Source: Xiphophorus maculatus (Eukaryota > Chordata > Actinopteri > Cyprinodontiformes > Poeciliidae). Taken from it: a DNA stretch of 64,000 nt. Of this stretch, positions 1-64,000 are shown one piece after another. The stretch spans positions 32,281,084 through 32,345,083 of the forward strand of contig NC_036462.1 of assembly GCF_002775205.1 (NCBI RefSeq). The letters are read 5' to 3'. Numbering within the stretch: position 1 is the first letter of the stretch; the number at the start of each line of letters is the position of its first letter. Below the pieces are notes generated by a model. The model was not told where the DNA came from. It searched no databases and saw only the letters and a list, made by a program, of their open reading frames with translations. The translations under genes and the position numbers were made by a program.

Positions 1-614
1 GGGGGATACCCTGCAAGCACAATGCATGCTAATATTTATTTATCACATACCAGAAAAAACAGCTACCTTCTGTTTATTCATATTCATGGTTGTATTTTCT
101 GTCTTTCTTTTAGGTTCAATGTCAAGAAGAGGTATGTGTAGCATCTCTTAAACATTGAGCTATACAGCAAGATCTAAGAAAATATGTGTTTGTCCTGAAT
201 ATTATTTTTTTATATGCTCTGCTTTTTTTCATTTCATGATAAGAGAGAACACATATCTCGGAGGAAGCGAAGGTCTTCCTCCAGAAAGACTATAAAGAAG
301 GGATGACCAGGGTGGGATCTCCACTGGTTGGAGCGGCATCCCAGGCCACTGGCTTGCCACCGTTTGTCATTGATGTATGTTTACCAAAGTTCTTTCTAGC
401 CATTCAATTTCAGAATTCAGAAGGCAAGATGCAATTTCATATAAAAATAAATTCAAACTTCCTGTTTTGTAACAAGACTTTTGTGTTTTTTAGAACTGGA
501 TTGGAAACTATAGAAGAAAAAAGCCATCTTCTTCTCAACCTAAAAACAAGAAGTTATACACCAAGGACCTGTCTGGTTACAACCTGTTCTGCAGGGATCA
601 GTTAAAGAACAAGG

Positions 615-1975
615 GTGAGAGAGGATTTACTGTAGCTGTTATGTTGACAAGCATTGTTGTGTGTATAGCTAGCCTGATCATTGCAATTCTCACTTACAGC
701 ACAGCCTTTGCTTTCTCCCCTTGACTCGGATTATCTCCTGCAGACGTTTCATTGTGCCAATCAGTAAACAGAAGGAGAAGTTGTTAAGACTGCCAATTTT
801 CTGTGCTGTTTTAGAATTGCAGTCCACCTGTAGTTGTAGCAAAGTAAAGGAAGCCATTCAGTCTTTGTTGGCCTTCCAAATATGGAATTAACATGGACAG
901 CTGCCTCGATGAGCTCAGGGCTTCTGTCTTTGTAGTGACAGATTTTATGTATTTATTTATTTTATTTTATTTATTTATTTATTTGCAGCAAATGCAATTT
1001 CAAGTAGAATTTTTGGCATTGAACTGGCACATGACATACGTCACAGACAAACATTAGCGATTGGGTAAAATTTAACACCTCTAGAGAGGTGTTAAATGAG
1101 TGTTAATTGAGCAATAGTGTCTCAATAGCCATAGCCCAGACCCTCTGGATGCTTCAATGTGTAGTACAATGGGTCATTTTTTTACCAGGCTATTCATAAA
1201 CTTAATTTTTGGAAAAAGTATCTTGCCTTAGTTATTTTGTAGTTGTGTAATACTTGCATTGTTCTGTTCGATTTACTTTCTAGAACAGTGGTTTCCAAAG
1301 TTGATTCTCAAGGGCTGGAACCTTCATGCCCTTGAGCCATGATTGAATCTAGGTTAACACACCTGGATTCAATCATGGCTCATTAGAAGGCCAAAGAAGA
1401 AAATTGACATGTTGAGGAGGTTACAACCACCAGACAGAGAAGTAAAACAAGCGGTCCTTATTGGAAGGACTTCATTCAGTATCCCTTTCCATGTAATAGG
1501 GGGTTTTTTTTGGACTTGTTTTAATCATACAATTCCATTTGAAATTGTATATATGGTTTTTATATCAGATTTATATTAGAAATAAATCTCTTTCCCTGTG
1601 ACAATTCTATTCAGTGTATCCCAACAGATACCTGCTTAGTTATTTGCAATTATGGTCTATGATGGAATAGTTACCGTAAAAACTTTGCAGAAGCAGATGC
1701 CAACTTACAACGAGAAATGAAACAAATATACCCTGAAGTATGGGAAATTGTCCTTTCGTTCATTAAAATTAATAAAGTACAATGTTGTGTTGATTAATAT
1801 TAGCCTTAAGAAAACCTTTAATCGTTCACACTTCACAATGTGTACTTGAGAAATACTGTTTAAGCCATGTCCTGGATACTTGTACTTCAAGTTTTTATAT
1901 TGCATTTTATTGTACTCATATTGAAAATATGTTGGAAAAACAATTTCAATAATTATATTTTATTCTTTGTATCAG
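615..1975 (+). other. Intron of the left decayed gene, with repeats
   Basis: No coding signal is seen. It holds a copy of a dispersed repeat at about 795-1065 that recurs at 25822-26115, a TTTA-rich run at about 950-985, a 13-bp-arm palindrome at 1070-1097, and a partial hAT-like MITE from 1286. The missing half of the HMG-like domain could have been here but was not found. Confidence 0.5.
1286..1480. mobile_element. Partial hAT-type MITE
   Basis: The start CAGTGGTTTCCAAAGTTG matches the terminal repeat of the fuller copies at 9727-9920 and 31796-33279. The right end has decayed. Inside is a near-perfect inverted repeat around GCCATGATTGAATC at about 1338-1380. Confidence 0.5.
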
Positions 1976-3024
1976 ACCCCGGGAGGAAAATTAGGACACC
2001 AACTGTGGAAGACATTTTGAATGCAATGTGTGCAAATGGTAAGTTTGTTGCATGTCTATCCTGAAAGTCCTCCATTACAATGTTGTTATGTATGTTATGT
2101 GGGTATATTACAAAGCGCACTACACCCTCGGTAACACAATATGTCTGGTCTTCCTTAGGAAAATATGTATTCCGGATGATTTATAGGTTTTCAGATACAA
2201 AAAGTGTGGGGAGTCCAGCTTTGTCTTTAGGTTACTCTGACGTACAACCAGATATGTTTAAGAAATTATAAATATTCCATACTTAGATAAATCACATACG
2301 CTTTGGGGTACGTGTATTGGGTGATCTCATTAGTGAGGATGTAACACCTTTCAAAATGTTCTATATGGCTATTATGTATAGTTGGATTATAGCTGTACTG
2401 TCATGTCAATGTCTGCAAGATTCATCTCGGCATTGATATTGTGGTTGTACAAAAATGTATGTGTAATATAGTGCATGTGATGCGTTTCTCATGCTAAGAC
2501 TGTTGAACAAATGTAGTTGTGACAATTAGCAAGTTGGCAAGTCTCACAACAGCTGATGTTCCCTCTGAACAATAGTCACATTCACAAATGCGGAATACAG
2601 AAATATTTTATTGTGAGCTGTTAAAAGTAATAGTTGCAGCTGGTGTCACAGCTGACATAAATCCGAATACTTTGCAGCACTATGTTTGGTTATGTTTTAT
2701 TGCTTATTCAAACCACTTGAGGTGGAGACCATCAGTCACACAACAAAACACAGAAAACTCTCATTCCCTATGTACATCAACCACATTTCCAGCTTTAATT
2801 ACACATGCAAACATTAAAGAAATTATTAAATTAGATGTACCACAAAATACAGTAGTACAGAACTAAAGCATAGATGCTTGTCTTGCATCACTTGTTTAAC
2901 TTTAAGGAAGTAGAAGACATCTCAAATTACGGAACTAATGAATGAGCAGGCAATAATTTGTTTTCAACATAAAAAAAAAATTGCAGAAATAATTACATAC
3001 AAATCACACTAACCAATAGCTTAA

Positions 3025-3198
3025 AGTGGGGGTTCCCAAAATTGTTCCTCAATGGCCAGCACCTTGCATTTCTTAGTTCTGTTCCTGGTTTAATGCAAGG
3101 CCTATGAATAGGTTGACATGATGAAAAGTTTGTAACTTCCACCGGTGAGAGAACTAAAACATGCAGGATGCCCATCCTCAGGGCCCTAATTTTGATGA
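3025..3198. mobile_element. Degenerate hAT-type MITE
   Basis: The sequence GTGGGGGTTCCCAAAATTG at the left and the ACTAAAACATGCAGGATGCC stretch near the right match the same palindromic MITE family seen at 9727 and 31796. The ends are too diverged to show a target duplication. Confidence 0.5.
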
Positions 3199-3542
3199 CA
3201 ATGAATAAAAATAAAAAGTATTAATAATAAAACTGTTTCAATATGTTTAAATATGCTGTTTACACAGAACTGATAGTAACGCTTGAGTTCAACATATTCC
3301 CGTATAAAGTATAATATGTTAAACGTTACTTGAAGGTATGACCTACCTTGAGATCACATTGCAACTAAACTGTTAATTCTTCTTTAGATGAGCGGAGCGT
3401 AACAGAGCCTATGGGTTTGACGGAAGTGCTGTCAAGAGAACCGACTACAGATGGTATGCATTTAAATAAATTAAGGCATTATGCTTCTTTTATGTTTTTT
3501 AAACTACATTTGTCAATAAATGACTTATTTTTCTTTATTTAG

Positions 3543-3755
3543 ATACTACGGATGTTTGCAACATCTGTTGAACAGACGTTCATCACTGAACATCTGTTCA
3601 GTGATGAGAAAAAAAATGCCAAGAAGAAGTGGCGTGAGTGGCGACGTTGCAACACATGTGAGCAGTGGTCACACCTGGCATGTGGATTCAAGAAAAACTG
3701 AAAAATTGTCTGCACTGGGACTGCAAAAAAGACACTTCTAATTTGGTCACAGTTG
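3543..3755 (+). pseudogene. Broken PHD-finger-like exon
   Basis: After the acceptor ending at 3542 the expected frame reads DTTDVCNIC and then hits TGA. One base on, the reading frame gives WREWRRCNTCEQWSHLACGF and then stops again. In a third frame the sequence continues KNCLHWDC. Together these are the cysteine and histidine pairs of a PHD-type zinc finger (C-x2-C, C-x2-C-x4-H-x2-C, C-x4-C) spread over shifted frames. This suggests a zinc-binding domain that has been broken by small indels. A different explanation would be unseen short introns. Confidence 0.45.
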
Positions 3756-3840
3756 TGACATCTGACATCTGTCAATGTTAGCATTTCCTGTAGTTTTTTC
3801 TTAAACAATTGATAAATGTACAATGCATCAATAAAAGCTT

Positions 3841-4584
3841 TTGTATTGAAAAGATATTCTGTCAAATGTGAGTTCTTTAAATAGTAACAAACATTTGGGT
3901 ATCAAACGAACACATCAGTGAGCATGTTAGCTGAACTCATTACTATTACACTTGAAAAATGTCCACATGGTAGCACAGATAATACCCTTTAGCAAAAGAA
4001 TGAGTAAGATCTTTCCTTTTACATAAACAAATTGACCAGGTTAGAAGACGACACGTTCAGGTAAAGGCACTTTCTCCCTTCGCGAAATCGTTAGGACAGG
4101 CATGTTGATAGGACACAGCTGGAGAAGATCCCAGTGTGGGATGCAGTAGTTCCACAACGTCACGTTACTATTGGTTATCAATGGGTGACACGCCACGTGA
4201 CCAGTTACACACTTTTTGCCGCTTAATGAAAACTATTAATACGATTTGACATTAGGATTTCATTCTGTCTGATAATTTCAATTTATGACTGGAAAATGTG
4301 ATTTACTTACTTTAACAGAATTTACTACCCACTCAGACTGGTGAGTTCAATCATGACATCGCCCCGTGTGTCAATGCACCCGCGATGGGGCGCATTCCAT
4401 TTCAAATATTGAACGTGTGCCGCAACAATAAGACCCTGTGAGTTGTAAGTGCGAGGCTGTTATAAAGTAATGTATATGGTCATTGAGAGTATAATTGTAG
4501 TGTGTAGTGTTTTAAACTATGATCAGGGCTTCACGTTTTTCTCATATTTAGTTTAGCTGCACTATTACAGATAGTATGTGCTAA
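3841..4584. other. Intergenic stretch with a promoter-like patch
   Basis: No open frame is supported. The part at about 4075-4240 has raised CpG, an ATTGG box (4168-4172) and a CACGTGACC E-box (about 4195), and 4355-4450 is also CpG-richer than its surroundings. These could be remnants of a promoter, but no transcript start can be assigned. Confidence 0.3.
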
Positions 4585-5516
4585 CAAGGAGAAGCTGTAT
4601 GGGAGAGTGATGCAAAAGAAGCCTTTTCAGCAATTACGCCTCAAACAGAGCCGCTTGAGGTCTGCAAAAGCACATTTGGACGAGCCAGCTTCATTTTGGA
4701 ATAAGGTCCTGTGGACTGAAGAAACAAAGATTGAGTTGTTTGGTCATAAAAAATGCATTATGCATGGCGGGGGGGGGAAACAGCATTCCAAGAAAAACAC
4801 TTGCTACCCACTGTAAAATTTGGTGGAGGTTCCATCATGCTTTGGGGCTGTGTGGCCAATGCTGGTACTGGGAATCTTGTTAAAGTTGAGGGTCACATGG
4901 ATTCCACTCAATATTAACAGATTCTTGAGAATAATGTTCAAGAAGCTGATACGAAGTTGAAGTTATGCCGGGGATGGATATTTCAGCAAGACAATGATCC
5001 AAAACACCGCTCCAAATCTACTCAGGCATTCATGCAGAGGAACAATTGCAATGTTCTGGATGGCCATCCCAGTCCAGACCTGAATATCACTGAACATCTG
5101 GGATGATTTGAAGCGGACTGTCCATGCTCGGCAACCATCACACTTAACTCAACTGGAATTGTTTTGTAAAGAGGAATGGTCAAAAATACCTTCATACAGG
5201 ATCAAAGAACTCATTAAAAGCTACAGGAAGCAACTACAGGCTGTTATTTTTGCAAAAGGCAGATCTAATAAATATTAATGTCACTTTTCTGTTGAGGTGC
5301 CCATATTTTTGCACCTGTCAAATTTTCTGTTAATGCGTACTGCACATTTTCTGTTAGTCCAATAAACCTAATTTATTTCTGTGTCTAATGGAAACAGAAA
5401 TATTACTGTGTCCATTAGATATATCAAACTGAAGTAGCTTTTGTAAACACCCAAATATTTATACATAAAAATGATTGAGATTAATAGAGGGGCCCAAACT
5501 TTTTCATATGACTGTA
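4585..5516 (+). mobile_element. 5'-truncated Tc1/mariner element
   Basis: The translation shows Tc1 transposase pieces in order: KKPFQQLRLKQSRLRSAKAH, then SFWNKVLWTEETKIELFGHK, GGGSIMLWGCVA, and IFQQDNDPKHRSK, with shifts and stops between them. The N-terminal DNA-binding part and left terminal repeat are missing. The right terminal repeat ends CCCAAACTTTTTCATATGAC at about 5494-5513, followed by TGTA. The copy is dead and lies between the two convergent genes. Confidence 0.9.
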
Positions 5517-6681
5517 TGTTGCCGCTTTCTCAGGTAGGTTACAAACAGTTATGTCATAATGCCCCAGCCGGCATACCTAGGTGGGCCCCATAAGGGAAAA
5601 AAGAGGGCAGACAGTATAGGTCCCAAAATGGTTTGTTACCATTTTCCATAGTGGCCCATATATTTTTTTTATGTAAGCAGAGACAAATCACATAAGACTA
5701 CATGTCAGAATTTTCTGACATACAGTTGGTGTTATTCAGACTCTCTGTCTTTATATTCCTGCCTGATCCGTCCCGCTGTGTGCTTACATTTTAATGTAAT
5801 ATCTGGTGTGAAGGACGTCAATATTCGCGTTGCCCTCCTGAAAAACGCAAACATCAACACTAATGTTAACTGCTCTATAACCTTTTAAACAACCAGGAAT
5901 GTACATGTCCTTACAGTTGCAAAACTAAATGCAAATCTAACAGTAAGATAATTCTCACTAGTCTGTGCAGCCATCTGAGTGGTGGAGCAGTGGAAGGAGC
6001 GCGTAGACAGCAAACACTCAACCTGGATGCTGGTGTGAGGGGTCTCCTAAAAAAGTAGTCAATCATCCAACTGCAGATTATATATTATGGTGCTGCTGGC
6101 ATTCTTACTAAAACCAGGAAGGTAAATCAAATAAACCAGTTTGTAAGTCCCTACACAGGCTACAAATAGTCCATATTGTAAGTTTTGAAATCTGTCTGAA
6201 ATATCACAGAAACACTGACGTAGCTCTTAATGAATTTTTAATACAGAGTAGTGCCCTTCAAAATAATGTAATTCTTGGATAACAGTCAAATATTTCTCAA
6301 ATATGAACATCACAAAATTTTAGTCCACTACGTTTTAGTTATTTCGTTGTTGTGCCCAAATTTAAAGATATTATGTAAAGCACATTATGCAGCATCTCAA
6401 AATTAAGAGTTAAATTCAAACTGTAAATGAAGTTTAGTCATTAACAATGTCATACTGAACAAGAACATTAATAAATGTGAAAAAGAGTACAAAGCTGTAA
6501 TGAGTAAAACTAAAATGCCCTTGATTATATATAGCTTGACTTAAAAAACAGATATGTCTCAACAATATCAAAAGCAATAAACTGAGATGTTAGAACAAAA
6601 AGCTTATATGAAAATCATCAAACAATAAACTTTTTATACTGGAATATGTGCTCTTCACATAGGACAGTAAGTGGCCATAAA
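5517..6681. other. Intergenic, nothing clear
   Basis: AT-rich sequence with no supported gene. A short stretch at about 5565-5660 (GGTGGGCCCCATAAGGG, then GGTTTGTTACCATTTTCC) looks like a repeat fragment. The 3' UTR of the minus-strand gene that ends at 6682 probably occupies the right part, but I found no clear poly(A) signal. Confidence 0.4.
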
Positions 6682-7131
6682 TCATGAAGATGATTCACAA
6701 TCTATGCTGTTCTCTCCTTCGTCAACATTGTCGTCATCATCCTCTTCATCCTCTCCATCGTCAATGCTTTCATCATAGTCTATGTAATGTAGATCTGGAG
6801 ACATAAGTGCTTGAGAATGAGAGTTAAACTCTGGTAGGTGATGATTTGGAGGAGGGGCACCAACTTCAATAAACCTCTTGAACATGTTCATTGCACTGTA
6901 CATTTTCTTTTCTAACATGATAATGTTTTGATGAAGTACAGCTTTTGAACCAGGATCTGCAGTATCATTTATAGCTGAACTTAAATGTCCATGTTGTTGA
7001 TGAAGGTGAAGAATGACAGTGTTCATCTCTCTCTTAAGTAGAAGCTTTTCTTCAGCTGCTCTAGTCTTCAAATGCAGGGCTTCTATTGCTCGACTTTTTA
7101 GGTTCTTTGGAACAACACCATGATCTTCAAT
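6682..7131 (-). CDS. KDZ-derived gene, last exon with acidic tail
   Basis: The acceptor is TTATTTTAAAG, and the exon is open for 149 residues to the stop at 6682-6684. The first two thirds are helical (RAAEEKLLLKREMNTVILHL and more). The end is very acidic (DDGEDEEDDDDNVDEGENS), a common feature of nuclear proteins. It keeps an intact frame of 450 bases, which argues against long neutral decay. Confidence 0.7.
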   Translation of the reverse strand: MEDHGVVPKNLKSRAIEALHLKTRAAEEKLLLKREMNTVILHLHQQHGHLSSAINDTADPGSKAVLHQNIIMLEKKMYSAMNMFKRFIEVGAPPPNHHLPEFNSHSQALMSPDLHYIDYDESIDDGEDEEDDDDNVDEGENSIDCESSS

Positions 7132-10100
7132 CTTTAAAATAAGAGAACAATTGCAAGTGGAACCTTGTTAAAGCGTAGTAGCAACATAAAGTGAATAACA
7201 GCATGTAGAAAGTTGAATAAAACCTTTAGATCAATTCTACTCACTTGTTCATCAAACAATGTGTACAGCTGGGAGGAGGCATCACACAATTCTCGAAATT
7301 CTAAATGTGATGGAAAGATGCCAGTTTGTGGAGGCCACTGCAGATTATTGTACTCTGTAACAATCTTCTTCAGTTTTCTGTTACAGGCATTCACTTGCTT
7401 GGACAGCCTTATAGCAACTCCCTGTCCATCTGTAAAGAAAGAAGAAATATAAATACTAGTAAAAATAATACAATCAACACAATATGAAAACATGATACAA
7501 TAGTCATTTATTGAAGTATGTTAAACATAATAAAAGGTCAACATCTGAAATAGTGTTTATCTCAATTTGGATTTTGTGAACACAAGTAGTGGCAGCCAAT
7601 TCTACACAAGATATTCAACATGACACTAAAGTTCGCATAAGGAAATATCAGTTTGTAGGTCAAAATCTATTACTGCCAATAATTGAATGATATTTTAATT
7701 GTACTCTTAAAAAAGTTATCCTCAGAATATAAAGACTGATAGTTCTTACAGTGACTTAATATCTGCAGTAATGCATAAGATCATTGAATGTCCATTAGAA
7801 AATGGATGTATTACAATACTCACTTATCTGTGCCTATTTACAACGGGCATTAGGTGAAAGACAGGATACACCCAAGAAACATATTCATACACCAAAGATA
7901 AATAACCATACACATCAAAAGCACATACCCATGACAAAGGACAAGTTGGAATAAACCAGTCACTTCGTACACTGCATAAAGAAGCTTAAGTACCCAGAGT
8001 GAACATATGCATGGTGCAGGGATAACATAAAGATTAAATTTAGGTTTACCACATGCTGGGATTCAACCACAAGACCTTTGAGCTTCAATTTTGCTAATGA
8101 CCATACAGTCAAGAAAAGAAGTAGCGTTACCATTATATCTTCTTTTCAGGTTGAGAAGAGTGGTCCTCTCCCTTGCTTCATTTTGTGCTCGTCGTATCAG
8201 CTGACCTCTAAGTTCCTGGTCAACATCTCTCAGTGTTCTCTGGAAAATGTCATCCGAAGGGAGCCACCTTCGTTTTACACCATGGTGTCTCTCAATTATT
8301 CGAAGATCCCTGTCCAGCCTAACCACAACAAAAACAAACAAAAAAAACAAAACAACGCACAGTTTCTTTACTTCAGGCGAGAACTGTTGTTCAAATATAG
8401 AAGAGTACAAATATCTGTCTCTTACTGTTATTCATCTTCAATGAGTGACTCCTGTTTATGTGATCCGGATCTAAAAATGAAAACAAAGACTTTATATTGG
8501 CATAGCTTGTATAATTAGCTGAGCTTAATACTTTGTCATTAATGTGGCAACATTGTAAGTCTTGTGTAAGTATTTCACAATGTTTATACATTATCTTATG
8601 CATGTCTGAGGTTAGTGCCTAGTAGTGAGGCTGCTTCCCATAGGTGAGGTTAGGAACATGGAACAACCACCAAATCGAGACATTTGACTACATTTTTTTG
8701 TATTTACTACATGTCTTGAAAACTGCAGACCTTTGCAGCACCCTCATCATTACAGACACACCACCAATCTGCCTACTGATTTGGTATTCAAAAAAGGATC
8801 ATACCTGAGCTGGTTGATTTCGGTCAGCTTCATCACATAGTTCCTCTTCCATCTTGGAACAATCTCTGTAGATAAGTCAACAATGTATGTTATTGAACAA
8901 TCCAATATCTCTGTGAATAATTGGAAATAATACAAATTACATCAAAATTAGTGACCTTCGTCGGAAGTGATAATGGCGAAACTGGGAAATAGACTCTCCT
9001 ACTAGGGGTCTGTACAGCATATTAACCTGTAGTAAAAAGAGTCACAGTACTTATGTTTAATCTATTAATTCCAAAGGTACATAAGTAAAAAAAATAAATA
9101 AATAAATACTGTAAAAAAAAAAATTCTAAATGAGAAAGCAGTAAATAACACATCTAGTCTACTGGAAATGCCATCAGTGACATTAATTTAAAGAAATATT
9201 TAATATATTAAACAGAATAAAAAAGTTGCAATATTGTTGACATATTTACTAGGACATATCTTTTTCTCTCTACCTCCATAACAGTAAGATTGTTTTTCCA
9301 CCGTAAGGTGTTGATGAATCCCTCTACAGAGACCTGGCACTCCAAAGAAAGATGGACAAATAGCTCAAGAAGAGCCATTGAAAAAGCAGCCTGTGGCTTC
9401 TCCGGTGAAGCAGGCCAAAGGCCATACTTCAGAAGAGTGCAGACCTCAGGTTCGCATTTACAAAAAGAAACTGTGCAATTAATGAGATGACCTAAAAAGA
9501 CAAAGGAAGAAAAAGGATTCATTCCATTTTTTATCTCACAGAGTCAATAAATACACTGTTTTATAGAACTTGGAATTAAATCAGTCCACAATATGTGTTA
9601 TAATTATACTTTGATTTTATAAGTTGTATAACAAATACATGATATCCATATGAGGAGTTGATCTTTTTATTACTGCTCCCTTTAGGGACCACCGAGCCAC
9701 ATCTATGCTTCTAAGATGGAATAGGACAGGGGTGACCAAAATTCGTCCTCGAGCACCTTCATTCTGCATGTTTTAGTTCTCTCTGTGGTGGTGGTAACAA
9801 CCTTTCCAGCAGGTCAATGTTCTTCTACTGAGCCATCACTGGATCCAAGTGCATTAAACCAGGGACAGAACTAAAACCTGCAAAATGCTGGCCTTCGAGG
9901 ACCGACTTTGGGCACCACTGGTGTAGGATGTATTGGGATTACACCCTAGGAGCTGGCCCAATTGGCTGGGTAGAGGGAAGTCTGGGAATCCTTAATTATG
10001 CTGTTACTTGGGTGACCTGACCCCAGATAAGCAGAAGGCAATGGATGGATGATATATCCCTTCTTTAAACATGTACAAACCAACGCAGACTTGCCACTTT

Positions 10101-10328
10101 AACTGTGTTTAACTTAACATGTGTTGTCTTTAACTGAGCTTCCCCTCCAATCTATGTATTTATGTAGTTTTCTATATTTGTGTATCCAAGTATAAATAAA
10201 TAACAACAAAGAAGAATAAAAAGTTATTCCACAATAAAAAGTCACATAAACATATATTCACGTGGGACAAGATTAATAATCATAAAGTGAAAACATAAAT
10301 TTTACTAAATAAGATTTAGAATTTTGTA

Positions 10329-10388
<60 letters not shown>

Positions 10389-11701
10389 TGCTCAAAAAAA
10401 TAAAGGGAACACTTAAACAACACAATATAACTCCAAGTAAATCAAACTTCTGTGAAATCAAACTGTCCACTTAGGAAGCAACACTGATTGACTATCAATT
10501 CCACCTGCTGTTGTGCAAATGGAACTTTGTACAGAACAAAGTATTCAATGAGAATATTTCTTTCATTCAGATCTAGGATGTGTTATTTGAGTGTTCCCTT
10601 TATTTTTTTGAGCAGTATATATATATATATATATACATACACATATACACAAAATTAATTAATTAAAAAATTACATAGTGTAAAAACATACCTGTGTTGA
10701 CAAAAGTCTTTACATCTCTGGAGTAAACAACATGGGTGCTGTGATCCCCACTTAAATGCAACACCAACTGCTGGAAAGCAGCCTCATAGCAGGTTTTCTA
10801 AAGAGACACAAAAAAGGACAGAGAAAAACCGAATTTTATGCAATTAAGAACTCATTCTCATTCTATACATATCAATTACAATATTTATTAGTACATTCAA
10901 CAAAAATGAACTTACATTCCACTTTTCAGGGAGGTGCAAAGAATTTATGGGTACTGTGTAGACACAATCCTTGCAAAAAACACTGCTTCTGCTGCATTCC
11001 AGACAGCGGTATACTCCAGGTTTCTTGCACACAGAGCACATGTCAGAGAAAGGAGCGGAGGACTTATAGGACTCTTCCAAGACCTGATCTTTTAGTGTAT
11101 CCCATAGGCTCAGCTCCTTCCTTTTTGCCCTGGTATACGCGGTCCCTTCTTCCTTTGAGTTTTCAGTACAAATATCATTTGATGAGGGAAAAACAGTGTT
11201 GGTGTCAGATGAGCCTGCATGTGAGGGAATGTAGGAATATTTCGCCCGAGCACCGATGGTTTTCCGAGTTACTTTTATTTTTTTGGTCTTACAACGGACA
11301 CTGCTCTTATATTTAGGCATGGTTCTAAAGTGGGAGAGAACAGAAAGAAGACAGAAATACTGTAACACCGAGAAGCATAAAATAATAATAAAAAAAACAA
11401 AATTTTAGCACATTGTTATTAAAGGTATGAAGGACAGCTACATTTGAATGTGACTGGCTTTTAAGAGGCTACTTTAGCTAGCTTTTTTTTTCTACCAAAT
11501 AGGGTTAAAAACGTGTCTAAATCTGTACAAACACATGCTGTGCCACATACTCGCTAACATTAACTCATAGAACTACCATCAGCAGATTTATAAATGTAGA
11601 CTTTCGGTCTTTTGAGGTTTTTTACTACATTTTTATTTGACAGATTCAGGGGCTACTCACCAGCTCCGACCGTGGAAAGTGTCGCGTCGAATGACGTAAG
11701 C
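6682..11701 (-). CDS. KDZ-transposase-derived protein (CxC2-like cluster, no catalytic core seen)
   Basis: Nine exons were read on the minus strand: non-coding 11701-11661, then coding 11320-10916, 10797-10692, 9491-9274, 9026-8956, 8865-8805, 8318-8131, 7429-7245 and 7131-6682. Phases agree at every join except between 8805 and 8318, where at least one exon is unaccounted for. Exon 1 (135 residues) is basic and ends in C95-x2-C98-x7-C106-x2-C109-x6-C116-x2-C119 followed by a LHLPEKW segment, as in the CxC2 cluster linked to KDZ transposases. The 9491-9274 exon (FCKCEPEVCTLLKYGLWPAS) continues that domain. The 8318-8131 exon (GVKRRWLPSDDIF) and the helical 7131-6682 exon resemble the region after the KDZ core. 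The DDE core itself is not seen. It could be a domesticated host gene or a defective Zisupton-like element. The splice sites look well kept. Confidence 0.7.
7245..7429 (-). CDS. KDZ-derived gene, helical exon
   Basis: The acceptor is TTCTTTACAG and the donor GTGAGT. It runs from phase 1 to phase 0. It encodes GVAIRLSKQVNACNRKLKKI, then YNNLQWPPQTGIFPSHLEF. Probable coiled helices with a short loop; phases agree on both sides. Confidence 0.65.
8131..8318 (-). CDS. KDZ-derived gene, post-core exon
   Basis: The acceptor is TGTGGTTAG and the donor GTAACG. The product has IIERHHGVKRRWLPSDDIF, then a helical, Arg- and Glu-rich part ending LLNLKRRYN. The G-[IV]-x-R-R-W motif followed by long helices is seen after the catalytic core in KDZ transposases (family knowledge). 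Confidence 0.65.
8805..8865 (-). CDS. KDZ-derived gene, fifth coding exon
   Basis: The acceptor is TTATCTACAG and the donor GTATGA. The phase fits the preceding exon (AG|A gives Arg). It encodes DCSKMEEELCDEADRNQPAQ. The next recognised exon needs two bases from an exon I could not find. A sequence near 8478-8430 has an acceptor but a stop in the needed frame. Confidence 0.55.
8956..9026 (-). CDS. KDZ-derived gene, fourth coding exon
   Basis: The acceptor is TTTACTACAG and the donor GTCACT. It runs from phase 0 to phase 2 and encodes VNMLYRPLVGESISQFRHYH, a typical 'LYR...F' end of the CxC2 region that normally leads into the KDZ core. Confidence 0.6.
9274..9491 (-). CDS. KDZ-derived gene, CxC2 continuation exon
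   Basis: The acceptor TGTCTTTTTAG and donor GTAGAG frame 218 bases. The product has FCKCEPEVCTLLKYGLWPAS, then PQAAFSMALLELFVHLSLEC. This order of a Cys pair, LL..G.WPA.P..P..AF, then a leucine-rich helix ending in E-C is the hallmark of the CxC2 domain in KDZ transposase proteins (family knowledge). It is the best single piece of evidence for the assignment. Confidence 0.75.
9727..9920. mobile_element. hAT-type palindromic MITE
   Basis: It begins CAGGGGTGACCAAAATTCG and ends CGACTTTGGGCACCACTG, which are inverted copies. Flanks GAATAGGA and GTGTAGGA (6 of 8 alike) fit an aged 8-bp target duplication. It lies in the intron between KDZ-derived exons 3 and 2. Confidence 0.65.
9932..10055 (+). 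repeat. LINE-tail-like repeat
   Basis: The segment GGCTGGGTAGAGGGAAGTCT followed by GACCTGACCCCAGATAAGCA and GGATGGATGAT is the common fish repeat end with ATGG-type tail. Only the 3' end is present. Confidence 0.5.
10330..10385. repeat. TA microsatellite
   Basis: About 28 TA units directly to the left of a MITE. A shorter TA run continues to its right at about 10617-10636. Confidence 0.95.
10386..10617. mobile_element. Tc1/mariner-type MITE
   Basis: Terminal inverted repeats CACTGCTCAAAAAAATAAAG (left) and CTTTATTTTTTTGAGCAGTA (right end) bound about 230 bases with no coding sequence. It sits in a TA run, as expected for a family that targets TA. The GGGAACACTT inner part of the repeat is shared by both ends. 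This terminal repeat is widespread in fish genomes. Confidence 0.85.
10692..10797 (-). CDS. KDZ-derived gene, second coding exon
   Basis: The acceptor is TCTCTTTAG and the donor GTATGT. It begins in phase 0 and ends in phase 1. It encodes KTCYEAAFQQLVLHLSGD followed by HSTHVVYSRDVKTF. No motif is recognised, but the phase links exons that carry CxC2-like sequence. Confidence 0.65.
10916..11320 (-). CDS. KDZ-derived gene, first coding exon (CxC2-like cysteines)
   Basis: The start ATG at 11320 lies four bases after a good acceptor (CTCTCCCACTTTAG), so an upstream non-coding exon is expected. A donor GTGAGT after 11661 supplies one. The exon ends at donor GTAAGT after residue 135. The N-terminal 70 residues are rich in Lys, Arg and Ser and could bind DNA or serve as a nuclear signal. 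Confidence 0.75.
11661..11701 (-). promoter_or_regulatory. Putative 5' non-coding exon and promoter of the KDZ-derived gene
   Basis: A donor CTG|GTGAGTAG on the minus strand at 11661, with local CpGs (GTCGCGTCG, ACCGTCGG-like) and a TGACGT CRE-like site at about 11692, marks a likely first exon. The right end of the exon is not defined. Confidence 0.4.
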
Positions 11702-12013
11702 TTCTTCTTCTTCTTCTTCTCTAATGTTTTGTCGGGTGCAATCCGTAATTTATTATTATTACTACTAATACAAATATTAAACATTTTCATATGGTACAAA
11801 CACAGATTTTCATATAATCATATGAGCAAATCCATCCGTATTTTTATTTTTAATTTTTTAAATTAAAAATAAGATTAGGGCCAACCCTAACTTCTTCTTA
11901 TCATTATTAATGGATTGCAAGCAACTTCGGATGTACATACAGCCACCTAGTGGAAGGCTATGAGGTTGGACAACTACATAACTCTAGAATATACCTTTTA
12001 ATTTCATTGTATG

Positions 12014-12118
<105 letters not shown>

Positions 12119-15100
12119 GCACGACCGGAAGATAAAAACACGGCATGTATTGAGAGAACACGTCTTGTAAAGATCCAATAAAATTAACCAAGTATGTTAA
12201 ATTTTGGCATTTATTTTGAGTGAATTATTGGAAAAAATCCAAAGAAATAAAAGGCATATTGGGAATATAAGTCTTTAAAAAAGCGAACAAAAATAAACAA
12301 AACAGAAAAAAAAACCCTCCGGTTTTAGATTTTAGTGAGTTGTTTTTAAATACTGTAACGTTTATTACAATACCTAATTAAAATCTTATGACGGATACGT
12401 TTGGCTTTTGTATTTTTAGTAAATTCTTAATATCCTGTTCAAATTCGCAGATAAATTATAAATAAAGGTTTTTAAAAAAAGGTTAAAAAAAGGTTCTATT
12501 AGCGACAAGCGGCTGTTATCACCGATAGAATGGTTGATAACGGTTGATAACAGCCTGCTAGCAGGTAGAGCAGGGACCAACTGAGGCCATTCAATGGGGC
12601 TGATAACCACTGATAATCGCCATTCTATGGGATGATAACATCCGAAGCGGGTGAAGATAAACAGACAGTAGTGACTTCCAGGTCATTTAAAGAAGAAAAC
12701 TTTTTAAACAGAAAATCGCTAAGATCTATAGACTTAAGGTGAACCAGAGTAAGAATGAAATGATAATACCAAAAAATCTCTAACAGATTTCCTCAAAATA
12801 ATGGCAATTATTTAACCTACAGCAAGTGCATTACCCTCAGCACGGTCTGTGTGAATAGGCGTCAACCAGGCTGTACATTATTTTGATATTTGAACATCTA
12901 TAGCTTTATGGAATATGAAGCCTTAGATCTGATCATTGATGGCCATTAATGAATTTCTGCTAAGCCCTCGCTCCATTTGCAGAACTTAAAGCTCAACAGC
13001 ACATGCTGTACTGCACAGCCATGTGTCAGATAAGTTTTTATAATATTCTTCTGTGTGAGGAGTGATGGAGAGTGATGCCCTGCCGTGCACTGTTGCTAAG
13101 GAACCACAGAAATTTTTACACTCCTTGTGTGCTGCATTATGCTGCAGTCTTCTCATCCATATGCTCTGCTTGGCTCGTAGGGATCAGCTTTCACCAGAAT
13201 CTCAGTCAATTCAAGAATAATTTACTAATTCATTTACAACACCTTTTCCCACTACCGGCAGTCTGAAGCCTGCGGTTGGTGCCACCTGAAGGGGTTTAGT
13301 TATTCTAACACGACATTCATGGGTCGGCGCTCTCTGGCAGTGTGAGCAAGGACGCTGAAATATCCCCAGTAAAGGATAGCTGTGCTCTTTGAATGGCAGA
13401 GTTCTGAAAATCAACTGGTCTTTTCAGGACCTGTAAAAGGCCAAATGTTTTCTGTTTGACAACTGTGACTTTGGTTTTTTACTGCTGTAAGAATATTATG
13501 TGAGCAAGTCTTTTGAGCAGCTCTTTGAAATGATCTGACCCAAAAACATGGGAGCCTGGACCTTCGTCTACTGAGAAACTATTGGAAGATGGTGCGGACA
13601 TTTAAAATTTTACCCAATCGCTAAGACTTGACATATGCAATGCACCTGTTTGTCAGTATAAAGATTACCAGAAGTTGCCTGCGCTGTGAACAACCGTCCT
13701 CCACTGCCGAGAGAGAAGTGCTAAGCTGAACAACATGGCTGCTGATGTTAATTAAATATTTACAAGGGTGGTCAACACAGCTTAGTTCACTTCCACCATT
13801 GCTAAAACTACAGGCAGACTTTACAATTTTAAAACGGCAGCGAAAATCAACGTCATCGTTTGCAACTTCTCCTTCTGTTTGCTGATTGGCCTGGTAGAAA
13901 TCCTACTTGAGGAATCTAGCTCAATGGGAGAAATCCCAGACGGAGCTCTGAAGGGAGATGAGAATCGAGCAGAATTGTGTAGAAAGGTAATGACCAATCT
14001 ATGAATGGTCTCACATGAGGAAACTGCTGCTGAGAACACGGCTGCTGAAAAGTCAGATTGCAAATTAGCTTCAGCAGACAATTTGTCTTCAACACTTTGC
14101 GGAATAATTAGGTTTTCCAAAAACTTAATAAGATGAAAAGAATGGGAACCATCTGATGAGCTGGGTCACTTTGGCCCAAATGTTATGTTCAACATATCGG
14201 AGGGAATAAATGACCAACACAGGAGATGCTTACCCGTCACATTAATTTGATGTCTTTAAAGTACGTGAAGTGATTTGATGGCAGTTGCAGCATACCACAG
14301 AGACATGTAAAAACAAATCTGAAAAAAATGTTTATTACACAAAACACAGCAAACGTGTTACTGGTAAAGACTTTACACACAGTTTGTTTTGGTACTGAAC
14401 TTTAATTTTGCACTTCTCATGGCTTGTAAAGTATCATGAGATGACATTTGTGAATTGGTGCTATATAAATAAGCTGAATAGAAATATTAAATTGGTTATA
14501 ATGTCATGTTTATTTGTTTTTTTGTCCAAAGGCATGACATTAGGTCCATGCAGTGTCAAGAAACAGAGTTGAAGCAAATTTCAATCCACAAACCGCTTGT
14601 TCTCTATTTAATGTTTTTCTCATTTCTAAGTTCTGTTTTCCTAGAACAGATTATCCGTTATAGTTTAGCCATGAGGTTAAACTATTAATTTGCTTTTGAA
14701 AGTGTGGCTGCTTTTGGCTCCACTGAACCACCAGAGGGCGCCTTTGCACAGTCCTTTTAAAAACACATTCTAAGTGTTATCTGGTGAAGACGTTTCAAAA
14801 AGGCTGTTGTTTATTTCCATGGATTATTTGGGACCAATGCTGTAAAGAATGGAGGGAAAAAAGTTACTTTCTGAAGCTATGCTTGGTACACACGTTCACA
14901 CCGCCAATATTCTTGAAGAATATTTGATTTGCCCTCGCTTTTTTCCAAGGAGCTAAGAGTTAATTGACAGATTTGTGGATAGCTCTGATGAAGATGCGTG
15001 AAAAGCATTAAAATAAGTTAACTTGGGGTAGAGGAGGCGCTACAGTCCTCAACACGGAGGTGATCCAAAACATACAGTCAAATCAACACAGAAAAGTTCA

Positions 15101-15844
15101 GTAGATACAAAATCAACCTTCCTCCATAACCACCGAAATTTGCAGAGAGGAATATACTGTGTTTGTTATATTATCTTTACAAAGCTTTTTAATTCCACCT
15201 CACTGGTTTAGTAAACTGCACCTCTGTAGGTCTTCAAAATATTAATAGATATGTTCAGTCAGAGAATATTGAGCATCGAGACATCTGAAGACATGTGTGT
15301 AAATTAGTTCTTCTTTTCCCAACAAGCTCACATACATTATTTTCCTGGTGGCTGGAGGAGCAAAACTGAGTTAACTTGAAAATAAACTTTGTTGGACTGG
15401 ATAACTGTGGCTGTGGCTGTAAACCTCTTCGAGAGGTCAGTATGACCAGAAATGTACTAGAAATTCAGACCATATTTACATACAGATTATCTCTTTTTAC
15501 GGATTAATACCTTGTTCTCATGAAGGTGTACTTTCTTTCATTATTTGTCTATATAGGGTAAAATATAATCAATTGCATGCGTATAAATACTTTGTATGTA
15601 CTTTTGCAGAAGGGCTCAGTAACAGAAAGTAGAGCCGTAAGGACTGAATTGATGTAGTCATAAGTTATAACAACAACAACAACAAAAAAGCAGAATATTC
15701 GTTTGGATTAAATGTGTCCTCTCTTAGAGGGATGTGTCTGAAATGGTAGCGTTGTGTTCCCAATGGTAGATAATAGGGTGTAACGTTTCACATAGCCCAT
15801 GAAATATGGGCTATATGTAACATTCATCAATAATAGTGTCCGTA

Positions 15845-16005
15845 ATTAGATGAGCGTATTGATCCATTTAAACAGATCTGTTAAATAAAATTGCTGCATT
15901 CATGTTGCAGCTTCACCAATGAGTGCTGTAACAAGAAAGTCCTCACTCTAAGCTTCCTGCCTGGGTTGCCAAAGAGGCAAAAACAGTGAGATTTGCGATA
16001 GTTGG
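15845..16005 (+). repeat. Duplicated segment, copy 1
   Basis: Begins TAGATGAGCGTATTGATC and contains CACCAATGAG, then AACAAGAAAGTCCT and TGGGTTGCCAAAGAGGCAAA. The same order recurs at 17733-17900 in klf15 intron 1, in the same direction. Confidence 0.6.
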
Positions 16006-16065
16006 TAGATTAGATTTTTGTAGCACTTTTCAGGAATGCTTAAAATGTCCTTTTTGTGTTTTAAG

Positions 16066-16616
16066 GGTGTTTTAGGGAGCCTTCAATCCAGGCCTGTTTA
16101 GTCTGTGTTAATCAGTCCAGTTCGTTTCCTACAACGTCTGGTTCATTTGGGGAGGTGTGAATAAGTAATCAAACTCTGATCCACCTACACACCTGGGTCT
16201 TGGTGCGGTTGAAGTGAACTCTGGTGTGGTTCGAGTGAACGCCAAGCGAACTGGAGACCGCTACAAAAGCAGGAAGCAGACCATAGCGTGGGGCATTCTG
16301 GGTAAATACAATCAAAGCAAATGCTCGTCTATTGCTAGTGGGAAAATCCTACAACCACTAGAATCTGACGGCATTCCATTTTTTATGCTCGCAATATTGT
16401 GACGAAGGAAGTTGCGCTCAGTGTCTTCTTCAGAGGGTTTTGTGTCATTTCCTTCAGTGGTTGCTAGTGCAGCACCAACACAGGCGAGGGGGTAAACAAG
16501 TTTTTCAAACTGTACAGTGTGAAAGTGAACCACACCAGCTGAAAATGTAACAAATGTTGCAATTTTGGTCCCCAAACAGTCTACTTGTACTGTGAGGTGT
16601 GAAAACACCCTCAAGG
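16066..16616 (-). mobile_element. TIR DNA transposon, non-autonomous, copy 1
   Basis: The right end reads AGGTGTGAAAACACCC, the reverse complement of the left end of the second copy at 23585 (GGGTGTTTTCACACCT). Internal blocks match in inverted order, including CTGAAGGAAATGACAC, GACACTGAGCGCAACTTCCT, TTTACCCAGAATGCCC and GTAGCGGTCTCCAG. No transposase frame is seen. The superfamily is uncertain (possibly PIF/Harbinger-like). Confidence 0.7.
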
Positions 16617-16770
16617 AATCTCTGTTTGGTGAAGACTAATCTATCAATCATGTTTAATCAGTATGAAGTGTGATGAGTCAAAATGTTATCACCCTTTTTT
16701 GTCAGGCTGGAGGCACAGACAAGAAAATAGAGGCCTGAAGGTGACTGTAACATTTACTGTATTTACCAAA

Positions 16771-16790
16771 AGAGAGAGAGAGAGAGAGAG
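16771..16790. repeat. GA microsatellite
   Basis: Short run of GA units upstream of the klf15 promoter. Confidence 0.8.
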
Positions 16791-16984
16791 CTACTCCAGT
16801 AACCTATTTATTGGTTGCGCTGGTCTTGGAGAACAGTCTGGAACATGGTTTCCGTTTACATTAGTATTGTCATTTTTATTTAGCTCATTAACGCCGCCAT
16901 AACGACAGCCACCGTTTTTTTTTTACTTCGCTCATTATCTTTAGGTTTTCAGCCTGCGTTTTAATAACACATGGCAGTCAGACT

Positions 16985-17239
16985 TTATCGAACAGCAGCC
17001 AATCAGAGCCTTCCTCTTAAGGCGAGCCTCCGTGGCGCTTGACCAATCACAGCCGCGGAACGGGACCCATGCCTCCGAGTTGTGCAGCGATGCGGTCACG
17101 TGACGTGTGGAAGAGGAATGCCAACATGGACCCGTGGCAAGGACGGGATGTGAGCGTGGGGCGACAATAACACGACGGAGGAGAGCAGAAAACAGCGAGA
17201 AGACGGAGAGAGGTCGACGCATTGCCGAGCCTCCTTCCG
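16985..17239 (+). promoter_or_regulatory. klf15: klf15 promoter and non-coding first exon
   Basis: The GC content and CpG density rise sharply here. There are two CCAAT boxes (16999-17003 and 17043-17047) and a perfect palindrome GTCACGTGAC at 17095-17104 with a CACGTG core, a site for bHLH-zip factors such as USF or TFEB. A strong donor (CTTCCG|GTAAGA) ends a likely first exon at 17239. The start of transcription is not defined but would lie near 17110-17150. The GC-rich island continues to about 17700. Confidence 0.6.
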
Positions 17240-18441
17240 GTAAGACACGGTAGGTTGAGCTGGGGCGGCCGGGGGACTCTTGCTCGGCTCTCCTGGAGAC
17301 TAGCAGGAGTATAAATAGAGCTGTGTGTTTTTTCCCCCCCCTTTTTGACCCAGCCGAACTTGAAACTCGTGGATTCCTCCGCTGTGTAACCACGCGGATG
17401 GCTTCTCCTCGTCAGACAGTTGCGCTCTGCTCGGTTTTCTCCCCAGCTTTCGACTCTGGCCCTCTGTTGTTGTTTTTACCGTAGCTGCGGTTGCTTTACC
17501 ATATGCTCGTGGGCGCGTCGTTGCGGGCCGTGTTCCCCCTCCCCAACTCCACGCAGGCCCTGCCGCAACATGTGCCCCGGCTGTCTGACAGCAGCAACAA
17601 CAGCCATTCCGACTCATAAGCAGCTTCCCACTGTAACCATAGCTGGTTATGCTAATCTGTACGGAGAGGGTTAAGGGTGGAGGAGCAGTAGGAGGGGAGG
17701 GGGCGTGTGCTTTCATCCAAAACAGTCTCCATTTTAGATGAGCGTATTGATCTGTTTGAAGCTAAGCAAAAACGTTACAGGTTCGCCAATGAGCCATGTA
17801 ACTAGAAAGTCCTGTAGGTGGCTCTCGTTCAAAACTTCCTGTCTGAGTTGCCAACGAGGCAAAACGAACTTCCAAAATCTCCCGCTGTCACTGTAGCCCA
17901 CTTAGCTACGGTCAGTTTAGCTCGACGCAAACTCATTCAGTCGTGGTTGAAAGTAAGAACACCCTCTGAGTTTGGAGGAAACACCAAAAAGAGCCGTATA
18001 ACGCATTGTGCATGTTGACTGAACGTAACCCAGGCACATCTGAAACAATCTGATTCAGCAGATGTTTGGGATGTAAACTTTTGATCCTGTAAAAATCTGT
18101 TAGAGAGAATTGTACCATGATAAAGATTCAATAACCTAGTGGAATATGTCTGCACTATCTGTACAGTACTGTGTACTATCCTTACTTTTGTTTATGTGTG
18201 TATATATATATATACACATACATAATACTAATTATATATAATACTAGAACACAATCGCTGTTAAAGAAGTTCCTGCAGCTCCTATAAAGTGTTGCTGTCA
18301 TGTTTTTTGGAACAATTCAGACACTCATCAGCTGTGAAGAAACGTCCCATTTCAGTAATGTCATTGTCTTCAATTTGACTGAATGTTTGCTTTTGCAGCC
18401 ACCAGGACACTGAAATCTTTCTGTGACTTTTTTCCCTGCAG
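17240..18441 (+). other. klf15: klf15 intron 1
   Basis: Runs from the donor after 17239 to the acceptor TTTTTTCCCTGCAG at 18441. It contains the rest of the CpG island, the second copy of a duplicated segment (17733-17900) and a short TA run near 18200. No coding sequence. Confidence 0.55.
17733..17900 (+). repeat. Duplicated segment, copy 2
   Basis: TAGATGAGCGTATTGATCTG, then CGCCAATGAGCCATGTAAC, AGAAAGTCCTG and GAGTTGCCAACGAGGCAAAA. Same order and direction as 15845-16005. Confidence 0.6.
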
Positions 18442-18488
18442 GTTTCTGTGACTTCCTGCCCCGGGTGTTTTGTTTTTTTTTATTCTCA

Positions 18489-22228
<3,740 letters not shown>

Positions 22229-25200
22229 CCGCTCTGGGTCTGTGCGAACCAGGTCTGGGGCTCAGGCTTCCCTCAGGACTTTTTGGTGCTTTCACAAGCA
22301 GAACTTTCCGAAGAATCCGGAGAGCTGGCTGTTGTTTCCCCCCGGCCCCTTCTGGTTTCCTTCCTTTCTCTTCCTCTCCGCCATTCTCCTATCAATCGTC
22401 GCATCTGAGGAGTTCACCTCATACAGAGCAATCAGCCACCTCAGGAAAAACTGAGCCGAGAGAAGACTTCCTGTCATTCATACGCACATCACAGGAGACA
22501 GTCTTCCAGAAGCCCCTCTTCCAGCCACTGCTTGCACTACTGCTCCTGGAGCCTGGAACTCCCAGCCGCTTTAGGAAGAGGGACACTAACCAATAATGGG
22601 AACATCTGTAGTTGTATAATTTCTCCTCTTTACATCTGCCAGTTGTCCCTCTTCCTTGAAGCCAAATTTCAGGGTTCACGTGCACAAGAAGCGTCTAACG
22701 TTTTCCTTTTCTGTGTCCCGGTTGGTGTCATGTGATCCAGTCACAAGGGTTTTATGGTTACACTCCTTGTGGCAGCGCTCTGTCCTGGGTGCAAGTATGA
22801 ACAGCAAAGCAGAAGACGCGGTTCGGAGCTGCCGTCGCATTTCAGAGACAATCGAATTGTACCAAACTCTGGGCTTCGCTCAAAATTATGTAAATCTGTG
22901 CAGAAATTCCCAAGTTAGTATTTTATGCAATCAACGCTGGCCTTTCGAAGCATTCACCCAATTATGAGCCACTTTATCTGGATCTGTATGCCCAATCTCT
23001 TGATCGCTGCCTTTTGCCATGATCACCAACTTGTCTTCATCCCATTGTTGTGTTGTTGTCTGATGACTGCTCATATTTAACTGTGATTCCCAACAGGGAG
23101 GTTGCCAAACCAGAAATCCCTGTTCCGGTCCCGCAGGAGAGTGAAAGCGACACTCTCGGTGCGTGACCGTCTATAAGCTCCTTGTTACCGGCAGATCAGT
23201 GTGCAGCCGACTTCTGTGGCCTCGAGAACCGGTGGGCCCGTTGGTGCAACGGTGACATGAAACACTGCTCTTACTTTATTACAGTAGCACTTATTGTAAC
23301 CATCATTATGTTGGATTTTAGCAGCAACAAAAGCTAGTAGTTTAAATAGATGAAAAAGCAGCTAACATCTGTCCAATCATGTGGATTAGCATTAGGCATG
23401 GGCCAGGTAAGGGTGTCAGGGTATACCATGTATCTCTGATACACAGGGTTTCCTCACTGGGTCGTACCCAGAAAGCCTTCAGAGGGAGACAACCTCATCA
23501 GATGTTTAAACTACCACAACTGACTCTTTTCGGTGCAAAGGAGCATCAGCTAAACTATTTTCTATGATTTTAAAGTGCTTTTAGGGTGTTTTCACACCTA
23601 ATAGTCCGGTGGACTCGGTTCGATTGGGGACCAAAACGGTAACATTTGTTCCATTTTGAGCTGCTGCGGTTCGCTTTCACACTGCACTGTGTCAATCGAA
23701 CCAAACCCTTTGAAAAACCTGTTCCTCCCCTCGCCCGTGGTGGCGTTGTATTCAGTATCACTGAAGGAAACAACAAGAAAACCTCCAAAGAAGACACTGA
23801 GCGCAACTTCCTCCTTCACGAAATGCAAACAAAAAATGGAGTGGCGTCAGATTTTAGCAGCTACATCTAGCAAAAAGACAAAACTTCTAGTAGTAGACTC
23901 ACAGGTTTGTTCTATTTGTATTTACCCAGAATGCCCTGCGCTGTAGTCCGCTTCTTGCTTTCGGAGCGGTCTCTGGTCCACTTGGCATTCACATATGAAT
24001 TCGAACCATGTCAGAGTTCACTTTAAACGAACAGAGACCTAGGTTTGTAGCTGAACGAGAGTTTTCATCACAGTTCGATTACATATTCACACCTACCCAA
24101 ACAAACCGGACGTTCTTGGCAAACGGACTGGAGTTTGAGTAAAGCGAACTGAATAGGGCCGGTGGGCATGCACCCTTCATGAAAAACCAGGCAAAGTGTT
24201 GGGGTGACTGGAGTTTTCTCTGACCATGTGGAGAGTACAGGAAAGCAGTGCTGCCCTTCCCCCACCTGTTGCTGTACATATCCAGTCAGCTGGCTTATTG
24301 AAGGCAACTCTTTTTTTTTCATACTGATCAAAAAGACAAATGTAAATGTCTTGGAAACAAAAAAAGAAAAAGATCAGACTTGGTGTGGAAGCTGAAGCAG
24401 CATTGTTCATTACTCTTATCAAGGTGTATTCACCACAGCTGGGGTGCTGCTTGAAATAAATGGGTTTTTCTCAAGATATTTGTGTTACTACCATGAAATA
24501 TGGTGTTTATTTATAGTTAAACCATGAGTCTCATACTGGCCCATGCCTCATTAGAATACTATAATGTGTATGCAATACAAAGGACAAGATAACACATGTA
24601 CAGTTTGTTGCCTTGATATAATACATGTTTGTTTTTTTTGTTAATTCAAAGAGGATTTTCAATCAGTGCATTAAGCTATTTAGTCGTGTTCCTTGAGAAC
24701 TGTTTGGTCCATTTTGTAAAGCTTGATTGTAGCGTGATCAGTGTGTGGAATGTAGGACAGTTCATAGTTTGGGATTATGACTCCTACTCTGCCCATTCAC
24801 AAACCAATAAGCTAAAACTGCTGGTTTTTAAGTGCACTTGTGTTTGAAGAAATGAGCCGCCATCGGCTCTTCCTGGTTTTGTACTGGAACCATCAAATGC
24901 GAAACCAAAACAAAGCCACATGCTTTTACAGAAGGTTAAAACATTTGTTCTTGGATCTCAACACGTTGGTGCTTTTCGACCTACCAGTGCTTCACAACAA
25001 CCCTCTGCACACACGAAAGTGGGAAACTTTTACACACCTGGCTCGTCTGGGCGGAACCAGCACACGCACTTACTACTAAAAACTAGCTAGACTAGTCTAG
25101 CATAAGCTCAGCAGACATTGGTGCTTTTGGATCAGGCTCAGACGTACAGGCCTTGTTCGTGTAGCAGCCATTTAACACAGCTGCCATCGTCACCTCTGTC

Positions 25201-25600
25201 TCCCATAGCATTTAGCGTACTCCCCAGGTTTCACAGTGCAAACAGAAGCTGGCGGTGGAACAGACAGACGGGGCAGGCGTGCTGATCCGTCTGAACTGGA
25301 GCTGTCTTTGTGTCTGAGCCTCCCCAGGCTGCTTCTACTGACCTACATCCAGACCTGTGCTCTAATCATCATCATCAGATTCTCTTTTTATCCCGCCCAC
25401 GCCTGTGTATCTTGTCGAGCAGATAACCTGCCTGCGTGTAGTATGTGTTTGTAAAATTTATACATTTATAGATGTATACACACACTCGCATATATGCACA
25501 CTCGGATACACATGTTTTTCTTTAGTTTTTTTTTTTTTAATATTAAATATGCTATTTTCCTATTTGCAAAAATAAAAATGACATTTAAAAATGACCAATG
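22229..25600 (+). other. klf15: klf15 3' region, probable 3' UTR
   Basis: No coding signal. AATAAA at 24455-24460 and AAATAAAAATG near 25570 are possible transcript ends. A TIR transposon lies inside at 23585-24177. The stretch 25090-25600 looks less repetitive and could be true UTR, but this cannot be shown from the sequence alone. Confidence 0.4.
23585..24177 (+). mobile_element. TIR DNA transposon, non-autonomous, copy 2
   Basis: Left end GGGTGTTTTCACACCTAATA. Internal blocks GGGGACCAAAACGGTAACAT, CACTGAAGGAAACAAC, GACACTGAGCGCAACTTCCT and TTTACCCAGAATGCCC match copy 1 at 16066-16616, but in the opposite direction. The right end (GCATGCACCCTT) is worn. Confidence 0.7.
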
Positions 25601-25821
25601 GTGTATTGTGGAATCTGTATGTATGTGTATATTCACACACATCTGTGTGAAATGTTCCTGCCCCTTCCAGATTTCTTCTATTTTTGCTTCTTTGTCACAC
25701 TTGAATGTTACAGATCAAGAAATTTTAATATCGGACAAAGATAACCTTAGAATACATATAAAAAGAGTATTCAAATAATTATTTCATTCTTTACGAGCCT
25801 AGTTGTGAATGATGATGATAA

Positions 25822-26115
25822 TTTTCTGTGCTGTTTTAGAATTGCAGTCTGCCTGTATGTACAGGGTTGTAGTTTGGCAATGGCAGTAGAGGAAGTGAAC
25901 TAAGCCATTCAGTCCATGTTGGCCAAACTTCCAAATATTGAGCAGCTAAAGTCAGACCAAGAGGAATGTTGTTTGGCTTGGCACTTCTCTCTTTGTAGTT
26001 GGGGATGATTGTTTATAGTGCAAGCAATTTCCAGAAAGCTTCATAGCCTAACTTTATTTCGAGTTGAGCTGGTGCATTACATACGTCATGGCCAAGTGTT
26101 AGCTATCTAAGACTC
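25822..26115 (+). repeat. Dispersed repeat, second copy
   Basis: Shares TTTTCTGTGCTGTTTTAGAA, then AAGCCATTCAGTC, GTTGGCC and GACATACGTCA-like blocks with 795-1065. The family is not recognised. Confidence 0.55.
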
Positions 26116-26399
26116 CAACAGAGTCTGCGGCTCCAGGAGGCAGTTGTTTCTGAATAGCTGAGGGTCCAGACCCTTTGGATGAAGCAAAGAGTCTGGATCC
26201 TTTGGATGAAGCAAAGGGTCCGGATCCTTTGCTTCTTCAAAAAGGTCTAAACTGTTCAACCTGTATAGAATAATTATTGGAGTGAGGAACAATGGATGGT
26301 TGGTTGCTGGGCCTCTGCAGAGCTGAAGAAGTTCAATCATTTGAGTCAGATGTGTTAGTGAAAGGATGTGTCTACAAGTAACAAAATGGTAGATCGTGA

Positions 26400-27080
26400 G
26401 GAGTGGAGTTGGAAACCACTGACCTAGAACAACTTCTAAAGCTCCAAGGATCTCAGTTGTGTCAATTAGGACCAGGATTGAAGATTTATCAAGAAAGAAA
26501 AAAAAAGTTCTCTGTGGGAAGATTCTAAGATCAAAACCACTGCTTGACCAAAAGGGCCCATCACACACTTGGCAAAAATGACCCTCAAGATCTTTTTTCA
26601 ACATTTGCAGAGATGAGGTGGAACTTTTAGGAAGGTGTGTGTCATGTTACATCTGACCCAAAACCAAGAGCTTTTCAGAAACAGAATATCATGACAGTCA
26701 AACATGGTGGTAGAGTGGGGTTTGCGTCTTCAAGACCTGGACAACTCAATTGATGGAGTCCTGAAATTTGCTCTGAGAACCGTACAGAAGAAAGTCTGAC
26801 CACCAGTACAGGCCCTTATGCACAATCACAGGACAACGATACAAAACACACCAGCAAGGCTAGTCTGAATTGGTAAAAAAAAAATTAAATGGATCTTTCA
26901 AGTGGCCTATCCAAAGTCTGGATGTAAATCCAATTCAGATAGTGTGATAAAACCTTACCATGTCACTCACACTTGGAAACTGTCAGATGAAAAATGTTTC
27001 TACAAAGGAAAGTGGCTCAACTTTCCTCAGTAGTGACCCTGAAGACTCTGCCGTTTATCGCAAACGCTTCATGCCAGCTG
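26400..27080 (+). mobile_element. Dead Tc1-like element
   Basis: Pieces of a Tc1 transposase can be read: CATGACAGTCAAACATGGTG (VKHGG), CACAGGACAACGATACAAAA (QDNDTKH-like) and GTCTGGATGTAAATCCAATT (PDLNPI-like). Many stops and shifts separate them. Confidence 0.65.
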
Positions 27081-27336
27081 TTGCCACAACTAGATTTTTA
27101 CTAACCTGAGTAAGGACTGAGTCATTAGCACTAGAAGTGGTGGGTTGCACATACACCAGCAAATCAGATCATATACTTCACCAATTACAAGAAAAAGAGG
27201 TAAAGCAAAAAGCAGAAACCTAATCCTGATGCCATCAAAACAGATTCTGGCAACACTTTGACTGCTTACAAATTCTGTACGTAGTGATAATGAAAAGAAT
27301 CGGTGACAAAGAGCAACACTGGTGGAGGTTTTTATA

Positions 27337-27690
27337 CACTGCGGTAAAATAAGTATTGAATACATCATTTTTCACAGTAAACATATTTCTACAGGTGCTA
27401 CTGACATGAAATTTCTCCAAGCGTTTGTGACAACCCAAGTAATCTATGCACAGAAAGAAACCAATACAAGTTCAGAAATTAAGTGATGTGTTCTTGAGTA
27501 ACGTAAAACAATACACGTAAAAAAAGTGCTGAACACATGCAGGAAGAGAAGGTGGAAAAATGCATGATAAGCAAAGACATCAGCTGAAACCTATCAGTGA
27601 TCAGAAAGCCATTCTTTCCCTTGTCAGTGCAAATGAATATCAGCTGGTACTACGAACAACTGTGGTGTTCAGTGCTTATTTTACACACTG
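27337..27690. mobile_element. Tc1/mariner-type MITE
   Basis: The left end CACTGCGGTAAAATAAGTAT and right end GTGCTTATTTTACACACTG are inverted copies, with TA on both sides (27335-27336 and 27691-27692). There is no coding sequence inside. Confidence 0.75.
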
Positions 27691-27787
27691 TATGTTAAAT
27701 ATTTTAAAAGACATCTACCATTTTATTTCCACTTCACAGTCATGCATATCCAGTACAATAAAAATATTTTAAAAATGAATTTCTAAT

Positions 27788-27904
27788 CGACTGGCGACCT
27801 GTCCAGGGTGACCCCACCTCTCGCCTGTTGACAGGTGGAGACAGACACCAGCGCCCCTCCTGACCCCGATGGGATAAGGGTGGAAGAAAATGGATGGATG
27901 GATG
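27788..27904 (+). repeat. SINE/LINE-tail fragment ending in GGATGGATG
   Basis: CGACTGGCGACCTGTCCAGG, then GTGGAAGAAAATGGATGGAT is the 3' part of the same family as the full SINE at 39548-39861, here on the plus strand. Confidence 0.75.
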
Positions 27905-30003
27905 TAATTTCTTATCAATCTCAACAACAATCTTTAAAATGATGTCTTACTAATCCACCAAGATTCACCCTTTACCACATCAACTAGCCACACAGTAGCG
28001 TTCAGCTTTTTGCTGTTGTTTTTATTTTTAGTCACCTGCTCTCCATGATAGCCGCAAACTGGTTTTCCTGCTGAGCTGGATAACAGCAGCATGGATTACA
28101 GCAGAGTGGGTGCCACGGTAACCACATCAAGGCCCCTCCAGCGAGCCTGCAGATTAAGACATATATATATAACTATATATATATGTTGCAGACAGGTTTC
28201 AACCTGTAATTACTTGTAAACTGTGATGCAACTGCTGCTGCTGCATATCTGCATGCTTATCGCCTCGGTATTTCCAGTTGCGCTCGGCTGGAAGGCAGCG
28301 CTGAGAGGAAACCGGGAGCAGCTTCAAAGCCAAACACTGGAGCTGTGGCTTTCCTGCACTGCCTCTTCACATCGTGCTCGACGTCTCGTTTTGTTTTCAG
28401 TAAAGAAGGCCCCTTGTCTGATTTTTGTGGACATATTTCGATTACAGGCCGAACAAGAGAGCCCAAAGAGCAGGCCTGAAGGAACGAGAGAGAGAGAGAG
28501 AGATAGAGAGAGTGAGGGTGTTTCCTCTCAGAAATGAAACAAGGCCAGAGGCGCTAATGTGACAGGATGAGTTGACAACAGTCACAAGCAGAGGTTACTA
28601 TAGGACAGAGCGCTGTGTTATAAACAGGAACACGGCTGCTTTTTCAAAGCGAGTGATAAGAAAATATTCCTACTAAGCTAAAGAGACGAGGAGAGTTTTT
28701 CTTGATTTGTGGAACTGCTTCCAGCTTTTCCATCATATTTAAACTCTGTAAACATGTTTTTCCCCTTATCGTCTTTCGTCGTTGCTACCAACGTTTCTTT
28801 GAATCTACAGAAGCATGCGTCACAAACACAGATTAAAGCGGCAGCATTATGTAAAATCGATGTTTTTGAACAGCTAGACGAAACACAATTAAATAAACTA
28901 TTGAAAATGTTTTTATCCTAAACATATTAGGGGCGTTGTAAATAGAAAGAAAAGCATAAGGAGTCAATTTCTGCTAAAACACTCAGAAATTTTGAAAAAA
29001 CAAGGACATTTCTGTAATTTTCTAGCAGATTTTCAACTTTTCAAACTCAAAAAAGTCTTTGTTTTCTCTAAACAATTTCTGAGATGAATGTCAAAATTGC
29101 AGATTTTATTTTTTGGTGGAAATTTCCTCCTTTTTTTTGCTATCTACTATGGCTTTAATATGCAGTTGTACAAACCAGCTCATTCATATTCAGCAAATCA
29201 GCTAAATATGAATGAATGACGCTAATGGTAAACGATAGTAGGCGTATTACACAGCTAAAGTGGCTTAGGAATGACAGAGCATCTGGTGTTGACATGTTGG
29301 TATGTGGGGCCCCAAATGAAAATCTGCTTAGGGCTCCAAACAGGCTTGGGCCGGTCCTGATTACCACCACCAACCAGAAGCCCCCTCCCTTTTTTGTTGT
29401 GTACAGTTTTTAGTCCCTGTGACATCAGAGTTGTGATGAAAACAGGTTAATGAAGTTCATTCTAGAATTCAAAGTTTTTCCTGCTCCTTAGTCTGGAGCA
29501 GGTCAGCCCAGTTATTTTCTTGTTGTTCCTCCTATTGCGATGCATGTTAGAACTTAACACTTACTTTGAACAAGCAGCAGAAAATAACTTTGTTTTTTCT
29601 AAGCAGCATCTAACAGCCTTTGATTATGGCTCGTATTGTGTGTACTAACTCTCCTCTGTGTTTTATCCTATTGATTGCTTTTACATGATCAATCATTTCT
29701 TCTTTTTTTTGTTGACAAATTTGACCAAAAAAAATTATGTCAAATTTAAAACTGATTTGTACAAAAATAATGACAAATGAAAGTTAATTAGCATAAAACA
29801 AGAGACTGCACCCACCCACCTTTAATAATAATAATAATAATAATAATAATAGAAAAATAGATTAATTCTGGACTGTATTACAGCTTTTAATTACATTCTA
29901 TTCAAATTCTGACCTTAATAAAATGGTTTGTTTTGTGTTACTTTTTAATTGTGTTTATCGTATTAAGCAATTTGAACTGCCTTGTTGCTGAAATATGCTA
30001 TAA
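27905..30003. other. Intergenic, nothing clear
   Basis: No gene supported. Contains short TA runs near 28165, a GA run at 28487-28506 and an ATA/TAA microsatellite at 29823-29851. An open frame at 28223-28537 starts with a signal-peptide-like stretch but has no other support. Confidence 0.45.
29823..29851. repeat. TAA microsatellite
   Basis: About nine TAA units. Confidence 0.9.
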
Positions 30004-31022
30004 CATAGGTGTCAAACTCTGGCCCGCGGGCCAAATTTGGCCCGCAGTGTAATTATATTTGGCCCGCGAAGCAATTTCAAATTAATATTAGAGCCGGCCC
30101 GCCGGTATTATACGGTGGCAACGCTGTGACGCCCCATTCACCGCTTATACTACAAATCCCATAATGCTCTGCTGTTTTTTTGGCGCGTCAATCAGGACAG
30201 AGGCAGACACGCCTCCTCCTCTGTGTCAGTAGCACTTATGGTAGCGGACATGGATGTATTAGGAAGGTGGTGATCCGTCTTCTTGCGCACTCCTTCGGTG
30301 AAAGCCCCGGCGCACCCCGCATCCCCGCATCTCTCCCCCAAACCTCACTGCGACCTCAAACTACAGCCGTCACTGTGTTACCCTACCAAAAAATGGCAAA
30401 AAGAAAGGCAGAAAATATAACTTTTCTGGACAGGTGGGAGACAGAGTATCTGTTTACATATATGAGCAACTTTTCTCCTCAGTGAAGATGACGAAAACGT
30501 CTCACAGGAGGCGTCTGACTGACGAGCATCTTTGTTCGATAATGAAGGTTTCCTCAGCTCAAACTCTGAGCCCCGACATTGATGAACTGGCATCCAAGAA
30601 AAGATGCCAGATATCTGGCTTGGCTGCATCAGAGTAGATCAGTGTGTCGCAAAATGAGCAATAAATAAGTTTTCTATGCACCTTTTCTTGTTACTCCAAG
30701 GCCTGAATGGTTTATTCATAGTTTATTTAATGATTTATTCATAGTTGTTATGTTATTTTATTTTCAAATTTATTAGCCTGTGTACGAAGCAAATTTTGAC
30801 ATTTACCTCAGAAAGGAGGCATTCAATTTTTATTTAAATTTTATTTAATATGCCATTTATATGTTTTATCATTATTTTTAGCAACTCAATTATGCACGCC
30901 TGCACTTTAAGTTATATAAGCCTTGCTTGTTCAATATTTATTTACAAAATGTTCAACCTTGGCCGGCGGCTTTGTTCAATTTAAAATTTTGGCCCACTGT
31001 GTATTTGAGTTTGACACCCCTG
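30004..31022 (+). mobile_element. Internally deleted hAT transposon
   Basis: Ends CATAGGTGTCAAACTCTGGC and GAGTTTGACACCCCTG are inverted copies. Flanks TGCTATAA (left) and TGCTATAG (right) are an 8-bp target duplication with one change, as expected for hAT. Inside, the N-terminus MAKRKAENITFLDRWETEY runs almost at once into the C-terminal piece KMTKTSHRRRLTDEHLCSIM, then DELASKKRCQISGL, so the BED-type finger and catalytic core have been lost. These ends are those of the ZBED/GTF2IRD2-like hAT transposase family. Confidence 0.88.
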
Positions 31023-31795
31023 TGCTATAGAGATAAACTTAACTTGAGTTTTAGATTTATCATTGTGGTTTTTACTTCTTGTCTCATCTTGTAATAATCT
31101 GGAGAAAACATATCTATATTTTCTTGGTAATATAGATACTAACCCTTTCATGCATGAATTATGATCCTGTATGTCAGGATTTTTTCCCCCAAGTGTTATA
31201 AATTTTCTCAGGGGATAAAAATAAGGTGGGGAAAAAAAATTTGTAATTTTTTGTAGGATTTGTCCAAGTGTCCACTTAGGTGGACAACGTGCGCTTACGT
31301 CTTTTCAACTAATGAAATGCTGTAAATTATATTGTGAATATAGTTTGACATTAGTTAACAGAATGCATAAATATAGAACATTGTATTCAACTCTCCTCCT
31401 AGTCTAATGTTCACTACTACCTGATCCTTTAATTCAATCCCTCTCATTCAACCGCTTGGTCTCATTTTAGTCTTATTTTGGTTCCTTCTCAAGCAGTATG
31501 ACTTCATTATGGACATTTTAAATTTTTATAAAACTAACAACATTGAATATGACACTTCAGCATTCTGTTGTTTTCTGTAACATAACAGTACTGGCTCTTC
31601 AGTTTCAGACTTCTAAAAATCAAGGCTATCTCATATGAAAAGGCGCAAAGCACCCAGGTTGCAAACAACACATTGGATGCAAATGTATTTAATTTTGTCT
31701 GCAGGCTGAATCATTGCATGTTGATAGTTTTGGCTGCAGTGAGGTAGGGCCAATGTTCCCCAGACCTCAGCCGGATCTCATGGGGTGTCTTAGAC

Positions 31796-33279
31796 CAATG
31801 GTGTCCAAAGTCGGTCATGGAGGGCCGGCGTCCTGCATGTCTTAGTTTTCTTTCTACCATTGTTGTATAAAGTACTGAAATCTCAGAGTCAAGTAAAAGT
31901 ACAAGTACCTCTCCAAAATATGACTTTGGTAAAAGTCGAAGTCACTGACTGAAATGTTACTTGAGTTAAAGTCTTAAAGTATCTGAAACTTCTTGTACTT
32001 AAGTATGGAAATTACTGTAAAAATGGATGTACTCAAGTAATGTAATGAAAAGTACAAGTAAAAAGTAAAACAAAGCAAATGCAGTTTGAATGACATTTTT
32101 TATATTTTGGTAAACTTGTCAAATACACTGAAAATAATGTACCCAACCAAGTGCAGGCAAAATTAAACCTGCTAATAGATATACCTGCAGGCATCATTTA
32201 GTTAAGAAAATTAGGTGCTTTACCTATAGCACAAGGTTAACTTAACCTGCTTTACAACTGAACCAGCATCTTAGTAAACCCTCCAGGACAGAAAATACAA
32301 AGTTTTTGTAAGCCTTAAGTTTTCCCTTCAAGTAAGGTCAGTGCTGAAAATGAGAAAAATAAATAGTACAGAAAATGCGGCCAACATGAAGAAAAAGAGC
32401 TGTTACGATTACTCTACTTCACAAATCAGTCAATAGGTGGTGCACACAACTGGTCATTATGCAAAAGAAAAAAAACCCAGAAAACTTTGGAGGGGGGGGG
32501 AATGCTGCCCGCACTGACGCGGCTCAGGGATTACGTGACACGCAGCGCCGTGCGCAGTGCCCTACAATGCACTGTAAGCTATGTAATGTGTTTTGAGGCA
32601 ATTGACCAAAATCCCGGACAATTTTTAAATTCCCCCCGGACATCTTTTTAGGTCTGAAAAGTAGGACATGTCCGGGAAAAAGAGGACGTCTGGTCACCCT
32701 ATCACCAGCTGGTGGTTCCCCTGGAGCCGTGTCCAACGTAGTTGCAGTCGTTGTGGTCTCCGTCTCCTCCTCCATGTGACTGCTGCTGGTTGCGAGACTT
32801 GCTTTGTGTTTAATGGGAGAAGCGAAACAGGTGTATCCTATTGGTGGTGATGAACCAGCCCAGGCAAGTAGGCTACCGACTTTGTTCGGTAGCCTACTTG
32901 CTAATCAGTAGGTGGGGTCAAAACACTTTGTTTCTCTCTCTCGCTTTTTTATAACGAGTAACTAAACCACACATTGAAAATGTATCGGAGTAAAAGTACG
33001 CAATTAAGTTCGGAAATATAGTGAAGTAAAAGTGAAAGTCATCAAAAATTTTCATACTCGAGGAAAGTATGAAGTACTCCAAAATATACTTAAGTAAAGT
33101 AGTGAAGTATTTTTACTTCGTTACTATACAACACTGCTTTCTACTTCAACCCACTTGGATCAAATGGTGGCTCATTAGAAGATCTCAGGAGAAATGCTGA
33201 GGAGGAAGTTGTTACCACCAGGCAGAGAACTAGAACATGCAGGACGCCGGCCTTCAAGGACCAACTTAGGACACCACTG
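31796..33279. mobile_element. Middle hAT-type MITE of the nest
   Basis: Starts CAATGGTGTCCAAAGTCGGT and ends CCAACTTAGGACACCACTG. Flanks TCTTAGAC (31788-31795) and CCTTAGAC (33280-33287) are an 8-bp duplication with one change. Same family as 9727-9920. Without the inner insert it would be about 200 bases long. Confidence 0.85.
31858..33136. mobile_element. Innermost hAT-type element of the nest
   Basis: The left end CATTGTTGTATAAAGTACTG and right end TACTATACAACACTG are inverted copies. It is flanked by perfect 8-bp duplications CTTTCTAC (31850-31857 and 33137-33144). The subterminal regions are full of AAGTAAAAGTAC-type repeats, and the core is GC-richer. No transposase frame is seen. It interrupts the middle MITE. 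Confidence 0.9.
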
Positions 33280-34236
33280 CCTTAGACAACGGCCTGCATT
33301 TAGCGGTGATGGGATGGCACCGGTACTCTTGAGCGTTTTTGGATGGAACCCTCATTTATTAGCACACAAGCTACAGATGCCTTGAAATGTAAAAGATACA
33401 CATTCTCCAAGAAGTGAAAAAACACTTAGTATGATGTCAAGGTGAAGATCTGATTCTTACGATCAATACATTCTTGACCTTGGGTATCTGAGGTATGACA
33501 TGATCCCATATTTATTACTGGAAATGTCTTCTATTCCTGATCTGTTAAGGCCAGAATTTATTTTTTCTTTTTTGGAATGCGTACAGGTTTGTAATCTGTA
33601 GGTGCTGCATATCCAGTTATTTCATGTCCCTCGACCTCTTGCTTCTTCATCATCCTCATCTCCACTGTCACTACTGCTCCCATTGGCCAGTAAAGTATAA
33701 AAACTTTACTTCTTATTGGTAACAATGGACTTCAAGTTAAGAACTACAATATGTCAATTTATTTACAGTCAAAATATTTGCTGGAAATGTTGCATATTGT
33801 AGATCTATACTCAAGAGTATTGATATCAAAACCTGTCAAAATATTGTCACTGATGCATGACGTCCACTTCGGTGGACAGGTGATCAGTAGTAATTTTCTC
33901 CAAATATAAAATTGTTATTTAGAAAATACATCAGTAGTATTAGTCTTTATGGGTTTCTTGGTGTCACAATATTTCTTTTACCTGCAAGAGATTTCCACAG
34001 TAGGAGGGAGGACTGGATACTCCCGAGTTAGTCTGATACACTTCTGTCTGTCCGCCCTATTGGATTTAACAAAAAAAATCTTGCACTTGCAGTAGATGGA
34101 CAGTAGTTGGCAGTGTGTTGCCTGACGCACTAGTGCCCACTTTAGTGGTGTTTGTGCTTTTATAACATCTACAAGAAACACAAGAAAATGGCTTTTAGAA
34201 AGCTGTCCACTGTAGTGACCGCTATACATGAAAGGG

Positions 34237-35570
34237 CTAACATTGGAGAGCTTGACACTATCAACCTTCATTCACATTTGATCGTAGAACTTCCCTTTTA
34301 TGTATAACACACAGAGAGCAGGACATTATTCGTGTAATTGGCCATTTCGCAGCTTGGCTCTGAGGATTATTGTGATGCACTGCCCCTTGGTGGTGATTCG
34401 TAGATCTACAGTTCACGCTGAGTGCAGGAATAAGGTGTTTTGCTTTTTATATTAATCCAGAGAATTTCTTAGAATTCTGATTCCAAATGTGGGAATTCCA
34501 TTTCTAACAAAGACAGCAAGCATGTCCCACCCACTGATACTGATACAGTAAAAAAAAGTTGTAGCAAAAATAATGCTATTCCATTGGATGCAATTCATTT
34601 GAGCTGCGATACGTTTTATTTTACCCACAGTTACTGTTAGAGTACAGAGCTGGGTTAGCCTGATATTGGAGCACGACACTAAAGTTTCTAGCGCTGCTCA
34701 TCTGAAATTTTTTTTTTTGTTTTTTCATGATGCAATCTTGATTTTTTTTTTTAGGTGCAACATGACAGAACAATATAGAGTGCCTTGCAAAACAATTCAT
34801 ACCAACATAAGTTTCATGTTGCTTTCAAACTGGAAATGACAATATGTTTGATTTAGACTTTATGACAAAGAACAACACAAAATAGTGCAAAACTGTGAGT
34901 CTAAGCATGCATGACTTTTAAATCATTTGGCAATTTTTTAAAAACTATTTTTGAGTCGAGTGTTACGTCGAGTAACAATCACAAGGTTCTCAATTTTATT
35001 TAGATTTAGTATGAAGGAAGAAGAAAATTATACATGCTTTTGAAAAATAAACATTTTAAAAATATGCCTTGGATTTGTAACATGCATCCTACAAGGAAAA
35101 ACAACAGGTGATCTGTCACTCGTTTCTTTATAGTTGAAAGAAATGAAAAAAAGATAGCTTAAGCTAAAACCAGAGACGAAAACAAACAATGGAGGAAATG
35201 ATCTCTGTTTATTTGATGGCGCATTTAAGTAACTTTTGAAATCGTAGGAATTCCAACTTGCATTGTTCTTACAATCGTTCAGAGCGAAAACAACGGCAAA
35301 CCAGTGAAACTGATGAGATCGCCAAATAACCTTCTATTACATAATGTTACTGAAAATAGTTAAACTCAAGACGCTATTCTTGTCTTATCTTCTTTGACTT
35401 AACCACATTTGTCAAACAGCTTCTGTATGGAAGGACTTCACACCCACGAAGTCCGTGGAGAAAGTTGTCGGATTGGGTTTATACGCAGAACATTGAACGC
35501 AGCATCAGTTCCTGGTCAAAGGATATACCGTCAGTGAGATCCAGATGCTTTTAAATCTGAATTCCTGAGT
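34237..35570. other. Intergenic upstream of elk4
   Basis: No gene supported. A Tc1-like terminal repeat (AGAGTGCCTTGCAAAACAAT) lies at about 34778-34797, matching the style of ends seen at 61880-61920. The rest is AT-rich until the elk4 promoter. Confidence 0.45.
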
Positions 35571-35579
35571 GGGAATGCG

Positions 35580-35701
35580 CTCAGCCATTTGCTAGGACCC
35601 TGTTTCCCGACCCACGGTGCTGTAAGAGCTCCCCAGAGATGACAGAGGAACACCTGGACGCGGCTCGACGACTCAGAAATTCAGCGGGCTCTTCGAGCGA
35701 G
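35580..35701 (+). promoter_or_regulatory. elk4: Likely elk4 promoter and non-coding first exon
   Basis: A local rise in GC and CpG (CGACGACTCAG, CGAGCGAG) ends at donor GCGAG|GTAACC after 35701. The first coding exon at 39031 begins only eight bases after an acceptor, so an upstream non-coding exon must exist, and this is the best candidate. The transcript start is not defined. Confidence 0.5.
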
Positions 35702-36194
35702 GTAACCTTAGCACAGGAGCTAACTTGGAGCTAGCCCTGGGCTAACTTAAAAGCTAGCTAGTTAACGTCGGCGCTTTCATTTGTTTGACACCTCAGCCCT
35801 GTGTGCGCGCGCGCTGAAGGCGACAGTAGCTGCTCGAGCTTTAATTTGGGACATTAACTGACGCCGAAGGAAACCTTTAAGCAGTGTTAGCGGTACCGAA
35901 ACTATCCAAGGGTTCCCCATCAACAAGTGGTCTCTGTTCTGCACAGTGGGGAGCTGCTGGTTGCCTGACAGCGCGAACAAATCGCTCCACTTTAAAACAT
36001 ATTGATATAACTGTGCACCAAATCTGCCATTCCGTTTAGCATTTCATCCCTATATCTACAGATAAAGGTTTCAATCAGTGTCATATGTTATGTAACCCTC
36101 TGTGGTAATCTTCTCCGACTGCAGTTTTCCTCACTGTCCTATTTTCCTCTGATATCGGCGCTTTTAACATGACGGTGTGAGACAGATTGGATAG

Positions 36195-36218
36195 TGTGTG
36201 TGTGTGTGTGTGTGTGTG
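36195..36218. repeat. TG microsatellite
   Basis: About 12 TG units. Confidence 0.9.
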
Positions 36219-37062
36219 GGTTGGGTTTTCTCCATCCAAGCATGTCGCATGAGTCAGGCCAGATTTATTCCAAGAAGCTTAAACATCTAGATGTTGACGG
36301 ATCCTGTCCGAGTAGAAGTCATATTCTGATGCAGCAGCGAAAATACCAGAGACGCCATTCAAAAATGAATTATTATAATAATATTGTATGGAATGTTTGA
36401 CTGCAGGTTTCGTTACGGGAGGGCGTAGTGTCTCTCTATCATCGTCTGTCCTGTCAAAGGACAGAATCGTTTTGTTTACTTACATTGTGGTAGAGAACTG
36501 ACCGACACGCATGTTTTTAATGGTGCTATTGACTGGCTCTGATCAGTCGTCAGCAGATCAAATACTAATAATGCTAGCCCATCAAAACTAAGAATTCCCA
36601 CCGTTTTTAGTCTGCAACTAGAAATAACAAAAACTGAAATTGAGAACATTTTTATTTTTGCTAACTGTGAAAAAACAAAAACGGTAATTAATGGGGGAAC
36701 AACTATAACTAACTAGAAAATTCCTGAAGAAATTTAACCGGGGCCTGCCAAAGTGTGCCCGTCGGTTTGGACCCAGCGTTCTGATGCTACAAATTAGCAT
36801 CAATGCTAAAGAAAGCTGCAATCATATGAATACAATGACAAGAATGTTTACTAACATTGACTTGCACCATTCAGTATGATAAAGTAAGTGTATCAGCTAA
36901 AATTAGCAAAAATGCTAATGTTAGCGTGATTGCTGTCAGTAGCATGTGGGACATCACTGGGATGTTTTCTATAATGGTATTACTCCATTCAGTAGACTAA
37001 ACATGGCTAATAAGTCAAATAAATAGCTAATAGCTTATATAAGCTAAAATGCTAATGCTAAT

Positions 37063-37089
37063 GAACTGCCTTGCTGCGCAAGGCAGTTC
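37063..37089. repeat. Perfect hairpin, 11-bp arms
   Basis: Arms GAACTGCCTTG and CAAGGCAGTTC with a 5-base loop, followed at 37131-37144 by a second small hairpin CACCGC-CT-GCGGTG. Both lie just left of the 129-bp tandem array. Confidence 0.85.
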
Positions 37090-37170
37090 CCTGACCTGAG
37101 AGAAAAAGATAATGCAGAATAATATTATTGCACCGCCTGCGGTGGTGCACTAACCTCAGGGGCATGTTGA

Positions 37171-37665
37171 GGCTTTTATTTTGAAATTTTTGTTAAGCTT
37201 AATTTCAAAGGTCCAAACTAATCCCATGTCTAATAGTCATTGGGTTAAATCAGTTATTTATTGCTCAAAAGAGCAATTACCTAATGTAAGATTTCTCAAG
37301 GCTTTTATTTTGAAATTTTTGTTAAGCTTCATTTCAAAGTGCCAAACTAATCCCATGTGTAACAATTGCTGGGTTAAATCAGTTATATAATGCTCAAAAG
37401 AGCAATTATCTGATGTAAAAATTGTCAAGGCTTTTATTTTGAAATTTTTGTTAAGCTTCATTTTAAATTGCCACACTAATCCCATGTGTAACAGTGCTTT
37501 GGATAAAAAAAGTCACATAAAGCCAAAAAGAGCAATTATCTGATGTAAAAATTGTCAAGGCTTTTATTTTGAAATTTTTGTTAAGCTTCAGTTTAAATTG
37601 CCACACTAATCCCATGTGTAACAATGGTTGGGTAAAATCAGTTATAAAAAGCCCAAAACACAAGT
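37171..37665. repeat. Tandem repeat, about four units of 129 bp
   Basis: GGCTTTTATTTTGAAATTTT begins units at 37171, 37300, 37429 and 37559. Each unit carries CTAATCCCATGT; three of the four also hold AGAGCAATTA. The last unit is partial. Units differ at scattered positions, so it is an old array. Confidence 0.92.
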
Positions 37666-37850
37666 AGTTCTAAAGGCCAGCTCAGTCCTCCTCTGTAGTA
37701 ACTGACAGTTCCACCATGTTGTAGTTCTGACATTCAGCTCAGAACTCTTTTGTAGGCACTCAGTGTCCGCCATGTTGTAGTTCTAACCTTCAGTCATTGT
37801 AGTTCTAAAGAGCAGTTCAGAGAGGCAGACTAAATTCTATGTCTATTTTG

Positions 37851-37884
37851 AGTCTAACTGACACTGTTTTGTGTCAGTTAGACT
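37851..37884. repeat. Perfect hairpin, 14-bp arms
   Basis: Arms AGTCTAACTGACAC and GTGTCAGTTAGACT with a 6-base loop. Confidence 0.9.
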
Positions 37885-38083
37885 TTTGTTTTGAGTTAAA
37901 TTTGGCTCGTTTTTTGTTAATTATGTCGCCACAGTTACTCGAAATGCCAACAAAAGTAATAGCTCCCCTCACGGGATTGAGCCGCACGTTTTGATATATA
38001 TATTGTGAGGGGGCATGCAGCGGTACGAGCCGCATTAACGGTAGTAGGAAGCGGCAGTTATTTTGAGGTGTAGAACAATAGGT

Positions 38084-38136
38084 GCCTGCCATGCAATGCA
38101 TAGGGATTGCATCCCTATGCATTGCTATGGGCAGGC
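38084..38136. repeat. Near-perfect hairpin, about 23-bp arms
   Basis: The left arm GCCTGCCATGCAATGCATAG and right arm CTATGCATTGCTATGGGCAG pair with two small bulges. Confidence 0.85.
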
Positions 38137-39030
38137 CCCAACTAGAACTATATTGTGCTTTTATAAAACTAACTTTGTTTTTCTCTTCATTAATCTATTT
38201 AATAACCCTTTGAACTGATGTGAAATAGATATTTTTTTTCTCAACACAAGCAGTTTACGTCAGCCTTCGGCAAATTACGGCACGCCATATTCCTCCTGGC
38301 GGCGCTTACGCTAGTCTGCAAAAAGGCAACAAAACGTTTAGAATTAGTTGGTTGTTCAATAATAATAATTTTTTGAAAACTAATGCGTATTCATTACCCA
38401 ATAGATGTATACATAATCACAATACAATACTCTGGTTAATTTTTAGGTGCAGAATTCAAAATGGTCAAAGTATGAAAAGTTAAAACTACTACTATAGAAA
38501 CCAAACAATATTCAACTAATAAAAACTAAACGTTCAACTAATAATAACTAATGAAAACTAGCAAACACATCAAATGCTGACTAAAACTAACCTAATTATA
38601 CAAACAAAAAGTCACAATGAAATAAAACTAAACTGCAACGAAAAAACCCAAACTATTAAAACCCTGATAAAAAATTTTCCAATCACACAAACTTAAGGAA
38701 ATTGGTCCTGATCATTCGGCACACTCCTAATTTTAAAGATCTCTGTTTGGTAAAAATTGTAAAAATGAACATTTTACCACCTGGCATTTTTAGAGTTATC
38801 TGACTTAATCCTGTACTCCACAAACCCCAACTGGTGTTGATTGAACAGGTTCCTCTATCACTGCATCACCTTCCTTCAATGTGGGAATCTTGTGGGGGCA
38901 ACACTTCTATCAGACGGTGCTGCTGAACTGACTCGCAGTGACACCACTTAACGTTCGAAATAAACGCTTTAATGTCTGATTGTGTGTCTGGTGTGTGTTT
39001 TCTTATTTTTCTTTTTCCTCAGTAAGCGAC

Positions 39031-39237
39031 ATGGACAACTCTGTCACCCTGTGGCAGTTCCTACTCCAGCTCCTGTTGGACTCCAGCAACGAGCAGCTCA
39101 TCTGCTGGACCAATGAGGAAGGAGAGTTCAAGCTGCTGCAGGCCGAGGAGGTGGCCCGGCTTTGGGGAGCCCGCAAGAACAAGCCCAACATGAACTACGA
39201 CAAGCTCAGCAGGGCGCTGAGGTACTACTATGACAAG
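39031..39237 (+). CDS. elk4: elk4 coding exon 1 (ETS domain, first part)
   Basis: The start ATG at 39031 lies eight bases after acceptor TTTTTCCTCAG; the family start MD-x-x-[VI][10 protein letters not shown] fits exactly. An upstream in-frame ATG at 38980 is intronic. Ends in phase 0 at donor GTATGC after RYYYDK, residue 69. Confidence 0.97.
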
Positions 39238-42200
39238 GTATGCTCCGGTGACCTCTGACCTCTACACAGGAGCTGGTCAATCAGGGAAGTTTCATGCCAA
39301 AGAGAAAAAAAATCCCACAAATCGTCTCATGACCATTTAGGAGTTTACGCTTAAAATGTGTGGAAATACTCTGATCCTATTTGTTCACAGCAACAAGAAA
39401 GGAATGGCAGCTTGTATACAGTTGAGACCAGAAGTTTACATACACGTCATCCACCTTTCTTCTTCTTCTCACTGCCTGTAGTTCAGTCAGACCAAACGTC
39501 AGAATTACCTAAATTATTTCTGTTTTTTAAATGTCTGTTTTAGAATATCCATCCATCCATTTTCTAACATCTTTGTCCCTAGTGGGGTCGGTAGGGGTGC
39601 TGGTATCTATCTCCAGCAAACGTTTCGGGTGAGAGGCGGGGTTCACCCTGGACAGGTCGTCAGTCTGTCCAGGGCAACACAGAGAGATACAGGAAAAGAC
39701 CAGTTTACCTGACAGTCATGTTTTTGGACTGTGGGAGGAAGCCGGAGAACCCAGAGAGAACTCACGCATGCACAGGGAGAACATGCAGAAAGACCCCGGG
39801 CCAGGAATCAGACCTTCTTGCTGCAAGGCAACAGCTCTACCAATTGCGCCACTGTGCAGCCCTGTTTTAGAATAATTTATTCATTAATGTCTTCAAAATC
39901 AGACAGTTATGTTAGTTATATATTGGTATCAATGAGGGTTAATTGAAATATTTAACTTCAGACAGGGAGAAAAAAGTTTATGCGTCTTTTTATTTGGTGT
40001 ATGTAAACTTCTGGTTTCTGCTGTATGTAATTCGTTTGGATTACATACAAATTCCAAGTAGTGCATAAATGTGAAGTGAAAGGAAATCATATTTTTTTTA
40101 TTTTCTATAAATAAAAAGCAGAAAAAGTTGGTTGGACTTGCTTTCAGTCAGTACAGCTGCAGCTGTTTGGGTCTTCACTTTGTTTAAATATCCAGAAGGA
40201 AACTGACATTTTTCTCCAAAACAGCTCTGGGTCAGTCAGATTGAAGAGTGTTTGTGAAGATCATTAGTTTAACCACTTATTCTCAATTAGATTTTGGTCT
40301 GGCCTTTGACTGGGCCATTCTAAATTGTAAGTATGCTTTGATCTTAATTTGTCGTTTAGGATCGAACGTGAACGTCTGGCACATATTCAACTCTTTCACG
40401 GCCTTCAAGTGGTTTTCCTCCAGCATTGCCTCTTATTTACCTCCATCCGTCTTCCTGTCCAGAGTGAAGTAGAGCGTTAAGGAGGAGCAGCAAAAGCAAA
40501 TGAGGTGGATTAGCAGAGATTAATATCAAAAGATAACACATCTAATATAAAGGTGAATGTAGTTCTCACTGCAGAGTAGAGATGCAAATCTTTCAGTTGT
40601 AGCGATTTGATTCAGTCTTTTAGGGTCACAATTCGAATCAAACAATATTTATTTTAGAACAAACTTTTTCTGTTCAAATGTTCTGGAGTTTCTGCTTAAA
40701 CAAAACTAATGCATTTAGTTAAAACAGATCTCTTTGGTTTCATAGTGTATCAAATTCCATCAGTTAAGACTTAAACAAAAATAGTTTTGTGCATAAAATT
40801 CTGTAACTTAAATTACCACTATTAGGCTACACTTGTAGTAATTATCAATATAAGGTTACATTGCACTGGAGCTGATGTCAATCATTTGTTTTTTGGATAA
40901 TTAAAGTGAACGACACAAAAAATTAAACATACACAGAAAACCCCATTAAAAAGATGGAAATATATACAATATATACAGGTTTAATATGCACAAGGTTTGT
41001 TTAAGATGCATAAATAGACAGTGACAGGTCAGCTTATCTGCCTGGCTTTTTCTTAAATTAAAAAAAAATCAAAGAATTATTCAAAATACTTATGTGGGTG
41101 ATACAGTCTTCTACAGTGGCCTAGTGGACATGTGATTCGATATGCACTATGCTCACAAACAAGAGTGGCAAAGATGCAAACTTACAAATTTTAACATCTT
41201 TTTTTTTTTGTGTATTTTGAATCAATTCAGAATTCCCAACACTAGGAATTGTGATTCTCTATAGAATAAATTTTTTTCTTGCACCACTAGTGCAGAGAAA
41301 TTCTAAAGTAAATAGCTCTGTAGACTGGTGCCCACCCTGCCTGTGGTTTGACCCTGTGGGCGTTGAGCCATGCTACTCTGGGACGTCTGTGGCTTTGGGC
41401 TTGGTGCAGACAGGAAGCACCCAGCTGCCCCACACAGAGGGCGGTGCTGCCGACTCACTCTGCTCCGTCTGTTCTGTCTCGTAGAACATCATAAAGAAGG
41501 TGAACGGCCAGAAGTTCGTCTACCGCTTTGTGTCCTACCCCGACATCCTGAAGGGAGACGCCGCTGCCCGGATGGATGGGGGGGACGATGGAGCAGGCGG
41601 AGTCCTCCCTGCTGTTGCTAAGAGGTTGGACGGTGCTATGCTGGAGGCGGAGTCTGACGACCGCTCCAAGGCGGGGTCGGGTCTGGCCGCTCTGGGCTCC
41701 AGCACCAAGCAGTCCAACAGAAACGACTACATCCACTCCGGCCTCTACACTTCGTTTCATCTCAACTCCCTGCACAACGGCCGGCAGCTCTTCAAGTCCA
41801 TCAAGGTGGAGAACCCTGCAGAGAAGCTGGCTGAGCGGAGGGCCGCCTCCCAACAGAGCCAGGAGACCCCCCCTCTGCTGCAGGCGCCTCCAGCAGCCGC
41901 TCCGCCATCGGTCATCAAGTTCGGAAACAGCCCGCCAAAGCTGCTCGCCATGCCGCCTCCTCCAGTCGCCATAGAGACCACCTTGAGCGGCTTGGACTCC
42001 CTGCAGGCTCCACCTCACAGGGCCGGACTCGTCAGCACACACTCCTCGCTGCATCCCCAGTCCGTCTACTCGCTGGAGCACAGCCGGCAGTCAGAACCTG
42101 GCCTGGGCCTACCGGACCTGGACGCGGCACGGGAGGCCGCTCAGGAGGGAAACATGACCAACAGTGACGGCGAGTCAGGGGGCTCTGGGTCCACAGAACC

Positions 42201-45200
42201 GGCTGCTCTGGAGACACCAGAGACCCAGCCACACGACAAGGTCAGTACACTGCTGCAGCCATCTCTACATCTTTCTACACTGGACAGAGCATTTATCAAA
42301 TTATTTATCATTTATCCTGATTAGCTTCTTATAAGACTTTTGGTTTATAGTTCTTACAGTAAATTCAAATCATTGATGGGAAAAAAGGTAAAACTGTAAA
42401 AAAAAACATTGTTAAACCCCTGAAAACTGTTTGTATTGTTGGGATTGTTAGGGAGGTACGGATCTACTTTTTTCACGTCCGATACCAATACAAGGTTCAG
42501 TATCGGCTGATCCTGATCTAATATAGAAAAAATATAGAAAAACAGCTGAATTAAAGTAAAATGTTTCTTTTTTGCTAACTGCACCAGTACAGCACACTTG
42601 AACATACAAATAGCTTCATACGCTTGGTCAAACATGTAAAAACAAAACAACTTTAATTTATTCAGTCAGTATAACAGCCAATGTAAAATAAATAATAAAG
42701 CATGATGTCACTCAGAGCACAAAGTATAGAATTAGACTGAATAGATCTGACCTTTTACATCAGGCACATTGTCACTGATAACCAATCTAGATCATTTTTC
42801 AATATCGGGACCGAAACAGATATTAATATCAGATTGGTGCATCTCTAATTGTTAGCTTTACTATTTTCTCCACTGTTTGTTCAGTGAAAGTATCTATAAA
42901 CTTGGAAGTATATGTGCAGTTTAGTGTTATAAATCACACATCTTTACCACGCCTGGTGTCCTCTTCATGTGTGGTGTCCTGAAGAGGCGCATTACAATAA
43001 AGTTTTTCAAGAGCACTACTTGTTTGTGCCATGCAGTCACAGCCATACAGTTACCTAAAAAAAGTGGTAAATAGTTTTTACTCTCACTTTTATCATTATA
43101 ACAGTTCCACAGAATATCGTGATAAATCTAAATCCATATTGGCCAACTTCTAGATTAAAATAACAGATTAATGTTGACCGTATTTATGAGTTTGTTTAAA
43201 CCAGCAGATCTTCCTATGTGACTGTCACAGCTGTCACAGTGTGACCCGTGTTTTTAAAGGAACCTGTTGTGTGTCCAGCAGGTGGATGGCGGCATCAGCG
43301 TGTTTATAGACGAGCCCGGCCTGGTGGACACTGAGACCAGTTCGTCCTCGGTGAACAGCAACACCGCGGGAAGCGCTCAGGCTCTGGGAAAAACTCGTAA
43401 ACCGCCAAAGGTCCTGCAGCTCAGTCCGCCCGCTCTGCTCGTCACCACGTCCGAGTTCTCCCCCATGAACCTGTGCAGCCCCTCGCTGCCCACTGCCTCA
43501 CTCACACCAGCAATGCTCCAGGTGAGACGCCTCTATACTGCCACATTGCCATGTTTATCACATTACAGCCGATGTCAGTGTGCAGTGTCTCCGAATGCAC
43601 CGATTACAGTTTTGCTGATCCCAATGTTGGCAGATACCGATTTTTTATTCTTTTTTTTTTTTTTGTCAGAAAGGTTTTCACCATTTTGCAGAGGTAGATC
43701 AAATTTACCACTTCTTTTTGAAAAGTGCTGAGGACAAAGCCACTGCACTCCATAGATCTTTAAGTTAAATGTTTGTGAAGACTTTTGGAAGATGTTGAGT
43801 CAGACAGAATAAAATGAAGTTGGACATTTTCTATAACTTAGTACCGTACATCTGCCTAGTTCTATATTTTTTTGTTTTTCTGAGTACTTGTTGTTTTCTG
43901 TGATAATTGAATTTATAAATGTGGAAACAAAACAGACGGGTAAATTAAAGCAAACTACCAGACTGGTTTCTGCTGGTGTAAAGTTGCAGAGTGATCAGCA
44001 TAGAGGTTGAGCTGGCACCATGTCAGTGTTTGTTCTCCATGACCTGCTTCTGTTGCATCTGTTCTTCCTGTCGCAGCTCCTGCTGCACAAAGTAGAACAG
44101 AGACGCAAGGCGACAGCAGAACCTCTCAGCAAACCTCTGAGCTCAGGCTGGAAAAAACAAACAAATCTGTTTGAAGTTAAAAATATAATAAAGAGCAAAC
44201 TGCTGAAAATCCGTGAATACTTTAAAAACGCTCATAACTCCCGATTTTAAAATATCAAACACCAAATATACATTAATATTAATATTCAGACATCTTTCAA
44301 CTGCTTGACATCTAAATGAAGACAAGTCGGCACCCTTTTCCGACAATTAATTTCAAAATGCAGCCTGTTAATAGTTTTCTTATGATTATTATTCAAACGA
44401 AAACAAAAACAACAACATGACTTTGAATGTGTTTTTATTTTAACTCATAATCTAAACCCACTTTAAAGTGTGTTCCAAATAGTTCCTAGCCAAATGTGAC
44501 TGTAAGAAGGTGACGCTGCAGCTCCCAGGTGAGCAGCAGGGGGCAGTAGAGCTGCAGTAAAGTCTCCTTGTTGTTGGCTGTTTAACTGTTGGTGGTGGCA
44601 CTGTGCGTCAGAGTGGATTAGATCTGCTTGTTCAGGTCAGACTTGGTCATGGCTTCCAGCTCAAGCTCCCTGTCGGCTCACATATGGAAAGGACCACCAT
44701 TTAGCTGTCTCTGTCGTTTGCCTGTGATGGTCTTTAAAGATGAAACTCTTATTTTTTGAAGCATCAACACAAAACATAACGAAGAAAAGACAAATCTGGA
44801 AATTCTGGGTTAATTTCAGTTGATATGATCATCACATTATTCAGCAATAAGTATCACAATTTTATGGTTTTCCGATATTTTGCATGATTTTTGTTTCACC
44901 TAACGATAATTCTTGCTTTTCAACCCTGTATTACACTGTAGAAAGTTGGAATAACAACTTTTCTATCTTTTGTTGCTGCTTCTTTTCACAAGATGCTCTG
45001 AAGAAACGGATATTTCTCACAAATGTTTTTTTTTGTTGTTGTCACATTTCCTCCGCAAACAGGTTTGAAGGTGCTAAACCTTTGTTTTCACTACCAAATT
45101 TTCCTCTCCTCATCTTCCACTCTCCACACAGGAACCTTCACAGTTGGACCTCCGCTGTGAGTTTGGAGGAGGAGGCGGCAAAATGTGGTCCTAGTTGGAA

Positions 45201-46732
45201 AAACTAGAAAAACAGTTTAGAAAAAAGGTTTCAGACGCCTATAATCTGCGAATGGATGATATACATTTTAGTCTGAGGAAGACACCTTGTCTGATTTTAC
45301 AATTAGGCTTAAAATTTTATTTTTTGATAAAGCTTTTAGTTAGGCTGGGTTAGGTTACCCTGAGTTACGTCTGTAGCTGTGCTGCTATAGGTCGTACAGA
45401 CCTGCAGCGGTTAGATGTTAGATACTAACTAGAACATAACATGCCATTTCTTGCAAATGTGAAACTTTACTCAACTAAAATTTTACAAAACAGTTAAGTA
45501 AATTACCGCTTTAGAATTTGTCCAGAAAAGTTCATTTAAGGGAAGCAAAGTGTGCTAAGCATTTTCAAAGTTAGTGAAAATGCTAAAGAGCTAACAAAAA
45601 ATAAATAAATACATTAGCTCTGCTATTAGCTGATTAGTAGAATACTGTGCCCCACTTCAAATGGAAGACAGTTCCAAATCCACTGGCCCATTTCTGTCCT
45701 AGAGTGGATCAGGACACTCTAGGACAGGACACAGAAAAGTGACAGTGGCCTGCGCTGACCCGCTGACCTTATATGTCCTCACCTTGGACTTTCTATATTA
45801 GGTTCTGCCTCAGAGCCGGTCCCAACCCTGCTGGTCCTTAGGAGACAGACCAGTAGCATATTCTGTGCCAGCTGTTGCTCCATTGATATAATGGCGTTTT
45901 ACAGCAATCATTTACAACAAGCTATGAGCGCTGACATTTTTATGAGGAGGATAAACATCCTAGAGCAGGGCAGCCGATAGCAAGACTCATTAAGCTGCTG
46001 ATATTAATCTGACAGCCTGTGGCTTCAATAAGCTGGTTTATTTAATAAAATCCAAATAAACCATGATAGAGTTTTATGGTTGTACCGATTGCAGTTTTCT
46101 GACCTGACCTGCCGAATCAGATTTTGTGTGTGTGAGAAAATTTGCTAAAAAATAGTGACAACGTTGCTAAGTTGGCAACAGTGGGGTGACTGTTGCTAAC
46201 CGTGGATGTACAGATGTGACCTGGTGGGTGAAAAAAGGGAAGAGTGGCAGATTTTCCAGCCTCTGCGGAGCTAGATAAGGTCATATTGTGCATGTAAGTG
46301 TTGGCTGATCTCCCAAAATGGATGAAATCGGTGCAGCACTGTAATGTAAAGTTTGTGGTCGAAGTGAATCTGTTTTCAGGTTGGTAGATTATGTTGCAGA
46401 ACCTGCTTTAACTGTCTGTTTATGTCCCTCCCAGACTCCAACCCTCCTGCTGACTCCCAGTCCTCTGCTGTCCAACATCCACTTCTGGAGTACGCTCAGT
46501 CCTGTCGCTCCCCTCAGCCCAGCCACCAGACGTCAGGGAGCCCACCTGTTCCAGGTGGGTGTGTGGAACCAGCTCTACTTCCTGTTTCTCTCCGCTCTAA
46601 AGCTTAACACCATCATTTCCGTCTCTGTCGCAGTTCCCATCGGTCCTGAACTCCCAGTTCCAGATCCCAGTCCAGAGCCTGGATGGGACCAACACACCCG
46701 GACCCATTTCCCCAGACCCCCAGAAAACGTAG
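39031..46732 (+). CDS. elk4: ETS transcription factor ELK4 (SAP-1), ternary complex factor
   Basis: Five coding exons (39031-39237, 41485-42240, 43282-43521, 46435-46554, 46634-46732) give 473 residues; human ELK4 has about 431. Residues 5-88 form the ETS DNA-binding domain ([20 protein letters not shown], then [17 protein letters not shown]). The B-box that binds SRF is at about 147-168 ([14 protein letters not shown]), followed by [11 protein letters not shown], which is ELK4-like rather than ELK1 or ELK3. A basic docking-like RKPPKVLQL lies at 360-368. The C-terminal activation box has [14 protein letters not shown] with Ser-Pro sites S423 and S429, and the ERK-docking FQFP at 440-443. ELK4 acts in the nucleus with SRF at serum response elements and is switched on by ERK. 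It is tail-to-tail with mfsd4a. Confidence 0.97.
39419..40023. mobile_element. Tc1-type MITE split by a SINE
   Basis: Terminal repeats CAGTTGAGACCAGAAGTTTA (left) and TAAACTTCTGGTTTCTGCTG (right), about 28 bases with few mismatches, flanked by TA (39417-39418 and 40024-40025). They resemble the ends of the Sleeping Beauty group of Tc1 elements. Without the SINE the MITE is about 280 bases. Confidence 0.85.
39548..39861 (-). mobile_element. tRNA-derived SINE with 13-bp target duplication
   Basis: Flanked by perfect 13-base copies CTGTTTTAGAATA (39535-39547 and 39862-39874). Read on the minus strand it begins GGCTGCACAGTGGCGCAATT with an A-box-like TGGCGCAATTGG; the B box is worn by a small deletion. 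The tail ends in ATGG repeats. This marks RNA polymerase III-type retroposition by LINE machinery. Confidence 0.9.
41485..42240 (+). CDS. elk4: elk4 coding exon 2 (end of ETS domain, SRF-binding B-box)
   Basis: Acceptor CTGTCTCGTAG, then [19 protein letters not shown] closes the ETS domain. The exon also holds the B-box, a Pro-rich stretch ([19 protein letters not shown]) and an acidic end. It is GC-rich and 252 codons long, longer than the human equivalent. Donor GTCAGT. Confidence 0.96.
42241..43281 (+). other. elk4: elk4 intron 3
   Basis: Contains one hAT-like MITE (42451-42846). Nothing else is recognised. Confidence 0.55.
42451..42846. mobile_element. hAT-like MITE
   Basis: The left end GGGAGGTACGGATCTAC and right end AGATTGGTGCATCTCT are related inverted ends. 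Inner blocks CAGTATCGGCTGATCC and TCAATATCGGGACCG also pair. Flanks GATTGTTA and AATTGTTA form an 8-bp duplication with one change. Confidence 0.65.
43282..43521 (+). CDS. elk4: elk4 coding exon 3
   Basis: The acceptor is a tandem CAGCAG, so the exon may begin at 43279 (adding Gln) or 43282. Encodes [11 protein letters not shown], the docking-like RKPPKVLQL, and the start of the activation box ([14 protein letters not shown]). Donor GTGAGA. Confidence 0.95.
43522..46434 (+). other. elk4: elk4 intron 4
   Basis: Large intron with a fragment of a TIR repeat at about 43590-43650 (GAATGCACCGATTACAG) and a fuller copy at 46078-46341. No extra coding exon is supported. Confidence 0.5.
46078..46341. 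mobile_element. MITE with ACCGATT ends
   Basis: Left end TGGTTGTACCGATTGCAG and right end GAAATCGGTGCAGCACTG are inverted copies of the common fish end GGTGCACCGATT. No coding sequence. Confidence 0.55.
46435..46554 (+). CDS. elk4: elk4 coding exon 4 (activation box)
   Basis: Acceptor TGTCCCTCCCAG. Encodes [20 protein letters not shown] and [20 protein letters not shown], the core of the C-box phosphorylated by MAP kinases in this family. Ends between FQ and FP of the ERK-docking motif. Confidence 0.97.
46634..46732 (+). CDS. elk4: elk4 last coding exon
   Basis: Acceptor TCTCTGTCGCAG. Encodes [18 protein letters not shown], then [12 protein letters not shown] and stop TAG at 46730-46732, the same C-terminal ending as ELK4 of mammals. 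Confidence 0.97.
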
Positions 46733-47669
46733 ACGCAGCCCACGCCTGTGTGTGGCGGACGGATGAGGCTGCAGCGTTCGCTTGGTCTTGTGGTATTCAC
46801 GCCCTCAGGACCTTTTTCTGTTCGCCATCCTGATGCATTTTGTCTGGCTTATTTTGGGATCACAGCAGATGAAAAGGAGAGAGGGATTTCCATGGTAACC
46901 AAACTGGACACAATCTGCTTCACACCTAATGGGATTCCAGCTATGGCTTTGCTGCCAGACTGGTTCTTCTGACCTGAGTAGACTCGGGTCGTTTGTTGCT
47001 CCAACCTGATCATACACCTGCCTCAGCTGCTCACTACCCGACCCACGCCACCTCCACCCTTCTGTCTTATTCTGACTTGTGGCCATAATCCAAACTGGAC
47101 CTTAAGTTATGCTTTGCAGATGTTTTAACACTCCTTTCACACTTTTTTCTAGGATCGAATCCCAACATTCAGTGTGTTTTATTTGGATTGGATCTCAGAG
47201 AGTGAAAGGAGTGTTTGTTTTAATGAAACTTATGTGGACACCCTGACAGTCATGTTGACCTGTTTTGCCTTCTGTAGGGAAGAAAGAGAAGCCATACAGC
47301 ATTTTTAGCCACAGGGGGCAACCAACCAGCAGTTGTTCTCTCTCTGTCATGGATCACTAGTGTCATTGGCTTGTTGGGGAGGGAAACCAGAGAACGGAAA
47401 CAGAGGGAAGCGGCTCGTTTGTTAGTGAGTGAGCTTTTCTTTTTATCATCACCAGCTGATCTTTAAAACATTGTTTAGAAATGAGAAAGCAAGAAAAAAA
47501 AAGATCCCTATGATTTTGTGAAAAAATTAATACCATAAAAAACTCCTTTTGATGCTCGCTATTTGTGGAAATCCTGAGCAGTTGTTTGTTGCATCTTTAT
47601 AGATCCAGTTAAGAACCTTAGAAGCATTTTGTTTAAATTCAAATTAAAAACATATTTTGTTAAATCTCC

Positions 47670-48215
47670 AGTAGCAGTCAGACTTGCAACAAATCTAGAA
47701 AATCCTCTGAATAAAGACAGTTGTTGCATGGCATCTTATGACTGTAATGACATGCTAGCAGCTAAATATCCAGGGACAAAGACAATATTCCACAGTAACA
47801 TGTCCTGGATGACATCATCAGTAGTTACCAAACACTGCTAATCCACCTCATTTGCTTTGGCCACTCCCCTTTAACTCTCTGCCTGTCCGTATGGTTACCA
47901 GGCTGAGCAGAGAGATGTTGGAGGATGGTTTGAACTTCCTGTTCCTCTCTCTGCCCTGCATCATGAAGCTTCCTCTTCAACGCCGCTTGGAATTATTGTA
48001 GCTTTTACGATGCTAATCAGTTGCTCCTAGTCGGGAAAAACAGTGCATTGTTGCCACGGCTACGCATCCTAGCTGTCCACAAGTAAAAAAAGCAAGAGTA
48101 ATTGAACAATAATGCAACACCTCAACCAAAAGGATTAACAAAAGTGTAGAAGAAGAAATGAGAGCTAGCGTAGCTCCTGCTGCCACCACCAGTGGCACTG
48201 ATCTAGAATTAGTTT
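47670..48215 (+). repeat. Dispersed repeat family, copy A
   Basis: Shares AGCAGTCAGACTTGCAAC, CAGTTGTTGC, GACATGCTAGCAGCT and ACAGTAACATGTCCTGGATG with copies at 52045-52310 and 58975-59320. Family not recognised. Confidence 0.6.
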
Positions 48216-48941
48216 GATTGCAGTTCAGCACTGGACATCCCTGCATACATGTAGTATTTAGTACTTGGTTATTGCTTCAGTATCTGTTTAGTGACATGCA
48301 TATTTGTACAACTCCACATTCATTCAATCTGTCCTGTGAACGTCTACCTTCTTGTCAGCAGATGCTGCCGTCTTCCCTCTGTTTCCACTTTAAAAAGCTC
48401 CAAACAAAACGGCTGGAATTGAAGCCGAGACTGTTGATGGCTTTTTTTAATTGTTTTTTTTGTATGTTATCTTTTAACCACAAATAGCAATACCTTTGCT
48501 TGCCCAACAGTCAGCCAAAACATTATGACCTCTTTCTCCTGCTGAGCTGGAAATGCACCGAGCAGTCAGCCGGAATCAGGTCTGCTCAAGACACTAGAGG
48601 CATTCTTCAGTGTGGAAGTTCTTACTGTGGGAAGCAAGAAAGCGTTAAAAGCGACTTAGATGTAAATGTATCGTCGGCCGTTTATTCAGGCTGATATTTT
48701 CAACAGATGATAGGAAAGCTAAACATATTACTGAAAAGTTGTTCTCTTATATTTTTTCCTAAGGTTTTATTCTCCAAATTTAAACAGCCACCACTCACAG
48801 AAAACATTTTATTTGCTGTTTCTCTTCTTTTTTTAATCGGAATTGACTAAAATGACACAGAAATGTCCAACAGCGGAGCATCATTTGTGTGGAGGCCAGT
48901 TTGTAGCTTAAAGTTGCTTCTCAACTTTAATGCTTAAAATC

Positions 48942-49040
48942 CAAGGTGTCAAACTCGAGGCTCGTGGGCCAAATCTGGCCCACTCTAACTATTTATATGG
49001 CCCCTCTTATCTCAAGATGGCCACATAAATCAGATTATTT
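48942..49040 (+). mobile_element. hAT end fragment
   Basis: AAGGTGTCAAACTCGAGGCT, then GGGCCAAATCTGGCCCACTC resembles the left end of the hAT at 30004. The right end is not found. Confidence 0.5.
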
Positions 49041-49356
49041 TTTTATCTACATTGTCAAATTACATCAAAGATTAAAAGTTGATTTAATTTTAAGAAGTAA
49101 AGCGATAATATTCTAATAGTTCCTTAATAGGTAATTTTATCAATAAATTTAATCAAAGATGCAACTATTATTTGAGTTATTGATTATTCTGACGGTTAAA
49201 CTTTTATACAATATTAGGAATATATATATAAGGAGCTTATAAGAGCATTTCTTTAGAGAATGCAGATCATTTGTAGCAAAAGATGAATCTGTAACTAAAA
49301 ATACTTTTAATATCAACATGTAAAAAAACTCGGGCGATTCTGCTTGACTTGACAAC

Positions 49357-49522
49357 ACACTGAAAAAGTGAAACATTTGATCAAAGTTAAAAAGATGGAC
49401 TTAATCAAATTAAGTTTATCCAATTACATGCATTAAGTTAAGTCATGTTATACACGCATGAATAAATTAAGTTTGACAAACTTAATTCGATTTCATGTAA
49501 CAATTCTCGTTTTTTCAGTGTA
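49357..49522. mobile_element. Short MITE with ACACTGAAAAA ends
   Basis: Left CACACTGAAAAAGTGAAAC and right TCGTTTTTTCAGTGTAG are inverted copies around an AT-rich core with TTAAGTTTGACAAACTTAA. Confidence 0.6.
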
Positions 49523-51295
49523 GTTAATAAATGGGTAGCAAGGGTGCTATTTTTAACAGAGTCTGAACCAGGTGAAATTAAAACTGCCACTTTAGGATTT
49601 CTGGGTAAAACATAATTACTGTTTTTTTTTTTTATCTTAAATGCGAATTGTATATATTTTTTTGTACAGTTTTGGCTTAATTGCTGCTCTGACTCCTTTT
49701 CTTGGGTCCGTATACTGGAGCTAATGATTAATCGATCACTAAATCAGCTTACAGTTATTTCAATAACCACTTCATCCAATTAATCGCTATTCAAGATCTC
49801 GATGCAACCAGAAATGAAAGAGAGCGACAGCGCTGCATCACTCTCTCCTTCTGATTGGGTACTGATGTTTCGGTTCTTTAACCCAGATCGCTGCCTGAAC
49901 ATTTCCCCGCTGCCTACCTATCAGCCATCTGAAGCCCACTCCACGCGTTTTACCCGACTTTAAAGCCATAAGTCTGACACAGACTCCAGAGGTACGCCCC
50001 GCCTCTAACATTGAAAGCGTGCGTGGCGCTTGTTTACACCGTGCTTGGATTAAAAAAAAAACCCACAGAGGTGTGTTCTGTTTTTAACTAAAGTGTCCAA
50101 CTCTAACCCAGGGACGGGTTAGATGGGTTGGTGCAGGACACGCGCTCACTCAGATGGAAACGGTGCCTTACCGCAGCCAAGCTCAAGGTCAGCCTCACTA
50201 AGCTCTCTCACACACAGAGCTCTTTTTATTTTATTTTAAATTTCAGACGCCGTATCTTAGATGTCAACCAAACCAGAGAATTGGAGGAAAACTCTGCAGC
50301 GGTGTAATTCTGGATGCATTACTGTACATACAGACAGCGACATGAGCTGACGCGCTCTGCATGTAAAATACCAGCTTCACGTCGGCGGCCATGTTCCTTC
50401 TTAACCTGCCTCTAAATGTTTGCTCAGAAAGTGTATAGATAAATATATATATATAGGAGAAAAAACCCTGTCTTTAACTCATTGTAACCTCCATTTATTT
50501 TCCTGTAATGCAATAGAATTCTCAGAATAATTTCTATTTTTGTAAATCAGTGTCTGCTTTTTAATATTCCTCTTTGTGCATGTTTTTTGTATCCTTGTTT
50601 TATTTTGTGTAATTTGGGGGGAATTAATGTTGGGTTTTTTTTTCTTTCTATTTTTAGGAATCAAAGCCTTATTGGGATAAAATCAAAGTCTGTTTTGTAT
50701 GTTGACTGTTTTTTGATATCGTGTTGATATTGTACATGCAGATGTTGTGATCAGACGTTTGCACTTAAGAGTCGGGGGTTCCTGTCATATTGGATTCTGT
50801 CACTTTTCTAGGATTTCCTTTGATGACTAAAGAAATGTATTTTTTCCCCGTAAAGGGAGGACTTCATTATGCACTTGTATTTTCTAAGAACAAAAGGAGC
50901 TAAGTCTAAAGTTTTACAGTTTGTATGGAAAAAAAAAAGACTAATTTGTAATTAGGCACTTGCACAAATATTTATAAAAATGTCTACAACCCATAGAACA
51001 GATATATAGAATAAGCATCTTTTGCTGTAAGTTTAATAGTAAAAACTATGAAATAGCTATAAAATGATCCCAAAGCTTATTTTTTTCTCCTCCAGTCGTC
51101 TTGGAGTTTAGTTTTGTCTTCATATCTGCTCTCTTGATTCTTTTCCTTGAAATGTAAAAAGTTGTTTTTAAAGAATGACTGTTTTTGCTTTGTTTTGTCC
51201 AGTTCGATGCTTATTCAAAATGTTTACAAGCTGCTTGTCTTGAGTGGCATATTGATGTGGGAGGAGCCTAGAGGAGTTCTGTACAACAGACCAAT

Positions 51296-51301
51296 AATAA
51301 A
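51296..51301 (+). terminator. elk4: Likely elk4 poly(A) signal
   Basis: AATAAA in CCAATAATAAAACAAATG, about 4.6 kb after the elk4 stop and before the tail of mfsd4a. Confidence 0.5.
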
Positions 51302-51328
51302 ACAAATGTCTAACTGACACCAGCTTTA

Positions 51329-51361
<33 letters not shown>

Positions 51362-52044
51362 AATCTGATCGGTCTTTGGAGCCTTGGTGGTTTCTTTAAG
51401 CTTCAGATCTGGTTCATGTTGTTGAGATCCAGTTGAAATCAGAAGTTTTTTTCCTCCCCAACTGAAATCAGAACAAACTTCTCTTGTTTTAGATGAGTTA
51501 GAATTACCAAAATGATTTCTATTTCCAGATGCCACAATAATATGACTCATAATGGTTTGAACAGATAAACAGCCTTTTTAAACATTTATTGCTATGAATT
51601 AAAATCCTTTCAATGAGGTGACAAAATGGAGGAGTGACCAGAGTTTCCTCCAGCTGGATAGGTGACAGTATTGGTGTCCACAAGTTCACACAGGTGGCTG
51701 ATGCAAATTATTTCAAATAATGCTAAATTATTAGCGACAAATTGAATTCTTAGAGTACTTTGTCAAAACACAAAGTACTCGTCTGTTAAACACTTTCTGG
51801 ATTCTCTATTTTCTCAGTAAATGGAACATTTATCCACTGGCTTCAATTCAAAAGCCGACTTATGCACCCAAATCTGCTTTTCATTATTTTTTTAAGGTTG
51901 ACTCAAAACAGCAAGTTTAAAAAAAAAAGGGAGCAAAGTCTTTTTCTCAATGCTCATAATAAAGTTTTTTCTATTTATTTCAATATTCTGATTCAACAAC
52001 ATTTATCCCAAAGGAAAATTAAATATTTTAGTACTTCTGGCTAA

Positions 52045-52310
52045 TGCAGATCTCCAGCAGCAGTCAGTCTTACGACTGACTGAGGAGGCCTCTGACTGAA
52101 GACAGCTGCTTGCTGCAAGCAGCTCAACACCCAGGGACAAAAAAATAATTCTTCGTAACATGTCCTGGATGAAGACAGTTGTTGGCTCAGATGTAAAACA
52201 ATTCCTTGTTGCCACAGTTACGCATCATAAATGTTGATGAACCAGAGGGAATAATTGTCCAAAGATTGAACCCCTCAGTTTGAGCGACACAGTTCTAGAA
52301 CAATAGGATC
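52045..52310 (+). repeat. Dispersed repeat family, copy B
   Basis: GCCTCTGACTGAAGACAG, then AACACCCAGGGACA and AACATGTCCTGGATGAAGAC, followed by GTTGCCACAGTTACGCATC; see copy A. Confidence 0.6.
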
Positions 52311-53118
52311 TACAGCGATTTATGCGTTTAAGAAAACTGATTAGATTATTTGTTTAGTTAAAGTATTGGAAGTTCTGTTCATTGACTAGCAGTAAAAAAA
52401 AAAAAAAAAAACTTTTTCAGTGATTTTAGGATTGTTTTTATTATTATATCTTGGGAAATGTGACAAAAGGTTTGGACACCGCTGTGAGAAGAAACCAGCA
52501 CTGCCTGTTGCTGTGCCCTGCCAGTCAGCTGGCTGAAATAAAGCCGTTACACTTTTCTGTTGCTCTCGTGAAAGACAGCAGGTCTTCATCAACCTGATAT
52601 ATTTCTTTTTGTACCACAGAAGAAAAGAAACATTTCTGCTCAATAAACACTTGAAAAATGAAACCAACTCCTGTTTTAATTGTTACTTTTTCCTCAAGGC
52701 TAAATGGCAAAAAATAAAACAATAGAAAACAACAATATCATATTAGCAGCAAGAGGAAAAAATGTTTCCCTTGGTTTTAAATAAAGCAGTTTGATCAAGT
52801 TTGACGTGTCTGTTGAAAGTGTTTGTTGTACCATGTTACAGTGGAACGGCGGTTCTGATTCTGTCACACTGACTCAAGCCCAGAAACCCTGAGCTTAGGA
52901 ACCGTCCTCAGACTAAAGCAGTCAGTCCAGCTGTCATGACGTCTGGACATCAGGAGCCGCCGCTCTTCGGCTCATCCTTCATGTCCAGACATGGAGACGA
53001 ATCTGAAAGACAAACGTTTGCAACTGAAGTTCAGTCAAAGGGTAGACGCTTAGATTCAAACGAATGCATGCATCGTTGATTCCTGGGTAGCTCCTATATT
53101 TTTCCAAGCTGGTTGGAG

Positions 53119-53235
<117 letters not shown>

Positions 53236-53339
53236 GAGCTCCAACCCTAAAACATCAGAGCAAAACAGATGCCAAATATGTTGATCTCTGTCACTAAAGT
53301 ACCACAGAGTGTTAGAGCCAGGCTAAGAAGTTTCAACAG

Positions 53340-53540
53340 TAAAGTCATAACATTATGAGAATAAAGTCAAATGACAACATCGTGATAAAATCAGAGGACA
53401 TGAGAATAAAACAAGAGTATTGCTGTACGACAGTAAGGTAAAAAAAAAAAAAAGCACAAGAAAACAAATCATCAGAAAGTGAGAATAAAGTTGTAATAAT
53501 GTGAGAGTAAAGTCATAATATCTGAGTAAGGTCGCATAGC
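53340..53540. repeat. Degenerate GAGAATAAAGTC tandem repeat
   Basis: Words such as TGAGAATAAAGTC and GAGTAAAGTCATAATA recur many times at irregular spacing. Confidence 0.6.
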
Positions 53541-53849
53541 AGGAGACATTTTATGGGAATTCCTCCAGGAAAAAAAAAATTAAATGAGGAACATTGAGCA
53601 TCTTGTGAAGTTATACTTTGGAATCGGCTTTACAAATAAGGACTTAATTTTTTAACAAATCACCATCAAATAATTGTCAGTAGCAGGATTTTAAAACGAC
53701 TGCAAAAAAACCAGAGTCAATTTCCAAGAGAGAATCAGAGACTAGACCAGCTGGTCCCTTCAGATCTTTAACTGTTACAGCTTTGCTCGCATTAAAAAAA
53801 AACCAACTTTTTTCTTGTAATTTTCTGACATTCCGGTAATATTGTGTCT

Positions 53850-62279
<8,430 letters not shown>

Positions 62280-64000
62280 CTGGAGGAACACACACAGGCC
62301 AACATGTTAGCAAGCATTCTACTGGTGTTCCGAGTTAACTTTGAGTTCTGTGTTTCCACCCATGGATAGTCATACTAGTCAGGTTTCTCTGTCTAACTGG
62401 GTTTATTTCCTACATGAAGCCACTAACTCAGCTGCTGCCATTAACTACGTCTCCTGTGCTTCCTCTGTAGGGGGGACTACTACAAAAATCAGTGACTTGG
62501 GCTTCTTTTCAGAACTTTTTATTACCAAATGTGTTAAAACTGTGATCATATCCAACCTGAATGTGATTAAATGACTGGATTAGAATAAAATGGATTGAGT
62601 GGAAAGGTAGCATTCACTTTTTATGCTTTTCCAATCAGCTTCATATAACTGTAGGATCAACACACTTCTCCTCATATTCCTTCTTTTGCAGACTTTCCAT
62701 CGTTTTATTTGCCAAGTAACAGAACACCCTGCGATCATTTACCGGCGAAGTCAGACCTCAGAGCTGGGAATGATGTCACACCCAGTAACTGTGATCCAGT
62801 TGGAGGCAGATCCACAAATGGCACAAAAAAACATTTAGAGAAAATAAAAGTGAGCTGCATACCTGAATATTTCTACAAGGCTGTGACACAAACACACAAA
62901 CTCACAAAAATGTCTTCACATTGTCATCATGGCGTATCTGTGTATTGAATTTTGAGGAAAGAGTTTGATTTAAAACGACTTGGAACAGTAAAATGTGAAC
63001 ACTTTCTGGATGAACTGTACAAACTGCACTATAACATCCCTAACTTTTCATGCAGGAGTTTTTAAATTTTTACAGACTTACTGGGATAAAGCACTCTGTG
63101 CTCGCAGTTTAAACAGGACAGCCTTGTACAGTTCCAGTAAAGTCACCTTGATGTTCCACTAACTTGTATTTACCCAGTCAGTTTATCACAGCCCTGCAGC
63201 CTCACTGCTGCTTCTATTTAATCTTTACTTGTGTACTCAGCCATCCCTGCCAACGTTCCCCTTTCCTCTTTAGGCTGTTCCTGATAAATTATATTCAACA
63301 TCAGTGAGCTTCACATCAAACCTGGAACATCATCACATTAACAGCCACTAGAGACTGGGTGCAATGACGTCCTTAAAACTACAATGTAAAACTAATTCAA
63401 ACAAGCAGAATTGTTTAATGGTTGCAGGACCTACAGGTTCAAACAAGGAAACCCCACAGAGGAGCAGCAGTGTTGTTCTGCTAAACATAAAACTGCTAAC
63501 ATCTACCAACGCAGCTTCCTGTCCTACTGATGTGAACATTTTAAGTTGGCTCAACTTTGTCAGAGGGCGGACTCGCATTACCGTTAAATTACTTGAAAAT
63601 GTTCAATACAGCAATATTGTTATTTCTGCCAAATCACTTGTGGGACAATTTGCTGACCAGCAAAATTGGTTATGGTATTATGGCCCATCCATAAACAAAC
63701 CACGATTTTCAGATTTTAATTTGCAAAATCAAATGTTGAAAACCTGCTACAATTTTCTCTGTATGTCACTTAAAGCCTCGTTACATTGATGCTTATGGTT
63801 ATAGTGTGTGGATAGTGAAACTGTCCAACGGATATATTTGCAGTTTAGAATCTCCAAGTTACCCGACATGAGCAGGGAGAACAAGCAGCTCAACTAGTCA
63901 TTATTTAGTTTCCCTTTGAGGTTGATAAAGTATTTCTGAATTGAATCTGAACTGCATTACTAAGTTATTTTATCTTGAAAATGTGTTTTTCACTGTTTAT
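62280..64000 (-). other. mfsd4a: mfsd4a intron running off the window
   Basis: Searched on the minus strand for the missing first exon (a helix pair with a GPTLLDL-like motif) and did not find it. No repeats recognised. Confidence 0.5.

Follow-up and report, generated by a model that had tools for sequence, protein, structure and literature searches.

The multi-exon locus on the minus strand at positions 6682-11701 of the window (the whole stretch of 64,000 nucleotides of the Xiphophorus maculatus genome that we analysed) is very probably an internally deleted, non-autonomous copy of a DNA transposon of the KDZ superfamily. The original prediction had offered two options, a host gene or a non-autonomous copy, and had named many near-identical copies with terminal repeats as the finding that would speak for an ordinary transposon. 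A search of the 704.3 Mb genome with 201 bp taken around the exon at 8318 gave at least ten matches of 99-100% identity, in copies that carry inverted repeats and target-site duplications, and it is therefore the second option that stands. The marks of the KDZ superfamily are present (CxC clusters above cut-off, defined ends and target-site duplications), and the window copy, which itself lacks the KDZ core (PF18758), is a member by descent because its sibling copy on contig C7 carries that core. We regard the question of gene or transposon as settled for this locus, which shows that a KDZ copy with many exons may be mistaken for a host gene.

AG/GT borders were found at all introns of the locus but one, the exception following the exon that starts at 9026. 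From its 5' side, the gene consists of a presumed non-coding first exon (11661..11701), whose 3' end at 11661 was placed by eye at a donor-like GTGAGT at 11660, and a first coding exon (10916..11324) with its ATG at 11320, followed by two exons supported by splice borders and Pfam profiles that encode the start (10692..10797) and the main part (9274..9491) of the CxC1/CxC2 region. Next come a truncated exon (8937..9026), which passes through a deletion scar to a stop at 8939-8937 and has an intact counterpart in the C7 copy, and a 61-base post-core exon (8805..8865), whose counterpart in the C7 copy continues the frame of the core exons. Two post-core exons (8131..8318, with the motif GVKRRW, and 7245..7429) and the last exon with the acidic tail (6682..7131), all three delimited by splice borders, complete the gene, and all exons lie on the minus strand.

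The first half of the gene exceeds the Pfam cut-offs for CxC1 (3.2e-14), CxC2 (2.2e-12) and CxC3 (2.3e-6), with matches to residues 149-236, which correspond to exons 10797-10692 and 9491-9274, whereas no Pfam family exceeds its cut-off in the second half. The predicted CxC2-like cluster was thus confirmed in kind; the cysteine cluster of the first coding exon (CSVC..CLEC..CKDC) matches a B-box-like model only, and below cut-off. The G-x-K-R-R-W post-core segment (in exon 8318-8131), the acidic tail (in exon 7131-6682) and the 61-base exon at the place where a core was expected (8865-8805) were all borne out, and the window copy contains no catalytic core. Likewise, the splice sites are clean as predicted, except that the truncated exon starting at 9026 lacks a proper border, and the one bad phase reported among eight joins is real and now accounted for: the eighth join is out of phase because the deletion scar at 8949/8948 converts the exon from 9026 into ...RRSLILM followed by a stop. 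A transcript of the window copy would yield at most a CxC protein of 272 aa that ends at the scar.

Alignment to other copies places the ends of the element around the locus at C20:32279466-32293736, that is, 14.27 kb that include window positions 6682-11701. Of these, the leftmost 1,617 bp precede the window (C20:32279466-32281083) and the remainder occupies window positions 1..12653 on the minus strand, with the alignments to other copies stopping at the tips, which read CACCCGCTTCGG ... CCGAAGCGGGTG. The element is bounded by terminal inverted repeats of 1,234 and 1,259 bp (C20:32279466-32280699 on the left and window 11395..12653 on the right) that differ by 2 substitutions and 31 gap positions, and the outermost 50 bp of the right tip (12604..12653), where the solo tips described below break, contain TTATCA motifs 16, 38 and 48 bp from the end. 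Target-site duplications of 7 bp were present at 7/7 core-less sites at which both flanks were seen, with the window copy and its neighbour counted as one site. Six single copies are flanked by ggggaag, gctagat, catatct, caaaaat, gatacac and gaatggg, and aagataa encloses the pair of window copy and left neighbour, such that the aagataa at 12654..12660 has its partner to the left of the neighbouring copy and not of the window copy. This neighbour is a direct copy at C20:32265659-32279465 that abuts the left tip of the window copy, differs from it by 0 substitutions in 13,807 bp and ends at the counterpart of window position 12205, 448 bp short of the right tip. This arrangement would result if a second copy had inserted into the right repeat of the first and one of the two direct 448-bp ends had then been lost; tandem duplication or an error of assembly could also account for it.

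Among the at least ten copies that contain the post-core exon, nine are core-less and only the one on C7 retains the core; at least two further partial copies of the family are located on C4 and C30 (our searches score the best candidates only, so that all copy counts are lower bounds). The flanks within 3 kb are unrelated among the copies, except that copy c1a is a local duplicate of c1b (99.9%), and with the window copy and its neighbour under a single duplication, the nine core-less copies therefore represent seven sites. The C7 copy has 2,710 bp of extra sequence at window 8949/8948, and this difference defines the deletion scar (8948..8949, with 1 bp of ambiguity). Eight exons in the extra stretch join in frame and free of stops, and the joined exons match the KDZ profile from position 3 to 212 of 217 with an E-value of 1.8e-46, which confirms the predicted KDZ assignment; a search of the genome with the KDZ profile also lands on this segment. 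Since the identical scar is present in eight core-less copies and the ninth (c1a) aligns through it, the core deletion most likely arose once and its product multiplied afterwards.

The C7 copy is itself broken. Its first coding exon is interrupted by a 461-bp insertion with an 8-bp duplication, which by its ends we take to be hAT-like, about 7.8 kb of other sequence is found at window 4291/4288, and the left tip, of which the final 3 bp are missing, is split by two insertions, a ~10.8 kb element (C7:27096790-27107617) flanked by the 8-bp duplication GGTAGAGC and a ~16.7 kb TG..CA element (C7:27107655-27124316) that is LTR-type by its ends. The full core segment was recovered from C7 only, among the matches listed in the DNA search, in which the other 16 matches are short and mostly confined to one intron, and a protein search for the core likewise gave C7 only among the matches listed. 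Two further hits to the KDZ profile above cut-off (C8:27824458-27824826 and C5:32161281-32161562) contain stops in frame; absent from the DNA and protein searches for the core, they are therefore not close to the C7 core. An intact helper, meaning a core-bearing and unbroken copy, was not present in the assembly among the DNA and protein matches listed, and deleted copies this young, with no intact source, raise the question of where the helper is.

One deletion, most likely a single event, took out the catalytic core, and the core-less form then came to sit at seven sites, each marked by a separate 7-bp duplication. Presumably it was moved in trans, by the transposase of an intact copy outside this assembly. 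Such a transposase would recognise the TTATCA-rich tips, and excision by a cut-and-paste mechanism would leave parts of these tips behind. Deleted copies of P or Ds elements have mobile ends and no enzyme and are moved in trans by the enzyme of another copy; the element described here would resemble them in mode only, as the transposases are unrelated.

Candidate excision sites came from searches with the ends of the element. The terminal 200 bp gave at least 39 matches and the terminal 15 bp at least 34 exact matches, against 0 for the reversed control pattern; of the 34, 17 belong to the ends of the ten copies, a single match falls on C30, another is a diverged tip on C1, and the remaining 15 are distributed over 14 loci that hold nothing but a short tip. 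With two more loci with changed bases from the 200-bp search, this makes at least 16 solo tips (L037-L047, L050-L054), all of which were fetched, leaving out the diverged matches C1:6877747, C1:10741806, C20:3491093 and C10:378895 and a pair on C8. In 6/16 solo tips the same exact 7 bp lie directly on both sides of tip remnants of 48+5, 47+10, 42+14, 113+6, 18+18 and 22+0 bp (bases fitting both tips counted twice); the remnant of 18+18 bp forms a perfect palindrome of 34 bp flanked by two cttaggt copies. From 5 to 18 bp of the opposite tip are kept in 5/16. Judged by their sequence, the solo tips look like excision remnants. They could have arisen from cuts inside the tip or from gap repair that was interrupted, the latter likewise implying excision. 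P elements behave comparably, in that, after excision, a portion of the inverted repeats stays behind between the two duplications.

That the solo tips are instead ordinary deletion leftovers or filler DNA, and not excision remnants, strikes us as unlikely. In ten of the 16, the inner side offers no duplication that is informative (one tip is embedded in a TA repeat, and at the other nine the duplication is not intact, L047 retaining 6/7 bases), the break points are spread from 18 to 121 bp, and an A-rich sequence, aaaaaga, makes up one of the six duplications, all of which would fit simple deletion. An ordinary deletion, however, would not respect the outer ends, and it would have to produce both the exact 7-bp repeats and the stretches of opposite tip, including the palindrome. 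The break points themselves, with the diverged locus L044 excluded, lie at 18, 18, 19, 22, 22, 41, 42, 45, 47, 48, 50, 91, ~109, 113 and 121 bp, and 10/15 are in or at a TTATCA hexamer versus 31.5% expected (p 0.005, in a test framed after seeing the data); an earlier test with a looser window had placed 9/10 there. For L046 the script put the break at 53 and inspection by eye, past two changed bases, at ~109, both inside a hexamer. The position of breaks at TTATCA motifs is a post hoc hint of cleavage inside the tips. A hairpin in the tip was rejected as the cause of the break points, with the tip folding no better than shuffled sequences (z -1.28), and the concern that a detection limit underlies the group at 41-50 bp was partly answered by the 15-mer search, which gave shorter tips too, grouped at 18-22 bp.

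The core-less copies are young, to judge by their divergence: substitutions among the eight long ones amount to 0 to 0.43%, and these copies form two groups, one comprising the window copy, its neighbour and those on C10 and C19, and the other those on C1, C3 (two copies) and C4. Variable sites among the eight number 8/1695 in exons versus 16/2629 outside, and the window and C7 copies differ at 17/1695 exonic versus 23/2629 other positions (p 0.75), so that neither comparison, each with few differences and low power, gives a sign of selection on the exons. The AG/GT borders are kept and both halves are open in 8/8 aligned core-less copies, as is expected without selection because the divergence is so low. 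In two of the eight, the acidic tail is shortened by a 9-base in-frame deletion, and at least five amino-acid changes result from the exonic differences among copies.

The truncated protein may have a role. The KP product of Drosophila P elements is a transposase repressor, and by analogy the core-less product might repress the transposase and favour spread of the deleted form. The same 272-aa CxC protein could be encoded by 8/8 aligned copies, up to a few residue changes, but the amino-acid changes among copies and the exons being no more conserved than the rest make this a distinctly improbable account. Least credible by far is a domesticated host gene, with the chromatin- or DNA-binding ends retained from a KDZ transposase. 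The clean splice sites and the open halves would speak for it, but against it stand the at least ten near-identical copies with intact tips and 7-bp duplications, the stop that the scar introduces into the reading frame, and an exon variation no lower than elsewhere.

A deleted KDZ transposon, as we read the locus, invites comparison with relatives. Zisupton of the platyfish, described by Bohne et al. in 2012, is reportedly ~11 kb long, with 99-bp subterminal repeats and an Ulp1 domain. The present element is like Zisupton in its superfamily, its many exons, its size of about ten kb and its few near-identical copies in a fish genome. It is unlike Zisupton, for which the accessible portions of two reports give a CxC7 domain (PMC12062965) and 8-bp duplications (PMC12730594), in having CxC1/CxC2, 7-bp duplications and inverted repeats of 1.2 kb. 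The Pfam scan reported no CxC7 match in the scanned pieces of this family, and the missing CxC7 together with 7-bp duplications at 7/7 sites rules out identity with Zisupton. CxC7 occurs at no fewer than five places in the genome with equal scores, all outside the family's own sequence; one of them, a Zisupton-like hit, is in the nested ~10.8 kb element of the C7 copy.

In the fungal Kyakuja families described in the accessible portion of one report (PMC12730594), 7-bp duplications and CA..TG ends occur without inverted repeats; our element shares the former two but has inverted repeats of 1.23-1.26 kb, and any affinity to Kyakuja is tentative. Cryptococcus KDZ1, KDZ2 and KDZ3, according to the part of their description available to us (PMC12810828), are mobile, measure about 9-11 kb and combine a KDZ core and CxC1 with terminal inverted repeats, features seen here as well, but their repeats are 139-241 bp and their duplications 8 bp (KDZ1) or 4-8 bp (KDZ2, KDZ3), compared with 1.2 kb and 7 bp in the present element.

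Tentatively, these traits may belong to a vertebrate KDZ lineage with Kyakuja-like duplication length and end letters, long inverted repeats, a transposase that cuts its own tips at TTATCA, and a P-like excision after which intact 7-bp duplications enclose 18-22 or 41-50 bp of tip. If so, the genome would be a readable record of past excisions by the KDZ superfamily, and if the scarred empty sites are natural KDZ excision products, the cleavage sites could be deduced from them. Among the matches listed in the literature on Zisupton, Kyakuja and KDZ transposases, we recognised no description of KDZ excision products or of the cut.

Several minor features of the element were also recorded. The presumed first exon sits inside the long inverted repeat (window 11395-12653), and the left end may therefore bear the same start region in opposite orientation. 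We considered whether the element's left half holds a second gene and rejected this, as the 17 plus-strand ORF pieces there gave no Pfam match above cut-off. One plus-strand ORF, at 3543-3698 with CNTCEQWSHLACG, has by eye the look of half a PHD finger and no Pfam match. A nested Tc1-like transposase fragment at 4523..5275 on the plus strand was recognised by eye from its ORFs (HTH_Tnp_Tc3_2 below cut-off, E 0.034) and lies within a stretch common to the C7 copy. Finally, the pair on C8 (C8:12827793-12828521) consists of two inverted tip-like sequences (76% and 72%) spanning ~730 bp end to end, and is perhaps a short relative of the element.
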